Shown here piece by piece: positions 1-64,000 of a stretch of 64,000 nt of DNA (position 1 is the stretch's first letter; every line of letters begins with the position of its first letter). The position numbers were made by a program, and so were the translations under genes. Under the pieces are notes generated by a model that did no database searches, was not told where the DNA came from, and saw only the letters and a program-made list of their open reading frames with translations. The stretch lies in assembly GCF_000875775.1 (NCBI RefSeq), contig NZ_CP010868.1, positions 1,437,707 through 1,501,706 on the forward strand. Reading direction: 5' to 3'. The stretch comes from Nitrosopumilus piranensis (GTDB lineage: Archaea; Thermoproteota; Nitrososphaeria; Nitrososphaerales; Nitrosopumilaceae).

Positions 1-183
1 ACGAATTCCTTCTCTTCTTCGTTTATCTTCATCTTCAGGCAATTTGTAATAATCAACCCATGCCTCATAGTCATGAGAAATATCTTCGATAAAGTCCATG
101 CATGTCCTTTGATATGAGTTCACATCAGTAGTTCTCTCTGACTCATCACCAGTTCTCATAGAGTCATCAGTCGGCATTGCCAT
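1..183 (-). CDS. Hypothetical protein, 5' part only (runs off window)
   Basis: The reverse strand reads 61 codons without a stop from an ATG at 183 to the window edge. The product is acidic and hydrophilic, begins M-A-M-P-T-D-D-S and contains a D-Y-E-A-W-V-D-Y-Y stretch. There is no signal peptide. I do not recognise the family; the C-terminal part lies outside the window. Confidence 0.55.
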   Translation of the reverse strand, partial: MAMPTDDSMRTGDESERTTDVNSYQRTCMDFIEDISHDYEAWVDYYKLPEDEDKRRREGIR

Positions 184-266
184 ACCCTAAGCCATTCCAA
201 AGTTCTAAAAAAACCAATCTGGGAAAAAATTAATGGTTATAATAGGAATTTCTTTTCAAAATAATC

Positions 267-743
267 ATGATATTTTCAGAATTGATTGCAGATCTTCAAG
301 ATGCTTTGAAAAAGGACTTGGCGCAGATTCGGTTTCTCTTAAAGAAAAACCCAGCAATGGGATACACCAGAATTGTCGATATTGGAAAAGAGGTAGGCAA
401 AAAATACAACATCAAACTAGTTGTGAATTTTCCAAAAGAAGGAAGAATCGAAGAATTTGAGATGTATGGGAAAAGGGATTTGAGCTTGATCGTAGACTAT
501 GAAAGAAAGAGATTTCCAATAGACAGAGAGCAAATCAAACAAAAGGCATTGGAGTTCTTAGGAGATGTTCAAACAGAAGATGCATACATGTATGAGAACA
601 AAGAAGGGGTCAGAGTTTTTGGGAAAAACTGGAAGATAGACATTTTGCCTCACTCAGTACACATCTGGACTGAGTTTGATGAAAAAGTTACAGCATTTTG
701 TGATTGGTTAATGGAAAATGCATATCAGATGAAAAAGAAATAA
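267..743 (+). CDS. Conserved hypothetical protein, 158 aa
   Basis: A soluble, highly charged protein with a helical N-terminus (about residues 1-60) and a mixed alpha/beta C-terminal half. No signal peptide, membrane segment or metal motif is visible. It converges tail to tail with the TPR gene that ends 4 nt away. I do not recognise a catalytic motif. The start is the ATG at 267; a 75-codon ORF in another frame over the same region looks like a shadow. Confidence 0.6.
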   Translation: MIFSELIADLQDALKKDLAQIRFLLKKNPAMGYTRIVDIGKEVGKKYNIKLVVNFPKEGRIEEFEMYGKRDLSLIVDYERKRFPIDREQIKQKALEFLGDVQTEDAYMYENKEGVRVFGKNWKIDILPHSVHIWTEFDEKVTAFCDWLMENAYQMKKK

Positions 744-747
744 TCTA

Positions 748-1104
748 CTAGTTTTCTAGTTTTTCAAGCAAGTCTTGGGCTTCAGAATTTTTAGAGTCTA
801 TCTTTAGAACTTGTTTGCAGCACTCTATGGCTTTGTCTTTTTGTTCCAAAGCCAAATGAACATTGGTCTTTAGTTTTAGTGTCTCAACGTCAGTCTCATC
901 TAGCTCAAATGCTTTCTCAAAATATGGTAATGCATTTTTTGCATCATCTACTAAAAAATAGACACTGCCCATAATGAACATAAAATCATGATCATCTGAA
1001 TATTGAGATTCTAGACTTTTTCCAAGTTTTATTGCGTCTCCATACTCACCATCTTTGATCAATTTTTTTATTTTACGTTTAGGATGCTTGAAAAGTCCAA
1101 CCAT
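748..1104 (-). CDS. Small tetratricopeptide (TPR) repeat protein
   Basis: 118 residues with about two and a half TPR-like helical pairs. The pattern A-L-P-Y-F-E-K-A-F-E-L-D-E near residues 57-69 and the following A-I-E-C-C-K-Q-V-L-K are typical TPR helix signatures. The N-terminus is basic and amphipathic. TPR proteins are protein-protein interaction scaffolds; the partner cannot be inferred. It stands alone, convergent with the upstream hypothetical gene. Confidence 0.7.
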   Translation of the reverse strand: MVGLFKHPKRKIKKLIKDGEYGDAIKLGKSLESQYSDDHDFMFIMGSVYFLVDDAKNALPYFEKAFELDETDVETLKLKTNVHLALEQKDKAIECCKQVLKIDSKNSEAQDLLEKLEN

Positions 1105-1150
1105 TTTTCCTCAATTGAGTTTAGCTAGTTCACAATTTGAATGTAGACAA

Positions 1151-2614
1151 TCATGAAGAGATGCTCATGATTCCTTCTTTGATTAGGAATTGAATGCCCT
1201 GAACAAAGGAGTTATCATCAATTGCGCCATCTGCCCACCATGCAGCATTTTGTTTTATCCAAGAGGGAATTTCATTTGAAGAGCCAGTTCCTTGTGCAGT
1301 TGGTGGAATCTGCATAATTCCTTCTTTGATTAGGAACTGAATACCCTGAACAAAGGAGTTATCATCAATTGCGCCATCTGCCCACCATCCAGCGTTGTTC
1401 TTAATCCATTCAGGGATTTTTTGAGTTGTGCTTACTGGGGGAGTTACTGTGCTTCCATCACCATAAATTGTAATAGGAATTTCCAAATAATCATCTTGAG
1501 TTGATGGGACAAGTCCTTCAGGGGCCAAGCCATAAATCCAAATAACATAATTTGCAGTTCCTGGTTTTTCCTTAACTACCATATCCAAAATATACTGGCC
1601 TGATGGAGAATAGAGGTATTGCCTGCCTTCTTCTTGAGCAAGGGATCTTAGCGGAGTCAAATTATCATCTACAACCAGAACATCAAATTGGACTTGATTC
1701 AAAAATTCTGTATCATCAAATTTACTGATGAATTTGATTAGCCATTGCATTTCACATCCTTGCACAGGATCTTCAGGTCCATAAAATACATGAATTTGAT
1801 AAGCAAAGTTTTTGGTGGCCTTCTTTACTTGAGTATCTCTTTCAAAGCTAGTATCACATCCTTGTGCTGAAAAAGTATCAACAGTTGAAACAATTCCAGA
1901 AAATGGACTAGTAGATACATTCTCTTGATATTTTAATAATTCAAATTTGTATTCAGCTGGTGGAATACCTTCTGAGACATGTGTCAAAGTATGTGCTTTT
2001 ACAGGAAATGGAAATTCATCTACAATCCAAACTTTACTAGAATATCCACCAGTCTTCCATCCAATTTGTACAGTATCCCAAGTTCCAGATTGCACAGTAA
2101 TTGTTTCAATTTTCATTGGAAGTACTTGTTCACCACCAATGTTTCCAATCTTTCCCCAAGATGTAGCACTAAATGCTTTAGGTCCTTTTCCACCTGCACT
2201 TCCATCAGATGTAGCAAATGCAGACAACCAAGCTACTGAAGACTTGAATGCGCCACGATATACTCCCAATTCAGGACTTCCGCCAGTTGGTTCAGGTGCA
2301 ATCTTTCCAAGTTCCATTTCACCAACAATTACTTTGTTGCCATCATATACTACAACTTCTGCTAACCACTTTGTTTCGCTACCAACTTGCTTGTCTCCCT
2401 TTATCCACATATCAAGACCAAATTGAGCACATTCTTTGTAGTCAACATGGCACATATTGTATGAAAAATAGTCACCTTGTTTGAGACCTTCACCAACATA
2501 CCAGGTTCCAGGTTTATCGACACCTCCAGATTGGATCTGTGCAAATGCTGAAGGAATCATCAATGTACCTAAAAGTACAGTCAAAAGTATTGAAAGAGTA
2601 AACAGTTTATTCAA
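1151..2614 (-). CDS. Large exported protein with two C-terminal WIKNNAGWW repeats
   Basis: 487 residues. A clear Sec signal peptide (about residues 1-26, ending A-F-A) precedes a long Gly/Tyr-rich extracellular region with paired cysteines. The C-terminus carries two near-identical units of about 36 residues of the type W-I-K-x-N-A-x-W-W-A-D-G-x-I-D-D-x-x-F. This repeat is common in exported proteins of marine Thaumarchaeota and is probably a surface-binding or structural module (family knowledge). No catalytic residues are recognised. The gene is monocistronic, with an A+T-rich upstream region. Confidence 0.75.
   Translation of the reverse strand: MNKLFTLSILLTVLLGTLMIPSAFAQIQSGGVDKPGTWYVGEGLKQGDYFSYNMCHVDYKECAQFGLDMWIKGDKQVGSETKWLAEVVVYDGNKVIVGEMELGKIAPEPTGGSPELGVYRGAFKSSVAWLSAFATSDGSAGGKGPKAFSATSWGKIGNIGGEQVLPMKIETITVQSGTWDTVQIGWKTGGYSSKVWIVDEFPFPVKAHTLTHVSEGIPPAEYKFELLKYQENVSTSPFSGIVSTVDTFSAQGCDTSFERDTQVKKATKNFAYQIHVFYGPEDPVQGCEMQWLIKFISKFDDTEFLNQVQFDVLVVDDNLTPLRSLAQEEGRQYLYSPSGQYILDMVVKEKPGTANYVIWIYGLAPEGLVPSTQDDYLEIPITIYGDGSTVTPPVSTTQKIPEWIKNNAGWWADGAIDDNSFVQGIQFLIKEGIMQIPPTAQGTGSSNEIPSWIKQNAAWWADGAIDDNSFVQGIQFLIKEGIMSISS
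1171..1418 (-). repeat. Two nearly identical C-terminal repeat units of the exported protein
   Basis: Nucleotides 1171-1271 and 1318-1418 are near-identical direct repeats encoding the W-I-K-x-N-A-x-W-W-A-D-G units. The DNA-level identity suggests recent duplication or gene conversion inside the gene. Confidence 0.75.
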
Positions 2615-2706
2615 ATCTAAAAAAAATTATCAAAAGAGATAGTTAAACGTTATTCAACCTTGTTCAAATAAGCAAATATAGAGGAAAATTTAGAGATTGG
2701 TTAGAC

Positions 2707-2874
2707 ATGTGTGAATGCCCAAAAGTTCACTTGTATGAAGTAGAATTCAAGTTAGATGGAATGAATGTTGTACCAACCCACAAAAATTGCGGATTTGCAC
2801 TTGATTCAAAACAAAACGACAAGTTCCAAAAAGAGTTAGTAAAATCTTGGGGCTTTGAAGAAGACGAAGAGTAA
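2707..2874 (+). CDS. Small Cys-containing hypothetical protein, 55 aa
   Basis: ATG at 2707 opens a 55-codon frame beginning M-C-E-C-P-K and ending in an acidic E-E-D-E-E tail, with a third cysteine in H-K-N-C-G-F. The frame is undisturbed and lies between divergent/convergent neighbours, so it is probably a real microprotein; the C-x-C...H...C set could bind a metal. Function unknown. Confidence 0.55.
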   Translation: MCECPKVHLYEVEFKLDGMNVVPTHKNCGFALDSKQNDKFQKELVKSWGFEEDEE

Positions 2875-2909
2875 TTTTAAAAATAAAAGAAAAAATTGGA
2901 ATAATCCAA

Positions 2910-3053
2910 TTACATGTCTTTAGTAGCTTCTTTACAAACGTCAGTATTACATTTGCAATCTGCACTACAGATGCAATGACCTTGCATTGCACAATCACAT
3001 GCATAATCAGGATCGCCGCTATCAGCTTCGCATCCACATGCTTGATCTGTCAT
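2910..3053 (-). CDS. Metallothionein-like cysteine-rich microprotein, 47 aa
   Basis: The reverse strand encodes 47 residues with nine cysteines at 6, 8, 19, 21, 27, 29, 33, 35 and 40, mostly as C-x-C pairs, plus a His at 26. No hydrophobic core is visible. This density and spacing is characteristic of metallothioneins and related metal-cluster peptides that bind Zn, Cu or Cd in the cytoplasm. A longer overlapping hydrophobic frame on the same strand is taken as a shadow. Metal specificity cannot be told from sequence alone. Confidence 0.7.
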   Translation of the reverse strand: MTDQACGCEADSGDPDYACDCAMQGHCICSADCKCNTDVCKEATKDM

Positions 3054-3106
3054 GACAAACCATAATCTTACTTATTTTAAAAGGTTAGTACAAGACGATG
3101 GAAGAA

Positions 3107-3985
3107 TTATTCCAAGCCTGCTCCAAGTAATCTATTGCAAGAATTTTGAATTAAATCAGCCTGTTGTAGCAATACATTAGAATCAGCCTCAATATCAAAT
3201 GCAGTCTTTAGCACATGAATAAGATCAGGATTTCTGTGTAGCGTGTCTTTGATTTTTATGAAATTTTCCTTGTTGAGATATCCAAGATAAAAGTAGCAAT
3301 CTGAAATCATCGAATTTTGTAAAAAATAGTCATGCTTTTTTTGAATGACTTGGGAATTACTATTTTCAACCATATCAGAAAATCCGATGGTAGACTTTGT
3401 CATGCGTTCAAGTAAGACAGGTGTGGCCCTTTCAATTCCAACTGTTTGAGTTACAACAGAGATGTGTTCATTGATTAGAGTTTTTTTTAATTTTCTTAAA
3501 GAGTCAAGTAGATGCGTAGGTCCTAACCTCTGATTATTCAATGATGAGATGGCATCTGCCAAATAAAATGATGCACACTTTTGCCAACAAGGAGCAAATT
3601 CATCAGAATTCTCAATTGCTTCTTTAGTTTTTTGGCAGCAAAACATTGATTCAATCAAAGAATTTTTAGCAAAATCAGAAAACAGAGATGGACGTTTTTC
3701 TTTGATTTTTGAGAGAAACATACGAAGTTCCCAAGAGTCATCTTGAAGAATTTGCATGTTATCATATTGCAATAGTTTTTTTGAATTGTTTTCAGAAAAT
3801 GTACCATGATAAAGAACGACAGTTTCATTATCAATTTGTATAATTTGATCAGGTTCTGATTTGTCATCAAAAACTACAATATCATATGCACATGAATCAA
3901 AACAGTTTTCAGAAATTCTACATCCACCTAGACCCACAGGAAAATCAGATAACTCTAGTCTTTGAGCAAGTTTTTTCAAATCCAT
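3107..3985 (-). CDS. Conserved hypothetical protein, 292 aa, cysteine-containing
   Basis: Cytoplasmic, mostly helical after residue 80. The N-terminal 70 residues contain F-P-V-G-L-G-G-C-R and a strand-rich Y-D-I-V-V-F-D-D segment that recall a nucleotidyltransferase-like core, but no complete active site is visible. There are several cysteines (C22, C28 and C32 region; F-C-C-Q near 117). Function not recognised. It is transcribed away from the tRNA-Glu that follows. Confidence 0.6.
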   Translation of the reverse strand: MDLKKLAQRLELSDFPVGLGGCRISENCFDSCAYDIVVFDDKSEPDQIIQIDNETVVLYHGTFSENNSKKLLQYDNMQILQDDSWELRMFLSKIKEKRPSLFSDFAKNSLIESMFCCQKTKEAIENSDEFAPCWQKCASFYLADAISSLNNQRLGPTHLLDSLRKLKKTLINEHISVVTQTVGIERATPVLLERMTKSTIGFSDMVENSNSQVIQKKHDYFLQNSMISDCYFYLGYLNKENFIKIKDTLHRNPDLIHVLKTAFDIEADSNVLLQQADLIQNSCNRLLGAGLE

Positions 3986-4097
3986 ATGAAATGATATTAC
4001 TAGATTTTCTATAAATTGCCAAACTCACAAAGTTTAACAAATTCATGTAAAGTCAAAACCTTTCCTTTAAATTGAGACATAGATTGTTTTGGATTAA

Positions 4098-4172
4098 GCT
4101 CCTATAGTGTAGTCCGGTTAAGCATACAGCCCTCTCAAGGCTGTGACCCGGGTTCAAATCCCGGTGGGAGCA
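4098..4172 (+). tRNA. tRNA-Glu (CTC anticodon)
   Basis: Complete cloverleaf: acceptor GCTCCTA pairs with TGGGAGC; anticodon stem CAGCC/GGCTG encloses loop CTCTCAA with anticodon CTC; T arm CCGGG-TTCAAAT-CCCGG; discriminator A. CCA is not encoded. A tyrosine recombinase starts 45 nt downstream, so this gene is a plausible integration target. Confidence 0.93.
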
Positions 4173-4216
4173 TTATCATTCTGGTTTAAATCCCCCCACG
4201 GCTATACAATATAGCA

Positions 4217-5557
4217 ATGTCAAAACAGCAGATTTCAGGCTCCAAACAAGACAAGATAAGAATATACGATTATGACAAAATTATCACACGAACTTTTGCA
4301 TTAATGGAAAAGGACCTCAGTGACAACAATGTAAGGGTTATCAAAAAATTTGACCGCGTCTTGGTAAATGAATCATTATCAGATGCAAGACGCTCAAAGA
4401 TTCTTGGAACAATACTTTCACTTTCAAGAATGCTAAACAAGGATTGGGAAGATACCAATAAAGAAGACATTGAAGAATTGGTGTACAACTTTAACAAGAA
4501 ATTCAGCAAGAGTGGTCAGGAAACCAATACCACTGCAGACCACAAAAAAATTCTAAAAAATTTCTACAGATGGTTAAAGCGTGGTTCAAGGGACCAAAAA
4601 CAAGTAGGAGACCCAACTGAAACTTCATGGATTAGAGTCAAGAAACCCAGAGAAAATCTTACTGCAGATATGTTAATCACAGAAGTAGAAAAAAATTCTT
4701 TGCTCAAGGCATGCGGAAGTAATCTCAGAGACAGGGCATTTGTTCATACATTTTCAGATTTAGCTTGCAGACCAGGAGAAATATTGAGTCGGCAGATAAA
4801 GCATGTAAAGTTTGATGACAAAGGAGCTGTAATCGTAGTTGATGGGAAGACAGGTCCAAGACCAGTAAGAGTAATTGAATGTGTGCCAGACTTGGCATCA
4901 TACTTTGACAAACATCCAAACAGTTCTGATCCGGAGGCACCATTATGGATTGCAATGGATGAAAAGAAATTTGGAAAGCCCTGGTCATATGCTGCAATGA
5001 GAAAAAGACTGCAAAGAATTTGTGATATTGCTCAAATTCACAAGAGAGTATGGCCAAATCTATTCCGCCACACAGGAGCTACAAAAACAGGAATGTTTCT
5101 TACAGAGTCCTTACAAAAGAAGAGGTATGGGTGGTCATCAGGCTCCAAGATGCCAGACAGATATGAACACATGATGAACTCAGATGTAGAGGAAGCAATT
5201 TTCAAGCATTATGGAATTTCAAATAACAAAAACGATGACATCGTAAGCAGACCAAAAATGTGTCACATTTGCAATATTTCAAATTCTCATGATGCAAAGA
5301 TCTGTTCAAAATGTGGAAAACCACTAAGTTTGGAGGCTTCAATAGAAAAAGAAGAACAAGAAAAGAAAGAAAGAGAGCAGTTTGAAGAGAAGATCAAACA
5401 AGTTGACGAATTGTTAGAAAAACAAAAAGAACTAACAGTTACAAGACTTCAGGAAGAATTCTTTGCAAGAAAGATGCAGAAAGATTATCAAAAGATACAA
5501 GATGAGATGATTACGATGCGAGCAGAGCTAAATGCATTCAGAAAAGACAAAAAATAA
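4217..5557 (+). CDS. Tyrosine recombinase/integrase with C-terminal zinc ribbon and coiled coil
   Basis: 446 residues. The N-terminal SAM-like core-binding domain (about 20-130) is followed by a catalytic domain. Arg185 lies in A-C-R-P-G-E-I-L. The box usually read H-x-x-R-H appears as N-L-F-R-H (Asn281, Arg284, His285), and the nucleophile is probably Tyr316 in D-R-Y-E-H. A C-x-x-C...C-x-x-C zinc ribbon (about 350-373) and a long charged coiled coil follow. This layout occurs in archaeal chromosomal and element-borne recombinases. It lies directly behind tRNA-Glu, the classic position of an integrase next to its attachment site. The missing first His is unusual but not necessarily inactivating. 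Confidence 0.85.
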   Translation: MSKQQISGSKQDKIRIYDYDKIITRTFALMEKDLSDNNVRVIKKFDRVLVNESLSDARRSKILGTILSLSRMLNKDWEDTNKEDIEELVYNFNKKFSKSGQETNTTADHKKILKNFYRWLKRGSRDQKQVGDPTETSWIRVKKPRENLTADMLITEVEKNSLLKACGSNLRDRAFVHTFSDLACRPGEILSRQIKHVKFDDKGAVIVVDGKTGPRPVRVIECVPDLASYFDKHPNSSDPEAPLWIAMDEKKFGKPWSYAAMRKRLQRICDIAQIHKRVWPNLFRHTGATKTGMFLTESLQKKRYGWSSGSKMPDRYEHMMNSDVEEAIFKHYGISNNKNDDIVSRPKMCHICNISNSHDAKICSKCGKPLSLEASIEKEEQEKKEREQFEEKIKQVDELLEKQKELTVTRLQEEFFARKMQKDYQKIQDEMITMRAELNAFRKDKK

Positions 5558-5598
5558 TCAGAAATAGACAACCTCACAAGACACAACACATGAACAAT

Positions 5599-5799
5599 TC
5601 AATCCTGTTTCTGGCCAGCAAATTTTAATTCATACGGCCTTATTTCAATCCTGTTTGAGTAGGAGACGATTGTGTAATAATCAGATTCAGCATTTGCAGC
5701 CAGTATAGCTTCTCTTGGAATCGTTATTTTTGTAGTGTTGTTGTCTTTGACATTGATTTTTTTAATAATTGCATAATACAAGATTTCAGACTCAGACAT
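5599..5799 (-). CDS. AbrB/SpoVT-like small DNA-binding protein
   Basis: About 66 residues. The centre reads T-K-I-T-I-P-R-E-A-I-L-A-A-N, then a hydrophobic strand pattern ending R-I-E-I-R-P, which matches the swapped-hairpin AbrB fold (strand, I-P helix cap, strand). Such proteins act as dimeric transcription regulators or antitoxins. I prefer the ATG at 5799 over the ATG nine bases further upstream because a TATA-like TTAAAAATA at about 5817-5826 would place a leaderless start there. No toxin partner is adjacent. Confidence 0.55.
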   Translation of the reverse strand: MSESEILYYAIIKKINVKDNNTTKITIPREAILAANAESDYYTIVSYSNRIEIRPYELKFAGQKQD

Positions 5800-5808
5800 A
5801 CAATCCAA

Positions 5809-6332
5809 GTTTAATCTATTTTTAAGTACAAAAAGGCATTATGTTTTTGTTAATTTAGTCAATTGTTCATTTGTGACAACATGGAATTGTTCCACTTGGT
5901 CTCAATCGCTAATTTTAATGGATTATGGGTATTATATTGAAAAATGCACATAAAATATTTGATTTTGTGAAATTATTTCAATCTTTTAAAAACCACTCTA
6001 AATCAGAGATTATTCGCAATATACTACTATCAACAATATCCAAAACATACAGAGTGACATGGAGTACCATAAACAACTACAAACCACTACAACATAGTAT
6101 ATGATACCTTTAGCTACTAGCTAGCATTTCTAAAAATAACAGATTATTAACATAATTCAGTAAATTACATACACAAAATATTATTTTATAAAATAATTAC
6201 AGATTTTAAGGAAATTTATTTCTGAAGAAAATTATTCGCAATATACCATATCTTTGTTTTTCAGTTTCAGTTTTTTTAATTAGGATCAGCATTAGTTTTG
6301 GGGGTTTGATAGTCTAAGAAAATAATCAAAGA
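5809..6332. other. Gene-free, very A+T-rich stretch with a 16-bp direct repeat
   Basis: No convincing ORF. The 16-mer ATTATTCGCAATATAC occurs at 6009-6024 and again, identical, at 6231-6246. Several short TATA-like palindromes and a CTAGCTAG-type motif (about 6115-6125) are present. It could hold regulatory sites for the flanking genes or be decayed sequence beside the recombinase. Confidence 0.4.
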
Positions 6333-6806
6333 TCATTCCAGGTCTTTTCTCATTTCATCAAATTCCTCTTTGGAAATTTCTCCCTTGGCATATCTGGTTT
6401 TTAAAATGCCTGTCAGGTTGTTCTCGTCAACTCTGTTTTCTTGGGTTTGGACAGGCCATGGTTTTAGAACTGCCGGTTTGTCATAGTACGGCATTTTTTC
6501 AAGCAACTTTACAATTTTCTTTTTGTGGTTTGTCTGATAGTGTACTTGGGCACTTTGTTGATTTACAAACCAGGTTATCTTGAAATTTCCGCCCCTCAAA
6601 AATCCCGAGTCCCATTTGAAGCTAGTTATCATGTCATGTGGCATTTCATAAAACAATCCCAACCCAGGAAAAGAACATACTATTCTCATATTGGTAATCA
6701 TCAGCTTTCCCGTACGTCCTCCAGCAGTATTGGCAATCATACCAGGCAGTCCTATTTTGACCTCCAAGAGATTCTCTTCGTTTTCCCACAAGGGAATGTC
6801 TTTCAT
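6333..6806 (-). CDS. PH-like domain protein with C-terminal SHOCT motif
   Basis: 157 residues. The first 100 form a beta-rich module with the pattern G-K-L-M-I-T-N-M-R-I-V and a W-D-S-G-F-L-R-G-G turn, resembling bacterial/archaeal PH-like (GRAM-type) domains. The last 30 residues (G-I-L-K-T-R-Y-A-K-G-E-I-S-K-E-E-F-D-E-M) are a textbook SHOCT oligomerization motif. Probably a cytoplasmic, membrane-peripheral or oligomeric protein. Its start overlaps the stop of the upstream gene (ATGA), so the two form an operon. Confidence 0.7.
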   Translation of the reverse strand: MKDIPLWENEENLLEVKIGLPGMIANTAGGRTGKLMITNMRIVCSFPGLGLFYEMPHDMITSFKWDSGFLRGGNFKITWFVNQQSAQVHYQTNHKKKIVKLLEKMPYYDKPAVLKPWPVQTQENRVDENNLTGILKTRYAKGEISKEEFDEMRKDLE

Positions 6807-7063
6807 GATGTGCCTGCCCCCATCAGAGATGGCCCAAATATTTTAGGACGTGACACCTCAATCTTGCAATATTCTACTACTGGGAGTGTCTTGAAATTCT
6901 CATACTGAAAACGGGTAAGTTCTACAGTGTTTATCGTGTCATCACCCTTGAATTTGTAAGATATTGTTCTATACGCATTCCAAAAACTATCAGTCTGATC
7001 ACCATCATACCAATCATCAGTGGTTTTTTCGAGCATCTGTTTGTGATTTGATCTTTGATTCAT
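6803..7063 (-). CDS. Hypothetical protein, 86 aa, first gene of a two-gene operon
   Basis: Soluble, acidic and aromatic-rich protein without recognisable motif. Its stop overlaps the ATG of the PH-like/SHOCT gene by 4 nt, so the products are probably made together. Function unknown. Confidence 0.55.
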   Translation of the reverse strand: MNQRSNHKQMLEKTTDDWYDGDQTDSFWNAYRTISYKFKGDDTINTVELTRFQYENFKTLPVVEYCKIEVSRPKIFGPSLMGAGTS

Positions 7064-7142
7064 TACAGACCTCGCACAATTAGTAAATCACACAAAAATC
7101 GGCATTTTATCAAGAAATTACTCATTATTTCATATAGTATGA

Positions 7143-7156
7143 TATAGTGTACTATA
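7143..7156. promoter_or_regulatory. Inverted repeat TATAGT-GT-ACTATA upstream of an AbrB-like gene
   Basis: Two perfect 6-bp arms separated by 2 nt in an A+T-rich divergent intergenic region. Further imperfect TATAG/CTATA half sites surround it (7130-7195). A candidate operator for the small DNA-binding protein that starts at 7204. Confidence 0.35.
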
Positions 7157-7203
7157 TTAATATAGCGTCATATATTTAGCTATATGTAATAGATCTGCTA
7201 ATC

Positions 7204-7341
7204 TTGACAGAGATAGCAAAGTTTGTCGCAACAGTGTCACATCAAGGAGACATGAGAGTTATTGTTGTCCCAAAAAGACTACATAAGAAATTTGAGAGGT
7301 ATGAAGGGAGCCAAGTCAAGATAACCATAGAAGAAATCTAA
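7204..7341 (+). CDS. Very small AbrB-like protein, 45 aa
   Basis: Starts at TTG 7204. The pattern G-D-M-R-V-I-V-V-P-K-R-L-H-K-K-F followed by G-S-Q-V-K-I-T-I-E-E matches the half-barrel of an AbrB/SpoVT monomer, which dimerises to bind DNA. Palindromes lie directly upstream, in line with autoregulation. The short size and TTG start keep confidence moderate. Confidence 0.5.
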   Translation: MTEIAKFVATVSHQGDMRVIVVPKRLHKKFERYEGSQVKITIEEI

Positions 7342-7449
7342 TCAAAAATACAATATTTTGTTTTTTAATCATTTTTACATTAGCAAAATGGAACTCCGTG
7401 TTACTAGTGGGTTTTGAACTAAAATTGTAAGTCCCTATGAGAGAATTAA

Positions 7450-7914
7450 TTGTACAAATTTTGTAATTTTAAAAGTTTAGTTTCCCTCACTTTCCTTCCC
7501 GCAACTGGACAAACCGTGTCCAGTGCATCTGAGTTATCTGACAGGATTGATGCATCAAAACTGCTTGATTCAGTTGTAATGCCATACCAAGTCCAATCAG
7601 TCTCCTCACAAGAAATTGTCAACCAAAACATTGAATCTGCAAAAACCTGGATTTATGAAAAGCAAGACTATCTGGAGTCATTGTCTTTTGCAAGTCCAAA
7701 TGCCAAATACGAGCTAGACAAGGCAAAAAATTCGCTAAATGAGGCAAAGACATACCTTGCAAACGCAGAATGGACCCAGAAGGAGGGAGAATCATACATC
7801 TCAGAGAAGGAATACCAAAAGGCGTTTTTCAAATACGAGTACTCTAAAAAGATGATTGAAAAATCCGAGCCGTTAATCAAGGAAATAGATGGCTTTGCTC
7901 AAAATGCAAACTAG
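7450..7914 (+). CDS. Hypothetical helical protein, possibly exported, 154 aa
   Basis: TTG start at 7450. Residues 7-22 are weakly hydrophobic (S-L-V-S-L-T-F-L-P-A-T-G) and may be a poor or decayed signal peptide. The remainder is a long amphipathic helical repeat (A-K-T-W-I-Y-E-K, N-E-A-K-T-Y-L-A-N-A-E, F-K-Y-E-Y-S-K-K) like an alpha-helical hairpin or TPR-like bundle. Function unknown. Confidence 0.5.
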   Translation: MYKFCNFKSLVSLTFLPATGQTVSSASELSDRIDASKLLDSVVMPYQVQSVSSQEIVNQNIESAKTWIYEKQDYLESLSFASPNAKYELDKAKNSLNEAKTYLANAEWTQKEGESYISEKEYQKAFFKYEYSKKMIEKSEPLIKEIDGFAQNAN

Positions 7915-8027
7915 CATGAAAAACTTTTCTTGGAAAGCAAAATCAATGAGATAAAAACGGAAGAGCCAAAGACTTGTTTCTTGTTTTGGTGCTGGTGATT
8001 GATTGACTCTTAAAGGTCAACAGAGTG

Positions 8028-8369
8028 CTATTCTATTGATTCACCATCAATGAACATGTCCATTGTTTTTTGAGGATTTTTCTTTCTCCATTTCTTCCAA
8101 GACGTTATTATTTTTCGTAACACATGATTTGCAGGAATGTCCGTGACTTTGCTCAAGACATAAGGGATTCCATACTCCACCACCACCTCAAAGAAGACTT
8201 CCACCGAATGAGGAGACTTTCGGGCATCCTTGATGGAGACTGAATGCAGTTCCCGTTCGTCTACCATGTTATACAACTGATGAGTGAACCCCCCAGCAGC
8301 TTCAATAGGCGTGTTTTTAATAAGAATGGAGTGTTTCGTGAGTTTGATTTGAGATTTTTGTTTTGACAA
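8028..8369 (-). CDS. Hypothetical protein, 113 aa
   Basis: Basic, soluble, alpha/beta, with a conserved-looking V-E-V-F-F-E-V-V-V-E-Y-G-I-P centre and a lysine-rich W-K-K-W-R-K-K-N-P tail. Divergently transcribed from the gene at 8462 with a short shared intergenic region. Not recognised. Confidence 0.5.
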   Translation of the reverse strand: MSKQKSQIKLTKHSILIKNTPIEAAGGFTHQLYNMVDERELHSVSIKDARKSPHSVEVFFEVVVEYGIPYVLSKVTDIPANHVLRKIITSWKKWRKKNPQKTMDMFIDGESIE

Positions 8370-8461
8370 TTAGTTTGGGATCGGTACTGATGTTAATACC
8401 CTTTTTGGTGACATTTTCTAAAACTGTTAAAATAGTTCGTATCAAATGAATGTAGTAATAT

Positions 8462-9259
8462 ATGAAAATTTCAGACGATGCAAGCAATTTCAAGGCAAGC
8501 GTAAAGAGCGCAGATCCCGATAGTGCAAAAAAAATTACCGACATATTGTACCAGATGGTCGAAGACAAGAAAATAGAATCATTTAAGATAAGAAGAGTCA
8601 CAAAAGGGGCCAATTCCATCGACCTTTCCCCGTTAGTACCGCTAACAGATTACGTAGACATTGAATCTCTGTACCATCAAATCAAAGATTCGGAAATAGC
8701 AGTGTTGGGTTCAGGATTGCTTGCACTTGGAATTGCCAAAAAAATACTCTCCATAGTAAAAGACGGGATAGAGATTGCTGAAAAAATCAAAGGAAAGAAA
8801 TCCATGTTTGGGGTGAACTGCAGAATTGATGAGCAGTCCGTGGTAAAGTACGGCAGAAGCTTTGGTGTAAAGCCTTTTGACACCATACTGACATCAGCAA
8901 CTCCAAAAAACATGGAAAAGATGTTTTTGAAGGAACGTAGGTGGGGGGAAATCAAAATTGCTTTTGAAAAGTATTACACCATACAATACATTGCAATGTT
9001 TGTCAAGCATCCTGTTGCAGCGATAACGCACATGGGAGAGGTTGACCACATAGAATACAATCCAGAAACAGGAAAATCAACATTGATTTTGAAAGGCTCG
9101 CCAAAGAAACTCAAAAAGGAAATCCCATATGATCCAAAATGGGAGCACCACAATGCACACGGAACAGTGTACACAACCAAATCAAGAATTGACACTGCAG
9201 ATACGCTGGCAGATGTCTATCCGTCATTAGACTACAGAAGAAAGAGAAAAATCCATTAG
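8462..9259 (+). CDS. Hypothetical protein upstream of Vsr, possible PUA/EVE-like C-terminal module
   Basis: 265 residues, no signal peptide. A central amphipathic helix region (about 75-105, A-L-G-I-A-K-K-I) precedes a C-terminal domain with Y-I-A-M-F-V-K-H-P-V-A-A-I-T-H, then strands and K-K-L-K-K-E-I-P. The C-terminal pattern loosely recalls PUA/ASCH/EVE-type folds that often accompany restriction systems; this is inference only. It lies 35 nt upstream of vsr in the same direction and is visibly richer in G+C than most of the window, as are vsr and the methyltransferase gene. Confidence 0.55.
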   Translation: MKISDDASNFKASVKSADPDSAKKITDILYQMVEDKKIESFKIRRVTKGANSIDLSPLVPLTDYVDIESLYHQIKDSEIAVLGSGLLALGIAKKILSIVKDGIEIAEKIKGKKSMFGVNCRIDEQSVVKYGRSFGVKPFDTILTSATPKNMEKMFLKERRWGEIKIAFEKYYTIQYIAMFVKHPVAAITHMGEVDHIEYNPETGKSTLILKGSPKKLKKEIPYDPKWEHHNAHGTVYTTKSRIDTADTLADVYPSLDYRRKRKIH

Positions 9260-9294
9260 ATTAACTGAAATATTCCTTTAAGAACACCAGTACG

Positions 9295-9696
9295 TTGCCA
9301 GACAAGTTCTCAAAGCAAACACGAAGTCGCATAATGTCATCAATCAGGTCGAAGAACACAAAACCAGAACTGCAAGTAAGAAAACTTGTGTGGGCACTTG
9401 GCAAGAGATTCAGGATTCATGACAGGACAGTTTTTGGAACACCTGACATCTCAAACAAGTCTAAGAGAGTTGCAGTGTTCATTGACGGATGCTTCTGGCA
9501 CGGATGCCCAAGATGCTATTCTGAGCCAAAGTCAAACACTGAATTCTGGAGAAACAAGATTGCAAGAAACAGGGACAGGCGAAAGAAGGTAAAATCAGAG
9601 CTTAGAAAAGAGGGCTGGACTGTCATGGAGTTCTGGGAGCATGCAGTAAGAAAGGAGCCTATTCCAATCGCAATTTCTATCTCAGAGAAAATTTGA
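9295..9696 (+). CDS. vsr: Very-short-patch repair endonuclease (Vsr)
   Basis: 133 residues starting at TTG 9295. The family hallmarks are all present and even numbered as in the E. coli enzyme: R-S-x-I-M-S-x-I-R-S-K-x-T-K-P-E-L with Glu25, G-T-P-D-I with Asp51, and F-I-D-G-C-F-W-H-G-C-P with His69 and zinc-binding cysteines. Vsr nicks DNA beside T:G mismatches made by deamination of 5-methylcytosine and is normally paired with a C5-cytosine methyltransferase, as here. Length is typical, and the gene appears intact. Confidence 0.93.
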   Translation: MPDKFSKQTRSRIMSSIRSKNTKPELQVRKLVWALGKRFRIHDRTVFGTPDISNKSKRVAVFIDGCFWHGCPRCYSEPKSNTEFWRNKIARNRDRRKKVKSELRKEGWTVMEFWEHAVRKEPIPIAISISEKI

Positions 9697-9789
9697 GCCT
9701 GGATGAAAAAATTTGGTAAAACTTGTCTGATAATTTGATCGCCATCGATCAACCTGGACGCTTAACCTGGAATTTTTTCCAACAAAACA

Positions 9790-10797
9790 ATGAGCCCTCC
9801 AGTAAGGTTTGACTTCTCAAAGCCGGGAAAGACCAAATTCACGTTCAGCGATATATGCGCCGGAATCGGGGGAATGCGAATGGCATTTGAGAACCTTGGC
9901 GGCAAATGTGTCTTTACTTCTGAATGGGACAGGTTCTGCCAAGAGACATACCGTGAAAACTTTGGCGAGACTCCGCATGGAGACATTACAAAAATTCCAA
10001 TCCGAGACATTCCAAGACACGATGTAATGCTTGCAGGATTTCCGTGCCAGCCATTCTCAAAGAGCGGTTTTGCGACAAGGAAGTTTCTCAACAAGAAGGA
10101 CGGTTTTGCAGATGACACACAGGGGAAAATATTTTTCAGGATTGCAAAAATAATTGCAGCAAAAAAACCAAAGGCAATATTTTTGGAAAACGTTCCGCGA
10201 CTGGTAAAGATGAACAAGGGAAAGACTTTCGAGATTATAATTAATGAAATTGAAAAGTTAGGATATAATTGCAAATGGAAAGTAATCAGTGCAGAAACGG
10301 TAGTTCCGCAAAGAAGGGAACGGCTCTATATTGTTGCGACAAGAAAAGGGATAGAGTTTGAGTTTCCGGAAATTCCCGACCTGAAACCGCAGCTTAAACA
10401 AATCCTTGAGAGAAGAGTTGACAAAAAATATGTTCTTTCAGACAACACGTGGCAATGGCTGCAGGACCATGCAAAAAAGCACTCTTCAATGGGAAACGGT
10501 TTTGGTTTCAGGATGGCAGATCCGAAAAAGACTGCATGCACATTAAGTGCAAGATACGGCAAGGACGGCTCAGAGATACTTATTCCCAGAAGAAACGGGA
10601 ACCCAAGAAAGCTCTCCCCAAGGGAATGCGCAAGGCTGATGGGATTTCCTGACAACTTTGCGATCCCGGTATCGGACACCCAGGCCTACAAGCAGTTTGG
10701 GAATTCTGTGGCGGTCCCGGTAATTTATCTAATTGGTTATTCATTTATCAAAAAAATCACAAACATGCCATTTCCAAAAATCTTTCAAAGTACGTGA
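9790..10797 (+). CDS. dcm: DNA (cytosine-5-)-methyltransferase
   Basis: 335 residues with the ordered motifs of C5 methylases: motif I C-A-G-I-G-G-M-R (about 23-30, SAM binding), motif IV G-F-P-C-Q-P-F-S with catalytic Cys86, motif VI E-N-V, motif VIII Q-R-R-E-R-L-Y-I-V and motif X G-N-S-V. The target-recognition region (about 190-270) is short; the recognition site cannot be deduced. It is the natural partner of the Vsr gene 93 nt upstream. No type II endonuclease is recognisable beside it, so it may be orphan or work with the downstream MORC-like ATPase. It is markedly more G+C-rich than the gene that follows. Confidence 0.94.
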   Translation: MSPPVRFDFSKPGKTKFTFSDICAGIGGMRMAFENLGGKCVFTSEWDRFCQETYRENFGETPHGDITKIPIRDIPRHDVMLAGFPCQPFSKSGFATRKFLNKKDGFADDTQGKIFFRIAKIIAAKKPKAIFLENVPRLVKMNKGKTFEIIINEIEKLGYNCKWKVISAETVVPQRRERLYIVATRKGIEFEFPEIPDLKPQLKQILERRVDKKYVLSDNTWQWLQDHAKKHSSMGNGFGFRMADPKKTACTLSARYGKDGSEILIPRRNGNPRKLSPRECARLMGFPDNFAIPVSDTQAYKQFGNSVAVPVIYLIGYSFIKKITNMPFPKIFQST

Positions 10798-10800
10798 TGA

Positions 10801-10810
10801 GTTTAAAAGT
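10801..10810 (+). promoter_or_regulatory. TATA-like box GTTTAAAAGT
   Basis: Lies 22-31 nt upstream of the TTG start at 10832, the spacing expected for a leaderless archaeal transcript. It supports TTG 10832 as start and an independent promoter for the ATPase/response-regulator pair. Confidence 0.5.
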
Positions 10811-10831
10811 CACAGCTACCAAGTGAGCTAA

Positions 10832-13051
10832 TTGAGCAAAAATCCCGCCTCAGAGGAAGAAAAAATTGAAGAGAATGAGCCTGAAGACACTATCAAGTTC
10901 AAGATCAGTAGTAAAGTTGCAAGACTGTTGGGAAGAGAATCCGTGTCAAGTGATACCGCGGCTCTTTTTGAACTTATCAAGAATAGCTATGATGCAGATG
11001 CTTCAAAAGTTACGGTAACATTTAAAGAAATACTAAATAAAAATCCTGAAAGAAGAACAATAATCATTGAAGATGATGGAGTTGGAATCTCGTTCAAAGA
11101 ATTTGAAAAGAAATGGATGGTTATTGGAACTTATTCAAAAGAAAAGGAAACATTTACAACAAATGGAAGACGTATGCTTGGGAATAAAGGAGTTGGTCGT
11201 TTTGCAACAGAAAAGCTTGCAAAAAAATTAACTTTAATTTCAAAACCACAAAAATCCAAAGAGAAAATTCAATTAGATGTGGATTGGGGAAGTTATGAAA
11301 ATGAAGAAATTGAATTTAATCAAGTACCAAATAAAATTCATGTGGAAGAAGAAAGAAATGATGGCGAACATGGTCTAAGAATTGTTTTATCCAATTTACG
11401 AACTGAGTGGAATACAAAAAAACTTACACGATTACTTGATGCAATAGGTTCTATTTTAATTCCAAAAGAGCTCCAAAGAACAAGAGATGATACATTTGAT
11501 GTACAAATAATTGCTCCTGAATTTGAAACAAAAATTAAACCAACAGCTGAAAGCGTATTGTTAGAAACTGCACCTTATGTTGTTACATGCAATATGCCAT
11601 CAGATACTTTCAAAACCAGTGTTACGATTAAAAAAGAAGGAAATGTTGTTGCAAGCCCTGAATTAGATTTTGCAAAAACTCCTATCAAAAAAACAGGGCA
11701 ACAATGGAAACCATTTGGCCCTTGTACTGTTAAACTGTATTTTTATCCTATGAAATCAGCATTTGAAACGTGGGATAGTTATTACAGAGATACGATGAAG
11801 ACTGTAAACATTAGAAAAATTCTAAAAGATTATCACGGAGTAAAAATTTACAGAGATGGTTTTTGGGTAAGTCCATACGGCGGGTTAGAAAATGATTGGT
11901 TGGAGCTAGAAGCGGAGAGGGTTCAAGCAAACATGAAGATAGGAAATACCCAAATAATTGGATTTGTGGAGATTTCCAAAGATAAGAATTCAAACATCAC
12001 AGATACTACCACTAGAGAAAAATTAGTTGAGAATGATGCATTTCATTCCATGCGTCATTTTGTTAAATCAGTGATAGATGAATTGAGCGAATACCGAATT
12101 CAAGAATACAAAGATTTTAGAGAACAGCAGCCAAAAAAAATCTATAAAAATATTCTTGATTCGGAAATTCAAAGGCTGTTGAGTTATTTAGAAACAGAGT
12201 CAGACATTCCTGAAAATATTAAAAAAAATATTGTTAAACATGCACAAACGATTGATGCCAATATAAAAAATCTAACCAAAGTGACCTCCTCAGAAACAAA
12301 AAGAACTGAAATTGAAACAAGAGGTTTGTTAAATTTAGCTTCATTAGGAATACTTTCTGCAAATTCATACCATGAGATCTTTAACATTATCGGAAATATG
12401 AAAGAAACACCCACTGCCATCAAAACTCTGTTGTTTGAAAAATCAGACATAGACGATGTAGTGAATTCATTTCTCATTGAACTTGATGAACAATTAGAAT
12501 TGATTGATCAATTTACATGGTTAGTACGACAATTTGTTAAAGCGATAGGAAATGATGTTGAGTCAAAACTATCAAAAGAAGAAATTCCGTTAGAAGAATT
12601 GGTATCAAAAATGATGAATAGCTATACAACTTCAACTGCAAAGAATGTTGTTCCAGAAATTATTGTGACTCCAAACGATTTTACTGTCACAATGTACAAG
12701 TCAGACATCATTTCAATAGTTTTGAATTTGCTTACAAATGCCATAAAATCAGTAGATTTAGACGAAGATGATGAAAAGAAAATCAAAATAACTATCAATA
12801 AAGAAGCATATGATCTGATATTGTTGTTTAGTGATAACGGTATAGGGATACAAGAAGGAATCATGCCCAAGATATTTAGGCCCTTTTTTTCAACTTACGA
12901 AAATGGAACAGGAATGGGTTTATCAATAGTGCAAGAAATTCTTGAGTCATATGAAGGCAAGATTTCCTTAGAACCAAAACCTGAATTTGAAAAAGGGGCA
13001 TCATTTAAAATCACCATACCTTTGAAAAATTTGAGGAGTGAGAAAGAATGA
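10832..13051 (+). CDS. Double-GHKL ATPase: MORC-like N-terminus fused to a histidine-kinase-like C-terminus
   Basis: 739 residues, no membrane segment. The N-terminal GHKL module has N box A-L-F-E-L-I-K-N-S-Y-D-A-D-A (Asn51), D-D-G-V-G-I (81-86) and N-K-G-V-G-R-F-A (about 110), as in MutL/Hsp90/paraMORC ATPases. A middle domain of about 250 residues follows. Around His514 the sequence L-A-S-L-G-I-L-S-A-N-S-Y-H-E-I resembles a HisKA dimerization/phosphoacceptor helix. A second GHKL module closes the protein with N box L-N-L-L-T-N-A-I (about 632), D-N-G-I-G-I (668) and G-T-G-M-G-L (692). The response regulator gene overlaps its stop by 4 nt. The neighbourhood (Dcm, Vsr) matches that of prokaryotic MORC-like proteins in modification-based defence loci. 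Roles are inferred. Confidence 0.85.
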   Translation: MSKNPASEEEKIEENEPEDTIKFKISSKVARLLGRESVSSDTAALFELIKNSYDADASKVTVTFKEILNKNPERRTIIIEDDGVGISFKEFEKKWMVIGTYSKEKETFTTNGRRMLGNKGVGRFATEKLAKKLTLISKPQKSKEKIQLDVDWGSYENEEIEFNQVPNKIHVEEERNDGEHGLRIVLSNLRTEWNTKKLTRLLDAIGSILIPKELQRTRDDTFDVQIIAPEFETKIKPTAESVLLETAPYVVTCNMPSDTFKTSVTIKKEGNVVASPELDFAKTPIKKTGQQWKPFGPCTVKLYFYPMKSAFETWDSYYRDTMKTVNIRKILKDYHGVKIYRDGFWVSPYGGLENDWLELEAERVQANMKIGNTQIIGFVEISKDKNSNITDTTTREKLVENDAFHSMRHFVKSVIDELSEYRIQEYKDFREQQPKKIYKNILDSEIQRLLSYLETESDIPENIKKNIVKHAQTIDANIKNLTKVTSSETKRTEIETRGLLNLASLGILSANSYHEIFNIIGNMKETPTAIKTLLFEKSDIDDVVNSFLIELDEQLELIDQFTWLVRQFVKAIGNDVESKLSKEEIPLEELVSKMMNSYTTSTAKNVVPEIIVTPNDFTVTMYKSDIISIVLNLLTNAIKSVDLDEDDEKKIKITINKEAYDLILLFSDNGIGIQEGIMPKIFRPFFSTYENGTGMGLSIVQEILESYEGKISLEPKPEFEKGASFKITIPLKNLRSEKE

Positions 13052-13647
13052 CAAAAAAAATGCTCATAATAGATAATGATACAAGCCTTCTCACAAAACT
13101 CAAAATTAACATTAAAGATTTTGATGTAGAAATAACTACAACAATTGATGAAAGCATCGAGATTATAGAAAACGGAGGTTTTTCATTTATAGTGGCAGAC
13201 ATAAAATTAGATAAAGGAAAATTAGGCTATCATGTGTTTGATAAATTATTTTTTAAAGGAAGATATGTACCGGGAATAGTAATAACCGCCTACGAATTAA
13301 CAGACGGCCAAGAAGAAGAATTAAAAAAAATCGGAGTTGAAAAACTTGAAAAGATTGGCGCTAAAGGAACTCTGTCAAGTAGAATTCAATCACACGCAAA
13401 TGAAATTTTGGCAGACAGACAAAAAAAATATGCAGGAATTTTTAACAAAATTTCGGAGTATGAATTGGAAAATTCTAATGCGTTACATGATGGACAAACA
13501 AAGACCATTAGTTCATGGATGAAAATTGTGTTGGACGGAATGTTATCCATAGAAGATGAAGAAAAAATAATAGATTCAGTTACAAAAGTTTGTAATGTGT
13601 TGATTAAAAGGGATGATTCAAAAGATTATGATTTTCCACAAATATAG
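13048..13647 (+). CDS. Response regulator receiver protein with helical C-terminal domain
   Basis: 199 residues. Receiver residues are all present: acidic pair Asp9/Asp11, phospho-acceptor Asp51 in V-A-D-I-K, Thr80 in V-I-T-A-Y and Lys106 in G-A-K-G. The C-terminal 80 residues are helical and contain no recognisable DNA-binding motif, so the output may be protein-protein. Its ATG overlaps the kinase-like gene (ATGA), which makes it the likely phosphorylation partner of His514. Start at 13048 is fixed by the overlap. Confidence 0.85.
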   Translation: MTKKMLIIDNDTSLLTKLKINIKDFDVEITTTIDESIEIIENGGFSFIVADIKLDKGKLGYHVFDKLFFKGRYVPGIVITAYELTDGQEEELKKIGVEKLEKIGAKGTLSSRIQSHANEILADRQKKYAGIFNKISEYELENSNALHDGQTKTISSWMKIVLDGMLSIEDEEKIIDSVTKVCNVLIKRDDSKDYDFPQI

Positions 13648-13665
13648 AATGAATCCTCATTTTCC

Positions 13666-13863
13666 TCATAGTATAAAATCCATAATCTTTTCAGGTGGAA
13701 TTTGACCATAACTTTTCTTCAACTCATCAATTGTATGCCATCCTCCAACCTCTGCAATAACACCATAATTGTAATTTGTTTTAGATAGCCAGTAATGAGC
13801 ACCCAAATGTCGCAGAACATGTGAAGGACGAGTCAGGAAATATGTTTCATTTTTTCCTAAATA
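13666..13863 (-). pseudogene. C-terminal remnant of a second tyrosine recombinase
   Basis: An open frame of about 65 codons with no start codon ends at 13666. It reads P-S-H-V-L-R-H-L-G-A-H-Y-W-L, then V-G-G-W-H-T-I-D-E-L-K-K-S-Y-G. This is the H-x-x-R...W-H...Y end of a tyrosine recombinase, with His, Arg, Trp/His and the nucleophile Tyr in correct order. Upstream the frame is closed by an in-frame TAA and the rest of the gene is absent. It is not a copy of the intact recombinase at 4217. It sits immediately beyond the methylase/MORC/response-regulator block, as if marking a former element end. Confidence 0.7.
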
Positions 13864-13942
13864 TTAAAAAATTTTGTGTTTTTAAAATCTAATCAGCAGA
13901 GATTTGAACCAATCAAGTAATTCTCCATGTGGGTTTTAGTAG

Positions 13943-13983
13943 TTGGTTTGCACGCCAAATATTGTGTACTATGTATTGACTAT
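13943..13983. repeat. Dispersed hairpin repeat, copy 1 (CCAAATA...TATTGAC type)
   Basis: Contains GGTTTGCACGCCAAATA, a short spacer and TATTGAC. Related copies lie at 17541, 21880, 33440, 35112, 37100 and 57242. This copy is the most diverged of the first subtype. Confidence 0.6.
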
Positions 13984-14039
13984 TGTTCTACGGAAAATAC
14001 ACACAAAGCATCTAATACAAATTTTGTACAAGTACACAT

Positions 14040-14198
14040 GTGAGAGTCGATTCGTGCCGTAATTGTGGATACATGTTAAATGTTCTAAAATACTGCAATG
14101 TATGCGCACAACCTCTCCAGCTAAAGTGTTCACACTGCCTGAAATATGCCGATGACCCAATTCACTCTGCATGTGCTTCCAAAGTTGCATTGTGTTAA
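14040..14198 (+). CDS. Small double zinc-ribbon protein, 52 aa
   Basis: GTG start at 14040. It contains C-x-x-C (R-N-C-G), C-x-x-C (Y-C-N-V-C), C-x-x-C (K-C-S-H-C) and a His/Cys end (H-S-A-C), which form two zinc-ribbon-like knuckles. Probably a DNA-, RNA- or protein-binding microprotein. An ORF on the opposite strand is judged a shadow. Confidence 0.6.
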   Translation: MRVDSCRNCGYMLNVLKYCNVCAQPLQLKCSHCLKYADDPIHSACASKVALC

Positions 14199-14251
14199 CT
14201 ATTGATCATTCTATCATGTTCAGGTACAATTATACAAAATCACAAAAATTG

Positions 14252-14842
14252 TTATTGTTCACTGTATATCTCAATCATGTCTATTTGTTTTGGTAGTTTC
14301 TCAAAATTAGAATCTAGCATTTTAAATCCAATTTTAACTTCAAATGGCACATTTTGGAATTTATCCAAGTGTTCTTCAGGCACATCAATTTCCACGGGCA
14401 ACAATATAGGATAATTGGCCTTGATGTAAATTTTATCTTGAAGTGGTTTAACATATTCTGATTTTACAATCGTATTTTTGTGTTGGTTTTGAATAGTACA
14501 TGGTTCGACCATGTAAGCTTGACCTAGAATTTCATCCTTAAATGAAGCATATTGGCAATTAACCACGGGTTCTAAAATAGCCCAGGAACCAGAATATTTC
14601 GAAGATTGCATATCCACTTCAAGTATCACAATTGTTGAACCATCATTTGTTAATTTTGGATTGTTTAATTGTTTTACAGACAAATATGGCATACCTTGTT
14701 CTTGTGCTCTGTCAAAACTACGGTAATTGGAAATACTGAATTCTCTAGGAGTTTTATTGTTATTATCATAATCAATAGCTGCGTACATAGATAATGATGC
14801 AGTAAAAATAATTCCAAGTATTATCAAGAGTCTAGTTTTCAT
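14252..14842 (-). CDS. Exported protein of the MKTR-leader family, 196 aa
   Basis: Starts with the family leader M-K-T-R-L-L-I-I and a single hydrophobic signal/anchor (to about residue 22). The extracellular part is beta-rich with two cysteines (N-C-Q-Y, P-C-T-I) about 30 residues apart. It is the last gene of the 20.6-14.2 kb array, and its ATG overlaps the TGA of the preceding gene (ATGA). Function unknown; the fold recalls a small beta sandwich. Confidence 0.65.
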   Translation of the reverse strand: MKTRLLIILGIIFTASLSMYAAIDYDNNNKTPREFSISNYRSFDRAQEQGMPYLSVKQLNNPKLTNDGSTIVILEVDMQSSKYSGSWAILEPVVNCQYASFKDEILGQAYMVEPCTIQNQHKNTIVKSEYVKPLQDKIYIKANYPILLPVEIDVPEEHLDKFQNVPFEVKIGFKMLDSNFEKLPKQIDMIEIYSEQ

Positions 14843-15117
14843 TTCCTATTTCTCCAAATTCCAAAACCAATTACAGCAATACCTGCATACAATACAAGTG
14901 ACCAGAACAACCAGTATGGATCATTGACTGCAGTCTCAATAGGAAGGTAATCAATTTCAATATGTGTTCCACGTCCATCACTAGGAATTACATTGTGTAG
15001 GTGTTCAAATGGAAATGGTCGGTTTACCAACGTTAATGATGTTGGCATGTATCGAAAAACATTTGCCAAACCAAATACAATCATACTGGTTCCGATTATC
15101 AAAAATCTAGTTTTCAT
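14839..15117 (-). CDS. Small two-TM membrane protein, MKTR-leader family
   Basis: 92 residues. The leader M-K-T-R-F-L-I-I-G forms the first membrane helix, a short extracellular loop follows, then a second helix (W-L-F-W-S-L-V-L-Y-A-G-I-A-V) with the cytoplasmic tail W-R-N-R-K. The tail codons double as the start region of the next gene (TGA within ATGA). Function unknown. Confidence 0.65.
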   Translation of the reverse strand: MKTRFLIIGTSMIVFGLANVFRYMPTSLTLVNRPFPFEHLHNVIPSDGRGTHIEIDYLPIETAVNDPYWLFWSLVLYAGIAVIGFGIWRNRK

Positions 15118-15131
15118 TCTCCATTAACCCC

Positions 15132-17384
15132 TCAACAAATCCCAAACCCAATAGAGTACAGATGTCCCTCATATTGAATTACTCTGAATGTATCAGAGTT
15201 TAAACGGTCTTGTGATTTTTGCCCAAACCATTCACGATACTGATTCTGTTGATCTTCAGGCAATCCCTTGCGTGCAGATATGGATTCTTTGACTTTGCCA
15301 ATATTTTCAATGGCCTCTTTTATTTTTGGTACAGATTCCATATCCTCATCAGTTAGTATGATAAATTTTTCATCATCCTTGATGCTGTCTTGTGGATAAA
15401 CACCCATTCTTCTTGGGTCGTGCTCGTTAGATGTCCAAAAATAAGTGCCATCTATAGAATACACATTATCATTGTAAACGATTGTAGGTGATTCAAAGTG
15501 GTTTGTCAATCCTTGTTTTGCAGGATTGGTCAATCTTTCCTCATAGTCTCCATCCAATTGCATAAAATAATCACCTTGAGTGTCACCATATTTTTTCATG
15601 GATTTTTCCATCAAAAAGAACTCATACTCTACAAGAGTCAAACCATCCAAATAAACAGACGAATGTTTGTTGTATGGAAATTCAATTGAATGTACAGCAT
15701 GGATTAGTTCTTGTAATTCTGGAATTTCTTTTAGATCTTCAGATGTAATTTGTAATGTGTTGGCATCACTCAGACCTTTCTCATCATTTTTGTATCTTTG
15801 AATGTCTTGTTCAGTTGGAAAGTCTAATGTTAGTGAGGCACACATGTTTTCTGGGTATAGTGATATGTATCCATCTTCTATTCGGGCAATGTTTTGTCTG
15901 ATTAAATTAGAATTGTTTTTTATGTCATCTGAACTTTCAGTTTCAGTCCATCCCCTCTCAATCAGTTTTTGTTTGGTTGATTCTGTCACACATGCAGGAG
16001 AGCCATCATACTTTTGGACAAGAACCAAGTCATCATTGCATTGTATTTTATCAGTCGGGATTTCTGACTTTAATTGATTTAATGGACTGGATAGTTTCTT
16101 TACTGCAATAATTGCATCATCAAAATTCTCAGATCTTATGGAGGGGTTTTCAAACCACGCTTTCTTTGTTTTAGAATTTGGATCATCATAACTGACCTGA
16201 TATCCATACACATGGTAACAAACACCATTAGGATCATATGTTGAAACAAGCACTCTTAAGAGAAATATCCCATGATGGAACTCTGAATATGTTCTAGGAT
16301 TTCCGGGTTCATCGCCTGTCTTAAAATGCTCAAAGGTTGCAGACGGATAACTTTGAAGAAATTGTTTCACCACAGGATCTTTTTCCAGCATTGCCCTTAC
16401 TGCAAATTCATCATTTACATCACACAACTCTGTTCTAAAAGAATCATGATCAGATACGATATTCAAATAAACATTTCCTACTTGTTTGTATATCATGGTC
16501 TTGTAGGTGTCTAATGAAAAAAGCGGGTTATGCTTGTCATTAATTCCAACAGTTATCACTGAATTTTTTGGATTGAGGTACAAAGACGAGATTGGGATCC
16601 CATAGTCTTCATCATTCATGATTTTGTTTAGTATGTTGAATGTCTTGTTGGCTTCTCTGAATTGGTCAGACATGACATGGATTGTCCCAATCACATCAGT
16701 TGATCTGTGCTCTGCTAAAGATAATTGGTACTCTCCAGATTGAGAAAACAAGAACGATGACGTCCTATCTGGAAATATCATGCTGTGAAATCTATCATCA
16801 GAACTCCAATGGAATCCATCTTTACCTTCAATATAGCTTCCAGTTGACATGCGACGAATGTCAGGAGTGGTGTTGCTAAACTCTACAACAGTTCCAGCAT
16901 CAATAATCAATACGGAGGGTTCAGTACATGCAATTAGACAATCATCTGTAGAGTCAGAATATATCGAGACTGTCTCTGTAGGATATGGTTGGTCGTCCTT
17001 TAATGCAGGAAATGTGATATGATCATGAATCAGTCCAATTCCACCATATGAAATACCGGAAACGTAATTTCCTTCCATAGACGGAGTAAATTGGTAAGTA
17101 ATGGTAGTTGTGCCTCCAGATTCCAGATGGACTGACAGCATTTGATGATCCAGTATTTTGTTCTTCATAGTACGCGTAGAGAACCCGACCTCAAAATCTA
17201 CAGAGTTTTCTTCGTTGTTTGTTATTGTAGTTTCAAAAGTTATTGGTTGTCCAACAATTCCCGTCAACATAGTGTCATTGTTTGTATTCTTTGCAATCAA
17301 TGGTTCAGATTCCAATGCATGTGCAGGGATTTGTAAAACTACAAAGAAACCAAGAATCAGAAAAGGAATCACGAAATACTTCAT
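15132..17384 (-). CDS. Large exported protein with Ig-like, cupredoxin-like and two-Cys PLKQ domains
   Basis: 750 residues with a signal peptide (1-23). Residues about 35-115 look like an Ig-like beta sandwich. About 150-235 resembles a cupredoxin core (D-A-G-T-V-V-E-F-S-N ... G-E-Y-Q-L-S) without a complete copper site. Near 460-505 is the domain S-P-L-N-Q-L-K-S...I-Q-C...K-Y-D-G-S-P-A-C-V...R-G-W that recurs in several neighbours. The C-terminal 250 residues are unassigned. It is driven by the conserved promoter shared with three other genes here. Likely a cell-surface protein. Confidence 0.7.
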   Translation of the reverse strand: MKYFVIPFLILGFFVVLQIPAHALESEPLIAKNTNNDTMLTGIVGQPITFETTITNNEENSVDFEVGFSTRTMKNKILDHQMLSVHLESGGTTTITYQFTPSMEGNYVSGISYGGIGLIHDHITFPALKDDQPYPTETVSIYSDSTDDCLIACTEPSVLIIDAGTVVEFSNTTPDIRRMSTGSYIEGKDGFHWSSDDRFHSMIFPDRTSSFLFSQSGEYQLSLAEHRSTDVIGTIHVMSDQFREANKTFNILNKIMNDEDYGIPISSLYLNPKNSVITVGINDKHNPLFSLDTYKTMIYKQVGNVYLNIVSDHDSFRTELCDVNDEFAVRAMLEKDPVVKQFLQSYPSATFEHFKTGDEPGNPRTYSEFHHGIFLLRVLVSTYDPNGVCYHVYGYQVSYDDPNSKTKKAWFENPSIRSENFDDAIIAVKKLSSPLNQLKSEIPTDKIQCNDDLVLVQKYDGSPACVTESTKQKLIERGWTETESSDDIKNNSNLIRQNIARIEDGYISLYPENMCASLTLDFPTEQDIQRYKNDEKGLSDANTLQITSEDLKEIPELQELIHAVHSIEFPYNKHSSVYLDGLTLVEYEFFLMEKSMKKYGDTQGDYFMQLDGDYEERLTNPAKQGLTNHFESPTIVYNDNVYSIDGTYFWTSNEHDPRRMGVYPQDSIKDDEKFIILTDEDMESVPKIKEAIENIGKVKESISARKGLPEDQQNQYREWFGQKSQDRLNSDTFRVIQYEGHLYSIGFGIC

Positions 17385-17424
17385 ACTGTATGAAAATCAA
17401 TCCAAGTCATTGAAAAGTGCTTCT
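17385..17424 (-). promoter_or_regulatory. Shared leaderless promoter, copy 1
   Basis: Read on the minus strand, GAAGCACTTTTCAATGAC is followed by about 20 nt and the ATG at 17384. The block is nearly identical upstream of the genes starting at 20568, 49688 and 51872. Confidence 0.65.
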
Positions 17425-17540
17425 TATCAATAATCCCAAATTACACACAAAAAGTTAATGGTTTAACCCTAATTCAATAATTTAAGTTAACGTCAAAATC
17501 CCAAAAATACACTTTTAATTAAGGATTTCAAAATTCAATA

Positions 17541-17578
17541 CGGTTTGCACGCCAAATACTGTTTACCGAGTATTGGCT
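17541..17578. repeat. Dispersed hairpin repeat, copy 2
   Basis: Carries GGTTTGCACGCCAAATACT, a short loop and GAGTATTGGC. The arms CCAA(A)TAC and GTATTGG are complementary and form a hairpin. It lies at the 3' side of the gene ending at 17595. Confidence 0.65.
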
Positions 17579-17594
17579 TAAACAAAATTAAAAT

Positions 17595-17783
17595 TTAGAA
17601 ATTCAAACCAAAATTAGAAGAGTTATCTTTTTTGTCTTTGAAAGGACATGATTTTCCCTCATGTTCTCCATCTTCACCATAAGGCATCATATCATCACTT
17701 TGAGCAAATACTGATTCCATAGGAACTGCGACAACAAAGACTGCCAATGCAACAAGTGAAAACATGATAATTTTTGAATTCAT
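17595..17783 (-). CDS. Small exported protein, 62 aa
   Basis: Clear signal peptide (1-28, ending V-F-A-Q) followed by a 34-residue acidic and then Asn-rich mature peptide with one cysteine. Probably secreted or surface-attached; no family recognised. Confidence 0.6.
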   Translation of the reverse strand: MNSKIIMFSLVALAVFVVAVPMESVFAQSDDMMPYGEDGEHEGKSCPFKDKKDNSSNFGLNF

Positions 17784-17843
17784 ATGAAATACAATAGTAG
17801 TTTTGACATTTAAGGTTTGATTATTTGTAAGAAAAAAGAATTT

Positions 17844-18227
17844 TTAGCAGGCCTTTAATGTCTGCCAAATTCCGATAATATTTCCTTCAGTGTCTTGTAC
17901 TCGGGCATACAATCCAAAATCACCCACCTCTACTTTAGGCATGATAGTTTTGCCTCCAGCAGATTCAATTTTGGCAATATGATCATCAATAGATGGAACA
18001 TCAATTACAATAACTGGGTGATTTCCTGTAAGATCTTTTTTCAAAAGACCTCCATTAATAGAGCCAGGTTCTTTTGGTTTCATGTTCTCATCACTTGGAG
18101 TAGTGACAGCAAGAAAGTAATCCATTTCTGGAAACTTTGTTATTTGCCATCCAAAGACATCTTGGTAGAACTTTTGTGCTCTTGATTCATCATCAAAAGG
18201 GATTTCAAAATGTACTACTTTGTTCAT
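17844..18227 (-). CDS. Glyoxalase/bleomycin-resistance (VOC) family protein
   Basis: 127 residues with two beta-alpha-beta-beta-beta modules: V-V-H-F-E-I-P...A-Q-K-F-Y-Q-D-V-F-G-W at the N-terminus and P-V-I-V-I-D-V-P...G-L-Y-A-R-V-Q-D-T-E-G-N-I-I-G-I-W at the C-terminus. The W-Q-T-L ending is typical of a VOC subgroup annotated as hydroxylase-like or glyoxalase-like. The substrate is unknown; metal ligands (His6, Glu) are plausible. Confidence 0.85.
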   Translation of the reverse strand: MNKVVHFEIPFDDESRAQKFYQDVFGWQITKFPEMDYFLAVTTPSDENMKPKEPGSINGGLLKKDLTGNHPVIVIDVPSIDDHIAKIESAGGKTIMPKVEVGDFGLYARVQDTEGNIIGIWQTLKAC

Positions 18228-18346
18228 ATAGACTAGAAATTACAATAATTGATAACCTTTTTTCCAATAGATTATAGAATGAACTTGTTCAGATTTGATG
18301 TGTGTTGACATCATATTGCGTCTCACATATGTGGAATTAGATTTAA

Positions 18347-18847
18347 TCAAAGAACAAAAAGTAGAGTTAATCTTGCAATTACAGAAATCTGTGTAACAAC
18401 AAAATACACATACAAAACTCTCCTCCATATCGGAATGGTTCTGGTACAAATCCAACTAGGAATAATTGCCAATAATGGGAGATACATTGCAAGAATCACA
18501 TATGTAGCATCCCAAGGAGGAGCCTCAAGGTAACTAAAAACAGAGCTACTAAAACTAAATACAAATGAAGTAGAAGTAACAGAATTGAGATAGTGAGCTA
18601 GATCCATACTAAGATTTGGAAGATGGATAGAATATCCCGCATACCAACCAGCAAGATAAAACTGATCAAAATAGGTAACGGCATGAGTATAGAAATTTAT
18701 CAAAAGTAGGTCTGAAATAGGAATATGCTCTGCAGATGGATACTTGCCAATCATATATGAAATCTCAGTCATGATTGGGACGATTGCAAAAGACAGCAAA
18801 GTGATTGTAGTTGTAACCGACAGCAGAATCTTTTCTTTAGTTTTCAT
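18347..18847 (-). CDS. Polytopic membrane protein, 166 aa (MKTK leader)
   Basis: Four or more hydrophobic helices: N-terminal leader helix, a central S-F-V-F-S-F-S-S-S-V-F region, Y-V-I-L-A-M-Y-L-P-L-L-A-I-I and a C-terminal helix pair. The start M-K-T-K follows the TAG of the upstream gene by 3 nt with the same junction sequence (GATTAGAAAATGAAAACTA) seen at 38.4 and 40.1 kb. A shorter ORF over its 3' part is a shadow. Function unknown. Confidence 0.65.
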   Translation of the reverse strand: MKTKEKILLSVTTTITLLSFAIVPIMTEISYMIGKYPSAEHIPISDLLLINFYTHAVTYFDQFYLAGWYAGYSIHLPNLSMDLAHYLNSVTSTSFVFSFSSSVFSYLEAPPWDATYVILAMYLPLLAIIPSWICTRTIPIWRRVLYVYFVVTQISVIARLTLLFVL

Positions 18848-18850
18848 TTT

Positions 18851-19861
18851 CTAATCTTCCATGACTATTACAGTACCAGTAATCCAAGGACCTGGCGTTC
18901 CATGATAATTGAAAATCCCCGTATTGTTAAATGTCACAGAAGACGATTCCCCAGGTTTTAGCAATCCAGTCCACCATGCATCATTTACATGATCGCTAAT
19001 TAGCGTATGTGTCACGTCGTCACGGTTAATCCACGTTACAGTGTTGTTGACTCCTAACACAACGGTAGTTGTTTCAGGATCCAAGGCTTTGTTCTCCGCT
19101 ATCACTGCACCTGGCAAAATAATTACAGTTGGGTTGGATTTGCCATATTCAGCAGTCCATACACCATATCTTATCCAATTTCTCTCAACCAGTTTCTGTT
19201 TGGTCGATTCTGTCACACATGCAGGAGATCCATCATATTTTAGAACTAAAACGTGTTCTGATTTACATAAAAAATTATTTTCATTCAAATCATACATCAT
19301 TGCACGACTATATTGAATTTTAAGCGGATATACAAAATCATAATATTCATAGTCTTGTTTTTCAAAATCAAAAGGATTCAAACAGTCAATTATTTGAGAA
19401 TTTTGAGAATCCCAAAAAGCAGTTGAATTTGCAAGAAAGGTGTTGAGTCCAGGCATGAGATCAAATTCTATAACCATATTGTCATCTTCTGTTTTAGTCG
19501 GGATTATTTTCTGGAAATTATTATCTTCTGGGAAATTAAGAGATGAAGAAGTTATGATGTAATATGTACTATTCTCATATCCGCCAGGCCAGTTCATGTC
19601 ATTTGGAAATTTATATTTTACATATCCTGATTCGGAAAAAGAATTTTTATCAAGGACAAAGTCTGATGTGAAATAGCACTTGCTATAGGAGTCTCCTGCT
19701 AATGCATCAGGTGGAGAATATTTGTATTGATAGAATTTTTCACCATAATGAAAATCGCTGAATCGTCCCGTATCAAAGCCGTCTTCTGAAAAACCCTGAG
19801 CGGCATTAAAAGATCCTGCAAAAATTATTACTCCAAAAATCATTGCCAGTTTAGTTTTCAT
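18851..19861 (-). CDS. Exported protein with two-Cys PLKQ-type domain and a degenerate plastocyanin domain
   Basis: The start is the M-K-T-K ATG at 19861 (its TGA/ATG overlap with the upstream gene fixes it), not the longer frame. Signal peptide about 1-24. About 220-252 carries L-V-L-K-Y-D-G-S-P-A-C-V...E-R-N-W. The last 95 residues are a type-I copper fold (V-T-W-I-N-R-D-D-V-T-H-T-L...G-I-F-N-Y-H). The first His is kept, but the usual C-x-x-H-x-x-M loop reads Y-H-G-T-P-G-P-W-I-T-G, so the Cys ligand is lost and canonical blue-copper function is doubtful. Confidence 0.75.
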   Translation of the reverse strand: MKTKLAMIFGVIIFAGSFNAAQGFSEDGFDTGRFSDFHYGEKFYQYKYSPPDALAGDSYSKCYFTSDFVLDKNSFSESGYVKYKFPNDMNWPGGYENSTYYIITSSSLNFPEDNNFQKIIPTKTEDDNMVIEFDLMPGLNTFLANSTAFWDSQNSQIIDCLNPFDFEKQDYEYYDFVYPLKIQYSRAMMYDLNENNFLCKSEHVLVLKYDGSPACVTESTKQKLVERNWIRYGVWTAEYGKSNPTVIILPGAVIAENKALDPETTTVVLGVNNTVTWINRDDVTHTLISDHVNDAWWTGLLKPGESSSVTFNNTGIFNYHGTPGPWITGTVIVMED

Positions 19862-20568
19862 CTTCTTTTTCTCCAAACTATGTAGATTATCAAAATTGTA
19901 ATTCCCAAGACAACGTATGGCCAAAAAATAACTAAAAACATGCCAAACATCATAGAAGGGCCGCCGTCATCTATTTTACAAGGAGTGAAACTTCCGTCAT
20001 CTTCCTGATACCAGCATTCGTTTGGATTGCCCGTGTTTTTAGAACCAACAGGGTTTGATTCTACATCGTTATTTTTCAAATTACATTCTGCATTGCCTTC
20101 ATTTTCATCACACAGTATCAAAAATTCTTTCCCATCCTCAGAATTGTCATAATGAAACCGGGTAATGTTTGACTTTTGATCAAGAAAGAGAATTTCGTTT
20201 TCTGCGTTAGACAAAAGTTTTGTGGGACCACAGTCATTTCCACTGGGATGTTTCTGGGTAGTATTCTCTGCAAAAAATAGATACGATTGCCCTTCTTTAA
20301 TTTCAACACCGCCGCTTGATACACCCCTACATGACAAAAAGGATATCTTGTCAAGTGTATCTCCTTTCCATTGCTCCATTGTCTTGACAGATATTTGTTT
20401 TACTCCTCCAGATGTGACATCCAGAACCGTCGCAGAAAAAATAAAATCAGAATCATCATATTCGTCCTGTAGAGTTCTACCGGAGATACATTGACATGCA
20501 AAGACAGGTTCTTGCAAGTATGTGGTAAAAAATGTTGAAAAAACAAGCAGAATTAGAAGATACTTCAT
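19858..20568 (-). CDS. Membrane-anchored TIMP/NTR-like OB-fold protein
   Basis: Start chosen at ATG 20568 (M-K-Y-L-L-I) because the shared promoter lies directly upstream; the open frame extends further but through that promoter. Signal peptide 1-24, then mature C-Q-C (25-27), the C-x-C hallmark of TIMP/netrin-like domains. The OB-fold pattern D-F-I-F-S-A-T-V-L-D-V...E-Q-W-K-G-D follows. A C-terminal helix with W-R-K-R-R tail anchors it. Family relatives inhibit metalloproteases or act as binding modules; the role here is unknown. First gene of the array. Confidence 0.75.
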   Translation of the reverse strand: MKYLLILLVFSTFFTTYLQEPVFACQCISGRTLQDEYDDSDFIFSATVLDVTSGGVKQISVKTMEQWKGDTLDKISFLSCRGVSSGGVEIKEGQSYLFFAENTTQKHPSGNDCGPTKLLSNAENEILFLDQKSNITRFHYDNSEDGKEFLILCDENEGNAECNLKNNDVESNPVGSKNTGNPNECWYQEDDGSFTPCKIDDGGPSMMFGMFLVIFWPYVVLGITILIIYIVWRKRR

Positions 20569-20608
20569 AATGTATGAAAACCAGTCCAAGTCATTGAAAA
20601 GTGCTTCT
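20569..20608 (-). promoter_or_regulatory. Shared leaderless promoter, copy 2
   Basis: GAAGCACTTTTCAATGACTT on the minus strand with the same spacing to ATG as copies at 17385, 49689 and 51873. It decides the start of the downstream gene. Confidence 0.65.
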
Positions 20609-20793
20609 GATGTTTTGCATCGGGGGATGTTCTTCACAAAAGGAGTGTCATTTTGCAGATGGGACCCATTATGAAACTAGTTGTTATCATAACTGTCGTA
20701 CTAAAAATTCAAGACTCACACCAACATATTCTCTAAACTGGAATCTGATTCTTACAATAACTTACAAATTCCCACCCATCTAAACGGCATAAC

Positions 20794-20952
20794 TCATTGA
20801 TACTTGCGACACATCTCCAGTGTTGATTTTGATAGTTTTTCATTTACTATTAGTAGTTCATTTTCTTGTTTTGTAGAATAGTTTTGTTCTTGTAGAAATT
20901 TTGTTAATTCTTTTTCTAATTCATTATTTTGAGCACAATCAATCTTTGTCAT
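20794..20952 (-). CDS. Small coiled-coil protein, 52 aa
   Basis: The ATG at 20952 opens a charged, helical frame (E-L-E-K-E-L-T-K-F-L-Q-E-Q...L-S-K-S-T-L-E-M-C-R-K-Y-Q) with two cysteines at the ends. An isolated gene with no known family. The consistent helical heptads and an upstream A+T-rich region make it plausible. Confidence 0.45.
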   Translation of the reverse strand: MTKIDCAQNNELEKELTKFLQEQNYSTKQENELLIVNEKLSKSTLEMCRKYQ

Positions 20953-21001
20953 TTAAAAAGATCACATGTTTCCTAATTCATAAGTACTTCTAATCTTTGA
21001 T

Positions 21002-21301
21002 TCAAAGTCTGATAGGAGGACTCAAAATAATAACTACAAAAACTGTAATTCCTAAAAGAAAAGCAACATATACAATTTTGAGTTTCTTTGTTTGTCGCTT
21101 AAGATTTAATGGAAGAAATACAATGTTTGCAAAGTAAATCAACCACAATCCAATCATTGGAAAGTTTTGAGTTGCAGCAGAAACAACTCTATCAGGACTT
21201 GCATCCAACATTACCATAGGAAGCAATGTAAAATATGCAGCCCCAATACTAAAAAAGACGACCAATCCAAGATTTATCAAAAACAAAACATTGATTTTCA
21301 A
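21002..21301 (-). CDS. Three-TM membrane protein, 99 aa
   Basis: Hydrophobic helices at about 5-30, 48-65 and 76-95. Overlaps the stop of the upstream membrane protein gene by ATGA, so they form an operon. No family recognised. Confidence 0.55.
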   Translation of the reverse strand: MKINVLFLINLGLVVFFSIGAAYFTLLPMVMLDASPDRVVSAATQNFPMIGLWLIYFANIVFLPLNLKRQTKKLKIVYVAFLLGITVFVVIILSPPIRL

Positions 21302-21639
21302 AACTTTTCATTCCATTGTCTGGACCACATCATTATCAAATAAACAGAAAATCCAGAAAAGCCAATTGAGGATGCAATACTAATTGCAAAATATGGAATG
21401 GAATCAAACTTTCCCACCTGAGGCTCTATCGGAGTCATATATGGAGGAAGTGTAGGATGAGGTGTTTCTGAATGACCGAAATTATCAATTACAGAAAACT
21501 CATAGTATCCAAAAAATGTCAAGAATAGACTTACAGCCATTGCAGGAATGAAAACATAAAGCAGATACTTTTGAAGTTTCTGAATTCTGTAAAAGGCCCA
21601 AATATTCAGAGGAGAGATTAATGAAAAATAATTTGCCAC
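21298..21639 (-). CDS. Two- or three-TM membrane protein, 113 aa
   Basis: Hydrophobic segments at about 25-45 and 82-102 with a proline-rich extracellular loop (H-P-T-L-P-P-Y-M-T-P) between them. Paired with the 99-aa membrane protein downstream. A GAATACTTTATGAA promoter-like block lies upstream on the minus strand (about 21688-21702). Confidence 0.55.
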   Translation of the reverse strand: MANYFSLISPLNIWAFYRIQKLQKYLLYVFIPAMAVSLFLTFFGYYEFSVIDNFGHSETPHPTLPPYMTPIEPQVGKFDSIPYFAISIASSIGFSGFSVYLIMMWSRQWNEKF

Positions 21640-21746
21640 TTTACGTTAACTTTTGAATTAGATGGCATCTATGAAATAATTTTTGCTAGTAGGTTCATAA
21701 AGTATTCTATTGAATGGTTCAAATTTCAGTAGGTTTGAACTAGGTA

Positions 21747-21863
21747 TCATTTTCCAAATTTTGGCATAAATCTATTTTGTGGAGTATAATATTCAAACAT
21801 TACCTCAGAAATTGCATCCTCACATTCAACTTTGATTGTATAGTATCCATTCTCAAACAATTC
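21747..21863 (-). pseudogene. 3' fragment of an exported-protein gene
   Basis: A frame without start codon reads L-F-E-N-G-Y-Y-T-I-K-V-E-C-E-D-A-I-S-E-V-M-F-E-Y-Y and ends at TGA 21747. Composition and phrasing look like the end of a thaumarchaeal surface protein. The frame meets an in-frame stop exactly where the dispersed repeat (21856-21918) begins, so the gene was cut or replaced there. Confidence 0.4.
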
Positions 21864-21918
21864 CCCACGAGAATGTTAATTGGTTTGCACACCAAATACT
21901 GTTTACCGAGTATTGGCC
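21856..21918. repeat. Dispersed hairpin repeat, copy 3 (long form)
   Basis: About 63 bp, nearly identical to the copy at 35091-35153: ATTCCCCACGAGAATGTTAA, then GGTTTGCACRCCAAATA, a loop and GAGTATTGGCC. The 3' half forms the CCAA/TTGG hairpin. Confidence 0.7.
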
Positions 21919-21940
21919 ATTAATGAGAAATAATTTTTGA

Positions 21941-22001
21941 AAAGTATGAGTCCACGGGAATTCAGCTACCATTTTGGGCATAAAAATGGACGCAGATAAT
22001 T
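21941..22001. repeat. Second dispersed repeat family, copy A
   Basis: Contains CCACGGGAATTCAGCTACC, ATTTTGGGCATAAAAATGGA and GCAGATAATTA. Closely related to 25247-25313 and in part to 24393-24440. It abuts the 3' end of the exported protein gene at 22000. Confidence 0.6.
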
Positions 22002-23394
22002 AAAAACTAAATAATTTTTCAAAAAATGCAAGAATTTCATCAAAAATGGATGGCTGTGTAGTTTCTTTTGTTGGTAAAGTATCATCACTGGCATAAGATA
22101 CATCGCCGTTTAGAACTTTAACAGGTAGAGTTGCTACTGCAAATGGATTACCTTCTACATTAAAAAACTTCAAATCAACTGATGTTTTGGAATTTTCAGG
22201 AATAGCAAATTCTATTTCATTTGGATTATCAACTGAATTAGTGGATTTTCCATAATGAGTAAGGAGTGTCTCTTCTCCAGATTTTATGGACAGATCATAA
22301 TATGTTTCAACAGGAGTTAATTGTGGAAATGTATTAAAAATATTAAAAAGAATTTTTGCAGTAGAACCTGCTTCAAAGTTTTTTGGTTCTACAATTATTC
22401 TAAATTGTCCATTTTCAGTAACAGCACTGAATGGAATATCTTTTGATGCAGGTTCTAAAACAAACTTCATACCTGTTATTTCACTATCTTGTCTCTCTTG
22501 TAATTCCAACAAATCAGCATGACTGAGAATTATGTGAACTAGCCTACCATCTGTAAAGAACTCATCTAATGTAATTAACTTACTTGGAATTTGTATATCA
22601 TTAACATATGCATTATACTCTGCAACCATCAAATTTCCAAAAGTCTTTGATATTGTAAGCTCTTCATGCACAACAGATGTACGATTAATGTTATCACTAG
22701 TCCACTCAAAAGGCATCTCAAAAGAGATAGTTCTTGTTTGTGGAACATATTGAAAATTTGATGTTTTATCAAAATATGAAATCAGTTGTATGTATTGAGT
22801 TCCAAAATGAGAGTCTTTTATTTCATGAAATGTTTTATGAGGAAAAGGTATCTGGACTAAAAACACCAGAGGTTCATCAATTATTTTATTTTCTGCTTCT
22901 AGGATTTTGATTTCAAAGAAATACAAACCTCCAGTTTCAAAATCATTACTTTGTACTGAAACCAAGTCATATTTTGAATTATTTGGAAACTCTTTTGATG
23001 TTACATCTTTTTTTTCTTCTATTGTGATTGCTTCAGATTCTACTGGAAGAAATTCCATTATGAGCAAGCCATCATCTTGTTTCTCTGAAGTATATTCAAA
23101 AAGAAATTCTCCTGATTTTGTTGTTTTAATATCAAATACAGTATCTGTTATGACCTGATTAGTACTCACATCAAGAATCTGAAATGATATTTCCCTAGCA
23201 TTTGTGTCAGGATCATATGAGGGGGAAGATGTGAACTTGAGAAGGACTTCTTTGTCTCCTAGTTTTTGAGTAGGAGTAAAATCATGATGGAATCCATGAC
23301 CAAAAGAATTTGGAACAGAAAAGAAAATCAGAGATACAGCAATTATTGTACATATTACAAGATATTTTTTAAAAAACAAATTATTGTAATTCAT
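22000..23394 (-). CDS. Large exported beta-rich protein, 464 aa
   Basis: Signal peptide about 8-32 (ends N-S-F-G-H-G), then repeated Ig-like strands: D-F-T-P-T-Q-K-L-G-D-K-E-V-L-L-K-F near 40, a second domain near 215 and a third near 330 (F-R-I-I-V-E-P-K-N-F-E-A-G). No catalytic motif. The N-terminus H-G-F-H-H-D is His-rich and could bind a metal. Probably an extracellular or S-layer-associated protein; exact function unknown. Confidence 0.7.
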   Translation of the reverse strand: MNYNNLFFKKYLVICTIIAVSLIFFSVPNSFGHGFHHDFTPTQKLGDKEVLLKFTSSPSYDPDTNAREISFQILDVSTNQVITDTVFDIKTTKSGEFLFEYTSEKQDDGLLIMEFLPVESEAITIEEKKDVTSKEFPNNSKYDLVSVQSNDFETGGLYFFEIKILEAENKIIDEPLVFLVQIPFPHKTFHEIKDSHFGTQYIQLISYFDKTSNFQYVPQTRTISFEMPFEWTSDNINRTSVVHEELTISKTFGNLMVAEYNAYVNDIQIPSKLITLDEFFTDGRLVHIILSHADLLELQERQDSEITGMKFVLEPASKDIPFSAVTENGQFRIIVEPKNFEAGSTAKILFNIFNTFPQLTPVETYYDLSIKSGEETLLTHYGKSTNSVDNPNEIEFAIPENSKTSVDLKFFNVEGNPFAVATLPVKVLNGDVSYASDDTLPTKETTQPSIFDEILAFFEKLFSF

Positions 23395-23474
23395 AATTTG
23401 TTTACAGTTGAAACGATAATAACTCTTATTTTATTAGTACAACTATCAAACATTTTTTTATTAGAAAAATTGCA

Positions 23475-24350
23475 TTATTGTTTTTTATACAAAAGATAGA
23501 TTCCAGATAAAATAATCACCATTGCAATAATCTGGAAATAGCTTATTTGTTCTTGCAAAAATAATGCAGCAAAGAGTAGTCCAAAAACAGAAGAAGTTGA
23601 AAAGATCATTATTGTCTTTACAGTTCCAATTCTCTTCAAACCATGCAAAAAGAGGAAGATTGACGTACCAAACCCTGCTATTCCCAATAATAGAATATTT
23701 GGAATGTGTTCTAATTCAATTTCAATAGGAATTTGGAGTAAGAAGACTAACAGCAAGAGGATTGCACCTCCAATCAGTGATTTTATCTGGACAATTTTTG
23801 CAACATCTAGTCTTGTGCTGAGAATTTTACTTAGGTTGTTATCAAGAGCCCAAAACAGTGTTGCACCAAGAATGAGTAGATTTCCTTTATTTTGAACATC
23901 AAAAATGGAATCTGAGAACTGCATATCAGTTGTTACAATGATTATTCCTGCGATTACCAAAATAACTGCAAAGTATCCTATTGCTGAAAGTCTCTCTCTG
24001 AACAGCAACACTGCAAGAAATACCGAAAAAATAATTTCCCCATTTAATAGCAGTGATGAATCAGAAGCCGTGGATTTTTCTAATCCTGCAAAAAATAGAA
24101 TCGGACCAATTACTGCACCTGACAGCGCTATTGCAATCAACAGTCCCTTGTCTTGCAATGAGAGCGAGACAGTTTTCTTTGAAAGTGGAGTGGCAACTAT
24201 TGACGCTAAAAAATACACTAATGATGCAAGTAGTATTGGATGAATGTCTACAAGTGCAGGCTTTGCGACAGTAGAAACAGAACCAAATAACAAGGCAGCT
24301 AATACTGCTGAAATATAACCAAATTTTACATGTTGAGTGTTTGTACTCAA
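23475..24350 (-). CDS. EamA/DMT-family transporter
   Basis: 291 residues with ten predicted membrane helices in two five-helix EamA repeats. The first begins G-Y-I-S-A-V-L-A-A-L-L-F-G-S and the second L-I-L-G-A-T-L-F-W-A-L-D-N-N, a typical W-A/N pattern. The family exports amino acids, nucleosides or other metabolites. Substrate is not predictable. Monocistronic. Confidence 0.88.
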   Translation of the reverse strand: MSTNTQHVKFGYISAVLAALLFGSVSTVAKPALVDIHPILLASLVYFLASIVATPLSKKTVSLSLQDKGLLIAIALSGAVIGPILFFAGLEKSTASDSSLLLNGEIIFSVFLAVLLFRERLSAIGYFAVILVIAGIIIVTTDMQFSDSIFDVQNKGNLLILGATLFWALDNNLSKILSTRLDVAKIVQIKSLIGGAILLLLVFLLQIPIEIELEHIPNILLLGIAGFGTSIFLFLHGLKRIGTVKTIMIFSTSSVFGLLFAALFLQEQISYFQIIAMVIILSGIYLLYKKQ

Positions 24351-24392
24351 ACTGTAAGTGTTAGATTAGACATAATTAAAATGATTGAATCT

Positions 24393-24440
24393 ATAGAGAT
24401 TCACCTACCGTTTAAGGGTTAAAAATGGATGTAGATATGC
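24393..24440. repeat. Second dispersed repeat family, copy B
   Basis: Reads GATTCACCTACCGTTTAAGG, then AAAAATGGATGTAGATA, upstream of the pentad-repeat gene. With copy C it forms direct repeats flanking that gene. Confidence 0.6.
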
Positions 24441-24479
24441 ATGAAAATGCTTTCTGAATTGAATTCATGAAATTCTGTT

Positions 24480-25220
24480 ATGGGTTTGTTGGATAGATTA
24501 AGTCGTACGTTTGACAAGCATGGATATGATCTAGATGGGTATGACAAAGATGGGTTTGACAAAAAAGGTTATGATAAAAACGGGTATGACAAAGATGGGT
24601 TTGACAAAAAAGGTTATGATAAGAATGGATACAACAAAAACGGGTTTAACAAAAAAGGTTATGATAAAAAAGGATATGATAAAAAAGGATACAAAGATGG
24701 GTTTGACAAAGATGGGTTTGATTTCAAGGGTTACAACATAAATGGATTCAACAAAAATGGGTATGATGAAAACGGGTATGACAAAGATGGGTATGACAAT
24801 CGGGGTTTTTCTATAGATGGAATTCACATCGATACAAAAATAGCCTTTGATAAAGAGGGGTTTAACAAAAAAGGTTACGATGAAAATGGATACAATGAAA
24901 ATGGATATGATAAAAATGGATACAACAAAAATGGGTATGACAGAGACGGATATGATTTAGATGGGTATAACAAAAAAGGTTATGATAAAAAAGGATTCAA
25001 CATAGATGGGTATGATGAAAATGGATATGATAGTAGCGGATATGATGAAAATGGATACAATGAAAATGGATATGATTTAGATGGTTATGATGAAAATGGA
25101 TATGATAGTAGCGGATATGATAAACTAGGATATGATCACCTAGGTTATGATAAAGAAGGATACAACCAAGAAGGATTCAACAAATTCAATAAAAAGAAAA
25201 ACGAAGTACTCAGTGATTAA
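24480..25220 (+). CDS. Pentad-repeat protein G-[YF]-[DN]-x-x, 246 aa
   Basis: Apart from 14 N-terminal residues (M-G-L-L-D-R-L-S-R-T-F) and a short Lys-rich tail, the protein consists of about forty five-residue units such as G-Y-D-K-D, G-F-D-K-K and G-Y-D-E-N, with one interruption near residue 115 (G-I-H-I-D-T-K-I-A). There is no signal peptide or membrane helix. The D-x-D/N-G spacing is reminiscent of calcium-loop motifs, while the regular aromatic every five residues suggests a solenoid or beta-helix. Function unknown. It is flanked by direct repeats B and C. Confidence 0.75.
   Translation: MGLLDRLSRTFDKHGYDLDGYDKDGFDKKGYDKNGYDKDGFDKKGYDKNGYNKNGFNKKGYDKKGYDKKGYKDGFDKDGFDFKGYNINGFNKNGYDENGYDKDGYDNRGFSIDGIHIDTKIAFDKEGFNKKGYDENGYNENGYDKNGYNKNGYDRDGYDLDGYNKKGYDKKGFNIDGYDENGYDSSGYDENGYNENGYDLDGYDENGYDSSGYDKLGYDHLGYDKEGYNQEGFNKFNKKKNEVLSD
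24522..25190 (+). repeat. Tandem 15-bp coding repeat array
   Basis: The DNA unit GG(T/A)TATGA(T/C)AAAAA(C/T) repeats with variations at 15-bp period over about 670 bp; blocks such as GGTTATGATAAAAAAGGA recur exactly, implying slippage or unequal crossing-over. Confidence 0.8.
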
Positions 25221-25246
25221 ACCTAGGGTTATGAATGAATCCAAAG

Positions 25247-25313
25247 AAAGTATATGAGCCCACGAGGATTCACCTACCGTTTTGGGGTCAAAAATGGACG
25301 TAGATAATCATAA
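25247..25313. repeat. Second dispersed repeat family, copy C
   Basis: Carries CCCACGAGGATTCACCTACC, GTTTTGGGGTCAAAAATGGA and CGTAGATAATCATAA. Nearly identical to copy A; direct repeat with copy B across the pentad-repeat gene. Confidence 0.65.
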
Positions 25314-25334
25314 ATTTTGAAACAAAAAATAAGG

Positions 25335-25727
25335 TCAAAGAGGCATGTTTTCTTCGACCCAATTGACAATAGTCATGATATTTTGTATGTTGCCAAACTC
25401 TTCTCCCTCTAAACTTACAAAAAGCAAATGATTGTTTGGGAGCGGGACAGTAATTCGTTTGATTTTATCATATGCTACAATAGCATATTTTCCCTTTCCA
25501 ATTTTTTCAGAAAGTTTATCACGTTTTTCCCAGGTTTCAATTGAACGTTTTAGAGATTCTTTTGTTTCATCTACGGAAAGGTAACTTGTAGTATTATCAC
25601 GAACACTATTCCATAGAATATTTCCATCATGATCACAGATTATTGCAACTCTAGAACTAGGGATTTCCCCTAATATCATGTTCAAAAGTTTCTCTTCATT
25701 TTCATTGACATTTTGTGTGGCAGACAT
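25335..25727 (-). CDS. Small roadblock/longin-like sensory protein (paralogue of 29584)
   Basis: 130 residues. The alpha/beta pattern S-S-R-V-A-I-I-C-D-H-D-G-N-I-L-W...G-K-Y-A-I-V-A-Y-D-K-I-K-R-I-T-V-P-L...L-L-F-V-S-L-E matches a roadblock/profilin-like fold. The protein at 29584 has the same segments (G-K-Y-S-L-T-E-Y-E-E-V-K-R-I-T-F-P-L). Such proteins are abundant in Thaumarchaeota with unknown function, possibly tied to signalling or small GTPases. Confidence 0.65.
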   Translation of the reverse strand: MSATQNVNENEEKLLNMILGEIPSSRVAIICDHDGNILWNSVRDNTTSYLSVDETKESLKRSIETWEKRDKLSEKIGKGKYAIVAYDKIKRITVPLPNNHLLFVSLEGEEFGNIQNIMTIVNWVEENMPL

Positions 25728-25884
25728 TAAAAATTAGTTAAGATTATTGAAGATAACCTTAATGACTAAACATCTTTAGAAATGTTTGAAAAATACAAGG
25801 TTTTTCAACAAATGTAAATCTAATCAATCAATGTAGGATTGTTTTGATTAATAATCTTGGAATGGACTTAATCAAATTTAATTC

Positions 25885-25956
25885 ACGGAAGCTGAGAGGG
25901 AACAGTGGCAATTCTCAGCAAAGTTATGTTAATCATAACTGCATTCCAGCTTCCGT
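25885..25956. ncRNA. Candidate structured RNA A (branched, with alternative pairing)
   Basis: ACGGAAGCTG (25885-25894) pairs perfectly with CAGCTTCCGT (25947-25956). Inside are hairpin AGTTATG/CATAACT (25922-25928 with 25934-25940, loop TTAAT) and the alternative stem GCTGAGA/TCTCAGC (25891-25897 with 25913-25919), which competes with the outer stem for GCTG. The segment is richer in G+C than its surroundings and holds no ORF. Two mutually exclusive pairings recall a switch. No Rfam class recognised; strand unknown. Confidence 0.45.
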
Positions 25957-26020
25957 CGCAATAGTTGACAACTCATCACTAAAAAAACACATGTCTTTTT
26001 GAAATTAACGTTCTCTAAAA

Positions 26021-26127
26021 ATCAGGAAGCCAACTGCATCCACCCTCTACCTAATGCTGCTGTAAGCGAGCATCAGTAACACGATGGGAATTTCATATGA
26101 CAATGGATATTGTGTCGGCTCCTTGAT
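26021..26127 (+). ncRNA. Candidate structured RNA B (three-way junction)
   Basis: Outer helix ATCAGGAAGCC (26021-26031) with GGCTCCTTGAT (26117-26127): 11 positions with one G-U and one mismatch. Inner hairpin ATGCTGCT...AGCGAGCAT (26054-26073). Second helix ACACGAT/ATTGTGT (26079-26085 with 26109-26115), whose G-U pair favours the plus strand. No ORF is present. It could be one transcript with candidate A, 64 nt upstream. Confidence 0.45.
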
Positions 26128-26269
26128 ACTATTACTCATTCATCACATAAAATATGATCAGAAAAAATCTTAAAACATGTTTAAATTTGATAGATTTTTT
26201 TAAAATTTTTAAAAAAATATTCAGGTTTCAAAAACTCATTCTTAGATAACATAAACCCCTAATCAAAAC

Positions 26270-26440
26270 ATGTCATTGTTAAAGACAACAAGATTGACCA
26301 AGCAAGGAAACCGCTTTGAAATTGAGATTCCTCCTGAATGTGTTGAAAAACTAGGATGGAGAAATGGGCTTGTTTTAGAGATAGACATTCAAGATTCTGA
26401 AGCAGTCATAAAGAAATTACAAGGGTTTGTAGGAAAATGA
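26270..26440 (+). CDS. AbrB/SpoVT-like DNA-binding protein, 56 aa
   Basis: T-R-L-T-K-Q-G-N-R-F-E-I-E-I-P-P-E-C-V-E-K-L-G-W-R-N-G-L-V-L-E-I is the canonical AbrB signature (strand, I-P-P-E cap, L-G-W turn, strand). A likely dimeric transcription regulator or antitoxin. It ends 4 nt before the convergent 26445 gene and starts just beyond the structured-RNA candidates. Confidence 0.75.
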   Translation: MSLLKTTRLTKQGNRFEIEIPPECVEKLGWRNGLVLEIDIQDSEAVIKKLQGFVGK

Positions 26441-26444
26441 AACC

Positions 26445-26819
26445 TCAATCCTCTAAAGACTCTGTATTTTCTTCTAGCAAGCCCAGAGACATGCCATGGT
26501 TTTTTCTTCTAGTATTACTTGTATTGTTAGGATTAATCTCTCTCTTCAAAATGTTTGATTGAAACGATTTGTCAATAGAAAATTGTTGAAGATAGCTGTA
26601 ATGAATTTTCAAAAAATCAACAATTTGCCTGTTTTCGTCCTTTTTTAGGCATGAATTAGTTGCAAACATGCCAAGATCTTTCAAATCAGACCTTAGTTTG
26701 GTATGTGATTTTCTGATTTCCTTTACATTGTGTGATTTTGAAAATTCTTTGATGTTTCCTTCAATTTCTAAAACATCCTTTTCTAATGCATGAATATTTT
26801 TAGTAATGCTTGAGTGCAT
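26445..26819 (-). CDS. Helical coiled-coil protein, 124 aa (paralogue of 31917)
   Basis: Residues 1-80 are helical: I-H-A-L-E-K-D-V-L-E-I-E, then K-S-H-T-K-L-R-S-D-L-K-D-L-G, then V-D-F-L-K-I-H-Y-S-Y-L-Q-Q. The same three segments occur in the 84-aa protein at 31917, so they are paralogues; the 40 extra C-terminal residues are low complexity. No known function. Confidence 0.6.
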   Translation of the reverse strand: MHSSITKNIHALEKDVLEIEGNIKEFSKSHNVKEIRKSHTKLRSDLKDLGMFATNSCLKKDENRQIVDFLKIHYSYLQQFSIDKSFQSNILKREINPNNTSNTRRKNHGMSLGLLEENTESLED

Positions 26820-26954
26820 AAATGGTTAATATGTTGGGATCAAAGATAACTCTTTTCTCATACAAATTAATCATTGTAAGTAATTTCAAATTAATTTAAA
26901 CATATTTTCATGTTTTAGATGGAGAGTTTTTTATTCCATATTAGAATGAGTTAT

Positions 26955-27053
26955 GATGGTAGTAGTCAACTGAATGAAAACGTTGGTGCGATAAAAAAGG
27001 TCAACGGACAAGGACAATGTTCTTGCGTAAGGTTTCAGTGGATTACTATCATC
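26955..27053 (+). ncRNA. Candidate structured RNA C, 13-bp closing stem
   Basis: GATGGTAGTAGTC (26955-26967) pairs along all 13 positions with GATTACTATCATC (27041-27053), including two G-U pairs that work only in the plus-strand RNA. Inside: ACTGAA/TTCAGT, CGTTG/CAACG and hairpin CAAGGA/TTCTTG (loop CAATG). A T-rich run (TTTTCT) follows. No ORF. The wobble-conserving long stem is the best RNA evidence in the window. Class unknown. Confidence 0.5.
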
Positions 27054-27057
27054 TTTT

Positions 27058-27768
27058 CTAATATGTCAAATGATACTTTAGTTCATTGATTTTATTTTTG
27101 AGAACAGTTGCAATTATCCTATACATCTCTATTGTATCTGAATCAAGATAGATGTCTTTGAGAAATTTCCATTGGGATTCAATTACAATTTTTGAATTTG
27201 TTTTAACATCTTTTTCTTGTGGGGTGTATCTAGAGATAACAATTGTTCGCTCTTTGAGTAGGCATTTTATCATCAATGCTCGTAATCTTTGTTCTTGGTA
27301 TAATGCATCTGCAACATTATCTCTGACTAGCCCAGGAGGTAATGTTGTGAGTTTTTGATATCCACTCCACACAAAATCTTCAACTTTTGAATTGAATAAT
27401 CCTTTCTTTATTGTGGTAATAGTTCCAAAGTCTAAAGGCCCTAATTGTATTGAGGGCGGAAGTGACAAAAAGAATCGTAGTTTCCTCCAAGAATGTTTGT
27501 GAACACCCATCCCAACATGGCTTCCCATCACAAAGTCACATTTTGCATATTCTTGTTTTTTTAGGATTTCAATAAAATCAATTGGAGAGTTTTCTAGTTT
27601 TAATGTCCCTACATGTCCAATTCCATCAGTAGTTCCAAGAAAAACAGCATCAACGTTATCTGCTTCAAAATCTAGTCTTTGTTCTGAAACCCTAGAATCA
27701 ATTCCATGTTTTTTGAGATGTGCTTGCAGTTTTTCTAACTCTGGTTCAACATGTAATAACATGGACAT
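27058..27768 (-). CDS. Conserved hypothetical protein, 236 aa
   Basis: Soluble alpha/beta protein. Visible patterns include V-F-L-G-T-T-D-G-I-G-H-V-G-T-L, F-V-M-G-S-H-V-G-M-G-V-H-K-H-S-W and a basic helical C-terminus (M-Y-R-I-I-A-T-V-L-K-N-K). The glycine/histidine-rich loop might bind a nucleotide or metal, but no family is recognised. Divergent from the Lrp-type regulator at 27874. Confidence 0.6.
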   Translation of the reverse strand: MSMLLHVEPELEKLQAHLKKHGIDSRVSEQRLDFEADNVDAVFLGTTDGIGHVGTLKLENSPIDFIEILKKQEYAKCDFVMGSHVGMGVHKHSWRKLRFFLSLPPSIQLGPLDFGTITTIKKGLFNSKVEDFVWSGYQKLTTLPPGLVRDNVADALYQEQRLRALMIKCLLKERTIVISRYTPQEKDVKTNSKIVIESQWKFLKDIYLDSDTIEMYRIIATVLKNKINELKYHLTY

Positions 27769-27873
27769 TAGATTATGTTAGAATTTGATGATTATAAGAT
27801 ATATTAATTAGAAACCTTAAATCCATAAGGAAAAATCTTCTATTCTTAAATATTTGTTAAGAGAATAACATGT

Positions 27874-28317
27874 ATGAAAATGGATGAAAAAGACACTCAG
27901 ATACTAAAACTGCTTTTAGCAGATTCTAGGCAATCTGCAAGAAAGTTGTCACTTAGAATGGGACTATCTACAGTAACTATGATATCAAGAATCAAGAGGC
28001 TTGAAGAACAAAAAGTGATTCAGGGATATTCTGTTCGTCTTGATCATGAACTACTTGGATATGAGTTGACAGCAGTAATTGAGATTACAACAAATCAAGG
28101 AAAGATGTTAGAGATTGAAGACCATATTGCACAACAAGAAAATGTTATTGCAGTTTATGACATTACAGGCAATGCAGACATACTAGTTATTGCAAAATTC
28201 AAAGACAGAAAATCTTTGAGCATCTTTGTCAAGAAACTCTCTACAATTCCAAATGTAGAAAATACTGTAACCCATATTGTACTAAATACTATTAAAGAAG
28301 ATGAACGTTTCATATAG
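27874..28317 (+). CDS. Lrp/AsnC family transcriptional regulator
   Basis: 147 residues. Residues 5-55 form the winged helix-turn-helix (I-L-K-L-L-L-A-D-S-R-Q-S-A-R-K-L-S...T-V-T-M-I-S-R-I-K-R-L-E). Residues 65-147 are the RAM/effector domain (G-Y-E-L-T-A-V-I-E-I...V-Y-D-I-T-G-N-A-D-I-L-V). Full length. The start could also be M-D-E-K two codons later. Such regulators respond to amino acids or other small ligands. Stand-alone effector-domain proteins at 29051, 30669 and 30914 may hetero-oligomerise with it. Confidence 0.9.
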   Translation: MKMDEKDTQILKLLLADSRQSARKLSLRMGLSTVTMISRIKRLEEQKVIQGYSVRLDHELLGYELTAVIEITTNQGKMLEIEDHIAQQENVIAVYDITGNADILVIAKFKDRKSLSIFVKKLSTIPNVENTVTHIVLNTIKEDERFI

Positions 28318-28327
28318 AATTCTTCAG

Positions 28328-28630
28328 TCATTGTCTTGCAATCCTCTCTTTGCTGAGGATTTCACCAGAATTCTTGTTAATTTCAATTCCTATCTCTTGA
28401 TATCCTATTCTTACAATTACTGAAGTTATCTTTGGATTATCAATAGATGTGATTGATTCTAATTCAAAATTATAGTGCCCGTCTCTTTCTAATTCATCAT
28501 GAACTATTTTCAATGTCTTTTCATCATTTATTGTTGTTTTTTGTTTAGAGAATTTTATTGACAACACAATCAAAATTAGAATTATTAATAATCCAAATCC
28601 TATTTCAAACCAAAACAAACTCATTTTCAC
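28328..28630 (-). CDS. Single-TM protein with PepSY-like domain, 100 aa
   Basis: N-terminal membrane anchor (about 4-26) followed by a small alpha/beta domain (H-D-E-L-E-R-D-G-H-Y-N-F...V-I-V-R-I-G-Y-Q-E-I-G-I-E-I-N-K-N-S-G-E-I-L) resembling PepSY, a module often linked to peptidase control or surface interaction. Convergent with the Lrp gene. Confidence 0.55.
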   Translation of the reverse strand: MKMSLFWFEIGFGLLIILILIVLSIKFSKQKTTINDEKTLKIVHDELERDGHYNFELESITSIDNPKITSVIVRIGYQEIGIEINKNSGEILSKERIARQ

Positions 28631-28719
28631 TTTAGGATTGATTTAATAGAATTTATTGGTCATTGTGCCAATACAAAAAATTTGTTTACAAAAAATATTA
28701 TTTTTTAAAATATTGAATA

Positions 28720-28806
28720 GCAGTAATCTTACAAAATCAGGCTTTCTCTGAGTACAGCCCATTGATCAGTTTAACTTTTCAATGTTGTTCATTGTTTGAC
28801 TACTGC
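28720..28806. ncRNA. Weak candidate structured RNA D
   Basis: GCAGTA (28720-28725) pairs with TACTGC (28801-28806). Inside lie hairpins GGCT/AGCC (about 28740-28759) and CAATG/CATTG (28780-28794). An alternative outer pairing with AAAGTTACT just downstream is possible. Short stems, so tentative. Confidence 0.22.
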
Positions 28807-28891
28807 AAAGTTACTACCATATATTGGAATAAAAGTACGATTGTTTGAATTCTTAAAACTTGTTTAAAATATGATGATTTTTTAAAATGGT

Positions 28892-29041
28892 TTATCCGCC
28901 TGTTGCTGCATCAAATAATGCACATTCACATTCATCTCTTTTATCACAATAAGGACATCTACAATGACAATGCGGAAGAGGATTATGACACAAGTGACAA
29001 TCGGTAAATTCATCAATTTGTAAAGATGTTTTTTGTGACAT
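28892..29041 (-). CDS. Cys/His-rich microprotein, 49 aa
   Basis: The centre D-C-H-L-C-H-N-P-L-P-H-C-H-C-R-C-P-Y-C has seven cysteines and several histidines between residues 15 and 40, enough for two zinc sites. Located 9 nt after the 29051 gene in the same direction, so possibly co-transcribed with the RAM-domain protein. Function unknown. Confidence 0.6.
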   Translation of the reverse strand: MSQKTSLQIDEFTDCHLCHNPLPHCHCRCPYCDKRDECECALFDAATGG

Positions 29042-29050
29042 TTTTTCCAC

Positions 29051-29290
29051 CTAACTTTGTCCTACTACACCAGTTAATGTCAAAGTAGCTCGGATGTATG
29101 GCAGTTTACGAATCTTCCAGGTAATCTCTTCACGTAACTTGTCAGTAGAATCAGCAATGACTTCTGCAATAATATCATATGCCCCAAATGTTCCATGAGC
29201 TTCTTTTACAGATGATAGACTTCTCAGAGCCTCTAGAATCTCTTTTTCTGATCCTAAACTACAATTAATTAGCACATATGCCTTTTTCAT
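29051..29290 (-). CDS. Stand-alone Lrp effector (RAM) domain protein
   Basis: 79 residues covering only the RAM domain: A-Y-V-L-I-N-C-S-L-G-S-E-K-E-I...H-G-T-F-G-A-Y-D-I-I-A-E-V...I-R-A-T-L-T-L. No HTH. Such demi-Lrp proteins bind small ligands and can modulate full Lrp regulators. Closely similar to 30669. Confidence 0.85.
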   Translation of the reverse strand: MKKAYVLINCSLGSEKEILEALRSLSSVKEAHGTFGAYDIIAEVIADSTDKLREEITWKIRKLPYIRATLTLTGVVGQS

Positions 29291-29427
29291 GAGGTATTTT
29301 TAGTTAAATTATATTTTAAGCATTAGTTCAAAATATTATAAATTTAAAACTATTAATCCAGTTTTTTTAAAAAGATTTAAACTTTATAGATATATTCCTT
29401 TATATTCATTTATTGTTAAATTAACTC

Positions 29428-29580
29428 ATGTCATGGGTAGTACAATGTCCAAAACACGGAGCAGTGATAGAAGAATACCATTTTCAAGCCTTACGAGAAC
29501 TAGAATTACACAGTAAGGAAAAGTGTGATTTTAAGCATGACTTGTCTCTCCTCTTTGAGCTAAAAGAACAATCAGCCTAG
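29428..29580 (+). CDS. Small hypothetical protein, 50 aa
   Basis: ATG 29428 opens M-S-W-V-V-Q-C-P-K-H-G-A-V followed by a charged helix and a second Cys/His pair (E-K-C-D-F-K-H). The C-x-x-H...C-x-x-x-H arrangement suggests a single zinc knuckle. Ends 4 nt before the convergent 29584 gene. Confidence 0.5.
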   Translation: MSWVVQCPKHGAVIEEYHFQALRELELHSKEKCDFKHDLSLLFELKEQSA

Positions 29581-29583
29581 AAA

Positions 29584-29934
29584 TCATTCTATTAGTTGAC
29601 GAATTTTTTCAATAATGACGTTGTGTTCTGCTGTTGTTTCCATTCCAATTACAAGTACAGCATAATTTTTTAGAGGAAAAGTAATTCTTTTGACTTCTTC
29701 ATACTCAGTAAGAGAATATTTTCCTGTACCTAAAAATGGATACATCAATTCACGTGTTTTCCAACGTAGTAAAGTATTGTGAATGGATTTTGTTAATTCA
29801 TCTGGAGGCAATAGTGATGAAATCCCATCATGCATTCCTCCTGCTAACAACTCACCATTATTATGATAAACATAAACAGATCTTATCTGCGGTTCTAGTC
29901 CCAGAATTAATGAACAGAGTTTTTTAGGATTCAT
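29584..29934 (-). CDS. Small roadblock/longin-like sensory protein (paralogue of 25335)
   Basis: 116 residues with the pattern I-R-S-V-Y-V-Y-H-N-N-G-E-L-L-A-G-G...G-K-Y-S-L-T-E-Y-E-E-V-K-R-I-T-F-P-L-K-N-Y-A-V-L-V-I-G, parallel to the protein at 25335. Probably the same uncharacterised thaumarchaeal family. No catalytic residues seen. Confidence 0.65.
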   Translation of the reverse strand: MNPKKLCSLILGLEPQIRSVYVYHNNGELLAGGMHDGISSLLPPDELTKSIHNTLLRWKTRELMYPFLGTGKYSLTEYEEVKRITFPLKNYAVLVIGMETTAEHNVIIEKIRQLIE

Positions 29935-29937
29935 GAC

Positions 29938-30042
29938 TTATGGAAAATTTGCTCTACCAATACGCCATTTTTCTAACCGCTTCCAATCTTCATCATCATT
30001 TTGTTTATCGGATGACTTTATCTTGTGTTCAGTCTTCTCCAT
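29938..30042 (-). CDS. Microprotein, 34 aa, upstream of the roadblock-like gene
   Basis: ATG 30042; a charged peptide (D-E-D-W-K-R-L-E-K-W-R-I-G-R) ending 3 nt before the ATG of the next gene. The tight spacing supports translation as a leader or small partner; conservation is unknown. Confidence 0.35.
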   Translation of the reverse strand: MEKTEHKIKSSDKQNDDEDWKRLEKWRIGRANFP

Positions 30043-30146
30043 GAATTCATTATAACATATCTAAAACAAAAATAATGTGGAGAAAAACCTATACAGATAT
30101 TCATTTTTTATTAATTTTTAAAATAGAAAATGAATTTTTGTTTATG

Positions 30147-30245
30147 TTATTTTATAAACAAAACTAATGCCGATACTGCAGCCAGTATTCCAATAAAAAT
30201 TAGAACATTTCGCAGAGAACTGGTATGTACCAAATGACTCATCAT
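30147..30245 (-). CDS. Single-TM microprotein, 32 aa
   Basis: Twelve hydrophilic residues and then one membrane helix (V-L-I-F-I-G-I-L-A-A-V-S-A-L-V-L-F) with a short tail. Two possible starts, ATG 30245 or 30242. Resembles other tiny membrane proteins in this genome zone. Confidence 0.4.
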   Translation of the reverse strand: MMSHLVHTSSLRNVLIFIGILAAVSALVLFIK

Positions 30246-30383
30246 AACATATTTTGGGTTTTCTAAAAGATAAATTTAATCTTTGGAAACTTTAAATTTT
30301 TTTAATTAATGTTAGATTTTCAAATAAATTTTCATTTCCCCAATATACTACTTTATTGATAATAAAATCACATAGTAGTCAGA

Positions 30384-30542
30384 TTGAACATCTATGATAC
30401 AAAATCAATAACATGCAAGGATTGTGGCAAAGTTATTGGAGAAGTAGATTATGATGCAGAGATTATCCTTCCAAGGTGCGGTCAATGCTCAAATCCCATA
30501 CCAGATGTAAAAGACAAGATGCCATACCTGATTTATCACTAG
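30384..30542 (+). CDS. Zinc-ribbon microprotein, 52 aa
   Basis: TTG start. C-x-x-C (C-K-D-C-G-K-V-I-G-E-V-D-Y-D-A-E-I-I-L-P) and C-x-x-C (R-C-G-Q-C) match the N-terminal zinc ribbon of the universal stress protein at 56611 (same G-K-x-I-G-E-x-D pattern). So the module occurs both free and fused. Confidence 0.65.
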   Translation: MNIYDTKSITCKDCGKVIGEVDYDAEIILPRCGQCSNPIPDVKDKMPYLIYH

Positions 30543-30668
30543 GCTCAAAACTTCTATTAAATTTAATGAAAAAATTATTTAAAATCATTTAGAAAATTTT
30601 TAAAATATTAAACAATTTTTAATGCAATGTAGAGTTTTGCTTAAATATTTTTTTCACATATTTTCCTC

Positions 30669-30908
30669 ATGGACACTGCCTTTGTATTAGTTAACTGCGA
30701 CCTTGGGGCAGAAGAAGAAGTGCTTGTAGAACTAAAACATATTGATTCTGTAAAGGAAGTATGTGGAACATTTGGAGCATACGATGTTATTGCAAAAATT
30801 GAAGATTCAGATAGAGACAAAGTCAGAGATACAATTACTTGGAATATTAGGAAAATTCCACACGTACGCTCTACATTGACACTAGTTGGGATACCAGGAC
30901 AGTCCTAG
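30669..30908 (+). CDS. Stand-alone Lrp effector (RAM) domain protein
   Basis: 79 residues, RAM domain only, with C-G-T-F-G-A-Y-D-V-I-A-K-I and the same P-G-Q-S ending type as the paralogue at 29051. Separated by 5 nt from the tandem-RAM gene at 30914, so they form an operon. Confidence 0.85.
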   Translation: MDTAFVLVNCDLGAEEEVLVELKHIDSVKEVCGTFGAYDVIAKIEDSDRDKVRDTITWNIRKIPHVRSTLTLVGIPGQS

Positions 30909-30913
30909 AAAAA

Positions 30914-31444
30914 ATGGCCAAAGCTTATGTTTTAATTATTAATGAATCAGGAAAAGAAGGTTCAGTAATTTCTCATCTACGTAACATACAAAGTGTTTCT
31001 AATGCATATGGTACATTTGGAAGTTATGATATTTTAGCAAAGCTAGAATCATCAGATGAGAAAAACATTCAACAAGACATTTCAAATGGAATAAGAAAAA
31101 TACCAAACATAAGATCCACACTCACACTACTAGTTGACAAAAGATCAGGAATTTCTAAAACAAGTGATACAGAGCAAAAAGTACTAGATGAGCATATGGC
31201 TCAAGCCTACATTACAATTCATTGTTTAAAATCAGAAGAAGAAAATATTATCAGTAAATTAAATGCAGTTGCCGAAGTAGTAGAGGCACACACACTAGTA
31301 GGAAACTATGAAATCATTAGCAAAGTTGTAGCACCAACTTATAATGAAATATCAGAAATCATAAGCAAAAAGATTAGAAAGATTCCTGGAATAAAATCTA
31401 CAATAACAATTAATCTAATAAACAATCAGGGATTTGATAAATAA
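30914..31444 (+). CDS. Tandem double Lrp effector (RAM) domain protein
   Basis: 176 residues with two RAM domains: residues 3-75 (Y-G-T-F-G-S-Y-D-I-L-A-K-L) and about 95-170 (T-L-V-G-N-Y-E-I-I-S-K-V). The linker contains a methionine that could start a shorter product. No DNA-binding domain. Probably a ligand sensor working with Lrp-type regulators; a fused dimer is unusual. Confidence 0.8.
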   Translation: MAKAYVLIINESGKEGSVISHLRNIQSVSNAYGTFGSYDILAKLESSDEKNIQQDISNGIRKIPNIRSTLTLLVDKRSGISKTSDTEQKVLDEHMAQAYITIHCLKSEEENIISKLNAVAEVVEAHTLVGNYEIISKVVAPTYNEISEIISKKIRKIPGIKSTITINLINNQGFDK

Positions 31445-31670
31445 TTTTTATGTAAATGCCAGCACTTCGCCTTTAGCACATTTTTCTTTAAAATCTTCTT
31501 TGTCTTTTTCTTGGTCTTTCATGTTTTTGGACATGCCTTAAGTATCACAATTATATCATTTATTGTAGCTAGTGAAAATTCTATAAAACTGTCTAAAAAT
31601 GATCAAAAAATTAAACATCTTTTCAAGTTTAGAAATTTTTCTTCTAATATCAGGGATATGATTATGAATT

Positions 31671-31781
31671 ATGGACGAGATTCTAAAATGTGAATGTCCA
31701 CCAGGCTCAAAGACCTATGAAAATGATGATGGAATGCAGATTTGTGTTTCATGTGAAGGCTGGGTTGAAGCACAATCCTAG
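31671..31781 (+). CDS. Zinc-knuckle microprotein, 36 aa
   Basis: C-E-C-P...I-C-V-S-C: a C-x-C and a C-x-x-C in 36 residues; ends E-A-Q-S. A small metal-binding peptide of the type scattered through this region. Confidence 0.5.
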   Translation: MDEILKCECPPGSKTYENDDGMQICVSCEGWVEAQS

Positions 31782-31916
31782 TCTTTGATTTTTTGTTTAG
31801 AAAATCTGTTAAAAAACAATCAAGTATGAAAATATGTTAAGTATTTTTTAGTAATTTTTACAAGTATTAAGAAATCAATGAACTAGAGTTATTTTGCATA
31901 TTGTTACTCATAAAAT

Positions 31917-32171
31917 ATGCAAACTGATGTCCGTCATGATATCAGGAAGTTAGAAAACGAGATCGTACAGATAGAAAACAAAATAGTTGAATTTATGAAT
32001 TTTAGACATCAAGCAGAAATCAAAAAATCATTACACAAGTTAGAATCAGATTTGAAATATCTGAGCATTCTTGCAAATGGTGCACCTATTGATAAAAGAG
32101 AGGACAGAAAAGTAATGGATTTTTTGAGAGTTCATTATGACTATTTGCAAAAACTATCGGTGCCAGTGTAA
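31917..32171 (+). CDS. Helical coiled-coil protein, 84 aa (paralogue of 26445)
   Basis: D-I-R-K-L-E-N-E-I-V-Q-I-E-N-K, then K-K-S-L-H-K-L-E-S-D-L-K, then V-M-D-F-L-R-V-H-Y-D-Y-L-Q-K align segment by segment with the 26445 product. Unknown family. Confidence 0.6.
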   Translation: MQTDVRHDIRKLENEIVQIENKIVEFMNFRHQAEIKKSLHKLESDLKYLSILANGAPIDKREDRKVMDFLRVHYDYLQKLSVPV

Positions 32172-32183
32172 TAGTGAAAATCC

Positions 32184-32357
32184 ATGTTTGAGTTAAAATG
32201 TAATGATTATGGGTTTGAATGCAATTATGAGATTAAAGGAGACAAAGAATCAGTTACAGAACAATTCAAGGCACATGTCTATGAAGAACATGGAATAGAT
32301 TACACAAAAGAGGCAGTTACACAGTTCATACGACGAAAATATCCTGAATGTAAATAA
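32184..32357 (+). CDS. DUF1059-type small metal-binding protein, 57 aa
   Basis: C-N-D-Y-G-F-E-C-N-Y-E-I-K-G...H-V-Y-E-E-H-G-I is the DUF1059 signature (C-x5-6-C...H-x3-4-H), a C2H2-like small protein family. Only 12 nt after the preceding gene, so probably co-transcribed. Confidence 0.75.
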   Translation: MFELKCNDYGFECNYEIKGDKESVTEQFKAHVYEEHGIDYTKEAVTQFIRRKYPECK

Positions 32358-32370
32358 AAATACAGATTAT

Positions 32371-32490
32371 TCAAATACGAATTTTGAATTTTTGTCCCAT
32401 ACTGCAAACACTTGCCTTACATACAGAACATATGCTTTCTATATCCAGTCTTTTGCAACCACACATACACATACATTCTTGAAATTCCAT
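32371..32490 (-). CDS. Cys-rich microprotein, 39 aa
   Basis: Contains C-M-C-M-C-G-C-K and C-S-V-C-K-A-S-V-C: seven cysteines in 39 residues. A metallothionein- or zinc-ribbon-like peptide. Confidence 0.5.
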   Translation of the reverse strand: MEFQECMCMCGCKRLDIESICSVCKASVCSMGQKFKIRI

Positions 32491-32501
32491 TTGGTTTTCC
32501 C

Positions 32502-32612
32502 TCAATCAAGTTCCTCGGGATGTCCTTTTCCACGTAGTGAAAACAAGACTATTGCAAGGGTAATTGCTACTCCTGCAGCAGCTCCATATGCTGCCATTCC
32601 AGCTTCAGCCAT
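32502..32612 (-). CDS. Single-TM microprotein, 36 aa
   Basis: M-A-E-A-G-M-A-A-Y-G followed by a membrane helix (A-A-G-V-A-I-T-L-A-I-V-L-F) and a short charged tail G-K-G-H-P-E-E. It precedes the Cys-rich peptide gene at 32371 on the same strand by 11 nt. Confidence 0.45.
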   Translation of the reverse strand: MAEAGMAAYGAAAGVAITLAIVLFSLRGKGHPEELD

Positions 32613-32734
32613 AATCAATCTAGTAAGAAATTAACAATAAACATAATGGTGTCAAAACAAAAAATTTGTTTGATTCTGCAAGAAAAATCTAATAAGTTTT
32701 AACTATCACTAGTTGTTTTTCAAAATTCCAAAAA

Positions 32735-32839
32735 TTAAGTTTCAGTGTCGTCATAACCACTTTCCCTGCCACAATGACTACAAGTCCTTTGGTTTTGGAA
32801 TAATTCTTTTCCACAATTTCGACAAGATTGAGGTTTCAC
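32735..32839 (-). CDS. Zinc-ribbon microprotein, 34 aa
   Basis: GTG start; S-C-R-N-C-G-K-E-L-F...T-C-S-H-C-G-R-E is a complete minimal C-x-x-C...C-x-x-C ribbon. No other domain. Confidence 0.5.
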   Translation of the reverse strand: MKPQSCRNCGKELFQNQRTCSHCGRESGYDDTET

Positions 32840-32920
32840 AAAATAATTAGTACTTTATTTGATTTAAACAATAATTTCATCATAGGTTCAATTTGTAAGA
32901 AGCTTGAACCGTTATCAGAT

Positions 32921-33373
32921 TTAATCTAGATTCAATGTAAACGAAAATGCAGATTGTTCAAAACCCAAATGTTTGTAAAATTGATGAGATTCTGTTCGTT
33001 GATTTCCAGATTCTAGTCTAATTCTATGACATTTTTTTTCTTTTGCAAAGTCAATACAAGAGTTGATTAGTTTTTTACCGATTCCCTGATTACGATATTT
33101 TTCAATAACCACCAACTCTGGAATATACATCTCCAAGGTATCACGATTTAGTCTTGATAAAAACATCAAACTTACCATACCAACTATTTTTGTATCATCA
33201 AGAATTGTAACACGGATTTGTTTGTCTGAATCTATGATGTATTTTTTTACTAATTTTCTAAATGAATCTATATCAGAGTCTTTTTGTGGTTTTGGACGTC
33301 CTAAATCATATAACAACCCAAGAATTATTGGAATGTCTTTATCAGATGCATCTCTGATTGTCACATTGTCCAT
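32921..33373 (-). CDS. GNAT-family N-acetyltransferase
   Basis: 150 residues with the GNAT core: I-R-D-A-S-D-K-D at the start, motif A L-V-V-I-E-K-Y-R-N-Q-G-I-G-K-K-L-I (acetyl-CoA pyrophosphate loop), and motif B near S-H-Q-F-Y-K-H-L-G-F. Acetyl acceptor unknown. A complete, typical-length protein. Confidence 0.9.
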   Translation of the reverse strand: MDNVTIRDASDKDIPIILGLLYDLGRPKPQKDSDIDSFRKLVKKYIIDSDKQIRVTILDDTKIVGMVSLMFLSRLNRDTLEMYIPELVVIEKYRNQGIGKKLINSCIDFAKEKKCHRIRLESGNQRTESHQFYKHLGFEQSAFSFTLNLD

Positions 33374-33410
33374 GATTAGACAAGATCATTATATCATAAG
33401 AATTGAGCCC

Positions 33411-33480
33411 ATAGAGTCTTGAACCGTTTATGGAGACAAAGTTTGGCTCACAGACCAATCTTCACTTTACGAGTATTGGT
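33411..33480. repeat. Dispersed hairpin repeat, second subtype, copy 4
   Basis: ATAGAGTCTTGAACCG, then GACAAAGTTTGGCTCACAGA, then CCAATCTTC...GAGTATTGGT. Shares its first 50 bp with 57210-57262 and its end with the first subtype. Confidence 0.6.
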
Positions 33481-33575
33481 TTCAAAGAGATTTTACCCAA
33501 TCAGACAATTCCCCTTCAGAGAATTAATGTTGGAATCTTTTACTCTCATAGTCTAAAATAAAAAGAAAAGAAGGG

Positions 33576-33893
33576 CTAGCAAGCCTCCTTTAAGATTGAG
33601 AATAGTTTGTTTTTGAGCTCTTGTTCACTACCTGCCGTAGTTATTGCTGCAGATATTTTCTTGTGAATATGTTCAACTACAGCATCAGCACCTTGATCTA
33701 GTGCATCACCCATCTGTTTTTCAATTCTTGATTTGATTCTGTCTTTTTTAGCCTCCAAGATGGCATTCATTGCTGCTTTGTGCCAAGTCAATTCAATAAA
33801 ATCAACTGGATTTTGTCCTGTACAAGATGGGCAATCACAGGAGTTGTGTGATTCTACTTGCGAAACAGAGCATTGTGGTCCATTACATTCCAT
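33576..33893 (-). CDS. Cys-rich N-terminus plus helical domain, 105 aa
   Basis: Residues 3-24 hold C-N-G-P-Q-C...C-D-C-P-S-C (five cysteines, a metal knuckle). Residues 30-90 are helical (L-T-W-H-K-A-A-M-N-A-I...R-I-E-K-Q-M-G-D-A-L-D-Q-G-A-D-A), loosely like the small PCP-reductase-type module. Divergent from the HxlR regulator across an intergenic region with two inverted repeats, so probably controlled by it. Confidence 0.55.
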   Translation of the reverse strand: MECNGPQCSVSQVESHNSCDCPSCTGQNPVDFIELTWHKAAMNAILEAKKDRIKSRIEKQMGDALDQGADAVVEHIHKKISAAITTAGSEQELKNKLFSILKEAC

Positions 33894-33989
33894 TTACTTC
33901 ACCTCCTGTTACATCAAAAGTAAGACAACAAGAATCACATAGAATTGTAGGGGAGCGACTATTGTTAGTATGGTTTGTGATTCTCATTG

Positions 33990-34010
33990 TTACTTACCTA
34001 AAGTAAGTTA
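33990..34010. promoter_or_regulatory. Inverted repeat TTACTTAC-CTAAA-GTAAGTTA
   Basis: Arms match at seven of eight positions (ACTTAC/GTAAGT perfect) with a 5-nt spacer, between the divergent 33576 and HxlR genes. A likely operator. Confidence 0.5.
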
Positions 34011-34069
34011 ATTACAATTCTTTATTTATAGCAGCTAGTGAAAGACTAGATACTAGATATACATCAGGT

Positions 34070-34092
34070 TAGTTACTCTTTATTAGTAACTA
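34070..34092. promoter_or_regulatory. Perfect inverted repeat TAGTTACT-n7-AGTAACTA upstream of HxlR gene
   Basis: Perfect 8-bp arms, 43 nt before the HxlR start and just upstream of a TATA-like TATTATATAG (about 34104-34113). Position fits autoregulation. Confidence 0.55.
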
Positions 34093-34134
34093 TAGAAAAG
34101 TAAGTATTATATAGAAAATTTGTTAAAATCAAAT

Positions 34135-34524
34135 ATGAGTTTAAATTCATTCAAGTGTTGCCCAATTGACAATACTTTTAAAATTATTGGAAAAAAATTC
34201 ACCATGCATATTATTAGAAATATGGCTATGAAAGAACATACAAGATTCAATCAATTTTTGGATCATATTGAAGAGATTAATCCTAAAACACTATCTGCAA
34301 GATTAAAGGAGATGGAAAAGGCAGGATTAATTTCAAGAGAAGTATATGATGAGACTCCAATTAGAGTTGAATATCACCTTACAAACAAAGGTAAAGATTT
34401 ACAGGGAATATTATTACAAATGGCCGCATTTTCAATGAAACATTATCCTAAACAAGTTTTCAAAGATGGCAAGGCAAGAACTGTAAAACAGGTTTTCAAC
34501 ATATCATCTCCAAAATTAAATTAA
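34135..34524 (+). CDS. HxlR-type winged-helix regulator
   Basis: 129 residues from ATG 34135; a TTG 15 nt upstream is less likely because the TATA box at about 34104-34113 places the transcript start at about 34130. The HxlR signature C-P-I...I-I-G-K-K-F-T-M-H-I-I...R-F-N-Q-F...P-K-T-L-S-A-R-L-K-E-M-E-K-A-G-L-I and wing V-E-Y-H-L-T-N-K-G are all present. The N-terminal Cys-Cys-Pro could sense redox or electrophiles as in related HxlR proteins. Confidence 0.88.
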   Translation: MSLNSFKCCPIDNTFKIIGKKFTMHIIRNMAMKEHTRFNQFLDHIEEINPKTLSARLKEMEKAGLISREVYDETPIRVEYHLTNKGKDLQGILLQMAAFSMKHYPKQVFKDGKARTVKQVFNISSPKLN

Positions 34525-34561
34525 ATTCATTTACTCCTGAGAGAATAATTGATGCAATTAA

Positions 34562-34990
34562 TTAATTCCAATGTTTTGAGCCATCTAAGAACATCTGACC
34601 ATATTTTTTTCCAATTTCCGACTCTTGTTCAAAAGAAACATTGCCTTTTGAAAGCATGTTACTTACTTCCCAAAAATAAAATTCAAGATTTGGAGGACTA
34701 GTAACCATTACATGTCCACCATTAGGCCCTGTTTCAAATCTATGTGGCGCATTAGTTGGAACGCATATCACATCTCCTGATTTTGCTATAATTGATTCAC
34801 CATTTAGGAAGAATTCATACTCTCCTTCTATGATGCAAAATGTCTCAGGACCTTTCGGATGTTTATGTTCTGCAGGCCCCATATTTGGTGCGTGTTTCAC
34901 ATCTAAAACCGTATAACGATCATTTGATTCAGATGTAAGAACTTTGATTGTAAATTGCGAACCATGAAAATCAAAAGGCTGGTTTTTCAT
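34562..34990 (-). CDS. Cupin-domain protein
   Basis: 142 residues. Cupin motif 1 appears as H-K-H-P-K-G-P-E-T-F...G-E-Y-E-F and motif 2 as S-G-D-V-I-C-V-P-T-N-A-P-H-R-F; the H-x-H, Glu and later His are conserved metal ligands. Single-domain cupins act as dioxygenases, isomerases or sensors; reaction unknown. Confidence 0.85.
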   Translation of the reverse strand: MKNQPFDFHGSQFTIKVLTSESNDRYTVLDVKHAPNMGPAEHKHPKGPETFCIIEGEYEFFLNGESIIAKSGDVICVPTNAPHRFETGPNGGHVMVTSPPNLEFYFWEVSNMLSKGNVSFEQESEIGKKYGQMFLDGSKHWN

Positions 34991-35090
34991 GTATGGGTGG
35001 CATTATTGTCAAATTTAAGATGATATGCTAAACCAAAAGAAGTGAATTTTTTAGGTTTCCTAGTAAATGATAGAGACTTTAATCAAACAA

Positions 35091-35153
35091 ACAATTCCCC
35101 ACGAGAATGTTAATTGGTTTGCACGCCAAATATTGTTTTAGCGAGTATTGGCC
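35091..35153. repeat. Dispersed hairpin repeat, copy 5 (long form)
   Basis: Same 60-odd bp as 21856-21918 with few changes, including ATTCCCCACGAGAATGTTAA and the CCAAATA...GAGTATTGGCC hairpin. It lies in an intergenic region without genes (34991-35261). Confidence 0.7.
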
Positions 35154-35261
35154 ACCCACGAGTTCTAGTTATTCAACGAAAATTCTAATTTTGATTTTGT
35201 ATCTTTTTTCATACGAATGGACTTTGTCTATTATAATAGGATAATTTATTCAAGGATTTCC

Positions 35262-35360
35262 TTACGGTTCCCAATGACAATCACAGTTACATCCACTTTG
35301 ACAACGCATTCTTTTACAATCAATACATCTTTTTTGCCATTGAGATGGAACAGTATTCAT
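35262..35360 (-). CDS. Cys-rich microprotein, 32 aa
   Basis: Contains C-I-D-C-K-R-M-R-C-Q-S-G-C-N-C-D-C-H-W-E-P: six cysteines and a His in 21 residues. The final 15 residues recur as the peptide encoded at 36909. Probably metal-binding. Confidence 0.55.
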   Translation of the reverse strand: MNTVPSQWQKRCIDCKRMRCQSGCNCDCHWEP

Positions 35361-35435
35361 GTTCTTATTGGCAATTCATTCTACTTAACCTCATCAAAAT
35401 GAAACTCTTTAAGCAATAATGACGTAGTTTCAGTA

Positions 35436-35496
35436 ACGTAGTGGTGTGAGTTTGCACATCTGTAAAGGAAGGACTGAATTAACTACTCAGCTACGT
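35436..35496. ncRNA. Weak candidate structured RNA E
   Basis: ACGTAG (35436-35441) pairs with CTACGT (35491-35496). Inside are short stems TGTG/CACA and CTGA/TCAG; an alternative GTAGT/ACTAC pairing competes with the outer stem. Less A+T-rich than the flanks, but the stems are short. Confidence 0.2.
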
Positions 35497-35554
35497 AAAA
35501 ATTAATACATTTTTGAATTTCATTGTTTATAAGCAAGAAGCAACCCTAGGAATC

Positions 35555-35662
35555 ATGTTAAAGAATCTATTTGCAAGACTGAAAATAAAACAAGAATCAG
35601 TAAACGATGTAAATGTTATCAGTATGTTATCTAATGAAAAACAAGTAGACAGATGCAAGTAA
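35555..35662 (+). CDS. Microprotein, 35 aa (relative of 36071)
   Basis: M-L-K-N-L-F-A-R-L-K-I-K-Q-E-S-V-N-D-V-N-V resembles M-F-K-K-I-L-E-K-L-R-F...T-V-A-D-V-N-I of the peptide at 36071-36187. An amphipathic N-terminal helix and one cysteine near the end. Function unknown. Confidence 0.4.
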   Translation: MLKNLFARLKIKQESVNDVNVISMLSNEKQVDRCK

Positions 35663-35678
35663 TGGGAATTTTTAGAAT

Positions 35679-35768
35679 ATGTCAAGCCAACTCTACTGTG
35701 AAAAATGTCACAAACTCAAGTATCCTAGGTTTGCCAAACAAGCAAAATGTGAGTGCGTAATCAACTAA
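35679..35768 (+). CDS. Cys-rich microprotein, 29 aa
   Basis: Y-C-E-K-C-H-K-L-K-Y-P-R-F-A-K-Q-A-K-C-E-C: C-x-x-C-H plus C-x-C. Starts 16 nt after the preceding microgene, so probably one transcript. Confidence 0.45.
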   Translation: MSSQLYCEKCHKLKYPRFAKQAKCECVIN

Positions 35769-35780
35769 CACCACATATTT

Positions 35781-35939
35781 TTATTGCTCCAAATATGGCA
35801 CTACCCAATCTTTTAGGGCCATGTCAGTTCTATGATCTTGACAACGCACATGTGGACATGGAATCAACCTGAGACATTCGGCTTGTTCACATTTTCGGTA
35901 AAGGCCAGGAATGTTTGTTCCTTTAGGAGTAATGGACAT
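35781..35939 (-). CDS. Cys/His microprotein, 52 aa
   Basis: K-C-E-Q-A-E-C-L-R-L-I-P-C-P-H-V-R-C-Q-D-H supplies four Cys and two His, followed by a C-terminal helix (M-A-L-K-D-W-V-V-P-Y-L). Its ATG overlaps the TGA of the upstream microgene by one base (TGATG), so translation is coupled. Confidence 0.5.
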   Translation of the reverse strand: MSITPKGTNIPGLYRKCEQAECLRLIPCPHVRCQDHRTDMALKDWVVPYLEQ

Positions 35940-36070
35940 CAGGAAATATGTTTTCGGATTGTCTTAGATACATTATTTGTTGGGTGATTTTTTTCATGTT
36001 CATGCACTTCGTTAAATGTATACGAAGTTCCAATCCAATGAAAATCACATTCAGGGCATTGATATTTCAT
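35939..36070 (-). CDS. C2H2-like zinc-finger microprotein, 43 aa
   Basis: Y-Q-C-P-E-C-D-F-H-W...E-V-H-E-H-E-K-N-H has the C-x-x-C...H-x3-5-H spacing of a zinc finger. The upstream 36071 microgene stops directly before its ATG; three coupled microgenes run from 36187 to 35781. Confidence 0.55.
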   Translation of the reverse strand: MKYQCPECDFHWIGTSYTFNEVHEHEKNHPTNNVSKTIRKHIS

Positions 36071-36187
36071 TTATTTTTCTGTATCCTCTGATTTCTTTTT
36101 CTCAAATTCTTTGGAGATATTTACGTCTGCTACTGTTGTGGTTTTACAAGAACCAAATCTTAGTTTTTCAAGTATTTTTTTAAACAT
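36071..36187 (-). CDS. Microprotein, 38 aa
   Basis: Starts M-F-K-K-I-L-E-K-L-R-F-G-S-C-K and ends in a Lys/Glu-rich tail. Related to 35555. Its stop abuts the ATG of the zinc-finger microgene. Function unknown. Confidence 0.4.
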   Translation of the reverse strand: MFKKILEKLRFGSCKTTTVADVNISKEFEKKKSEDTEK

Positions 36188-36318
36188 ACTATTATTAAAT
36201 TCACTATGGTATATACTGGCGTATTTGATAATTTTTATGCCTAGATTTCTATAGAAATTTTTTTTATCTATAAAGATAAATACACAGGTATATATGGAGT
36301 AAATCTATCTATATAGAT

Positions 36319-36414
36319 ATGACAAATCAAGAAAATAACCCAACAGTTGTTGTCGGTAACGATGACAAAAAAGAAGAGCCAAAAAAAGATGACTCTTCCA
36401 AATCTGACAAATAG
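36319..36414 (+). CDS. Microprotein, 31 aa, highly charged
   Basis: M-T-N-Q-E-N-N-P-T-V-V-V-G-N-D-D followed by a Lys/Glu/Asp-rich disordered tail. TATA-like tracts lie just upstream (36230-36300). Small disordered peptide; modest confidence that it is translated. Confidence 0.4.
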   Translation: MTNQENNPTVVVGNDDKKEEPKKDDSSKSDK

Positions 36415-36590
36415 ATACATTTCCCCCTTTTCTAGGGATGATCATAATTTTACAAGTTAATTGACACTGTAATCAAATTACTATCTGATATACAAACTAG
36501 ATGTTACTGCTTTCTTTGGTTTTTAGTAATACTATGTAACGAATTTACATTTTTTACATCTTAATTAACTAGAGCAACATAACATAACGT

Positions 36591-36887
36591 ATGTCACTTA
36601 CATCTGATTCCCTAATTGATATTTTGAGTGAGATTAAAAAGGAACTGACGAATCAAATTTCTTTGGCAAATAACAATGACAAAAAAATAGATACAAGAAA
36701 ACTTTTACAACAATCAAAAATTTTGGATGATGCTATTCTAACATCTGAAATTACAGAAGAACACAAATCCATGTTACAAAAATTCTCATTGACTCTTCAT
36801 GACAGTGAATCCATTAAGAGTCTTAGATATGAGAAACAAGATCTTCAAAGAGTTATTGATAATTTGAATGATGATGATGTGTTTTAA
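36591..36887 (+). CDS. Helical hypothetical protein, 98 aa
   Basis: All-helical, charged protein (I-D-I-L-S-E-I-K-K-E-L-T-N...L-Q-R-V-I-D-N-L-N-D-D-D). No cysteines or membrane segments. Not recognised. Confidence 0.5.
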   Translation: MSLTSDSLIDILSEIKKELTNQISLANNNDKKIDTRKLLQQSKILDDAILTSEITEEHKSMLQKFSLTLHDSESIKSLRYEKQDLQRVIDNLNDDDVF

Positions 36888-36908
36888 CTTAGAATGTGAA
36901 CTAAAAGA

Positions 36909-36956
36909 ATGCGTTATCAAAAAGGATGTAATTGTGATTGCCATTGGAAACCATGA
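36909..36956 (+). CDS. Fifteen-residue peptide repeating the end of the 35262 protein
   Basis: M-R-Y-Q-K-G-C-N-C-D-C-H-W-K-P corresponds to the last 15 residues of the 35262 product (M-R-C-Q-S-G-C-N-C-D-C-H-W-E-P). It may be a translated metal-binding peptide or a decayed copy. Confidence 0.35.
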   Translation: MRYQKGCNCDCHWKP

Positions 36957-36962
36957 CTAATT

Positions 36963-37082
36963 TTGACATACAAAACGATAACACAAGATACATGTCCTCA
37001 TGATGCCAAAGTCAAACTGGTAGGATATCAAGATCTATACGAATGTAGCAGATGTCACAAATTCATTTCCACAGAGGCCTGA
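36963..37082 (+). CDS. Zinc-ribbon microprotein, 39 aa
   Basis: TTG start; T-C-P-H-D-A-K...Y-E-C-S-R-C-H-K-F-I-S forms a C-x-H...C-x-x-C-H knuckle. Start codon uncertain. Confidence 0.4.
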   Translation: MTYKTITQDTCPHDAKVKLVGYQDLYECSRCHKFISTEA

Positions 37083-37097
37083 ACATTTAGTGGGTAA

Positions 37098-37140
37098 AAC
37101 ATCGGTTCACAGACCAATTATCGTTTTGCAAGTATTGACC
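37098..37140. repeat. Dispersed hairpin repeat, second subtype, copy 6
   Basis: ACATCGGTTCACAGACCAAT, then TATCGTTTTGC and AAGTATTGACC; complementary CCAAT/TATTG arms. Upstream part diverged. Confidence 0.5.
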
Positions 37141-37267
37141 AAGTTAATCTTTGAGTGAGATTTATGGAATTAATCTAACACTCCAATATTTTAGAGAATT
37201 AAACCAATTAGAAAATACCCATGAGAGAATTTGAAATGGGTCATCACACCAACAGTTCGATGTCGTC

Positions 37268-37285
37268 TCAGAGTCTAGTTTTCAT
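37268..37285 (-). other. Orphan MKTR leader remnant (M-K-T-R-L-stop)
   Basis: The conserved leader ATGAAAACTAGACTC is followed at once by TGA. The preceding gene stops inside it (GAA-AAC-TAG), exactly as at intact cassette junctions, but no ORF follows. It is read as a junction whose downstream gene was lost. Confidence 0.6.
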
Positions 37286-38393
37286 ATTCAAACACACAAC
37301 TTGCTCGTATAATTCCAGCACCACGACACACTTTAACTGTAAGAGGATCATCATCAATGATTCCAGTATCAATACACGGTGGTGTGATATCTTCTTGAAT
37401 TGTTATCCCTCCAATATCACGACAGACTTCCCACAAACCTTCACAATCATGACGAGTATAATTCCACATTCCTCCATTTGACTCACACTTTTCTACAAAA
37501 ATTTTGTCATCAAGCATTGCAGTAAAATTAAGTGGAGGTACACCAACATCAACTTCCTTGTATATTCGTGTAAGTTTAGAATTTTCAGGAGGCACATAGC
37601 CTGATCCTCCAGGATATACCGTCCAATCTTTGCGTGCATTTCCAAATACTATTTCTTCAAGAGAGGAACATTGAGTCAACACTCCATCATCAGAAGGAAT
37701 GCAGTAAAAATTGTCAGAGTAATACACTAGGGAGTTCCTAGTTGATGGTTGCCAAAGTTTTTCGGATTTACCATACTCGGTAGTCCACGATTCCACATTC
37801 ACATCAAAATCAACGGGCACACATTTTGTCCCATCCCAGTATTCTGTTAAGAAGCAATCCAGTTGTTCATCATCATTATTGAGAACATGATTTATGGGGG
37901 AATTCAATTGGTTCAATGTTGTTTGTTCTCCAGTTTGTGAGGTTGCCACATTATCATTTATGACAAACGAACCTTCAAAAAACGGATAATATCCTCCTCC
38001 CATAACAGCAGTTTCATCTTCATGATCCAAAATTACCAGGACTTTTTGCCCTGATTCATAATGAAAAACGGGTGTGCCAGATATTGAAACTCCTCTCAAG
38101 TCATCGATTGTCTTTGCCCAATATCCATAATATCGGATTTCCAATGTGTCTGAATTCTTGTTGTTTTTGAGCCAGTCATCCACTTTGATTTTTGCGGTGT
38201 CTACAATTGGGTGTTGATCAAATGGTCTCACATCAATCCAAGTGTTTTGTATGGTGCCAATTATAATTGCGTCAGATCTTTGAGCCATCTCTTCTAAAGA
38301 CACTATCATACGTGAAGCATCACTGTGTGGAATAAATGCAAACAACGACAAAAGTCCAACAAATGCAACAATTATCAAAATTCTAGTTTTCAT
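37275..38393 (-). CDS. Exported TIMP/NTR-like protein, MKTR family, 372 aa
   Basis: Leader M-K-T-R-I-L-I-I and signal peptide to about residue 26. Residues about 30-150 form the OB-fold pattern E-M-A-Q-R-S-D-A-I-I-I-G-T-I...K-V-D-D-W-L-K...G-Q-K-V-L-V-I-L. A shortened Cys segment (L-D-C-F-L...T-K-C-V-P) lies near 178-192, and the C-terminal 100 residues carry six cysteines. It ends E-Y-E-N, encoded by the leader of a now missing next gene. Unknown extracellular role. Confidence 0.7.
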   Translation of the reverse strand: MKTRILIIVAFVGLLSLFAFIPHSDASRMIVSLEEMAQRSDAIIIGTIQNTWIDVRPFDQHPIVDTAKIKVDDWLKNNKNSDTLEIRYYGYWAKTIDDLRGVSISGTPVFHYESGQKVLVILDHEDETAVMGGGYYPFFEGSFVINDNVATSQTGEQTTLNQLNSPINHVLNNDDEQLDCFLTEYWDGTKCVPVDFDVNVESWTTEYGKSEKLWQPSTRNSLVYYSDNFYCIPSDDGVLTQCSSLEEIVFGNARKDWTVYPGGSGYVPPENSKLTRIYKEVDVGVPPLNFTAMLDDKIFVEKCESNGGMWNYTRHDCEGLWEVCRDIGGITIQEDITPPCIDTGIIDDDPLTVKVCRGAGIIRASCVFEYEN

Positions 38394-38396
38394 TTT

Positions 38397-40118
38397 CTAA
38401 TCTAGTTTCTCTAATTGTGTAGAATCAAATAGCAGTATTTTTTCAGGTCGCTTTTTATTTTCTGGAATAAATTCTTGATGAACATCAGTGCAATCCACCT
38501 TACCTGTTGCAAGCCAAACCCGGAAAATTTTCTCCCTGTCCTGAACTGGTGCATCGCCCCACCTATCATAGACTGTAGGAGGGCCATGCCCTTCCACAAC
38601 CGGGCTTAAACCATCTTCTGCATGATATGCAACGTGAAAAGGCTTGTAGGGAAACTTGGACATTTCCTTTTCAAGACACGAATAAATTAATTTGTCAATT
38701 TCGTCTTCAGTGCTTACTATGGACTTGATTTCTCTTGGAGGATGATAATGTAAATACATTTGATTTTGTTCTTTATCAAAAGTAGTTCTCATGAAATAAT
38801 TAAAATCCAGACCATCAATTGTAAAAACAAATTCAATGTTTTGGCCAGAGGCTTTTGCAGGTGTGGTGTAAGGTCCGGAATTTGGTTTAGGTTCTACTAC
38901 GACATCAGGTTCATCTGAAACAATCGTTAGGTCAAAATGTTTTTCAAAGTATTCAGGGGAAATTTTTTCCAGGATTTTTTCCTTTATCTTTTCGGTTAGT
39001 TTCTCAACGAGAACATGTGACTCGGACTTTGTGGTACAGTAGTAATATGAATCATCATCTAGGAATTTTTCAGAGCAATAGTCTTCATTTGCATCATAGT
39101 TATTGACGTTTTGATAGAAAAACTCATGATCAAAGAAAGTGGCAACTGCATCTCTTAGTTTTACAGAATGTTTTTGGGCAGGAGCCATATCAGAATCAAC
39201 AAGATCATAAGCACCACGTTTTACATCTACATTTTTGAGAAACAACAATACCTCCTCTCCACGTTCAAAAGGAATGTTGAATCCGTTTCCACTATGAGTT
39301 GCTGTTTGTTCTAGAAACAATTGCTGGTCATCATATTTTCCTTGCTTTAGCCATTCATAGGAACCCAGCCAAACATGTCGCTCACCATTGAGTCGATTAT
39401 CTTCACCGACAACCATCCCAGTAATTATCGCATCTGAATTCTCAACTAGTTTGACAAGGAATTCATGAGGCATTCCCCATTGGCGTTGAGACAAAGATGA
39501 AACAGTATCAGATTTTACGCAAGCAGGGAAACCGTCGTATTTCGTAACAAGGATTAAAGATTCTTTGCATTGTATTTCGTTAATTGGGATTCCTGACTTG
39601 AATTGTTTCAGAGGGGACAAAAGTGGATAGGAGAAAGGGCGGTTATCTGAACCATTGCACGTGTTTTGTTGTGTGGATTCAGGATAGTTTGCGCCAATAA
39701 TTGTAATTGTTGATGCGTTTTTAGAGAAAGGAATTGTAAGAATTCTTAATCCTGCATCAGTTAATTCAGTAAAATGTGCTTCCTCTGAATTTTCCAGTAC
39801 AAAAAAGACATCATCATTACCAGTTGTAAATTTGGAATCAATCAGGTATCTTGAGAGACCTATGGTTAGAATGCCAGAGTCACCAGTAGTCTGTACAGTC
39901 AAAACAAGTTCAGAGGAATTACAATTAATTTTGATTTTCTCAATTGTTCCATCTGAAATTGAGTATGGAATATCATGCACATAGTCTCCTACAACCAGTG
40001 AATATATACTGAATTCTGGATTGGAGTAATAATTCGTATAGGAAGGCTCTAACGCAAATGCAGTTCCAGAAAATCCCAGTACCCCAATCGCAAGTATTGT
40101 AAAAAGCCTAGTTTTCAT
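38397..40118 (-). CDS. Three-domain exported protein (IPRxLID-like, PLKQ two-Cys, TIMP-like), 573 aa
   Basis: Signal peptide 1-22. Residues about 45-150 are the beta domain with I-G-L-S-R-Y-L-I-D-S-K...D-D-V-F-F-V. About 170-215 is the S-P-L-K-Q-F-K-S-G-I...I-Q-C...K-Y-D-G-F-P-A-C-V domain. About 218-330 is TIMP/NTR-like (V-E-N-S-D-A-I-I-T-G-M-V-V). The C-terminal 200 residues contain a separate alpha/beta region. Each domain also occurs alone or in other combinations in this array. Its leader overlaps the end of the upstream gene by 11 nt. Confidence 0.72.
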   Translation of the reverse strand: MKTRLFTILAIGVLGFSGTAFALEPSYTNYYSNPEFSIYSLVVGDYVHDIPYSISDGTIEKIKINCNSSELVLTVQTTGDSGILTIGLSRYLIDSKFTTGNDDVFFVLENSEEAHFTELTDAGLRILTIPFSKNASTITIIGANYPESTQQNTCNGSDNRPFSYPLLSPLKQFKSGIPINEIQCKESLILVTKYDGFPACVKSDTVSSLSQRQWGMPHEFLVKLVENSDAIITGMVVGEDNRLNGERHVWLGSYEWLKQGKYDDQQLFLEQTATHSGNGFNIPFERGEEVLLFLKNVDVKRGAYDLVDSDMAPAQKHSVKLRDAVATFFDHEFFYQNVNNYDANEDYCSEKFLDDDSYYYCTTKSESHVLVEKLTEKIKEKILEKISPEYFEKHFDLTIVSDEPDVVVEPKPNSGPYTTPAKASGQNIEFVFTIDGLDFNYFMRTTFDKEQNQMYLHYHPPREIKSIVSTEDEIDKLIYSCLEKEMSKFPYKPFHVAYHAEDGLSPVVEGHGPPTVYDRWGDAPVQDREKIFRVWLATGKVDCTDVHQEFIPENKKRPEKILLFDSTQLEKLD

Positions 40119-40488
40119 TTTCTAATCCTCCAAGTTCATGAGATCCAAACAATTTTACAGATGCAATAGTTTGACCATAGTTTACAATTACTTTATTCCC
40201 ATCAATTGATATCCGCTCATCATCTACATTATCTCCATTAATGTGAATCATAAATACACCATCAATCAGATCTGTGGGAATGGCAATTTCAACATAGTCA
40301 GTATGTCCATTCACTACAAAATATTCAACAGCATACTCTTCCTCATGAAACACCATGTCAAGATCATATGGAATGTCATCTGACGTGTCATAGTCAATCA
40401 CAGAATTAAAAAAAGCGTTGATGTATGCAGATGAGACAATCAATGCAATTGGAATTGTGATGATTAGAATTTTGTATCTAGTTTTCAT
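40108..40488 (-). CDS. Exported single-domain IPRxLID-type protein, 126 aa
   Basis: Leader M-K-T-R-Y-K-I-L-I-I, then one beta domain with V-E-I-A-I-P-T-D-L-I-D-G-V...D-D-E-R-I-S-I-D-G-N-K-V, the free form of a domain fused in 38397 and 44873. The C-terminus E-N-E-N-stop is encoded by the next gene's ATGAAAACTAG junction, an 11-nt overlap. Confidence 0.65.
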   Translation of the reverse strand: MKTRYKILIITIPIALIVSSAYINAFFNSVIDYDTSDDIPYDLDMVFHEEEYAVEYFVVNGHTDYVEIAIPTDLIDGVFMIHINGDNVDDERISIDGNKVIVNYGQTIASVKLFGSHELGGLENEN

Positions 40489-40493
40489 TTTCT

Positions 40494-41597
40494 CTATTCA
40501 ACGACCTTAATTTTTTCAAAATCCGTTAAGATATACCCTGAATTGTAAATAACTGCATCACACCAATTCATGTCTCTTATTGTAGGAACAAATAGTCCAG
40601 TTATTTCCACTTGGTTGTTTTTTAACTCAATTGGAAGTCTTTCTGATTTAGAAATGCCAATGTTATCTGCACTTCCAATTCTCACTCCCAAATGTTTGTC
40701 ACCTTTATCATCATACAATTGCTGACTGCTGATAAATTCTGCAACAAAATCATCACTTGTTGTAAACTTTGCATTATCACAACCAACCCCAGTACGTACC
40801 ATTACATCAGCATCATGTTCACGCAATTCACCTTTAATGGCAATCACTTGGTTGTAGTACTGATCTGGATTCGCATGTATCTCATCAATGGATGCTTGTA
40901 ATACCCCATCTCCTCGAAGTCCAGTTGGAATTATAGAATACAATACATAAATCTCATCTACAGTGATTATTTCCTCTCCTTTTTTTGATATGCTTCCAAA
41001 CAGTTTGACGTATTTTCCATCAAGGTTGTCTCCATGATCAATTCCCTCCAGTTGTATCCCTGATGAGCCAGTGCTGATTTTTGATATTTCATTTGTAAAA
41101 AATCGGTATTCATGTGATTCTTTTTCGAGTCGTTGATCTATTATTACTCCTTCAAATTCTTGTGTAACTCCATATGTCAATTTTTCTTCTGATTCAGACT
41201 CGTCTTGAAGCTCAATTTTACTATTGTAAAAAACGATTGGTATGTCATCAGGGTATTGAGATATAATTTTCTCAATTTCTGAATTGAACTGCTCAGTTTC
41301 AACAATCACGATGATTTTCTTTGTTGCATGATCAAGGTTTACCGCATAAGCAGTCAAAGGGCTTTTTTGATGCAATTGGCTGACTTTGTTTCTAAGATCT
41401 TGCTCTGCTGCAACTAGCACTGCTTTTCTTTCAGGCTCTATGTAGTATTTGCTACCTGGTTTTGGAGATGTGTTAATGTCAGACGAGGTATCTGTAGAAA
41501 AGCCATAATAGACATTATACCAATCCAGTACAGAGTATGTGACAAACGGGATTGTTATTATCAAGATTACAGTGATTATCAAAAACCTAGTTTTCAT
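40494..41597 (-). CDS. Exported/membrane-anchored protein with OB-like domains, 367 aa
   Basis: Leader M-K-T-R-F-L-I-I-T with one membrane anchor. About 55-130 is a small alpha/beta domain, and about 150-230 an OB-like barrel (Y-V-K-L-F-G-S-I-S-K-K-G-E-E-I-I-T-V-D). About 240-365 is a second OB-like domain (P-D-Q-Y-Y-N-Q-V-I-A-I-K-G-E-L-R) with two cysteines, C~273 and C~346, that may pair. The function is unknown. Confidence 0.62.
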   Translation of the reverse strand: MKTRFLIITVILIITIPFVTYSVLDWYNVYYGFSTDTSSDINTSPKPGSKYYIEPERKAVLVAAEQDLRNKVSQLHQKSPLTAYAVNLDHATKKIIVIVETEQFNSEIEKIISQYPDDIPIVFYNSKIELQDESESEEKLTYGVTQEFEGVIIDQRLEKESHEYRFFTNEISKISTGSSGIQLEGIDHGDNLDGKYVKLFGSISKKGEEIITVDEIYVLYSIIPTGLRGDGVLQASIDEIHANPDQYYNQVIAIKGELREHDADVMVRTGVGCDNAKFTTSDDFVAEFISSQQLYDDKGDKHLGVRIGSADNIGISKSERLPIELKNNQVEITGLFVPTIRDMNWCDAVIYNSGYILTDFEKIKVVE

Positions 41598-41645
41598 TTT
41601 CTATAATTTCCATTTATCAAGCAAGATATCCCAATCATGTTCACA

Positions 41646-44126
41646 TCAATTAGACAATCTAAAATCTATCTCAGTAAAGTACGCATAGTCTGCCTTGTCT
41701 TTTGGTTGCTCTAGTATACACAGACTAGTTTCAATGTTACTATCAATAGCAATCTCTGGAAGATGGACTAGAGTTGGGAATAACGATAAAAATTCCACAT
41801 GATAATTTCCCTGAGCGTCTGGAAGAATGCCAAAATCTTTTTCGGTCATGTATACTGTGTCAATTTCAGGCAGTATGGGAATTGTTGGAGATATGCCATT
41901 TGTTATGTCAATTCGCCTATCATCGCAAATTGCAATATATGTAATTCCAATTGCAATGACTCCATAATTATCCCTGTCAATGACTGAATCATCCCATGCA
42001 TCATTACCGTTCTCATCTACAAAAATCCATTCACCAGAGCCTCTAGGGAGGTTATCCCAAATGACTCCTCGGGTATCACCGTTTCTGTTTGCTATGGAGA
42101 AACGATCCCATACAGCTTCGCCGTTAACGTTGGTGTCCACATCAGTTATTGTAACAGGCAACAGATTACGTTTGTTAATTGGGTTTTCTATTGTTAGAAT
42201 TGTAGGATATTCCACAGCGTCATTTTCAATGGCACTTTGGATTTCTGAATCTACAAACTTGTCTTCAAGGATATCCCATTTGTTATCAAGTATAGCTCTG
42301 TGAATGGTGTTGATGTTTTGCACTGACAAAGTGATTGTGTATTTGTAAATTCCATTTTCAGATATTTGTGCATCAGGATATAATTGCTTGTCAGATTCAA
42401 ATGTTCCTAAAACACCAACATGTGGGGGAAGCGTATCTCGCTGTCCGTAATATTTTAGATCAAGGTTTTGTATATTACTTTGTGATGATGATTCTACAAA
42501 ATGCTTGCTAGTCATAATTGCAAATGTTGTAAAAGAATTCTCATCAAGATAACCTCGTTTTTGCAATGGTAAGATATGTTCAGACAAAATGCATACAGGT
42601 TTGCCGTCAGATTTTTTTAGCATCAATACATGTCTGTTCTCAATATTTATCGTGCATTCTATGTTATTTTTTGAGACTCCGCTTACAAGTTGTTTTAGTG
42701 GAGGTTCTATGGTAGGTATTTTACCAAGACATTCTTTGTCAGTTTCAATTTTTGCCAAATCAATCAAATCACTAAATTTTTTTCCATCATCTGAGCTGTA
42801 ATGGTACAAAATGCAATTAGATGTATAATCTGCATCAATAACAATGTGCACAAACCCATTGTCTACATCCATGATTGTATTGCTTGGCCTCATAGGATAG
42901 TCTTGTAAGATGTCAGTTATTTCTGAATAATTTCCGTTATTGTCTTTTATGTTAAAGTACAATGCATAGTTTTCATATGGATAATTTTTCACTCCAGGTG
43001 CAAAATAATATTGCTTTCCATCATCAACTAGCGTTATCACTCTGCCGTATTGTCTTACAAAACTGCTAGCGGGAATTTCCTCCATTTTGAAATCTTTACC
43101 TTTGTTGATGCTTGTGCCAACAAAAGTCAGGATTGTTTGATTTTCACCATCCCAATAGTCAGACTCCCACAATACATTCAGTGTTCCATCAATTACAAAA
43201 ATTCCTAATCTCTCAGGATGATAGGTGTCAATAGAGTCTGGATCAGATGGTAGGTATTTTGATTTCTCAAATGTTTTGCCTCCGTCATGGCTTGCTGCAA
43301 AGCTAGAGTACCACCTAGTATCATTTGGTCTGTCTAGCCAAGTTACATAGACATCGTCTCCAGAAACTGCAATCTTTTGATTGGTGACTGACGTCTCTGC
43401 ATTATTTACGCTTATTTTATCAGTGACAGTGCCGTCAGGTAGAATCTTGACGAGATACAAGTGACCTTTTTTGTCATAATCTTTTTCATCATCCATAAGA
43501 AGATAGATCACACCATCACTGGCAAAAGTTACAATGTCTTGGCGCACTTTGCCTTGATTTAGAATTTTGGATGGCTCTGAGAAAGAATTTCCAAAATCAT
43601 CGCTAACTGAATAAAACGCATAACTGGTATTTTCCCCCCTAGTCCACATCGTGCCAAAAACATATAATTTTTCATTTAGAAATTCAACGTTACTTATATC
43701 ATAATACACATCATCCGTAGTTAGAATTAATTTTGGTTTTGAGAATGTTTTGCCATCATCATTACTAGTCAACACATAAAATTGAGGTACAACATCTCCA
43801 TTTCGTGTAAATAGTTCGTAAAAAACAAAGATGTTTTGCTCTTGTGAGAGGATCTGGGAGTTGCCAATAAATGATCCAGTCGTAATAATCTTAGGTTCCA
43901 ATATTGTTTTGCCATCAACTAATTGCGTAAAGATAATTGTTGAATCACTATCTTGATTATATGATTCCCAGATTATGTTGGCTTTGTTATTTTGAATTGA
44001 AATCAATGGGTTTGAATAATGGGTTTCTTGTTTGTCTTCATGGGACCCAAATACAAAGTGACCTTGATCATAGTGACTTGTAATACCAATCATGCCAATT
44101 AGAAATAGAACGAAAAATATTTTCAT
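41646..44126 (-). CDS. Exported sialidase-like beta-propeller protein with PLKQ two-Cys domain, 826 aa
   Basis: Signal peptide 1-17. Residues about 30-470 contain several Asp-box motifs of the S/D-x-D-x-G-x-x-F type (N-D-D-G-K-T-F, D-D-F-G-N-S-F, H-D-G-G-K-T-F, S-D-D-G-K-K-F), the mark of sialidase/BNR six-bladed propellers. The two-Cys domain (P-P-L-K-Q-L...I-E-C...P-V-C-I) follows near 475-530. The last 280 residues are unassigned with D-E-N-G-N-D-A-W-D-D. No sialidase Arg triad is evident, so carbohydrate or protein binding is more likely than catalysis. It heads the array at its own TATA box. Confidence 0.75.
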   Translation of the reverse strand: MKIFFVLFLIGMIGITSHYDQGHFVFGSHEDKQETHYSNPLISIQNNKANIIWESYNQDSDSTIIFTQLVDGKTILEPKIITTGSFIGNSQILSQEQNIFVFYELFTRNGDVVPQFYVLTSNDDGKTFSKPKLILTTDDVYYDISNVEFLNEKLYVFGTMWTRGENTSYAFYSVSDDFGNSFSEPSKILNQGKVRQDIVTFASDGVIYLLMDDEKDYDKKGHLYLVKILPDGTVTDKISVNNAETSVTNQKIAVSGDDVYVTWLDRPNDTRWYSSFAASHDGGKTFEKSKYLPSDPDSIDTYHPERLGIFVIDGTLNVLWESDYWDGENQTILTFVGTSINKGKDFKMEEIPASSFVRQYGRVITLVDDGKQYYFAPGVKNYPYENYALYFNIKDNNGNYSEITDILQDYPMRPSNTIMDVDNGFVHIVIDADYTSNCILYHYSSDDGKKFSDLIDLAKIETDKECLGKIPTIEPPLKQLVSGVSKNNIECTINIENRHVLMLKKSDGKPVCILSEHILPLQKRGYLDENSFTTFAIMTSKHFVESSSQSNIQNLDLKYYGQRDTLPPHVGVLGTFESDKQLYPDAQISENGIYKYTITLSVQNINTIHRAILDNKWDILEDKFVDSEIQSAIENDAVEYPTILTIENPINKRNLLPVTITDVDTNVNGEAVWDRFSIANRNGDTRGVIWDNLPRGSGEWIFVDENGNDAWDDSVIDRDNYGVIAIGITYIAICDDRRIDITNGISPTIPILPEIDTVYMTEKDFGILPDAQGNYHVEFLSLFPTLVHLPEIAIDSNIETSLCILEQPKDKADYAYFTEIDFRLSN

Positions 44127-44152
44127 GATATTACAGACAGAATGATAGGAAG

Positions 44153-44170
44153 CTCATAAAGTGTTCTAAT
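44153..44170 (-). promoter_or_regulatory. TATA-type promoter ATTAGAACACTTTATGAG
   Basis: On the minus strand, about 27-44 nt upstream of ATG 44126. The ATTAGAACACTTTATGA core recurs on the plus strand at 52271. Confidence 0.6.
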
Positions 44171-44225
44171 CTTTTGGGAATAGATGATGTGAGGTAAACG
44201 GTCTGGGAATTAGCCTCAAACATAT

Positions 44226-44354
44226 CTATTGTGATTTGAATATTCCAATTACAATAAAAGCAACACGAACGAATCGTTCATACAAATTCTCAGTATTCCC
44301 TAAATACCAAATTGACAAACACAATGCAGAAACTGTCACCAGACAACTAATCAT
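44226..44354 (-). CDS. Small membrane protein, 42 aa
   Basis: Two short hydrophobic helices (V-T-V-S-A-L-C-L-S-I-W and V-R-V-A-F-I-V-I-G-I-F) with a charged turn (N-T-E-N-L-Y-E-R). The codons remain open upstream to 44399. Function unknown. Confidence 0.4.
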   Translation of the reverse strand: MISCLVTVSALCLSIWYLGNTENLYERFVRVAFIVIGIFKSQ

Positions 44355-44503
44355 TGTTGGTCTTAAGTTTCGATTTTGATTATCTTGTTTAATTCCTTTT
44401 AAAGGGATTTACAGTTTTAGTTTAACACCCTGTTCATTATTTTTAATAAAATATGTGCAAATCTGTCAAGATTTGAACCATTGGAATCTGTATGGCCTTA
44501 TCA

Positions 44504-44521
44504 TTAGAATACTTTATGAAC
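44504..44521 (+). promoter_or_regulatory. TATA-type promoter ATTAGAATACTTTATGAA
   Basis: Plus-strand copy of the common promoter block, upstream of the zinc-finger gene at 44577. A 35-nt leader or a later start would follow. Confidence 0.45.
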
Positions 44522-44576
44522 ACTACATCTGCTAGATTTATTAAATGAATTTCACAGTTTATCATATTCTATAATT

Positions 44577-44795
44577 GTGTATTTGCCAAAACAGTTACAA
44601 TCTACAACAAGAATTCTAAACATAGTGGCAACCCCAAAAGATTGCAAGTTCTGTGGAAAAACAATTAGACCTGATGAATTGTTTTCATTGTACATAAAAC
44701 ACATCAACAAAAAGAAGGAAGAGTCTTGGTTTCATGAAGAATGTTATGCTGAACTGATGAAGGAGATGGGAGAAGATTCCCCATTTGACCGGTAA
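44577..44795 (+). CDS. Small zinc-finger protein, 72 aa
   Basis: D-C-K-F-C-G-K-T-I-R-P-D-E-L-F...S-W-F-H-E-E-C-Y is a C-x-x-C...H-x-x-C treble-clef-like finger (LIM/PARP-type spacing). GTG start at 44577; a GTG 45 nt later is possible. Cytoplasmic, function unknown. Confidence 0.6.
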   Translation: MYLPKQLQSTTRILNIVATPKDCKFCGKTIRPDELFSLYIKHINKKKEESWFHEECYAELMKEMGEDSPFDR

Positions 44796-44872
44796 CAAAA
44801 TGCTATAACTGATTATACCACATATACTGTAATGAAGACAAAACGAAATTCAGAAATATTTGCATTTTCTAA

Positions 44873-45595
44873 TTAAATCCAAAATGTTCTAATTATCTCA
44901 ATGTCTTGAGTATTTTTTGAAAACCACACTGTAATTATTCTTGAGTCATCTGTTTTTTTCTCACCATACATATGCTCTAGTCCATCAATTAATAGAAAAT
45001 ACACATCATCAACTTCACTGTTTCCGATTTTTGCATCTATCAGATCACGTGGAATTGATATTACCAGATATCCGCCTACAGATTCACTTAATGAAACATG
45101 AACAGAGTTGGCATCAGCATCATGTACAATACTTTCTAGTGTTGCGCCCTTGAGGGAATACAAAACTTCAAAATCAGTGTTGTTTTTTGTAACAGAATAC
45201 GCTATAGGGTTTGCAAGCTCAACTGTTTTGTCAGTGGTAGCCCAGCCACGCATTACCAGTTTTTCAACAGATTCCGGTTTGATACATTTTGGATATGCAT
45301 GAGGCATCTTTCCAACCAGCTCAAGGCCATCTCTGCACTGTATATCTTGGAATCTTACTCCCATTTCATGTTGTTTTAAAGGAGATAAGATGGTTGGAAT
45401 TCGATTTTTTTCAAGTTTAACACATAATTCTCCATAATATGGTTCACACCAATCCATAAACTCTTCAAATGTTTTTTCTTTCATGTCTGGAGGCAATATG
45501 ATTGAATGCTCAAGAAGTTGGTTTGGATCATGTTCTGCAAATGCAACACCCACAAATCCAATCATTCCAATAATTATCAAAAATCTAGTTTTCAT
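44873..45595 (-). CDS. Exported two-domain protein (PLKQ two-Cys plus IPRxLID), MKTR family
   Basis: Start set at the M-K-T-R ATG 45595; an ATG 12 nt upstream is possible. Signal peptide 1-20. Residues about 65-115: S-P-L-K-Q-H-E-M-G-V...I-Q-C...Y-P-K-C-I...R-G-W. Residues about 130-240: beta domain V-I-S-I-P-R-D-L-I-D-A-K...D-D-V-Y-F-L-L. Same domain pair as in 38397 but reversed in order. Last gene of its sub-array. Confidence 0.72.
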   Translation of the reverse strand: MKTRFLIIIGMIGFVGVAFAEHDPNQLLEHSIILPPDMKEKTFEEFMDWCEPYYGELCVKLEKNRIPTILSPLKQHEMGVRFQDIQCRDGLELVGKMPHAYPKCIKPESVEKLVMRGWATTDKTVELANPIAYSVTKNNTDFEVLYSLKGATLESIVHDADANSVHVSLSESVGGYLVISIPRDLIDAKIGNSEVDDVYFLLIDGLEHMYGEKKTDDSRIITVWFSKNTQDIEIIRTFWI

Positions 45596-45599
45596 TTTT

Positions 45600-45845
45600 T
45601 CAGACATATTTTCTCCACAACCTGATTGCCAAATAAACTCCTAGTGCTATAAGCAATAACGGAATCCAATGAAAAATCAATACAAACAAAACAGACATGA
45701 AATCATAAGTAAGTGTATTTCCACCAAAAGTATCATGGATTGAAAAGGAGTAATAGTTTAGAAGATTTACAAAGCTTTCCGGTATGAATGTGGGCAATAT
45801 AGGAATGCAAACTATGCCAATTTTCAGAAAAGTTTTAGTTTTCAT
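45600..45845 (-). CDS. Two-TM membrane protein, MKTK leader, 81 aa
   Basis: M-K-T-K-T-F-L-K-I-G leads the first helix. A second long helix (S-V-L-F-V-L-I-F-H-W-I-P-L-L-L-I-A-L-G-V) ends in R-L-W-R-K-Y. ATGA overlap with the upstream gene fixes the start at 45845. Confidence 0.62.
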   Translation of the reverse strand: MKTKTFLKIGIVCIPILPTFIPESFVNLLNYYSFSIHDTFGGNTLTYDFMSVLFVLIFHWIPLLLIALGVYLAIRLWRKYV

Positions 45846-46345
45846 TTTCTTTTTTTCCATCTAATTATTACAATAATAGAACCAACAATCATTCCTAAGA
45901 CAACATAATAAAACAGATTATAATCAAATGGATTTAGTAATCCCAATCCCAAAAATCCAATTGGTTTAGTATCACACATCCCGTTGTTATAATGAACATT
46001 ATCATGGACAAATACAGTGTATGTAATACCAATTTGATATCCAACATCACATGAACTATGCTTACTTGTGGTATACTCATCTGAAAAACTTAGTCCTAGA
46101 TTTTCTAAGACAAATATGTTATCCTTGATATCTCCCTTGAATATTTGAGTAACATAAAAAGTGACTTTTTGTGGACCGCCACTATTGTCAATATCAGTAA
46201 CAGTTCCAATAAACGCATATTCAGACTCTTGTAATGCTGCAAGAAAATCTGTAGGAGCAGAACAACTACAAGCATAAGAATTCTGTAAAAATAATGGCAA
46301 AATGAGAATCATCAGTATTGTAAATATCGATACTCTAGTCTTCAT
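45842..46345 (-). CDS. Membrane-anchored TIMP/NTR-like protein, 167 aa
   Basis: MKTR-type leader, cleavage before C-S-C (26-28), the TIMP hallmark. OB-fold strands E-Y-A-F-I-G-T-V-T-D-I...T-Q-I-F-K-G-D-I and later cysteines (about 89 and 114) follow. A C-terminal helix with R-W-K-K-R-K anchors the protein. Classical TIMPs inhibit metalloproteases through the N-terminal Cys; whether that holds here is unknown. Overlaps both neighbours by 4 nt. Confidence 0.75.
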   Translation of the reverse strand: MKTRVSIFTILMILILPLFLQNSYACSCSAPTDFLAALQESEYAFIGTVTDIDNSGGPQKVTFYVTQIFKGDIKDNIFVLENLGLSFSDEYTTSKHSSCDVGYQIGITYTVFVHDNVHYNNGMCDTKPIGFLGLGLLNPFDYNLFYYVVLGMIVGSIIVIIRWKKRK

Positions 46346-47394
46346 TTTCTCTTTCTCCTAATCACAAATATGCTACCAACCATACTGCCAACGATTGCGA
46401 TAGTGAGTAAAACTACCACATAGACTAGTCCATAATCATAATCACGTATAGGCTCCAAATTTGGAGGAGGTAAATTTTCATAAAATGGCTCTCCCCATTT
46501 TACACCAGTATCACCATATTCGTTTTCAGAGATTACTAGACAAATTCCGTCTTGCAGTACAGTTCTAGGGCCACATTCTTCATAGACAGTTCTATCTTGT
46601 TCTGGTTCAGGAATCGGTTCAGGTGAAGGACCATCGTGCTCCCATCTTGCAGGAGATTCCTCATACAACAAAACAAAGGGTACATCACCTATCAGTTCTT
46701 GGACTTTGTTTCCAATGGTCAAATCAGGTGTCCATAAAACAAGAATGTCTCTTTTGTAATCTATTGCAATTGATGCAATTGGTAACTCAGTATGATCTAA
46801 TCCATGACTATACAAGCCATCCATGGCAACATCTAGTTCTGTATCAGTTAGGTTTGATGGTTGTGCAGGGATTACAATCGAACCATCACCAAGTACATCT
46901 CTGTAAGATTCTCTCTCGTTTGCATCTTGGTATTGTCGTAAAGGTTTCTCATATTCTTCTGAATAATAATTTCCGTCCTCAGGTCCAGGTTCCCAAATGT
47001 AACCATCAGGAGGTGTAGTAATATTTGTGGTGCATTGGCTTGTCTGTCCGTTTATTACGTATACCTTGTAGGTTTTTCCAATTTTGTAATCCACGTCTGT
47101 TGACAAACTCATAATTGCGTCGTTTTCAAGAAACACCATTCCAGTATTTTCAAAAACATGTTTTGGTGTATTGACATCTCCTTTAACCACATCATGAATC
47201 AAGAACGTAACTTTTTGCGGTCCGTCATAGTTATCAAGACGTGTGACAGTCCCAGTAAATACCAATTCAGAGTCAGATTCTACTGAATCATAATTAACTT
47301 CTGCAGCACAAAGTGCAAATACTTGCTCATCCCATGATGGCTGTAAAAATACTGTAATTACAAAAAGTGCAATTATCAATATTCTAGTTTTCAT
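46342..47394 (-). CDS. Membrane-anchored TIMP/NTR-like protein, 350 aa
   Basis: MKTR leader and signal peptide to about 27. OB-fold region 30-145 with S-E-L-V-F-T-G-T-V-T-R-L...H-D-V-V-K-G-D-V, closely parallel to the 45842 product (both have D-N-x-x-G-P-Q-K-V-T-F). Then an extracellular linker, a Cys-containing segment near 275-290 (E-E-C-G-P...G-I-C-L-V), and a C-terminal anchor with R-R-K-R-K tail. 11-nt overlap with the upstream gene. Confidence 0.72.
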   Translation of the reverse strand: MKTRILIIALFVITVFLQPSWDEQVFALCAAEVNYDSVESDSELVFTGTVTRLDNYDGPQKVTFLIHDVVKGDVNTPKHVFENTGMVFLENDAIMSLSTDVDYKIGKTYKVYVINGQTSQCTTNITTPPDGYIWEPGPEDGNYYSEEYEKPLRQYQDANERESYRDVLGDGSIVIPAQPSNLTDTELDVAMDGLYSHGLDHTELPIASIAIDYKRDILVLWTPDLTIGNKVQELIGDVPFVLLYEESPARWEHDGPSPEPIPEPEQDRTVYEECGPRTVLQDGICLVISENEYGDTGVKWGEPFYENLPPPNLEPIRDYDYGLVYVVVLLTIAIVGSMVGSIFVIRRKRK

Positions 47395-47986
47395 TTAATC
47401 CCTCACAACCATGTGCTGTCTCAGTACCGATAAAATAATCAGAATACCCTTCATGATACACAATCTCGTAGTTGACAGATGAGGGAATCTGTGAAATTAT
47501 CTTTTTTTCAGGGTCAGAACCTTCAAAGAACTTGTGCAAATCAAGAATTATTTTGTTGTCTTGTAGTCGAACATCACAAATATCATATTGAGTTTTTTCT
47601 ATATTGAATTTAATTTCTTCAAACTGTAATTCAGATAACAGTGTTGGTTCTTTAGGACAAAATTGTGGACATCCTTTAGAGTTTGATGGGTCATATTCAG
47701 GATCTAAATCAATTGGAGGATCCTCTGTCTCTTTGTAACATACTGAGTAAAAATTGTAATGAATCATATCTAGTTGTTTTATTGGATCTGTGTAATACAC
47801 AGCAAAGAATATTTGATTTGCAACAAAATCATCAGGAATTGGAAAATAAGGGCAAAAGACTTTTGATATTACTGCAAACTGAGGAGTGTCGGTATTTGCA
47901 TACACATAGTCAATTGTTATAATTGATGAGACAGGAATTCCAATAATTAATAAAATAATTATTGTGATTTTGTATCTAGTATTCAT
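47384..47986 (-). CDS. Exported protein, MKTR-type leader, 200 aa
   Basis: Leader M-N-T-R-Y-K-I-T-I-I-I and signal/anchor to about 30. Extracellular alpha/beta domain with six or more cysteines (F-C-P-Y, V-C-Y-K, G-C-P-Q-F-C-P, I-C-D-V, G-C-E-G). It ends L-N-E-N-stop inside the leader of the next gene, as 40108 does. Family unknown. Confidence 0.62.
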   Translation of the reverse strand: MNTRYKITIIILLIIGIPVSSIITIDYVYANTDTPQFAVISKVFCPYFPIPDDFVANQIFFAVYYTDPIKQLDMIHYNFYSVCYKETEDPPIDLDPEYDPSNSKGCPQFCPKEPTLLSELQFEEIKFNIEKTQYDICDVRLQDNKIILDLHKFFEGSDPEKKIISQIPSSVNYEIVYHEGYSDYFIGTETAHGCEGLNEN

Positions 47987-48822
47987 TTTCTATTTCTCCA
48001 AAATGTAACAACTCCAACAAGGGTAATGAAAAAGCCCATGATTCCACCAAACAAAAATGCATGACGATACATGACAAAAACAAAATTAATGCCTTCAATT
48101 GGTCGCATGACAGGTGGATCTACAGGAGGAAGTAAAAATAATGACAAATACAAAGTCACAAACAGTCCTTGAACCATTAACGCTATGCCAGAAATTATCA
48201 AAAATTTGCTTTTCATGATTTTGCCTTGAATTATCAGTATTGTTATTATCAAAGAAGGAATTATCACTAAAAAGAAAACAAATTCAATGTGTACATTAAC
48301 AGTACTACCAAATGTTGTTTCTTCCATTCCTTCTGCAGTGCCAGTCCATGCACCAATACCGTCTCCAGTATCCCATACATGTGGACTTGCTAATGTACCA
48401 GTCAAAATTGCAAGAATTATCAACAAAGCAGAATATGCCAAAATCATAGTAATTACAGATATTATCAAAGACTTGTTAGAGGTTTGAAAGATCATCTTTT
48501 TTTGAATCATAAAAGATGCAAATCCTGCAACCACACCAACAGTAATTGCAGACATTGGACCCAGAGTTTGACTAAACGGAAGTATCAAAGATGTTGCCGT
48601 AATGATACTCAAAGGGATCCCTGCAACTCGGATATTTTTTGATGCCCATGAGAACAAAATCCAAGATGTGAGGGAAAAAACAACAGTCAATGTCATAACC
48701 ACAACACTGCTAACTGTCAAACCATCCATCATCACTTCGTTATTTATACCAAAATCCAGTCCCCTAATCCAAGGAATCAGTACAAGAAACACTGCAATAA
48801 TTATCAAAAGTCTAGTTTTCAT
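47983..48822 (-). CDS. Polytopic membrane protein (about seven TM), MKTR family
   Basis: Start at M-K-T-R ATG 48822 (ATGA overlap). Seven hydrophobic helices with little soluble sequence, including V-V-V-M-T-L-T-V-V-F-S-L and I-I-P-S-L-I-I-T-I-L-I. The C-terminal tail is W-R-N-R-K. No transporter signature. Confidence 0.65.
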   Translation of the reverse strand: MKTRLLIIIAVFLVLIPWIRGLDFGINNEVMMDGLTVSSVVVMTLTVVFSLTSWILFSWASKNIRVAGIPLSIITATSLILPFSQTLGPMSAITVGVVAGFASFMIQKKMIFQTSNKSLIISVITMILAYSALLIILAILTGTLASPHVWDTGDGIGAWTGTAEGMEETTFGSTVNVHIEFVFFLVIIPSLIITILIIQGKIMKSKFLIISGIALMVQGLFVTLYLSLFLLPPVDPPVMRPIEGINFVFVMYRHAFLFGGIMGFFITLVGVVTFWRNRK

Positions 48823-49688
48823 TTTCTCCAAATCTCATAATTTTCAGTATGTTTGTATTGCAATCCATCAAATGTCCAAAAGTATGAAAAACGCTTTGCC
48901 CATCCCTTTTGTTCAATTTTGTCTGCAGTGTCAGAAGTAACGCAAAAAGGAGAGCCAACATACAAGCGATACATTGGCTCCATTCCTAACGGACATGCAA
49001 TCAGGTCATACACTGCAGGAGAAATTTCTTTATCCATTTCAAAATACTGGAATGCTCTTTGTTCTTTTAATGGCGGTATCTTTACGTCTCCAGGATAAAT
49101 ATCGGGGACATAATCTTCCAGATTCCACTCCCAAATAGAGCCTTGAATTTTTTCGACCAAGTACACATCAGATACTTTGCAATTTGTTCCAAAAGAAAAC
49201 TCGTCATAATGTTTCAGATAAAGAAGCAGTTTTTCTCCTATTTCTGGCGTAAACTTGTATCCATATGACATTGGTTCTGCATAATGCCTGTCAGAGATTA
49301 TTTCCATACCGATTATTCGTATGATGTCACCTGCATCGTGGTTTTTGTAGATTTTTTCTACTTCAAACTCATAAAGAAATGGAGTTTTGGCAGTACTGTT
49401 GTTTAGAAAATCTACGATTCCTTGGTTTGGTTGCGCGTACTGTAATCCAAGTCCACATGGGTTTGAAGGGTTGTTTTTGTCATATCCAATCATGGCATCT
49501 GTACTGCTGTGTTTCTGTATTGGGATTCCCAATACGATAATGTCTGATCTAAATGCCATCTCAGCTGAGATTGGCGAGGCTATGGGAGAGCCACATGGAT
49601 AACCCATTAAACATCTGGCATCGGCATCTGAAACAAGATATGAAGCTATCATAAAAACAACAATTAGAAAAATTGTAAAATATTTCAT
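48819..49688 (-). CDS. Exported TIMP-like protein with C-terminal two-Cys segment, 289 aa
   Basis: Signal peptide M-K-Y-F-T-I-F...D-A-R. OB-like region about 40-190: E-M-A-F-R-S-D-I-I-V-L-G-I-P...F-E-V-E-K-I-Y-K...G-E-K-L-L-L-Y-L. Near 205-265 a P-P-L-K-E...A-C-P-L...G-S-P-F-C-V-T...K-G-W segment matches the PLKQ domain. Uses the shared promoter at 49689. Confidence 0.7.
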   Translation of the reverse strand: MKYFTIFLIVVFMIASYLVSDADARCLMGYPCGSPIASPISAEMAFRSDIIVLGIPIQKHSSTDAMIGYDKNNPSNPCGLGLQYAQPNQGIVDFLNNSTAKTPFLYEFEVEKIYKNHDAGDIIRIIGMEIISDRHYAEPMSYGYKFTPEIGEKLLLYLKHYDEFSFGTNCKVSDVYLVEKIQGSIWEWNLEDYVPDIYPGDVKIPPLKEQRAFQYFEMDKEISPAVYDLIACPLGMEPMYRLYVGSPFCVTSDTADKIEQKGWAKRFSYFWTFDGLQYKHTENYEIWRK

Positions 49689-49728
49689 ATCTAATGAAAC
49701 ATTATTGTGTCATTGAAAAGTGCTTCTG
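49689..49728 (-). promoter_or_regulatory. Shared leaderless promoter, copy 3
   Basis: GAAGCACTTTTCAATGAC on the minus strand; identical core and spacing to copies 1, 2 and 4. Confidence 0.65.
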
Positions 49729-49779
49729 ATGTTTTGTGTTTAGATTTTCGCTTAGTTTTCCATATTAGACATTACGGCA

Positions 49780-50031
49780 TCAAAGAACCTGTCTTCCTTT
49801 GCTAAAATTATATACAAATATCCCTACACCTACAAATGTAACAATCATGAATATTATTGGTATATGGATTTGTGGATGTTCATAGTACTGATATCCAAAC
49901 GGAACTGTTTGGGATAGACTTATTCCATCATAATACAAAACAATCAATCCAATTGTCATTATCACCACACCTATCTTTCCAAGATGACTGCGAGGTTTTT
50001 CAGACAAGTTTGCAGATTCGTTGTCTTTCAT
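49780..50031 (-). CDS. Two-TM membrane protein, 83 aa
   Basis: Charged N-terminus, then helices V-V-I-M-T-I-G-L-I-V-L-Y-Y and I-P-I-I-F-M-I-V-T-F-V-G-V-G-I-F-V separated by an extracellular tyrosine-rich loop. A promoter-like GAAGACCTTATGAATA lies just upstream on the minus strand. Confidence 0.58.
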   Translation of the reverse strand: MKDNESANLSEKPRSHLGKIGVVIMTIGLIVLYYDGISLSQTVPFGYQYYEHPQIHIPIIFMIVTFVGVGIFVYNFSKGRQVL

Positions 50032-50132
50032 GAGTAAAAAATAATCTGGTTATTCATAAGGTCTTCTAATATTTTGTTAACTCCAAAGTTTTCATAAATA
50101 AAGTCAAGAATGCCTCTCTAAAAATCAAGGCA

Positions 50133-50699
50133 TTACTTTCTTTTTTTCCAAAAATAATAGACAATACCAAGTGCAATAATACACCCAATGCCAAGCGGAA
50201 TTAACTCATATGCAATATTTGTAAATACAATCGGTTTGACAATTGGATCTCCTTCAACGACTACCGTTTGACCCAAACCATAATGTGGCCCTATCTGGGA
50301 TATGTTAAACTGGGAATGTATGTGATACGTTCCAGGTTCAAGTGCTTTTACAGTTATAGAGTATTTCACAAAAGAGTTGCCGGCAACGTCAAAAACTGTT
50401 TTGGGAGGATCTCTTGCCATTATTTCCCATCTGCTGGAATTGCCATGGGATTCAGAGAAAATAGAAATCCATCCTTTGAGATCCTTATCCACATTACTTT
50501 TTATGATACCTGTAACAGTCAAAGTTTCACCAGTCTGCATGCGATGTTTATCAAATGTTTCATCTTCAATTCTAACAAAACTAGTAGCAGGATACATAAT
50601 GTCATGTGCATCTGCACTTGGAATTACAACAAACACGCTAGATAACAGGAAAAAAATACCAAAAGAAAGTATAATGATTTGTAATGATACAAACTTCAT
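50133..50699 (-). CDS. Exported Ig-like protein with C-terminal anchor, 188 aa
   Basis: Signal peptide to about 31 (S-A-D-A). One beta-sandwich domain (about 45-145: Q-T-G-E-T-L-T-V-T-G-I-I...L-E-P-G-T-Y-H-I-H-S-Q-F) is followed by a membrane helix and W-K-K-R-K. The G-T-Y-H-I-H pattern resembles archaeal methane/ammonia monooxygenase-B-like or CARDB-type beta sandwiches, but the family is not certain. Confidence 0.65.
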   Translation of the reverse strand: MKFVSLQIIILSFGIFFLLSSVFVVIPSADAHDIMYPATSFVRIEDETFDKHRMQTGETLTVTGIIKSNVDKDLKGWISIFSESHGNSSRWEIMARDPPKTVFDVAGNSFVKYSITVKALEPGTYHIHSQFNISQIGPHYGLGQTVVVEGDPIVKPIVFTNIAYELIPLGIGCIIALGIVYYFWKKRK

Positions 50700-50702
50700 G
50701 TA

Positions 50703-51149
50703 TTATTCCACCAATACTACATTGCATGGAGGACTCAAGTCCATTATCTCATCTGAAATATCTGAGCGGAAATGTTTTGTTAACCCCTTCTTCTTGATGC
50801 ATCCCATGACCATCATGTCAACGTCATTTTGGTATGCAAAATCTACAAAGGCCTTTGCAGGTGACAGATGCAGATCCATTATTTTTACATCCAAGTTTAC
50901 ATCGCTTAGAATTGCCTGTTTTTGCAACCCTGTTAATATTCCATCAAATTTATGCAAATCACATTCCCTAGATAATATGTCAGCTGCCATCATCATGTCA
51001 ATTCCAAGTCCTGCACGATAGTCAATCACCTTGACTACAGTTATCCTTGCGTTGTTTTGTTTTGCGATGGTTACTGCCTCATCAAATGCCCTAAAAAACA
51101 CGTCAGAAGGACGAAATGGAACCATTATGTGTTTTGGGTATATTTTCAT
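50703..51149 (-). CDS. Universal stress protein (UspA) family, degenerate ATP loop
   Basis: Start at ATG 51149 (M-K-I-Y-P-K-H-I-M-V-P-F). The core is that of a Usp monomer: I-M-V-P...A-V-T-I-A-K...I-T-V-V-K-V-I...F-V-D-F-A-Y-Q-N-D-V-D-M-M-V-M-G. The usual G-x-x-G-x9-G-S loop is replaced by G-C-I-K-K-K-G-L-T-K, so it may not bind ATP. Placed at the head of a surface-protein segment. Confidence 0.78.
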   Translation of the reverse strand: MKIYPKHIMVPFRPSDVFFRAFDEAVTIAKQNNARITVVKVIDYRAGLGIDMMMAADILSRECDLHKFDGILTGLQKQAILSDVNLDVKIMDLHLSPAKAFVDFAYQNDVDMMVMGCIKKKGLTKHFRSDISDEIMDLSPPCNVVLVE

Positions 51150-51150
51150 A

Positions 51151-51211
51151 TCACCACTCCAGAAAAATTCCTGCAACAATTGGAATAATTATAAAAAAAT
51201 TGAGTTTTCAT
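51151..51211 (-). pseudogene. Frameshifted MKTR-type leader remnant
   Basis: Directly after the stop at 51213, ATGAAAACTCAA is followed by a run of seven T. With six T the frame would read M-K-T-Q-F-F-I-I-I-P-I-V-A-G-I-F-L-E-W-stop, a normal leader; with seven it does not. It sits between the TIMP-like gene and the Usp gene. Probably a leftover cassette start. Confidence 0.5.
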
Positions 51212-51212
51212 T

Positions 51213-51872
51213 TTACTTTCCAAATATCCATGAAATCAAATTGTCAATGTATACAAAAATTCCAAAAAATGAGGCATCATCTCCCACTACATCTGTTTTT
51301 TCCATTCCTATAATTTGGCAAACACCGTCAACTAGTTCTGTTCCAGTACCGCACATTGACGCATCATCGTTATTCTCAGGAATGAATCTTTTCCAACTGC
51401 AACTATGTACATCATATATCAAATCAGCATGGTTTGCAGGCAAGTAATATTTGCATTCAGTTGGGATATAGTGAGATGCAGCATAGTCAATTAGATAGCT
51501 ATAGGAAGACTCTAAGTCATCAGAAATGTGTACATAAAATACAAGCTTGTCACCAATTTTGTACAAATTTGGAGTGTAAGACATCCCATGAGGCTTTTCA
51601 AGATATTCACCATGTGCAGAGATGACCTTATTCTCAAAGGAGTTTTTTATAAAATCGTGAACCTTTAGGGAATATACTACCTTGCCAGGCGTCTCGCTGT
51701 AATGGTTTTTGTCATGAGTCTGAATGGATTCAGATAGCACTTTTGCAGATAAAACCTCTCCATAGAAAACATAGTCTGCTCGCTCATAAGATCTCTCATG
51801 ATCTAACTCAGGTACGGCAAAAACAGTTCCAACAAATCCAACTAAAACAAAAAAAACTACAAGATACTTCAT
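51213..51872 (-). CDS. Exported TIMP-like protein, 219 aa
   Basis: Signal peptide 1-18. OB-like domain about 25-140: Y-E-R-A-D-Y-V-F-Y-G-E-V-L-S...L-K-V-H-D-F-I-K...G-D-K-L-V-F-Y-V. Cysteines near 142 and 159, and a second pair (M-C-G-T...V-C-Q-I) near 178-190. Uses the shared promoter at 51873. Followed by a broken leader. Confidence 0.7.
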   Translation of the reverse strand: MKYLVVFFVLVGFVGTVFAVPELDHERSYERADYVFYGEVLSAKVLSESIQTHDKNHYSETPGKVVYSLKVHDFIKNSFENKVISAHGEYLEKPHGMSYTPNLYKIGDKLVFYVHISDDLESSYSYLIDYAASHYIPTECKYYLPANHADLIYDVHSCSWKRFIPENNDDASMCGTGTELVDGVCQIIGMEKTDVVGDDASFFGIFVYIDNLISWIFGK

Positions 51873-51912
51873 AATGTATGAAAATCAACCCCAGTCATTG
51901 AAAAGTGCTTCT
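51873..51912 (-). promoter_or_regulatory. Shared leaderless promoter, copy 4
   Basis: ATTAGAAGCACTTTTCAATG on the minus strand, with the same GATTTTCATACA-ATG end as copies 1 and 2. Confidence 0.65.
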
Positions 51913-52132
51913 AATATTTTGTTCAAATCCAAATAGATTTGGTCAGTGGATTGTTGAGGGTTTAAATGGATTTTGTAAATTTTTTTCTGTTTTTGTTATT
52001 TCTGTAATACTAAATGAATCTCTAGTTAGTTGTGCAAGATAAATGTAGACGATGTTACTTTTTCATCAGTGTCATAATTGGATTTCATATGTTCCTGTTG
52101 GCCAATTCTTTTTTGTTTGCCATTTAGTTAAC

Positions 52133-52225
52133 ATGGAAGAAATTGGATTAGAAATCTGTGAGTTTTGTGGATATATTCGTCATGACGATCTAGTAAGTGT
52201 ACATAGATCGCATCAAGCTCTTTAA
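52133..52225 (+). CDS. Zinc-knuckle microprotein, 30 aa
   Basis: I-C-E-F-C-G-Y-I-R-H...V-H-R-S-H gives a C-x-x-C...H-x3-H finger in 30 residues. It lies in a stretch otherwise free of genes (51913-52310). Confidence 0.45.
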   Translation: MEEIGLEICEFCGYIRHDDLVSVHRSHQAL

Positions 52226-52270
52226 GAAATGAGAATCAGAGTTAAAATCTATGGTGGTTTGTCATAAAAG

Positions 52271-52289
52271 ATTAGAACACTTTATGAAT
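52271..52289 (+). promoter_or_regulatory. TATA-type promoter ATTAGAACACTTTATGAAT
   Basis: About 22-40 nt upstream of the GTG at 52311; same block as minus-strand 44153-44170. It supports GTG 52311 as a leaderless start; the ATG 3 nt upstream is out of frame. Confidence 0.6.
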
Positions 52290-52310
52290 CCCATACAAAT
52301 CGACTAATGT

Positions 52311-53183
52311 GTGAAATATCATAAAATTGCGGTTGGTCTTATTGGAATAATTGCAGTATTTGGATTTGTTGTACCTTTTGTCACTGTTGCTCACTGTGAT
52401 TCCATTCAAGTTTTTGATGACAGTTGTTTTAGATTTGGCGGTTCACCAACAGATTTTATCCGACTTGCAGGCGCTGAGATTTATTATGATTACTTGATTT
52501 ATCACATGAATCAACATTTGGTGGAAAACCCAAACGTTGATGACGAGGTTTTTAGCATATCTGGAGACATCCCAAAAGAGTTTCCAAACAGCATTGTCTT
52601 GAAATACGATGATACGCTCATCCACCTTCAACCCGAACCAAGAACAGTGATGATTGATCTTGTGCACAATTCAACTGTGTCTGTTTTCAACGAATCAAAT
52701 TTGAGCTATAATATTTTGTCAAGGAGTTTTGGGAATACCCAGCTGTTTGGAACAGTTGAACCAGATGGCTTCTGGATTGGTAATTTCACCAACGTTGGAG
52801 TGTATACATATCAATTAGATCCAATAAGCGAATATGATACCAGAGCAACATCATTTCGGGTACTTGTAATTGATGAGCCTGTTGAAAACATGCCAAAATC
52901 AATCAGACATAACATTGCATGCCAACTTTTTGAAATTGACCATACAAAATACCCATACTCTACTGGAAGGAGTTGTGGAGGTTCTCACAGCGAATCAATA
53001 TCCATTGATTTTCACAAGTCGTTAAGAGGGGCAAGTTCTGAATTCAAGCAAGAATTCCTAGATAAAATATCCGAGAATGCCGGATTTTTAAAACCAGAAA
53101 TTACCTTTGACTATGATGGTAACCAGCGTTACTGGAGTATTCCCTTCCCATTGTTGATAACGGAGGTCATCATTACACGATGA
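52311..53183 (+). CDS. Exported protein, 290 aa
   Basis: GTG start; signal peptide/anchor 1-28. Residues about 95-190 form a beta domain (T-V-M-I-D-L-V-H-N-S-T-V-S-V...G-V-Y-T-Y-Q-L) similar to Ig/cupredoxin folds. Cysteines occur near 29, 39, 204 and 223. The C-terminus overlaps the next gene (ATGA). Function unknown. Confidence 0.62.
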   Translation: MKYHKIAVGLIGIIAVFGFVVPFVTVAHCDSIQVFDDSCFRFGGSPTDFIRLAGAEIYYDYLIYHMNQHLVENPNVDDEVFSISGDIPKEFPNSIVLKYDDTLIHLQPEPRTVMIDLVHNSTVSVFNESNLSYNILSRSFGNTQLFGTVEPDGFWIGNFTNVGVYTYQLDPISEYDTRATSFRVLVIDEPVENMPKSIRHNIACQLFEIDHTKYPYSTGRSCGGSHSESISIDFHKSLRGASSEFKQEFLDKISENAGFLKPEITFDYDGNQRYWSIPFPLLITEVIITR

Positions 53184-53569
53184 TAGACGAATACCACACA
53201 AACAGCCAGATATTTCTTCTTGCAATCTACACAGTCATCCCATCTGTTTTGGCAGGTGTGTTTCTGTACAAACTAAAGAAGACGAATACTGACAGGCGAT
53301 TCATAATTGCAGGATTGGCAGGAATTGCAGTATCATCCCTGATGTTTTTTGGATCTTCAGTTGTCTTGATTTCTGATGTCTGCTGTGAGATAGACATGGA
53401 TAATTTGAGTAAGACATTTTTTCAAACATTGAGGTTTTTATCTACTCCGTTTGCCTTTGTTTCTACATGTTTTTTCTATAGGGGGTTGTCTGAAAAATTT
53501 AATCGAAAATACATTGCAGAGACATCCATTTTGATGGTATTAGTATGGATGATGCTCTTTTTCATATAG
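53180..53569 (+). CDS. Four-TM membrane protein, 129 aa
   Basis: Helices at about 9-30, 41-63, 80-102 and 112-128 with a Cys-Cys in the extracellular loop (V-C-C-E-I-D). Translationally coupled to the exported protein gene upstream, so probably a partner in the membrane. Confidence 0.6.
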   Translation: MIDEYHTNSQIFLLAIYTVIPSVLAGVFLYKLKKTNTDRRFIIAGLAGIAVSSLMFFGSSVVLISDVCCEIDMDNLSKTFFQTLRFLSTPFAFVSTCFFYRGLSEKFNRKYIAETSILMVLVWMMLFFI

Positions 53570-53637
53570 ACATAGATAAATTCAACAGTTCAAACCTGTT
53601 AAGATTTGCACCTGTATTATAATTTCCTTCAAAATTT

Positions 53638-53704
53638 GATCAGACGGGAATAACTTCAAAAACATAGTTCTTGGAGTGAATCCCGACTCTCTACCCGTCT
53701 GATC
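53638..53704. ncRNA. Candidate structured RNA F (11-bp closing stem)
   Basis: GATCAGACGGG (53638-53648) and CCCGTCTGATC (53694-53704) are perfect complements. Internal stems AACT/AGTT and GAGT/ACTC make a three-way shape. An alternative CGGGA/TCCCG pairing (53645-53649 with 53681-53685) competes with the outer stem. No ORF crosses it. It could also be a long-armed terminator or binding site. Confidence 0.42.
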
Positions 53705-53913
53705 TGAAAGCCAGGATGTACAAAAGAAGAATCAACTTGCATTTAGCATTTTTTACAATTCTTTTCAAAAATTATTTTGGATAATGTATATGTGATGTTT
53801 GTCGATATTTTTGAAAATATTGATTTTTACGATATTCATACTATAAGAGTATTACTTCAATACAAATTGAATCAATATTTAATAATCTCATATTTTATGA
53901 GAATGATAATAAC

Positions 53914-55086
53914 ATGAATAACAAAAAAACAATGAAAACAATGTTGTTTGCATCTTTGATTGCTGCAATGATTCTTCCTTTTTCAGGAATGAATTTTGCA
54001 CAAGCAGAGAAAGCACCTGATTTCACAGACTATGTATCTCAATATGCTGAAGTCGATAAAAAAATTCGTGAAAATGTAAAATCAATTGGTAACGACAAAA
54101 AACAATTGAAAGATAATTCCAACCTATCAAGTTTGGATGTTGAAACAATTGAAAAACGAATTAAAGATAAAGAAGAAGCAAATGTTGATTTGTGGAAAGA
54201 ACTCGACAGAATTCAACAATTAAGCATTGAGTCTTACATCTTAGATGAAAAAACACAAGCAATCTATGACAATGATTTGGAAAAGTTAACAAATAATTTC
54301 CTAGACGAATACGGAATTTATGATATTTCTCCAAGTACTAAATATAGAAAAATGTTGGTGTTTGTAGATCCAAGTATTTTTGAAGATAGTAGTTTTAATG
54401 GAGACAGAAATGCACTTGCAAATGAATTGAAGAAAACAACCAAAATAAATGTTGAAATCATTTTCGAAAAACTGACTTTAACACACTCAACTTCTTGTAC
54501 AGATGAAAATTCTGCATGTCATAATCCGGGAAAAGGTGGCATTTCAGTATCTCACCAAAGTTCAACAGGTGTAGGTAATACTTTGGGATTCAAAGCATTA
54601 CATCCAACATTTGGAAGCGGATTTGTGATTACTGAGCACGAAGTTCCTAATGGTACTGAGCAAGTAGTTCAACCATTAAGTACTGGAGGAGTTATTGGTC
54701 AAGCTAAAGTTGCACCAAGTGGAACCTGTGATTGTGCATTCATACAATTTACAGGAGGTCATTACATGAATGATGAAATTTGGGCACCTGATTTTGGAAC
54801 AATCTATCCAGTTGAGACTAGAAACATTGCAGCAACTCCTGCAGGAACTATAGTTGCAATTGATGGAGTTGGCGGTGTTGGCTTTTATGGAGCCGTAGAT
54901 TATGAAAATGACCATAGTGGAAAATTTGCAGGAACTGCCTCTCCTGGCGATAGCGGTTCAGCAGTATTCAAACCACTCGTTAATGGAAATGCAGACATTT
55001 ATGGAATTGCAAAAGGAACAACCGGCGGTTATACATTCTATGAACCTTATGATCATATTAAAGATCAATTAGGTTTAACATGGTAA
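53914..55086 (+). CDS. Secreted chymotrypsin-like (S1) serine protease with helical propeptide
   Basis: 390 residues. Signal peptide 1-31 (ends A-Q-A). A charged helical pro-region extends to about 185. The protease domain follows: His242 in V-I-T-E-H, Asp273 in C-D-C-A-F-I and Ser347 in S-P-G-D-S-G-S, in the order H-D-S. Cysteines near 195, 201, 272 and 274 may pair. The pro-region resembles an inhibitory/folding prodomain as in alpha-lytic-type proteases. Substrate unknown; it could act on the nearby surface proteins, some of which carry TIMP-like folds, but TIMPs normally target metalloproteases. Confidence 0.82.
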   Translation: MNNKKTMKTMLFASLIAAMILPFSGMNFAQAEKAPDFTDYVSQYAEVDKKIRENVKSIGNDKKQLKDNSNLSSLDVETIEKRIKDKEEANVDLWKELDRIQQLSIESYILDEKTQAIYDNDLEKLTNNFLDEYGIYDISPSTKYRKMLVFVDPSIFEDSSFNGDRNALANELKKTTKINVEIIFEKLTLTHSTSCTDENSACHNPGKGGISVSHQSSTGVGNTLGFKALHPTFGSGFVITEHEVPNGTEQVVQPLSTGGVIGQAKVAPSGTCDCAFIQFTGGHYMNDEIWAPDFGTIYPVETRNIAATPAGTIVAIDGVGGVGFYGAVDYENDHSGKFAGTASPGDSGSAVFKPLVNGNADIYGIAKGTTGGYTFYEPYDHIKDQLGLTW

Positions 55087-55137
55087 CCTTTTTCTTTTTT
55101 TTTAAAATAATAAATAATAAAATCTGGATATAGTATT

Positions 55138-55803
55138 ATGAAAAAAATAAAACTTGTTATAATTTTTTCATTAGTTATATTAATGGGAGCGTTAATCCAA
55201 TTCAATTTAAGCTTAGAGGCAAATGCTCAAATCAAAAAATACGATGGTCATTCTCATTCATTAAAAGAATTACTTCAAGAAAGAAAAATTGGAGATGCTT
55301 TTGAATGTCCAAACCCTTTGCACACATTAGTTTTGAGACCTAATTCTAATTGGGCTTGTGTTTATCCTGAAACTGCTAGTAAATTAAAGTGGGATGTAGT
55401 ATTATATACAAAATCAGATTCACCAATAATCATTAAATCTATTTTTTATGACAATTCTTATCATTCCATTTCTTATCAAACAAGTGAAAATGTTGTAAAT
55501 TCTGTTAAATTTGATAATACGGAGCAATATAATAACAAAGGTTACAAATTAGAAATTACAATTACGCCATATGATAATGGAGAAATAAACATTGTAATCC
55601 CTTCCCTTGAATCTGATATATTTCCTGAAAATTATTGTTTTGAATTTAATAAAACTCTTAATTCTCATTTTTATTTTTTCTTAGTTGATGGACAAGAAGC
55701 TTTAGTAAAAATATTGGACACATCTTCAAAATCTATGAATGTGCAATTTCCTTATGCTCAGGATGCAAAATTAATTGAAATTATCCTTGCTTGTCACATA
55801 TAA
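55138..55803 (+). CDS. Exported protein combining PLKQ-like and IPRxLID-like domains, 221 aa
   Basis: Signal peptide 1-31. H-S-L-K-E-L-L-Q-E...F-E-C-P...N-W-A-C-V-Y (about 42-80) is a divergent two-Cys PLKQ domain. About 90-220 matches the beta domain (G-E-I-N-I-V-I-P-S-L-E-S...F-Y-F-F-L-V-D-G-Q-E-A). Same domain order as in 44873. Located outside the main array on the opposite strand. Confidence 0.65.
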   Translation: MKKIKLVIIFSLVILMGALIQFNLSLEANAQIKKYDGHSHSLKELLQERKIGDAFECPNPLHTLVLRPNSNWACVYPETASKLKWDVVLYTKSDSPIIIKSIFYDNSYHSISYQTSENVVNSVKFDNTEQYNNKGYKLEITITPYDNGEINIVIPSLESDIFPENYCFEFNKTLNSHFYFFLVDGQEALVKILDTSSKSMNVQFPYAQDAKLIEIILACHI

Positions 55804-55874
55804 TCCAAAATCTACAAGGAAAACTCGCAGAGTTGTGAAGTGGAAAGGGATTTACAATAAAAAAACATAGTGAA

Positions 55875-56087
55875 ATGGAAAAAACAATTTCTCAAGCTTT
55901 AAAATTCCCAGGTCCTGTAATTGTTGATGTGTATGTAGATCCATATGAACCACCAATACCTCCTGAAATACATTTGAATTATTTGCAAAACATTACCAAA
56001 TCTATTGCTAAAGGGCAACCACATGGTGCAAAAATTGCAATGTCCATGATTAGTAACAAAGTTAGAGAAACAATAACAAAAAAATAA
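55875..56087 (+). pseudogene. C-terminal fragment of a pyruvate-oxidase-type TPP enzyme
   Basis: 70 codons read A-L-K-F-P-G-P-V-I-V-D-V-Y-V-D-P-Y-E-P-P-I-P-P-E-I, the last strand-helix end of PoxB/acetolactate-synthase-like thiamine-diphosphate enzymes (G-P-V-x-V-D-V...I-P-P-x-I). The remaining 450 or so residues, including the TPP-binding motif, are absent. An ATG happens to open the fragment. Remnant of a deletion or transfer. Confidence 0.7.
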
Positions 56088-56186
56088 TTCTTTTTGGTTA
56101 TGCTATAGTATTTGTATTCTTAATATCAAGTATCAGCAATATCTTTTAAAGATAGTTTTTAAAAACAATTTTTTTATAACTAAAAA

Positions 56187-56348
56187 GAATCTGGAATTAT
56201 TTTTCCTACCGCTGATGGCGATCCTGATCTGCGACACATGTTTTATGGGGAAAGTCCAATGTTTCTGGATTGGTGTATTGATTATTTTGAGTACTATTGG
56301 AAAAAATCAAAAAAAATAACAGACTCTATAAACGATAAATTAAATTAA
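56187..56348 (+). pseudogene. C-terminal fragment of an archaeal HTH-regulator-like protein
   Basis: A start-less frame reads E-S-G-I-I-F-P-T-A-D-G-D-P-D-L-R-H-M-F-Y-G...F-L-D-W-C-I-D-Y-F-E-Y-Y-W-K-K-S-K. The F-Y-G...F-x-x-W-C-x-D-x-F-x-Y-Y-W ending resembles the effector end of archaeal predicted transcription regulators. An in-frame TAA precedes it immediately. Second gene fragment in 500 bp. Confidence 0.5.
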
Positions 56349-56610
56349 CCTTCACATAATTATTCAGTTTGAATACAAATTGTTATGGTTTTATGTTTAA
56401 AAATACTTTTGAATAAATCCGGTTAATCCAATTACTAATACATATGTTGGATAGTATATTTCCAAGAATTTTCAGATCATGTATTATCAGTTTTTTGTAT
56501 AGTTTTTTTAGCATATGATGTTCAAAGTAGATATTCTTAAGCTGTAATTATTAATCTAAGCTCTTTTTATGATTGATGTTAATCTAGTTTATCAATCTAA
56601 TGATACATAG

Positions 56611-57159
56611 ATGAATATTTACGATAAGAGACAAATCAAATGTTCTATTTGTGGGAAATTTATTGGTGAAATAGATGTTGATGCAAAAATAATTTTTCCA
56701 TTGTGTAAAATTTGTAAAAAAAGAGAAAAAAATACAATCAAAAAAGGCATAAGCAAAATCCTTGTACCTATAGATGAAACAAAAAAATCTATCAAAGCAT
56801 TAGATGCTGCAATATATTTTGGAAAACATTTAGGTGCATCAATAACTCTTCTGAATGTAATTCCTGTAGCGTATATGACTACAATGTCATTTCAAAAAAT
56901 GTTAAAAGAAATGACACATGAGGGAGCAAAAAACATTGAAAAAGCAAAAGCATATTGTCAGAAAAAAAATACACTACCAAAATACAAAATTGTAAGAGGA
57001 GATGAGCCTGTAGAAATTGTAAAATTTGCAAAAAAACATGATTTTGATCTAATTGTTATGGGTTCTTCAGGCAAGGGAGTTTTGAAAGAAATTGCATTTG
57101 GAAGTGTTTCAAACTATGTGATGAATAACACAAAAATCCCAGTTGTAACCCCAAGTTGA
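56611..57159 (+). CDS. Universal stress protein with N-terminal zinc ribbon
   Basis: 182 residues. C11-x-x-C14...C32-x-x-C35 zinc ribbon with G-K-F-I-G-E-I-D-V-D-A-K, matching the free microprotein at 30384. UspA domain 48-182: I-L-V-P-I-D-E-T...D-L-I-V-M-G-S-S-G-K-G...F-G-S-V-S, with a complete ATP loop. Cytoplasmic, probably a nucleotide-binding stress regulator. The fusion is unusual. Confidence 0.85.
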   Translation: MNIYDKRQIKCSICGKFIGEIDVDAKIIFPLCKICKKREKNTIKKGISKILVPIDETKKSIKALDAAIYFGKHLGASITLLNVIPVAYMTTMSFQKMLKEMTHEGAKNIEKAKAYCQKKNTLPKYKIVRGDEPVEIVKFAKKHDFDLIVMGSSGKGVLKEIAFGSVSNYVMNNTKIPVVTPS

Positions 57160-57209
57160 ATGGTTAAAGCAGGAAAAATACATTCCATTAGATTTTTAGA
57201 TTCAAATCT

Positions 57210-57262
57210 ATAGAGACTTGAACCTTTTTGAGGGACAAAGTTTGGTTCACAGACCAAATACC
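57210..57262. repeat. Dispersed hairpin repeat, second subtype, copy 7
   Basis: ATAGAGACTTGAACC, then GACAAAGTTTGGTTCACAGA and CCAAATACC; close to the 33411 copy, but the 3' arm (GAGTATTGG) is lost. Confidence 0.55.
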
Positions 57263-57355
57263 TTTTTCATAGATTGATTGTTCAAATATTTTAGAAAAAT
57301 TATACAATTCTAATTTTCCTTATAAACAAAAGTAGGGAGTGTTTAACCGATTTGA

Positions 57356-57385
57356 CAAAACCCGGTGAGAGCATTACAATTTTGG
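57356..57385 (+). other. Degenerate copy of the tRNA-Glu 3' end (candidate att remnant)
   Basis: Aligned without gaps to 4155-4184 (end of tRNA-Glu plus 12 nt of flank), 25 of 30 bases agree, including CCCGGTG and GAGCATTA. No full tRNA can be built here. Same orientation as the intact tRNA. Confidence 0.55.
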
Positions 57386-57481
57386 GGCATAGGCAAGCCA
57401 TCTCATTTGATCTTTTCTAAAATTATGGTGAAAATTTTCTCAAAGCAAGAATTATTCAACGCAAAAAAAGATTATCTGTAA

Positions 57482-57862
57482 ATGTCAAATGTACCACTAA
57501 TTCAAGAATTCTACGAGTTATTCAAAAATAAAGACAAAAAATATCTTGATTTTTGTCATGATGAAATAGAATGGATAACCATGGATAAAATGCCCAATGG
57601 CGGCACATTTCATGGAATCAAAGAAATTTTTGAGGAATATTTTCCAAAGATGCTTTCAAATTTTAAAGAATTTCATGCAATTCCTGAACAATTTCTTGAT
57701 TTCAAAGATCATGTGATGGTAATAGGCAGATATCAAGGTATCTCAAAATCGGATAAGCAATTTGATGTGCAGTTTTCACATGTCTATCTAGTTCAATATG
57801 GCAAAATAATTCAATTTAGACAATTTACAGATACTAAAATTATTCAAGAATCTTTGAATTAA
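57482..57862 (+). CDS. SnoaL/NTF2-like protein, 126 aa
   Basis: Cone-shaped alpha+beta pattern: E-F-Y-E-L-F-K-N-K-D...E-W-I-T-M-D-K-M-P-N-G-G-T-F-H-G-I...V-M-V-I-G-R-Y...F-S-H-V-Y-L-V-Q-Y-G-K-I-I-Q-F-R-Q-F-T-D-T. Typical length. Such proteins are isomerases, hydrolases or ligand binders. Confidence 0.85.
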   Translation: MSNVPLIQEFYELFKNKDKKYLDFCHDEIEWITMDKMPNGGTFHGIKEIFEEYFPKMLSNFKEFHAIPEQFLDFKDHVMVIGRYQGISKSDKQFDVQFSHVYLVQYGKIIQFRQFTDTKIIQESLN

Positions 57863-58527
57863 TTTAAGAAAATTTTATGAATACTTTCTTTTGTAATGTG
57901 AAGTTTGTAGATTCCATCATTTTTCAAAACAAAGATTCTATCATGCATCAAAAACAACTCTATCATATCTGTAAGATCTGATTTCATAAAATCTTCTGCT
58001 TTATATGGACAAAACATCAATCCTGGCAGTCGTGCGTCATCATATGTTCTTTCAAGCTCCATTGCATGAGAAAATGAATTGTTTGCAATATCTGTAATTA
58101 TGAAATCTACACAACACAATGGTTTTTTCTCTGATGATTTTGCAATATTTTGAATTACTTTGCCACAGTATTTTGAACCATCAACTCCATGAGGTTTGTA
58201 TGGTTTTACAGTTCCATTAAACCAATCAAGTTTTGATAGGACTTTTTCTGTATGGTGTTTTGGTGGCACTGCAAATGATTTGAACCATTCTGTGCTGCTA
58301 GTCATTCTATCCAAGGATTTTAGAAAATTATTCATTGATTTCTCATCTGAATAAATCAGCAAATCATGAACATGTGGTGTTGGTGATTTTTTATCTAGCC
58401 ATTGTTCTACTGCATCTTTGACTATGCTGTTAATTGAAACACCCATGGTTTCTGCTTTTTTTCCTAGTTCTGAATGAACCGAATCATCAAACCCTCGAAT
58501 TAGAATATCTTTTCCCAATGATATCAT
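57859..58527 (-). CDS. Ribbon-helix-helix regulator with ligand-like C-terminal domain, 222 aa
   Basis: Residues 5-48 are an RHH DNA-binding unit (D-I-L-I-R-G-F-D-D-S-V-H-S-E-L-G-K-K-A...S-I-N-S-I-V-K-D-A-V-E-Q-W). The rest is a 170-residue alpha/beta region with several cysteines (Y-C-G-K, C-C-V-D, F-C-P-Y), perhaps a sensor. Divergent from the OsmC gene; three ATGATATCAT palindromes lie across its start and the intergenic region, a clear candidate operator set. Confidence 0.75.
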   Translation of the reverse strand: MISLGKDILIRGFDDSVHSELGKKAETMGVSINSIVKDAVEQWLDKKSPTPHVHDLLIYSDEKSMNNFLKSLDRMTSSTEWFKSFAVPPKHHTEKVLSKLDWFNGTVKPYKPHGVDGSKYCGKVIQNIAKSSEKKPLCCVDFIITDIANNSFSHAMELERTYDDARLPGLMFCPYKAEDFMKSDLTDMIELFLMHDRIFVLKNDGIYKLHITKESIHKIFLN

Positions 58528-58597
58528 TTCTGACTGTAACTATATAAATTATGATATCATGATAGCATTAAAAGTAATACTAATATGATGATATCAT
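58518..58597. promoter_or_regulatory. Three ATGATATCAT palindromes between RHH and OsmC genes
   Basis: Perfect 10-bp palindromes at 58518-58527 (covering the RHH start codon), 58551-58560 and 58588-58597, spaced 33 and 37 bp. They would block both promoters when bound, consistent with autorepression and osmC control. Confidence 0.7.
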
Positions 58598-58609
58598 GAT
58601 ACCATTAGT

Positions 58610-59176
58610 ATGAAAACCAAACAAATTCAAAAAGAGTTAGTCAATGGTGTTGATGTTCCAAAATTGACACAAATCATTGATGAATTAACTCAAAACCCTA
58701 ACTTGGCTCAATTCCATTTTTGTGCAAAGAATAACTGGGTCAATGGAGGTGAAAACCAAACAACTGTAAACGAGTTTTACGGTGGCAGTGTAAAACATGT
58801 TAGAAGCAAACCTTTTGTCTTTACAAAAGACGAGCCAACCGTTTTGCTTGGACATGACCAAGGTGCAAATCCGGTAGAATATGCATTAACTGCGCTTGCA
58901 GGGTGTGTCACTACCACATTGGTATATTATGCATCCGCGATGAATGTCAAAATCAACAAAGTAGAGTCTATTTTGGAAGGAGATATTGACTTGAGAGGCC
59001 TGCTAAACATTGATGAGAACATCAAAGCAGGTTACAAGAGCATTGATATCAAGTTCAAGATTGATTCAGATGCATCTCCCGAGACATTACATAAACTCAT
59101 GGAGATTGCAAAAAAACACTCCCCAGTAGCAAATACCATAACAAATGCTACTCCAATCAATGTAAGCTTGGCGTAA
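58610..59176 (+). CDS. OsmC-family peroxide/redox protein
   Basis: 188 residues with the OsmC core: V-L-L-G-H-D-Q-G-A-N-P-V-E-Y-A-L-T-A-L-A-G-C-V-T-T-T (catalytic Cys in A-G-C) and Y-K-S-I-D-I-K-F-K-I-D...A-K-K-H-S-P-V-A-N-T-I. The second peroxidatic Cys is not in the usual place, as in OsmC/YhfA subtypes. Likely controlled by the divergent RHH protein. Confidence 0.88.
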   Translation: MKTKQIQKELVNGVDVPKLTQIIDELTQNPNLAQFHFCAKNNWVNGGENQTTVNEFYGGSVKHVRSKPFVFTKDEPTVLLGHDQGANPVEYALTALAGCVTTTLVYYASAMNVKINKVESILEGDIDLRGLLNIDENIKAGYKSIDIKFKIDSDASPETLHKLMEIAKKHSPVANTITNATPINVSLA

Positions 59177-59411
59177 TGCCAACTTTTTTCTTTATTTTCA
59201 ACTATTGGAAGCCCCGTAGTAGGATCACATATGGAATTTCAGTGTACTACTTTATTCATAAATCTAAAAGATCTTAGTTACTGATAATTCTTTTTCCAAA
59301 TAAGTGACATATATTTCTCATAAGATCAAATGGCTATCCCTTGTCCATACCCCAGCATTACAATTTTTTAATGAAAAATTTTTTGATAGTTCTAAAAATA
59401 AGAAAAAAGGG

Positions 59412-60440
59412 TTATTTTGCAAGTACCATAGAGTAGCTTACAGTGAAGGGATCAGAATTCATCGTATGGAGTGCTAATGCATTTCCAGTGAACTGAACAG
59501 AACCTGCTGCCTTTGATGGAACCAATATCAGTGCATAATGAGTTTCGCCATCTGGAGTCCATGAAGGCATTCCAGCTAGTTCACCTTTAGACATTGGGCC
59601 TAACAGGGTAACAATTTGAACTGGCTCTGATGCATCATATGTTAAATGACCAGAGTATGCTTTGTCTCTTGGAGCCAACAGTACTGCTAGTTGATGTGAC
59701 TCATGACCAATACCTGGATCTTGTGAAGAAGTTGTTGTTCCTCTGAATACCTTTTCACCATCAACTACACGTTCAGTGTATGTTACTGAGTATGTAACGG
59801 TAAATGGTTCAGGATTCTTGGTATGAACTGCAATTGCATTTCCTGAGAATTGCCAAACACCTGCAGAAGTTTCTTTATCTACAAATGTTAGACCGAATTT
59901 TGTTTTACCATCAGGTGACCAAATTGCTTGTCCTTTATCCATTCCTTTCTTCAATGGTCCATGTAATGCAACAAGCTGAACATTTTCAGATGCGGCATAT
60001 GTTAAATGACCGCGATAAACTTTGTCACTAGGTGGCAAAATTATTGCAAGTTGATGATTCTCATGACCTTGACCAGGATCTTGTACAGAAGTTAATACTC
60101 CAGACATAGTCTTTGGTACTTTCATGGAATGAGCTTCTTTTGCTTTTTCCATAGTTTCTGCTTTCATATCCTTCTTTGGTGCGTCTTTGGCTTTTTCTGC
60201 TGACTCTGCTTTCTTTTCAGATTTTACTGCCTCTTTCTTCTTTTTCTCAACAGGTTTCTCTTCTTTAGGAATTTCAGAACACAGTCTGTCACCACATACT
60301 TTTTTGGAGCCAATCTCTGTGAGTGAAGTTCCTTTTGATTTCACTGCTTCAGCAAATTGTACAAATCCTGCTGGACCTGCAATAACTCCTGTAAGTAATA
60401 CGGCAACTGTGAAAAATGCCATAATTGTTGTTTTTGTCAT
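59412..60440 (-). CDS. Exported protein with two tandem beta domains, 342 aa
   Basis: Signal peptide 1-32, then a Lys/Glu/Ala-rich low-complexity linker (about 60-105). Two homologous domains of about 115 residues follow: each has Q-D-P-G-x-G-H-E-x-H-Q-L-A, H-L-T-Y-x-A-S-E-x-V-Q and F-T-V-x-Y-S. The G-H-E-x-H-Q motif might bind a metal. Probably a surface or secreted protein anchored through its linker. Confidence 0.72.
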   Translation of the reverse strand: MTKTTIMAFFTVAVLLTGVIAGPAGFVQFAEAVKSKGTSLTEIGSKKVCGDRLCSEIPKEEKPVEKKKKEAVKSEKKAESAEKAKDAPKKDMKAETMEKAKEAHSMKVPKTMSGVLTSVQDPGQGHENHQLAIILPPSDKVYRGHLTYAASENVQLVALHGPLKKGMDKGQAIWSPDGKTKFGLTFVDKETSAGVWQFSGNAIAVHTKNPEPFTVTYSVTYTERVVDGEKVFRGTTTSSQDPGIGHESHQLAVLLAPRDKAYSGHLTYDASEPVQIVTLLGPMSKGELAGMPSWTPDGETHYALILVPSKAAGSVQFTGNALALHTMNSDPFTVSYSMVLAK

Positions 60441-60693
60441 TAAGTACTAGCAATTTTTCATTAGTAATAAATATGATCAGAAGATTAATCTAAATTGTTT
60501 TTTTTTTGAGTACGAAATCCTGTTCCAACTAGGAAGCATTATGACAGGAAATCGTCCTCAAGTTATAATTTCATTATTTGGAGATAAGTGGCATACAAGT
60601 TGATTTAATTTTAAATGAAATCAACTGGTTGTTTGTAAAACAATTTTTATCAATTTTGTCCCACTTTAAAATCAACTTTGCGGTACAATTGCC

Positions 60694-60849
60694 ATGAAGC
60701 AAATCATGTTACAAGGTCAAAAATCCCGACCATCAAAAATGATAGAAAGTGATGTCAAAAACGCTCTTTCAATCACGACTTACAATTGGACAGATGTGTC
60801 TGGTTTGTCATGGATTTTCAGAGAAGATTCTATGACTAATTATGCTTAG
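60694..60849 (+). CDS. Possible small protein, 51 aa
   Basis: ATG 60694 to TAG 60849, no motif, overlaps neither neighbour's true start (60878). Codon use is ordinary. Low confidence that it is translated. Confidence 0.3.
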   Translation: MKQIMLQGQKSRPSKMIESDVKNALSITTYNWTDVSGLSWIFREDSMTNYA

Positions 60850-60877
60850 CCAACTAGGAGGAGGTGTAAAGAGAAAA

Positions 60878-61471
60878 ATGAAAACAAAATCAACAATTAC
60901 AACAATTACTGCATTAACATTGGCATCAGCATTAATCATATCTGGATTTAACCTTCCTGCAGCTGAAGCTCAAACGTTTCCAAGTGTGAAAAAAGTAGTA
61001 GTTACCAGTGTAGGATCACAAGGCAAGATTTACGAATCACAACCAAGAACAATTGCATACACCTATGTGTTTGAAGCATGTGCTGGAAAAAATGCAATCA
61101 GAGCTCCTGAAGTAGTAGTTACTTCTGATAGTGAAGTAAGATCTGTAAAACTAGCATTAGACTTGAACCCAGAAGCATGTGTTGTGTCAGCTACAAAAAT
61201 CAAAGCAGCAAATCCTGACACAATCAGTGCAAAGTTGTTCACTAAAGAAACTGTCACAAATATGGCAAACAACGCTGAATTGAGACTAGCAAATGTCAAG
61301 ATGATGTTAGCTGAAAAGAATGCTGAATTACAAAAACTTGTAAAACAACCATCTAGCAGTGCAAACACATCAAAGCTTGTTCAGATAACTGATGAAGTAG
61401 TAGAATTACGTAAACAGCTAAAAGATGCAAGAGGCGAATACTATAGATTGCTATTCCTTATTCACGGATAG
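60878..61471 (+). CDS. Exported helical protein, 197 aa
   Basis: Start at M-K-T-K ATG 60878; the frame is open 12 codons further upstream but those residues are hydrophilic, and GGAGGTG lies just before. Signal peptide ends A-E-A-Q. The mature protein has a small beta part with two cysteines (E-A-C-A, E-A-C-V) and a C-terminal helical hairpin (M-L-A-E-K-N-A-E-L-Q-K...E-V-V-E-L-R-K-Q-L-K). Unknown family, typical of Nitrosopumilus secretomes. Confidence 0.7.
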   Translation: MKTKSTITTITALTLASALIISGFNLPAAEAQTFPSVKKVVVTSVGSQGKIYESQPRTIAYTYVFEACAGKNAIRAPEVVVTSDSEVRSVKLALDLNPEACVVSATKIKAANPDTISAKLFTKETVTNMANNAELRLANVKMMLAEKNAELQKLVKQPSSSANTSKLVQITDEVVELRKQLKDARGEYYRLLFLIHG

Positions 61472-61585
61472 CACCTCTTCATTTTTTATTTTTTAGCATA
61501 TCTTTATCCAAATAACGGGTAAATTACAAAGTAAAAGATTTTTCAAAATTGTTTCTTTAAATAACAAATTCAATGATGACAAATA

Positions 61586-62242
61586 TTGGGATTACGAGAA
61601 ATTGAGCTAAAAGAGGAATATCGTTCGGACTTGGATGATATCGTAGCAGAATTTTTCTTTCCATGTCTTGCTCAATGTATAGAATATGACAGATGCGTAG
61701 ATTTTCTCTCAATTCAGACGCTGGCTACAATTGCTATGGCATTTGAGAATTTTTCAGAGGGCAAAGCCAAGATGAGAATGGTAACAGGTCATAGATTTAG
61801 AACAGAGGATCTTAATCTATTTACGAAATTATTTTCTGAAAAGTATACAAAATCATTTGAAGGAATCCTAATCAAAGATACCAAAATCCAAAAATTGCAA
61901 GACATAGTCAACAAGGGTCAAATTGAATTAAAGATTGCAATTCCAAATTCAGAACAAGTTGCTGAATCTTTTTCAGAAAGAATTGGTATTTTTAGAGATG
62001 AAAACGATGATGCAGTTGCATTTACTGGAACTTCAAGAGAGTCATTTTCCACTCAAACAAGAGACTTTGAATCAGTTGATGTATTTACATCATGGAATGA
62101 CAAGTCTAGAGTGGAAAGAAAACAAAAGGACTTTGAAGAGTTGTGGGAAAACAAGACAAAGTACTTGGAGGTTTATGATTTCATGTATGCCCAAGAGAGA
62201 AATCTCTTAAAGTATTCATCAGAGTGGCTCTTCAGAGATTAA
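61586..62242 (+). CDS. Phospholipase-D-like fold protein without HKD motif, 218 aa
   Basis: TTG start. The order Y-D-R-C-V-D-F-L-S-I-Q-T-L...K-A-K-M-R-M-V-T-G-H-R-F and G-I-F-R-D-E-N-D-D-A-V-A-F-T-G-T-S-R-E-S-F is that of the N-terminal PLD-like domain found in helicases and defence nucleases. The catalytic H-x-K is missing, so it is probably a binding or degenerate nuclease domain. Confidence 0.68.
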   Translation: MGLREIELKEEYRSDLDDIVAEFFFPCLAQCIEYDRCVDFLSIQTLATIAMAFENFSEGKAKMRMVTGHRFRTEDLNLFTKLFSEKYTKSFEGILIKDTKIQKLQDIVNKGQIELKIAIPNSEQVAESFSERIGIFRDENDDAVAFTGTSRESFSTQTRDFESVDVFTSWNDKSRVERKQKDFEELWENKTKYLEVYDFMYAQERNLLKYSSEWLFRD

Positions 62243-62795
62243 ATGATTCTTCTAGTCTTGCCTTGTTTTCATGGAAATTCATTTTATTGATTTTGTAATA
62301 GATTACTTCGCCACGTCTCTCAATTACTGCAATTATTGGCTCTTTTCCCATTTGTGTTATTTCTTGAATCTTTTTTTGGAGATGTCCCATCTTCTCTTGT
62401 TGTCCTTCATTTAGTCCAAATATCAAAAATTTTGCCCCCTTTTCACCAAAGTGTCCTCTCTCATAGACTCTAAAATCAGAGCCAAATCCAAACCCATCCT
62501 TTACAACATAACCTCTGTTCCGGAGATCCCGATAAATCAAAAACTTTGTAAGAATTTCAGAGTCAGTCTTTTGACAGATATTCATAAAAGAATCAAAATC
62601 GATTTGTTTTTTTCCTTTCTTTAGAATCAGTTTGCTTGTGTATAACAGGTATAGTGTCTCAAATTGTTTTAGAAATAATTTCTCTTTTTCAATTTCCCCA
62701 TACCCTTTTAGTTCAAGTTCATGAACCATATCTCCATCAGAGATGCAGGCTTGATCTGAAACCAAAATGCCTTTGACTAAAGGAGTATCTTCCAT
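62232..62795 (-). CDS. endA: tRNA-splicing endonuclease (EndA)
   Basis: 187 residues from ATG 62795 (M-E-D-T-P-L-V-K-G); a longer frame to 62831 is less likely. The C-terminal catalytic domain reads Y-R-D-L-R-N-R-G-Y-V-V-K-D-G-F-G-F-G-S-D-F-R-V-Y-E-R-G, then His and Lys of the Tyr-His-Lys triad (G-H-F-G, G-A-K-F). It cuts bulge-helix-bulge introns in pre-tRNA and rRNA. Short single-domain form, typical of archaea. Confidence 0.9.
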   Translation of the reverse strand: MEDTPLVKGILVSDQACISDGDMVHELELKGYGEIEKEKLFLKQFETLYLLYTSKLILKKGKKQIDFDSFMNICQKTDSEILTKFLIYRDLRNRGYVVKDGFGFGSDFRVYERGHFGEKGAKFLIFGLNEGQQEKMGHLQKKIQEITQMGKEPIIAVIERRGEVIYYKINKMNFHENKARLEESFNL

Positions 62796-62894
62796 GACGA
62801 AAATAAAACCAAATGATTTCCATATAAGCATTGGAAAACACGAACAAATCTCTTCTAACCGTTAAAATATGGGCATTCATGGCTTTATCATATC

Positions 62895-63404
62895 ATGCAT
62901 GGTGCCAATTATAGAGAAGGAAATGGTCAGGTCTTTACCAGAAAAAAGTACATCAAAGGTAAACCACAAATCAAAATTGCAAAATTTCAAGGTGGAAAAA
63001 GAGGTACATACCAATACTGTGTACAATTATGCATCAATGAGAAGATGCAGTTAAGACACATGGCAATAGAGTCAACAAGGCTAGCAGCAAACAAGACACT
63101 AGAAAAAACAACTGGAGAATCAGGATACTATTCCAGACTCAGAATTTACCCACATAACATGCTAAGAGAGAATAAACAGATTGCAACTGCAGGTGCAGAT
63201 AGAATTTCAGAAGGAATGAGAAGAGCATGGGGAAAAGCCACCAGCTTAGGTGCAAGAGTAAAAGAAGGTCAATGTATCATGGAGCTTTATGTCAATGGCG
63301 ATGCGCATCTGACAGCAGCAAAAAAGGCACTCAAAAGCGCATGTGTGAAACTACCAGGAACACCAACAATCAAAGTTTTAGATTGGAATAAACCATCACC
63401 ATAG
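62895..63404 (+). CDS. rpl10e: Ribosomal protein uL16 (archaeal L10e)
   Basis: 169 residues. Conserved segments: Y-I-K-G-K-P-Q-I-K-I...A-I-E-S-T-R-L-A-A-N-K...R-I-Y-P-H-N-M-L-R-E-N-K...A-G-A-D-R-I-S-E-G-M-R-R-A-W-G-K. A large-subunit protein near the A site. The start at ATG 62895 gives normal length; an overlapping frame is a shadow. Confidence 0.95.
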   Translation: MHGANYREGNGQVFTRKKYIKGKPQIKIAKFQGGKRGTYQYCVQLCINEKMQLRHMAIESTRLAANKTLEKTTGESGYYSRLRIYPHNMLRENKQIATAGADRISEGMRRAWGKATSLGARVKEGQCIMELYVNGDAHLTAAKKALKSACVKLPGTPTIKVLDWNKPSP

Positions 63405-63659
63405 ATTTTCCAAATCAGATTTTCTGTTTTTAATAAACTCTAAAAATTCTTCAAATTCAACTTTGGTAGGTTCTCGATTCAAGATTCGTTTTGATTGATA
63501 ATAAAATGCATTATAGATTCTGCCAACAACAATACCCAAAGCAAAGGATTTAGAATTATCAATTTCAGACAACATTGAAATCAATTGTTTGATTTCATCT
63601 TTGTTGGAGATTGATTCTTGAATTTTTTCATTAATCTTTTTTAGAAGAATTTCATCCAT
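63396..63659 (-). CDS. Hypothetical helical protein, 87 aa
   Basis: Helical, charged protein (I-K-Q-L-I-S-M-L-S-E-I-D...V-V-G-R-I-Y-N-A-F-Y-Y-Q-S-K-R-I-L). Its end overlaps the uL16 gene by 9 nt, convergent. Common beside translation genes in this lineage, but not identified. Confidence 0.6.
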   Translation of the reverse strand: MDEILLKKINEKIQESISNKDEIKQLISMLSEIDNSKSFALGIVVGRIYNAFYYQSKRILNREPTKVEFEEFLEFIKNRKSDLENLW

Positions 63660-63722
63660 AATGATTCTTCATTAAAATAGTTAAAAACAGTTTAATATCC
63701 AAATTCAGCCTCTAGATTTGTT

Positions 63723-63796
63723 GCAGTTATAGTACAGTCTGGTTAGTACTCGTGCTTGCCAAGTACGTGACCCGGGTTCAAATCCCGGTAACTGCA
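63723..63796 (+). tRNA. tRNA-Gly (GCC anticodon)
   Basis: Acceptor GCAGTTA/TAACTGC; anticodon stem CGTGC/GTACG with loop TTGCCAA, anticodon GCC; T arm CCGGG-TTCAAAT-CCCGG; discriminator A. The next three bases are CCA, so the 3' end may be encoded, unlike tRNA-Glu in this window. Confidence 0.93.
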
Positions 63797-63800
63797 CCAC

Positions 63801-64000
63801 TTATTGGTTTTTAGGAATTAAAGCAGTTTTTATGATTTCCAATGCATCATGAGCTTTTTCTGGACGTGGAAGTTGAATCGCAATTACATTATCCTTTCCG
63901 TATTGAGATTCAGGAGAATTCAATACAAGCATCGAGGTATTTGCTAGTGCTTCAAAAAACTTCAAGTCAGTTTTTGCATTGACGAGAAATCTTTCAGATA
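63801..64000 (-). CDS. 3' part of an unidentified protein gene (runs off window)
   Basis: 65 codons open to the right edge end at TAA 63801. The product contains N-A-K-T-D-L-K-F-F-E-A-L-A-N-T...V-I-A-I-Q-L-P-R-P-E-K-A-H-D-A-L-E-I-I-K-T-A, an alpha/beta pattern. Family not recognised from this part. Confidence 0.6.
   Translation of the reverse strand, partial: SERFLVNAKTDLKFFEALANTSMLVLNSPESQYGKDNVIAIQLPRPEKAHDALEIIKTALIPKNQ

Follow-up and report, generated by a model that had tools for sequence, protein, structure and literature searches.

The window analysed here is a 64,000-nucleotide stretch of the complete 1.71-Mb genome of Nitrosopumilus piranensis, by its genes and relatives an ammonia-oxidiser. 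It contains four consecutive plus-strand genes encoding a Vsr-type endonuclease, a C5-cytosine DNA methylase, a protein with two GHKL ATPase domains and a response-regulator protein (Table 1), in the order and at the exact positions given by an initial annotation made from the sequence alone. The intergenic gaps are 93 bp between vsr and the methylase gene and 34 bp between the methylase and kinase genes, and the kinase and receiver reading frames overlap by 4 bases. An integrase gene follows tRNA-Glu and an integrase remnant lies at the other end, which gives the region the look of an integration site used more than once. A search for an att repeat to pair with tRNA-Glu found none, and a short tRNA-Glu match at tRNA-Gly (63767) was rejected as an att site, being the shared T-arm. 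Immediately before vsr, a plus-strand gene (8462-9259) encodes a 265-aa protein without a family match. We looked in the cassette for further nucleases, a cognate Type II restriction endonuclease included, and found Vsr alone.

Table 1. Features of the window and of related loci (survey loci carry the prefix L, genomes the prefix G)
Feature	Location	Strand	Support or remarks
tRNA-Glu(CTC), probable integration target upstream of the region	4098..4172	+	
Tyrosine recombinase/integrase, C-terminal zinc ribbon	4217..5557	+	XerA-like, E 1.2e-14
vsr, very-short-patch-repair-type endonuclease, 133 aa, TTG start	9295..9696	+	PF03852/TIGR00632; PDB 1cw0; orthologue in G611
C5-cytosine DNA methylase, Dcm/HhaI-like, 335 aa	9790..10797	+	PF00145; PDB 3lx6/3me5; orthologue in G022
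Double-GHKL protein, 739 aa: MORC-like ATPase head and histidine kinase	10832..13051	+	Profiles, conserved residues, AlphaFold model
N-terminal GHKL and S5-like transducer module, aa ~22-395	10895..12016	+	MORC3 5ix2 match; invariant residues
Long helical linker and DHp, aa 402-577, candidate phospho-acceptor His514	12035..12562	+	Model; His conservation
Kinase-type catalytic ATPase domain, aa 621-732	12692..13027	+	PF02518; ThkA/HK853 fold match
Response-regulator protein: receiver aa 1-~110 (Asp51) and ~85-aa helical tail	13048..13647	+	Profile, model
Tyrosine-recombinase C-terminus remnant, degraded, directly downstream of receiver gene	13667..13860	-	Frame ...SHVLRHLGAHYWLSKTNYNYGVIAEVGGWHTIDELKKSYGQIPPEKIMDFIL*
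His-Gly/Cys family (A9), unnamed, ~200 aa, invariant His-Gly and Cys	L042:8743-9348, L043:8717-9316, L044, L051, L066, L070, L074, L045		After C5 methylase, kinase and receiver
WHLDRH family (A10), unnamed, ~250 aa, WHLDRH...HPxYHFQFGG...PRIxHPPMD	L067, L075, L079, L083, L085, L087, L092-L096, L098, L101, L112		Third gene
Kinase-less head genes	L039:5968-7689, L048:5977-7674, L047:2204-3865		Beside C5 methylase; Vsr in L039 and L048

The four proteins

Both upstream genes encode clear members of known enzyme families. The Vsr protein matches PF03852 (E 5.5e-29) and TIGR00632 (145 bits, over the cut-off), aligns with PDB entry 1cw0 (E 7.8e-20) and keeps the catalytic and mismatch-recognition motifs of E. 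coli Vsr, PD and GCFWH, the latter of which contains the mismatch-intercalating residues in the E. coli enzyme. Its TTG start is plausible, since the orthologue begins MPDKFSRETRS, and so is that of the kinase gene. The methylase matches PF00145 (E 8.6e-87), and its best PDB chains are the Dcm-like 3lx6 and 3me5; as the similarity runs through the target-recognition region, a CCWGG-like site is a reasonable guess for its target.

The initial annotation read the third gene as a MORC-like ATPase with a second ATPase of histidine-kinase type, and both profiles and predicted folds bear out a MORC-like head with a genuine histidine-kinase half. HATPase_c_3 matches residues 42-160 (5e-23) and HATPase_c residues 625-732 (2.9e-29). 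In an AlphaFold model built from 53 homologues (mean pLDDT 83), residues 10-428 have as their best PDB match the MORC3 ATPase-CW cassette 5ix2 (Z 22.3, rmsd 4.4 over 296 residues), with weaker matches to MORC4 (Z 20.0), MORC2 (Z 19.2), SMCHD1 and Hsp90. Residues 509-733 match the histidine kinase HK853, which has been solved with its response regulator, and also ThkA, the catalytic domains with Z about 21; the long helical stretch in the model connects the two halves. The ATP-binding residues of the head (E47, N51, D81, G83, G85, K119 and G120) are invariant in 84 homologues. The candidate His514 (codon CAT, 12371-12373), followed by Glu515, is shared by all of the first 11 homologues and by 82 of the wider set of 84. 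The two proteins that lack it, from a Pacearchaeota (L039) and a Micrarchaeota (L048) genome, lack the entire kinase half.

The receiver protein matches Response_reg below the gathering score (E 9.7e-5, 22.9 bits), and its model is a clear, canonical receiver fold (Z 17.7) with the helical tail modelled at lower confidence. The gene overlap and Asp51 (codon 13198-13200) had been pointed out at the outset. The aspartate recurs in 10 of the first 10 homologues and in 74 of 76 downstream partners, and we likewise found no recognisable DNA-binding output domain. The DHp histidine, N and G boxes, receiver aspartate and adjacent genes together conform to a histidine kinase/response regulator pair.

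The four genes probably represent at least two joined modules, to judge from a split in GC3 (0.47 for vsr and 0.46 for the methylase gene against 0.24 for the kinase and 0.23 for the receiver) and from the different partners found in two other genomes. In G022 the methylase is 84% identical, the kinase just 42%, and there is no linked vsr; in G611 Vsr (64%), kinase (45%) and receiver (39%) are related and the methylase is not (25%). The vsr and methylase genes are alike in composition both in the window and in G611. It might then be supposed that an ordinary Dcm/Vsr pair landed by chance next to an unrelated kinase-receiver pair, at a hotspot of integration, an account that draws on the GC3 contrast and on the nearby integrase, tRNA-Glu and integrase remnant. 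We consider it very improbable as an explanation of the locus: G022 has methylase, kinase and receiver in the same order, and nearly all of the loci surveyed below have it with other methylases, so that chance adjacency of methylase and relay is already unlikely.

Conserved core and variable partners

The survey covered 80 genomic loci, 80 viral contigs and 12 archaeal genomes. The genomic loci came from one profile-guided scan, were selected on kinase similarity alone and span Bacteroidota, Pseudomonadota, Bacillota, Actinomycetota, Chloroflexota, Planctomycetota, Verrucomicrobiota, Acidobacteriota, archaea and others. A C5 or N6 methylase lies within five genes of the kinase in 44 of the 51 genome loci with full flanks, and some modification enzyme in 46 when a DndC-like PAPS reductase, assigned by eye and by the PAPS_reduct tally, is counted in two (L079 and L087). 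The next gene matches the receiver profile in 42 of the 51, and five further loci (L035, L042, L044, L051 and L066) have an aligned receiver with the aspartate. Relatives also occur on at least 80 IMG/VR contigs and are carried on many plasmids; in the 57 full viral loci, a methylase is found 51 times and a same-strand downstream gene within 60 bp every time. The distribution in archaea is patchy, the head being present in 12 of 398 Thermoproteota genomes, and every head-bearing neighbourhood that was read includes a nearby methylase of C5 or N4/N6 type, mostly adjacent. Within the genus, four of 95 genomes have the related C5 methylase and three of those four carry an intact double-GHKL gene; in all three genomes with the intact gene this methylase lies within 5 kb, against one of the 92 others (p 2.9e-5). 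The near-constant core is thus a modification enzyme, the MORC-kinase and the receiver, and the genes downstream are clade-specific.

The initial annotation had named, as outcomes that would count against its proposal, homologues found mostly without methylase or Vsr, or a receiver gene not conserved as neighbour. The high co-occurrence of methylase and receiver speaks for these two partners. Vsr fared differently: it is present at 6 of 51 genome loci and 14 of 57 viral loci, and on the kinase tree it changes 11 times, no more clustered than shuffled labels. Vsr as a constant effector was rejected on this scattered distribution. A narrower possibility is that Vsr serves as the nuclease effector and that the relay licenses it to nick unmodified DNA, in a restriction-like manner. 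The window cassette has no other nuclease, and in G611 Vsr appears to have stayed with the relay while the methylase differs. We nonetheless find this account improbable, since no vsr is linked to the methylase, kinase and receiver genes of G022, and since Vsr accompanies C5 methylases, as mismatch repair predicts, resembles the methylase gene in composition and retains its GCFWH motif.

The types of third gene follow the kinase phylogeny, with two changes on the kinase tree for HNH, one for the peptidase-like His-Gly/Cys family and four for the WHLDRH family, all far below shuffled labels. The His-Gly/Cys family is possibly a caspase-like peptidase. All 20 of its PDB matches are caspases, and all are weak (best E 0.14); two members scanned singly had no Pfam match, and a profile comparison gave nothing significant against seven Peptidase_C14 members, one of which was read on the wrong strand. 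The link to caspases, drawn from these weak matches and from the invariant His-Gly and Cys, is only suggestive. The WHLDRH profile had no PDB match and the member scanned no Pfam match. Single downstream cases comprise an MBL-fold hydrolase (L104), an AbiV HEPN protein (L097) and, at L169, a trypsin-like peptidase just under the curated cut-off (E 2.5e-5). No gene for a dedicated effector accompanies the window pair, its close relatives L022 and L023, or the rest of the archaeal clade that was read.

Variation is also seen upstream of the kinase. At L079 and L087 the DndC-like PAPS reductase, a ~1075-aa protein and an FSGHE-type ~292-aa protein stand in place of the methylase, and this replacement by a PAPS-reductase cluster suggests a phosphorothioation-type mark. 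L050, L078 and L097 have a 544-residue protein (HerA-like helicase by the upstream-gene tally) and a ~360-aa gene between C5 methylase and kinase.

Relation to described systems

The arrangement had been taken for an undescribed one. This was mistaken, as its bacterial branch was reported in 2021 (Bellieny-Rabelo et al., PMC8011034). In that study, a bacterial protein with HATPase_c_3, HEF_HK and HATPase_c domains had a Response_reg_2 gene as its partner in 91.6% of 644 regions, C5 methylases and Vsr were noted nearby, and a relation to paraMORCs was drawn. The systems were proposed as signalling that controls restriction-modification (R-M) systems; the account is restricted to bacteria and does not put forward a downstream effector switch (PMC8011034).

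Like the window, HEF_HK (PF19191)/Response_reg_2 (PF19192) systems combine HATPase_c_3, a DHp histidine and HATPase_c with an adjacent receiver gene, a C5 methylase upstream and, in some, Vsr. They differ in size, with a kinase of about 1000 aa and a receiver of about 600 against 739 and 199 aa in the archaeal window. The window kinase and receiver do not match PF19191 or PF19192 at E<=1, and PF19192 matches two of 76 homologous receivers. PF19191 itself was found in none of 19 survey genomes and in four of 148 genomes of the order of the Pantoea locus, three of them over the cut-off. The genuine PF19191 proteins at L119-L121 match the window-family profile over nearly the full length of that profile (E about 1e-80). 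Each is immediately preceded by a C5 methylase and followed, where the receiver would be expected, by a ~600-aa gene. Given this full-length homology in the same gene order, the window pair is, by sequence comparison, a divergent archaeal variant of the HEF_HK superfamily. In the literature outside subscription papers we found no later functional study of PF19191/PF19192 or of paraMORCs.

The MORC and paraMORC proteins of R-M systems (Iyer et al. 2008, PMC2292703) share with the window an N-terminal module of GHKL and S5-like domains, an association with methylase and Vsr genes, and occurrence in archaea and bacteria. The window protein has the GHKL domain followed by an S5-like domain and, in the model, a MORC-like fold. 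However, paraMORC operons typically include SF2 helicases and endonucleases (PMC2292703), whereas the window head is fused to a histidine kinase and partnered by a receiver; the flanking genes scanned contain no helicase, as had been noted from the start, and Vsr is the only endonuclease.

The match of PADLOC defence models to the kinase is confined to the ATPase head known from Type II restriction enzymes. Those of the BbrUII/HgiDII type have a homologous N-terminal head (window residues 22-201, NF050001), but their restriction C-terminus is missing from the window protein, which has a kinase in its place. Detocs comprises a TPR-bearing sensor kinase and an effector gene, and is not known to include a DNA-modification gene. 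The window shares with it the logic of kinase, receiver and effector (review PMC11249213); here, however, the head is MORC-like and there is no downstream effector gene, and Detocs is absent from archaeal genomes (PMC11249213).

A proposed modification-gated phosphorelay

We propose that the kinase-receiver pair represents, in archaea, a widespread type of modification-gated phosphorelay whose role is most likely in immunity or DNA surveillance, and we place the probability of this reading at about one half. It draws on a MORC and a histidine-kinase fold modelled in one chain, on conserved phospho-acceptor residues and ATP boxes, on the recurrent modification enzyme and on the exchange of downstream genes between clades. 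Relatives accompany DNA-modifying enzymes across many bacterial and archaeal phyla and occur on viral contigs, which makes such a role probable; for the window pair we infer DNA sensing, phosphotransfer, a self/non-self logic and defence. The methylase would mark self DNA, and the MORC-like head may act as an ATP-driven clamp that engages DNA and reads its modification state or a consequence of that state. Clamp closure could be relayed through the helical linker to the DHp and catalytic half, leading to autophosphorylation on His514; Asp51 of the receiver encoded by the overlapping gene would then take over the phosphate, and the helical tail of the receiver would switch the output. Other clades probably use a dedicated downstream gene for this output, such as an HNH nuclease, a possible caspase-like peptidase, an MBL-fold hydrolase or a member of the WHLDRH family. 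In the window clade, which has no dedicated output gene, Vsr or the methylase would be the local candidates.

A constant sensor, an exchangeable output and carriage on viral contigs and plasmids point to conflict biology behind the relay. Against an immune role stand the missing neighbouring effector of the window pair and its close relatives, the restriction of the PADLOC matches to the ATPase head, and the different composition of vsr-methylase and kinase-receiver. The same gene order would also be expected if the pair regulated methylase expression. It may be that a two-component system senses methylation or DNA state and tunes the expression or activity of the neighbouring methylase, as epigenetic signalling and not immunity. 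This would be in keeping with the proposal of signalling over R-M systems (PMC8011034), with a clade that has no dedicated effector and with the ability of receiver proteins to work by protein contact. We regard it as unlikely, though, because the receiver has no recognisable DNA-binding domain and because variable nuclease- or peptidase-like downstream genes and viral-contig carriage suit defence better. Nor do we give much credence to a selfish addiction module, in which loss of the methylase would make the relay trigger a toxic output. R-M systems can behave in this way (discussed in PMC8011034) and the genes are mobile, but no toxin was identified in the window clade, and this account, too, seems very improbable.

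Returning to the immune or surveillance relay, the sister clade of the archaeal kinases (clade support 86) is informative about its head. It consists of L039, L048 and L047, which have the same MORC-like head and no kinase. The head proteins of L039 and L048, two of the three members, end in a DUF4145 domain, which belongs to the HEPN superfamily (PMC3710099). With the kinase half replaced by a DUF4145 tail, the head can apparently drive a different output directly.

It is tempting to speculate, at a confidence just short of even, that these loci belong to a general class of prokaryotic immunity. A modification enzyme would define self, a MORC clamp fused to a histidine kinase would read the DNA, and the receiver would trigger one of several exchangeable effectors, be it a nuclease, a peptidase-like protein or another kind; an archaeal branch would work without a dedicated effector gene, and in a sister branch an HEPN-like tail would take the place of the kinase. 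If so, restriction-modification would sometimes be run through a phosphorelay, and the modification state of DNA could be read out as a His-Asp signal whose outputs are exchangeable. The prokaryotic MORC would gain a testable readout, kinase activity reporting clamp closure on DNA, with a bearing on what MORC ATPases sense, those of eukaryotes included. Moreover, a two-component immune system would be added to archaea.

GHKL genes of other archaea in the same family have other surroundings. At L171 (2495-5902 and 698-2491, minus strand) the neighbours are a helicase and an MrfA-type Zn-binding protein, and at L025 (9548-16686, minus strand) two proteins of >1100 aa; these arrangements are perhaps DISARM-like.

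Follow-up and report, generated by a model that had tools for sequence, protein, structure and literature searches.

The window analysed here, a stretch of 64,000 nucleotides from the marine ammonia oxidiser Nitrosopumilus piranensis, an archaeon, carries on its forward strand an ORF of 246 amino acids that contains 40 pentads of the form G-[YF]-[DN]-x-x (Table 1). From anchor to anchor, 37 of the 39 steps measure exactly five residues, and the other two measure 9 and 23. The self-identity of the protein is 0.51 at a lag of five residues (vs. 0.44 at lag 10), whereas 2000 shuffles average 0.12 and reach at most 0.195. On the gene DNA, TRF recovers a 15-bp period along with higher-order periods of 45, 60, and 102 bp. 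An earlier note on this DNA had described about forty tandem pentads, a 15-bp period, and a cytoplasmic-looking product, all of which is borne out: the protein has no hydrophobic segment, the maximum Kyte-Doolittle mean over 19 residues being 0.05. Its statement that the whole protein is a repeat holds for the 40 pentads only. These share the chain with a 14-residue N-terminal cap, a lysine-rich tail, the 4-residue unit GYKD, and an 18-residue insertion. Glycine, aspartate, lysine, tyrosine, and asparagine dominate the composition, with 46 aromatics in 246 residues (19%), and the charges comprise 41 basic and 55 acidic residues. An antisense ORF (24531-24827, minus strand) was judged to be a shadow of the repeat.

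Table 1. Features of the pentad-repeat locus, in window positions
Feature	Position	Strand	Basis
39-bp direct repeat, upstream copy	24398..24436	+	near-identical pair flanking the gene
Promoter-like block, consensus GAAAATGCTTATCTGAATTGAATTCATGAAATTCTGTT	24440..24479	+	82% mean column identity, 21 species, differing neighbour genes
Pentad-repeat ORF	24480..25220	+	ORF call; orthologues; dN/dS roughly 0.05-0.19
N-terminal cap MGLLDRLSRTFDKH, residues 1-14, predicted short amphipathic helix	24480..24521	+	conserved in full-length orthologues; AlphaFold2 helix 4-10
First pentad array, residues 15-108	24522..24803	+	spacing and self-identity analysis
4-residue unit GYKD, residues 70-73	24687..24698	+	conserved among orthologues
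Insertion unit GFSIDGIHIDTKIAFDKE, 18 residues, residues 109-126	24804..24857	+	motif in 27/27 orthologues
Second pentad array, residues 127-236	24858..25187	+	spacing and self-identity analysis; model pLDDT
Lys-rich C-terminal tail NKKKNEVLSD	25188..25217	+	conserved; also kept in a 62-aa mini-paralogue
39-bp direct repeat, downstream copy	25267..25305	+	near-identical pair flanking the gene

The repeat obeys a simple grammar. The entropy is 0, 0.73, and 0.86 bits at positions 1-3 of the unit versus 2.3 bits at both positions 4 and 5, and since the anchors used for counting fix positions 1-3 by definition, the contrast is strongest between position 2 and positions 4-5. Position 3 holds Asp in 28 of the 40 pentads and Asn in 12, the two being almost interchangeable (entropy 0.86-0.99). 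Position 5 has further Asp and Asn, and is frequently K, Q, A, or L. The residue two before the aromatic, at position 5 of the unit before, is N (14), D (9), K (9), S (2), L (2), E (2), and R (1). The hydrophobic moment of the N-terminal cap is 0.70, a value as high being found in 1.3% of shuffles. At the other end, the conserved C-terminal cap consists of GYDHLGYDKEGYNQEGFNKF and the lysine-rich tail that follows it, and the protein end GYDHLGYDKEGYNQEGFNKFNKKKNEVLSD is strongly conserved in the orthologue alignments.

The pentad gene stands alone, with its neighbours on the opposite strand. Comparison of the orthologous loci over up to 10 kb found no conserved gene neighbourhood: the surroundings differ, and the window neighbours recur only sporadically. 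DNA similarity to three orthologous loci begins at window position 24398, 24416, or 24433 and ends at 25221, one base beyond the stop codon. The conserved block of about 40 bp upstream of the ATG, in which one A of CTTATCTGA is missing from the window copy, looks like an archaeal promoter because of its AT-rich sequence and its distance from the ATG. The promoter-like block and the ORF thus move as a pair through changing surroundings. Allowing up to 3 mismatches, the genome contains only the two 39-bp copies that flank the gene; a looser pattern brings the total to five sites, one of them at window position 21953. Similar sequence lies between genes in other Nitrosopumilus, which marks CACGGGGATTCACCTACCNTTTTGGGG as a dispersed repeat of intergenic DNA. 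The gene downstream has its nearest relative (a 95% identical protein) in a genome that has no pentad gene, where DNA similarity begins at window position 25314, just past the downstream direct repeat. The other side of that locus is not homologous, so that no clean empty site can be demonstrated. Rfam returned only sub-threshold chance matches on the gene flanks. Two small proteins nearby, at 25335-25727 and 29584-29934 (both minus strand), look alike by eye, and the former has many relatives across the genus.

The first alignment comprised 14 orthologues from the same genus, including the window copy, and more were added from genome records mostly titled Nitrosopumilus. In 20 of 27 orthologue loci the gene encodes 249-252 amino acids, and the step from one anchor to the next measures exactly five residues in 912 of 1012 cases. 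A G[YF]K[DNE] unit occupies the GYKD site in 17 of the 27 orthologues, where 0.2 would be expected by chance, and the insertion motif G-[IL]-H-x-x-T-x-x-x-[FY]-[DN] is present in the window protein and in all 27, as scored, like the other counts of this motif, by a less strict pattern that has the same shape. The inner units are homogenised species by species (alternating GYDEN/GFNKD in L006 and L031, GFNKN/GYDKK in L004), and despite this the overall length and the caps stay constant. The alignment of orthologues also reveals a one-pentad deletion in the window copy. Measured against that copy, dN/dS is mostly about 0.1-0.15 (range roughly 0.05-0.19). In many pairs dS approaches saturation, in two it could not be estimated, and alignments of repeats can hide register shifts. 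The repeat is not an artefact, since its orthologues in many species are under purifying selection. Such selection preserves the pentad protein in about half of the sampled species of the genus.

A profile of the family matches 43 of 95 Nitrosopumilus genomes (E <= 1e-5), some of these matches being paralogues or fragments, and 12 of 300 sampled genomes of the phylum, 11 from this genus and one from a second genus of the same family, whose copy holds two stop codons. Within these collections, which are samples of genomes, the gene is thus genus-bound and patchy rather than strain-bound. The earlier note had named full predicted disorder together with restriction to a single strain as what would refute its proposal. 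The second half of this pair fails because the gene is conserved beyond one strain. The search in other archaea that it had advised leads to almost only one genus in the sampled phylum, yet to many bacteria. Several paralogues are of interest in their own right. In the genome of the window, a 62-residue ORF (C1:1065984-1066160, minus strand) keeps both caps and few pentads, as a natural mini-version. Other Nitrosopumilus paralogues (L021-L025, L107, L108, L015, L016, and L028) mix pentads with many insertion units (GYHKATGTKFN...), and L028 ends in a zinc-ribbon-like segment that falls below the Pfam cut-off.

Outside the genus, the profile search reached loci in Syntrophomonas, Sporotomaculum, Clostridium, Kurthia, Caryophanon, Solibacillus, Anaeroplasma, Fusobacterium, Riflebacteria, Ignavibacteria/Kapaibacteria, Actinomycetota, and Ca. 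Ichthyocystis, as well as 31 loci on viral contigs. In the phylum of Clostridium gasigenes it matched 7 of 249 genomes, that one included. Exact five-residue steps make up 1830 of 2265 in the bacterial relatives and 521 of 602 in the viral ones. The unit statistics are the same as in the genus, with Gly at position 1, mostly Y or F at position 2, D or N at position 3, and positions 4-5 free, the Gly and the D/N being here too a part of the anchor definition. Among 43 bacterial proteins there are 65 instances of the insertion motif, where 0.00 would be expected if the Gly positions are held, and among nine archaeal paralogues there are 40 (0.10 expected); the 31 viral loci have only one. Four-residue units similar to GYKD are found four times in bacteria, against 0.1 expected. 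The common insertion unit is the strongest evidence here for treating the archaeal and bacterial arrays as one family rather than as chance low complexity.

These unit types occur in bacterial multidomain proteins, where the array accompanies quite different partners: VWA and OmpA in L079, a double zinc ribbon and hydrophobic segments (N-terminal) in L063, an SF1 helicase in L065 and L088, DnaJ and DUF6273 in L098, a HAD domain in L123, and a DUF4145 match just below cut-off in L075. Tandem arrays free of acidic residues, such as (GFNAQ)11, occur in some relatives. In Ca. Ichthyocystis, an intracellular pathogen of fish, the genome of Ca. Ichthyocystis hellenicum (L102, genome G399) holds 39 repeat matches, mostly in two gene clusters at about 1.39-1.41 and 1.81-1.84 Mb. 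Two viral contigs (L110 and L111) encode predicted proteins of 1987 and 1477 amino acids, in which a script counted 118 and 123 pentad anchors. Three others (L125, L128, and L131) have short arrays within small proteins, and two such genes adjoin on L125 and on L128. A tblastn search gave no match in phage records and 10 weak matches in plasmids, mostly from Gordonia.

The AlphaFold2 model of the window protein, made from 27 sequences, has a mean pLDDT of 84.5 and a pTM of 0.38. It consists of one short helix at residues 4-10 (in a part of low confidence, mean pLDDT 51 for residues 1-10) and otherwise of coil with isolated bridges. By region, pLDDT is 53 in the insertion block, 79 at residues 121-130, and 88-95 from about residue 131 to 240. 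The model of a Solibacillus relative (3 sequences, pLDDT 82.1, pTM 0.41) likewise begins with an N-terminal helix and continues as uniform coil. Foldseek found nothing in the PDB for either model, and nothing significant among viral models. For repeats, AlphaFold2 has been documented to produce models that are confident yet unrealistic (PMC11795689), and for this reason the confidence values are weak evidence and the new solenoid put forward in the earlier note is unproven. The charge-hydropathy balance places the protein on the disordered side. A right-handed quadrilateral beta-helix was also considered: the model is mostly coil and matches nothing in Foldseek, AlphaFold2 being unreliable for repeats.

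The reading that we prefer, with a probability of roughly 0.4, is that this single gene makes a soluble cytosolic spacer or scaffold, in which an ordered rod of pentads lies between the conserved caps. The amphipathic N-terminal helix would probably be a peripheral anchor to a membrane or a partner, its membrane role being a guess from its amphipathicity (the hydrophobic moment). The 40 or so units would hold this helix and the lysine-rich C-terminal tail apart. Each pentad may form one regular turn, with a kink at Gly, a cap provided by Asp or Asn, and the aromatic ring packed against its neighbours. The array would thus make a narrow, elongated rod, mostly free of strands and held to its length by selection, and the insertion unit may be a joint in the middle of it. 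What the analysis shows directly is the repeat grammar, the purifying selection, the near-constant length, the conserved caps, and unit types common to bacterial proteins in which the array accompanies other domains; order in the array, membrane binding by the helix, and a role in bridging or spacing partners are what we infer. The strict phase with free positions 4-5, the near-fixed length, the caps, and the use of the array beside other domains all favour a spacer or scaffold. The bacterial arrays that stand next to VWA/OmpA, DnaJ/DUF6273, SF1 helicase, or zinc ribbon domains are as expected of a connecting module. The archaeal and Solibacillus models also agree, each showing a helix and then a uniform coil of high pLDDT. 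Against the rod stand the pTM values of 0.38-0.41, bridges that are only isolated, the lack of any Foldseek match, the charge-hydropathy result, and the absence of a conserved neighbourhood.

An ordered rod and a flexible chain are nearly balanced as explanations. In the latter, a disordered protein would display regularly spaced Tyr and Phe on Gly/Asp/Asn/Lys spacers, making weak multivalent contacts that lead to condensates or to a hydrated cytosolic matrix. This is a serious contender, which we hold with less than even confidence. The charge-hydropathy balance, the high aromatic content in a chain rich in G, D, K, and N, the low pTM with no long-range structure in the models, and a homogenisation of units that is typical of low-complexity DNA are all consistent with it. 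It accounts poorly for an exact five-residue phase kept over 40 to more than 110 units, for a G-Ar-[DN] core that is strict while positions 4-5 are free, for the near-constant length of the orthologues, and for special unit types common to archaea and bacteria. Passive DNA slippage that yields a product without function is very improbable. The 15-, 45-, and 60-bp DNA repeats, the presence of the gene in fewer than half of the genus genomes, and its shifting neighbourhood would fit such an origin, but it is contradicted by the dN/dS found in most pairs and by the conservation of caps, length, and upstream promoter-like block.

The two structural proposals of the earlier note fare less well than the spacer or scaffold. 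A new beta-solenoid, or a distant pentapeptide-repeat helix with several pentads per turn, is unlikely. One- or two-residue bridges at the aromatic and Asp positions (EE---EE---EE) do appear in parts of both models, and the family matches the repeat region of DotG/IcmE, but the window model is mostly coil, no solved solenoid is matched by Foldseek, there is no Pfam pentapeptide match, and the residue two before the aromatic is D, N, K, or E rather than small. Differences of a single pentad, such as the deletion in the window copy, also count against a turn made of a fixed number of units. A rod in which rows of Asp and Asn along the array bind Ca2+ or Mg2+ is more doubtful still. The Asp and Asn at position 3, those at position 5, and DKDG-type strings that resemble calcium loops would suit it, but position 3 accepts D and N alike, positions 4 and 5 are highly variable, and Pfam finds no EF-hand, thrombospondin type 3, dockerin, or RTX match. 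Obligatory metal binding looks unlikely because some of the related arrays have no acidic residue at all.

The repeat is common enough to matter, being found in Nitrosopumilus, several bacterial groups, and viral contigs, and joined to many different domains. If it is ordered, it would be a minimal rod of a new kind, built from five-residue units, that could interest protein designers. If it is disordered, it would be a naturally phase-locked sticker-and-spacer chain, and a clean test of how far periodicity can be selected without a fold. We would put forward only tentatively, and as rather doubtful, the broader idea of a new class of ordered repeat, a non-alpha and strand-poor pentad rod that serves one archaeal genus as a stand-alone scaffold of fixed length and acts as a connector within bacterial and viral proteins.

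Scans of the window protein with Pfam, NCBIfam, and PHROG gave sub-threshold matches only and none of them names it, in keeping with the earlier view of a distinct five-residue repeat. The repeat strings of the family were not found printed in any of the papers searched, and the main text of a proteomics paper on three Nitrosopumilus strains does not mention the gene. The pentapeptide-repeat proteins (PF00805, A(D/N)LxX) also have a period of five residues with one hydrophobic residue per unit. The window protein differs in having Gly before the aromatic, D/N after it, and no small residue two before, and neither it nor three archaeal paralogues match PF00805 at E <= 1. The earlier note had rightly set it apart from this class, and a classical pentapeptide helix is unlikely, as there is no PF00805 match and the residue two before the aromatic is not A, C, S, or T. 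Thrombospondin type 3 repeats, RTX nonapeptides, and EF-hand loops are likewise rich in Asp and Gly, but their period and spacing are different, and they have fixed acidic ligands at a set spacing where the window protein does not. Decapeptide (PF25296) shares short repeats of Gly and hydrophobic residues. A viral relative (L110) passes its threshold (52.4 vs. a cut-off of 45 bits), and several bacterial relatives score below it. The period of the window protein is 5 rather than 10, and the protein has no match at E <= 1. In its genome, PF25296 finds nothing in the pentad gene and scores best, at 10.3 bits, in another gene.

The remaining likeness is to the central repeats of DotG/IcmE from type IVB secretion (NF033900; PDB 7muc and 9ngw), where a Gly-Phe/Tyr pair returns at 10-residue intervals, matching the register of alternate pentads, and the family profile match reaches E = 7e-14. 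The window protein itself scores 18.8 bits against an equivalog cut-off of 750, and used singly in a PDB sequence search it finds DotG at E = 0.023 along with weaker chance matches. We did not accept homology, since the columns of this single-protein alignment are essentially Gly plus aromatic, and the alignment therefore rests on the G-aromatic spacing. In the aligned stretch, alternate DotG units have neither Gly nor D/N, whereas the window protein has Gly-aromatic every five residues plus Asp/Asn. With tandem G-Ar-[DN]-x-x units in strict phase and the insertion unit, the window protein belongs by its sequence features to a widespread and essentially unnamed repeat family, found in bacteria and viral contigs besides archaea.

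Follow-up and report, generated by a model that had tools for sequence, protein, structure and literature searches.

The window considered here, i.e., the whole 64,000-nt stretch of Nitrosopumilus piranensis DNA that was analysed (contig NZ_CP010868.1, positions 1,437,707 to 1,501,706), contains at 26955-27053 on the plus strand a 99-nt element whose two ends pair with each other. All 13 positions of this closing stem, P1 (26955-26967, GATGGTAGTAGTC, with 27041-27053, GATTACTATCATC), are paired, two of them as G-U (26959/27049 and 26965/27043), and the pairing is found in both the fold of this copy and the alignment. Within P1, single-copy folds place an inner stem, P1b (ACUGAA at 26969-26974 with UUCAGU at 27034-27039), and alignment pairing places two hairpins: P2 (26981-27006; 26981-26985 with 27002-27006 around a 16-nt loop, also supported by covariation) and P3 (27009-27025; 27009-27015 with 27019-27025, family core GUC-AAUG-GAY). 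The run TTTTCT trails the element, and its first four positions (27054-27057), immediately 3' of P1, form a U-run that is a putative terminator, resting on T enrichment over 102 copies. Only 5 nt separate this copy (copy 1) from the end of a 236-aa gene on the minus strand (27058-27768), whose protein has no Pfam match; because the gene is convergent, copy 1 is not its leader.

The plus strand of 26940-27070 folds with a minimum free energy of -36.5 kcal/mol, against -22.4 +/- 3.1 in dinucleotide shuffles (z -4.55; 0/200), and the minus strand of the same region is weaker (-22.6, z -3.22). The same holds across the family, the mean folding z of 81 non-redundant copies being -4.29 in sense vs. 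-3.29 in antisense. The original prediction was of an intergenic plus-strand structured RNA, with a closing stem of 13 pairs, including two G-U pairs that favour that strand, three possible internal helices and a T-rich run behind it. The closing pairs held exactly, as did the helices, the run and the choice of strand, and the RNA itself is supported, with its transcription inferred. The claim that no coding frame is present failed, in that a 56-codon ATG open reading frame (26919-27089, +) crosses the element. Missed altogether were a second copy in the window, a dedicated promoter, the spread of the RNA into a second family of archaea, and a form of it that precedes genes for transcription factor B (TFB).

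Upstream of copy 1 lie a conserved promoter box, TTTAAACATATTTTCAT (26895-26911, +; from pattern scans and the 102-copy profile), and a TATA-like box, TTTTTTATT (26927-26935, +), spanning positions -28 to -20 relative to the start of the RNA. The upstream box, with a family consensus of about AAAnTAAACAAATnTTnAt at roughly -60 to -44, has no other zero-mismatch match in the window. Over the 102 copies, a TATA-like box at -27 to -19 is present in 95, T occupies positions -26 to -23 in 88-94%, and most carry an A-rich AAACAAAT box some 30 bp upstream of the TATA-like box; copies from the second family have a TATA box of another form, TTATATTTT. Scanning for TAAACNNATNTTCATT-N15-30-TTTATTTNAT returned 14 places in 11 genus genomes (reversed control, 0), 12 of which lead into the RNA family or a diverged form of it, and a looser pattern matched the 1.71-Mb home genome three times, two of these before the two RNA copies (reversed control, 1). 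At the other end, T fills positions +2 to +4 past the stem in 72-86% of the 102 copies (81-86% at +2 and +3) vs. about 37% later, and TTTT occurs within 12 nt of the stem in 62/102 vs. 20/102 farther downstream, leaving 40/102 without it in those 12 nt. A promoter of its own and a terminator-like end meet the criterion for an autonomous small-RNA gene, on sequence evidence only; transcription is inferred.

In two genomes, the same promoter boxes stand before a different structured, stem-closed element, GAAAGCUGA..UCAGCUUUC (L029 766-807 in G042; L030 1501-1542 in G077), and it is possible that this promoter serves more than one RNA. We set aside an outer inverted repeat around copy 1 (CATATTAGAA/TTCTAATATG): its 5' arm adjoins the TATA box and, among the relatives looked at, a similar one occurs only in the nearest, G058.

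Upstream of copy 1 the window holds other features. A second conserved intergenic stretch, at 26017-26150 (+), is probably another non-coding RNA: about 25 of the 95 genus genomes match the query at the DNA level, largely over this section, and there is a paralogue at G000:C1:856827-856958 (80%), while its single-sequence fold is unremarkable (z -1.08). At 25884-25962 (+) there is a strong stem-closed element, GGAAGCUG..CAGCUUCC (z -3.85), for which the close relative G058 gave the only full-length alignment, and at 24480-25220 (+) a 246-aa open reading frame consists almost wholly of GYDKDGFDKKGYDKNG-like repeats.

Copy 1 belongs to a family of RNAs of about 100 nt in ammonia-oxidizing archaea, in which a closing stem of 10-13 bp leads into a three-way junction bearing two hairpins and a U-run follows the stem. 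BLASTN against 60 genus genomes recovered three homologues (79-86% identity), and the resulting four-sequence alignment, which already gave four compensatory pairs, was made into a covariance model, R1, with matches in 12 of 95 genus genomes. Model R2 (ten of the sequences from the R1 stage and three from the promoter scan) raised this to 52 matches in 30/95 genus genomes and reached 9 of the 22 genera of the home family. Of 400 genomes from the class, 92 were matched by model R3, built from 38 sequences, a patchy distribution over 12 genera: 11 from the home family and one, represented by four genomes, from the second family, which belongs to the same order. Genomes carry up to six copies, often grouped in one variable region, and the well-populated genus g11 is Nitrosarchaeum by a pattern scan of named genomes. 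An RNA subtype of about 147 nt has an extra insertion within or beside P2 (L075, L081, L083, L155). Many weak model matches were judged real because they come with the family promoter, a feature that lies outside the model; two others (G083:C23:14574 and G000:C1:379447) had no promoter and were rejected as chance.

According to R3, the home genome has exactly two copies, both inside the window. Copy 1 is matched at E = 7e-24 (R1), 1e-14 (R2) and 2e-11 (R3) in searches of its own genome with models that contain its sequence. Copy 2 (28716-28810, -) has the same fold (z -3.22) and was matched by R2, from which it is absent, at E 1.3e-6, and by R3 at E 2.0e-8; its promoter, TAAACAAGTTTTAA ... TTTTATTCCA, lies at 28825-28866 (-), as located by a pattern match in the home genome.

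A covariance search among relatives for compensatory changes, which the original prediction had put forward as its check, was run and passed. Alignment A8, which was made by MAFFT from 38 sequences and not fitted to a structure, has 90.7% of its cells paired, and this falls to 24-53% when the partner is slid by 1-3 columns. Both sides change in 18 of 24 pairs, and double-sided changes occupy 96 cells vs. 32.6 in shuffles (0/500). By helix, the inner ten pairs of P1 are paired in 96.6% of cells over the 38 sequences (six pairs with double-sided change), P2 in 95.2% (5/6 pairs), and the P3 core in 89.1% (3/4 core pairs); P1b was left unscored because its register differs among subtypes. Because kinship can by itself give the appearance of covariation, we also used a phylogeny-aware null in which substitutions are reshuffled per branch on a tree. 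By this test the top five of 4,746 column pairs with 38 sequences, and the top four of 4,643 with 81 sequences, were all structural, with P2 pairs ranking among the best. When only structural pairs are tested (the two-set test), seven pairs with 38 sequences (values rescaled by 24/4746) and four with 81 reach E <= 0.05; in the one-set test over all column pairs, no pair passed the stricter threshold in either the 38- or the 81-sequence set. The fold is supported, then, to the level of the two-set test only, where the proposed structure is assumed in advance.

Some marine relatives in the home genus carry the RNA directly ahead of a TFB gene; there are 15 such copies, 8-19 nt from the gene, a count comprising 14 of the 102 copies (intact and damaged TFBs together) and one diverged copy at L028. 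These leader copies run from the RNA through the U-run to an AUG 8-10 nt past the stem; the exception (G088:C16) has its AUG about 19-25 nt past. A TFB search over 95 genus genomes found the RNA 8-10 nt before the AUG in 12/12 members of one TFB subfamily, i.e., the 12 proteins aligned from the query N-terminus at >= 50% identity. The positions of TFBs and RNAs were matched by hand, and the upstream regions of further paralogues were not all covered. TFB remnants follow two more copies. Outside the home genus, a TFB directly follows 0/42 copies; 29/42 have a convergent next gene, and a same-strand open reading frame begins within 50 nt in 1/42. The criterion that most members have a same-strand gene directly downstream is failed by the family.

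At one locus (L017, G058:C32, around 1774-2765), a TFB gene lies between two RNA copies, one of them its own upstream copy; the 3' end of the gene is truncated at the start of the promoter belonging to the second copy, as if, possibly, from recombination there. Among other neighbours, the orthologue of the 236-aa gene adjoins the RNA in two relatives (G058 and G040), and homologues of it lie within 1.5 kb of 9/102 copies. Small proteins of one family (AYVLVNCDLG..) are encoded in the window at 29051-29290, 30669-30908 and 30914-31444, with homologues within 1.5 kb of 20/102 RNA copies, and homologues of a 116-aa protein (29584-29934) are near 19/102.

The family, its fold and strand, the promoter, the U-run and the adjacency to TFB are shown by sequence. 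The explanation that we consider likely is that this is an autonomous small-RNA gene that subsequently took on a second role as a TFB leader; transcription, action in trans, a protein partner and attenuation are all inferred. In this model, a TATA-type promoter with its dedicated upstream box would start a non-coding transcript of about 100 nt, which would fold into the closing stem, three-way junction and two hairpins, and would end at the U-run just past the stem. The ancestral, stand-alone form would most likely be trans-acting, folded and protein-bound. Since P1 and the P3 core (GUC-NNNG-GAY) are conserved in sequence, something appears to read the fold; and because both the pairing and the primary sequence of the stem and P3 are under selection, recognition of the whole fold is suggested. 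That the RNA acts in trans together with a protein is nevertheless an inference that could as readily prove wrong as right.

Within the home genus, the unit would have been duplicated, with some copies ending up directly before TFB genes as a 5' leader, where the amount of TFB would probably be set either through termination in the U-run or through opening of the stem, which lies 8-10 nt ahead of the AUG. We regard the stand-alone form as ancestral and the leader as derived because no copy in other genera precedes a TFB and 29 have convergent next genes, because copies of the type found in the window retain compensatory changes, and because the next gene in the window is convergent. This order is inferred, without an RNA tree made for that purpose.

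The strongest alternative is that the RNA is at heart a cis-regulatory leader of TFB, i.e., a riboswitch or attenuator, and that stand-alone copies are leaders that have lost their gene. In its favor are the 8-10 nt spacing to the AUG in all 12 members of the TFB subfamily and the TFB remnants behind two copies, and the U-run could be an attenuator. Against it, none of the 42 copies in other genera stands directly before a TFB, and the window-type copies, mostly without a TFB, have kept their compensatory changes. We consider this alternative unlikely.

Less probable still is that the element is a structured terminator of the convergent 236-aa gene, or the 3' end of its mRNA, and not a separate gene. 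That gene does end 5 nt from copy 1, and the orthologue is adjacent in two relatives; however, the wobble pairs and the better folding are on the opposite strand, a promoter lies upstream on the plus side, and most copies are away from any such gene (9/102 within 1.5 kb), such that copies with other neighbors already contradict this reading. A mobile repeat or transposable DNA element whose ends are complementary, with the RNA merely incidental, could account for genomes with as many as six copies, often clustered in one variable region. This too is very unlikely, given that there is covariation with G-U pairs on one strand, that the positions of the promoter and U-run are fixed, and that viral contigs gave no match to the strict core pattern (which does not exclude diverged copies); target-site duplications lie outside the evidence. 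A small protein from the 56-codon open reading frame can be discounted almost entirely: although the frame is open across the element in the window, it is attributable to chance because a spanning ATG frame occurs in only 13/100 copies, copy lengths occupy all three frames, and there is no third-position excess of substitutions vs. the two equal-length relatives compared.

Beyond recruitment of an autonomous RNA gene, a bolder reading, which we think improbable as a single joint claim, is that the family is a lineage-specific ribonucleoprotein or regulatory RNA that binds or controls the transcription machinery, that it predates the split of the home family from the second family of the order, and that TFB made from an RNA-led mRNA binds the RNA or the shared promoter, so that free copies would serve as a TFB decoy or set point.

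As far as Rfam and the open-access literature searched can show, the RNA family is previously undescribed. At gathering thresholds, Rfam 15 recognized only tRNAs in the window and in seven loci with relatives (two of the second family), and a scan of 25740-27100 at permissive settings yielded two minus-strand matches, both below threshold and both elsewhere. ARAGORN found only tRNA-Glu (4098-4172) and tRNA-Gly (63723-63799), and the RNA element is neither a tRNA nor a tmRNA. Open-access literature on Nitrosopumilus and Nitrososphaera ncRNAs held no earlier description, which does not exclude publication elsewhere. Ammonia-oxidizing archaea rank with the most abundant cells of the sea and of soils, and neither Rfam nor the literature searched contains a lineage-wide regulatory RNA for them; the present family is defined well enough to be searched for in existing transcriptomes.

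Like the archaeal C/D and H/ACA guide RNAs, the new RNA is short, intergenic and archaeal; it differs in having no Rfam guide-RNA match above threshold, an end-closed three-way junction and a U-run. H/ACA guides carry an ACA box after the closing stem, whereas here positions +1 to +5 are mostly T (102 copies) and the box is missing. C/D guides have a C box near the 5' end and a D box near the 3' end, whereas these termini pair with each other (GRUAGYARYC and GRYURCUAYC; alignments A6-A8), as judged by reading the alignments and not with a dedicated C/D program. Tan1, an abundant ncRNA of marine group II Euryarchaeota found from transcript data (PMC5069720), is likewise an ncRNA of planktonic archaea but comes from another phylum, and no sequence comparison was made. 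Comparable too are the candidate structured RNAs from comparative genomics (PMC2864571), which also combine a conserved fold and covariation with no assigned function, some lying before genes and some free-standing; that text does not mention Nitrosopumilus, Cenarchaeum or crenarchaea, and the new RNA has no match in Rfam 15. Compared with riboswitch and attenuator leaders, most copies precede no gene, no ligand is known, and TFB is the sole candidate for a regulated function, in one genus; the likeness consists of a compact junction RNA, a U-run and, in 15 copies, a start codon. If the mRNAs of ammonia-oxidizing archaea are mostly leaderless, a structured TFB leader is unusual. The position of the RNA ahead of a TFB paralogue gives direct access to the question of how these organisms deploy their numerous TFBs.
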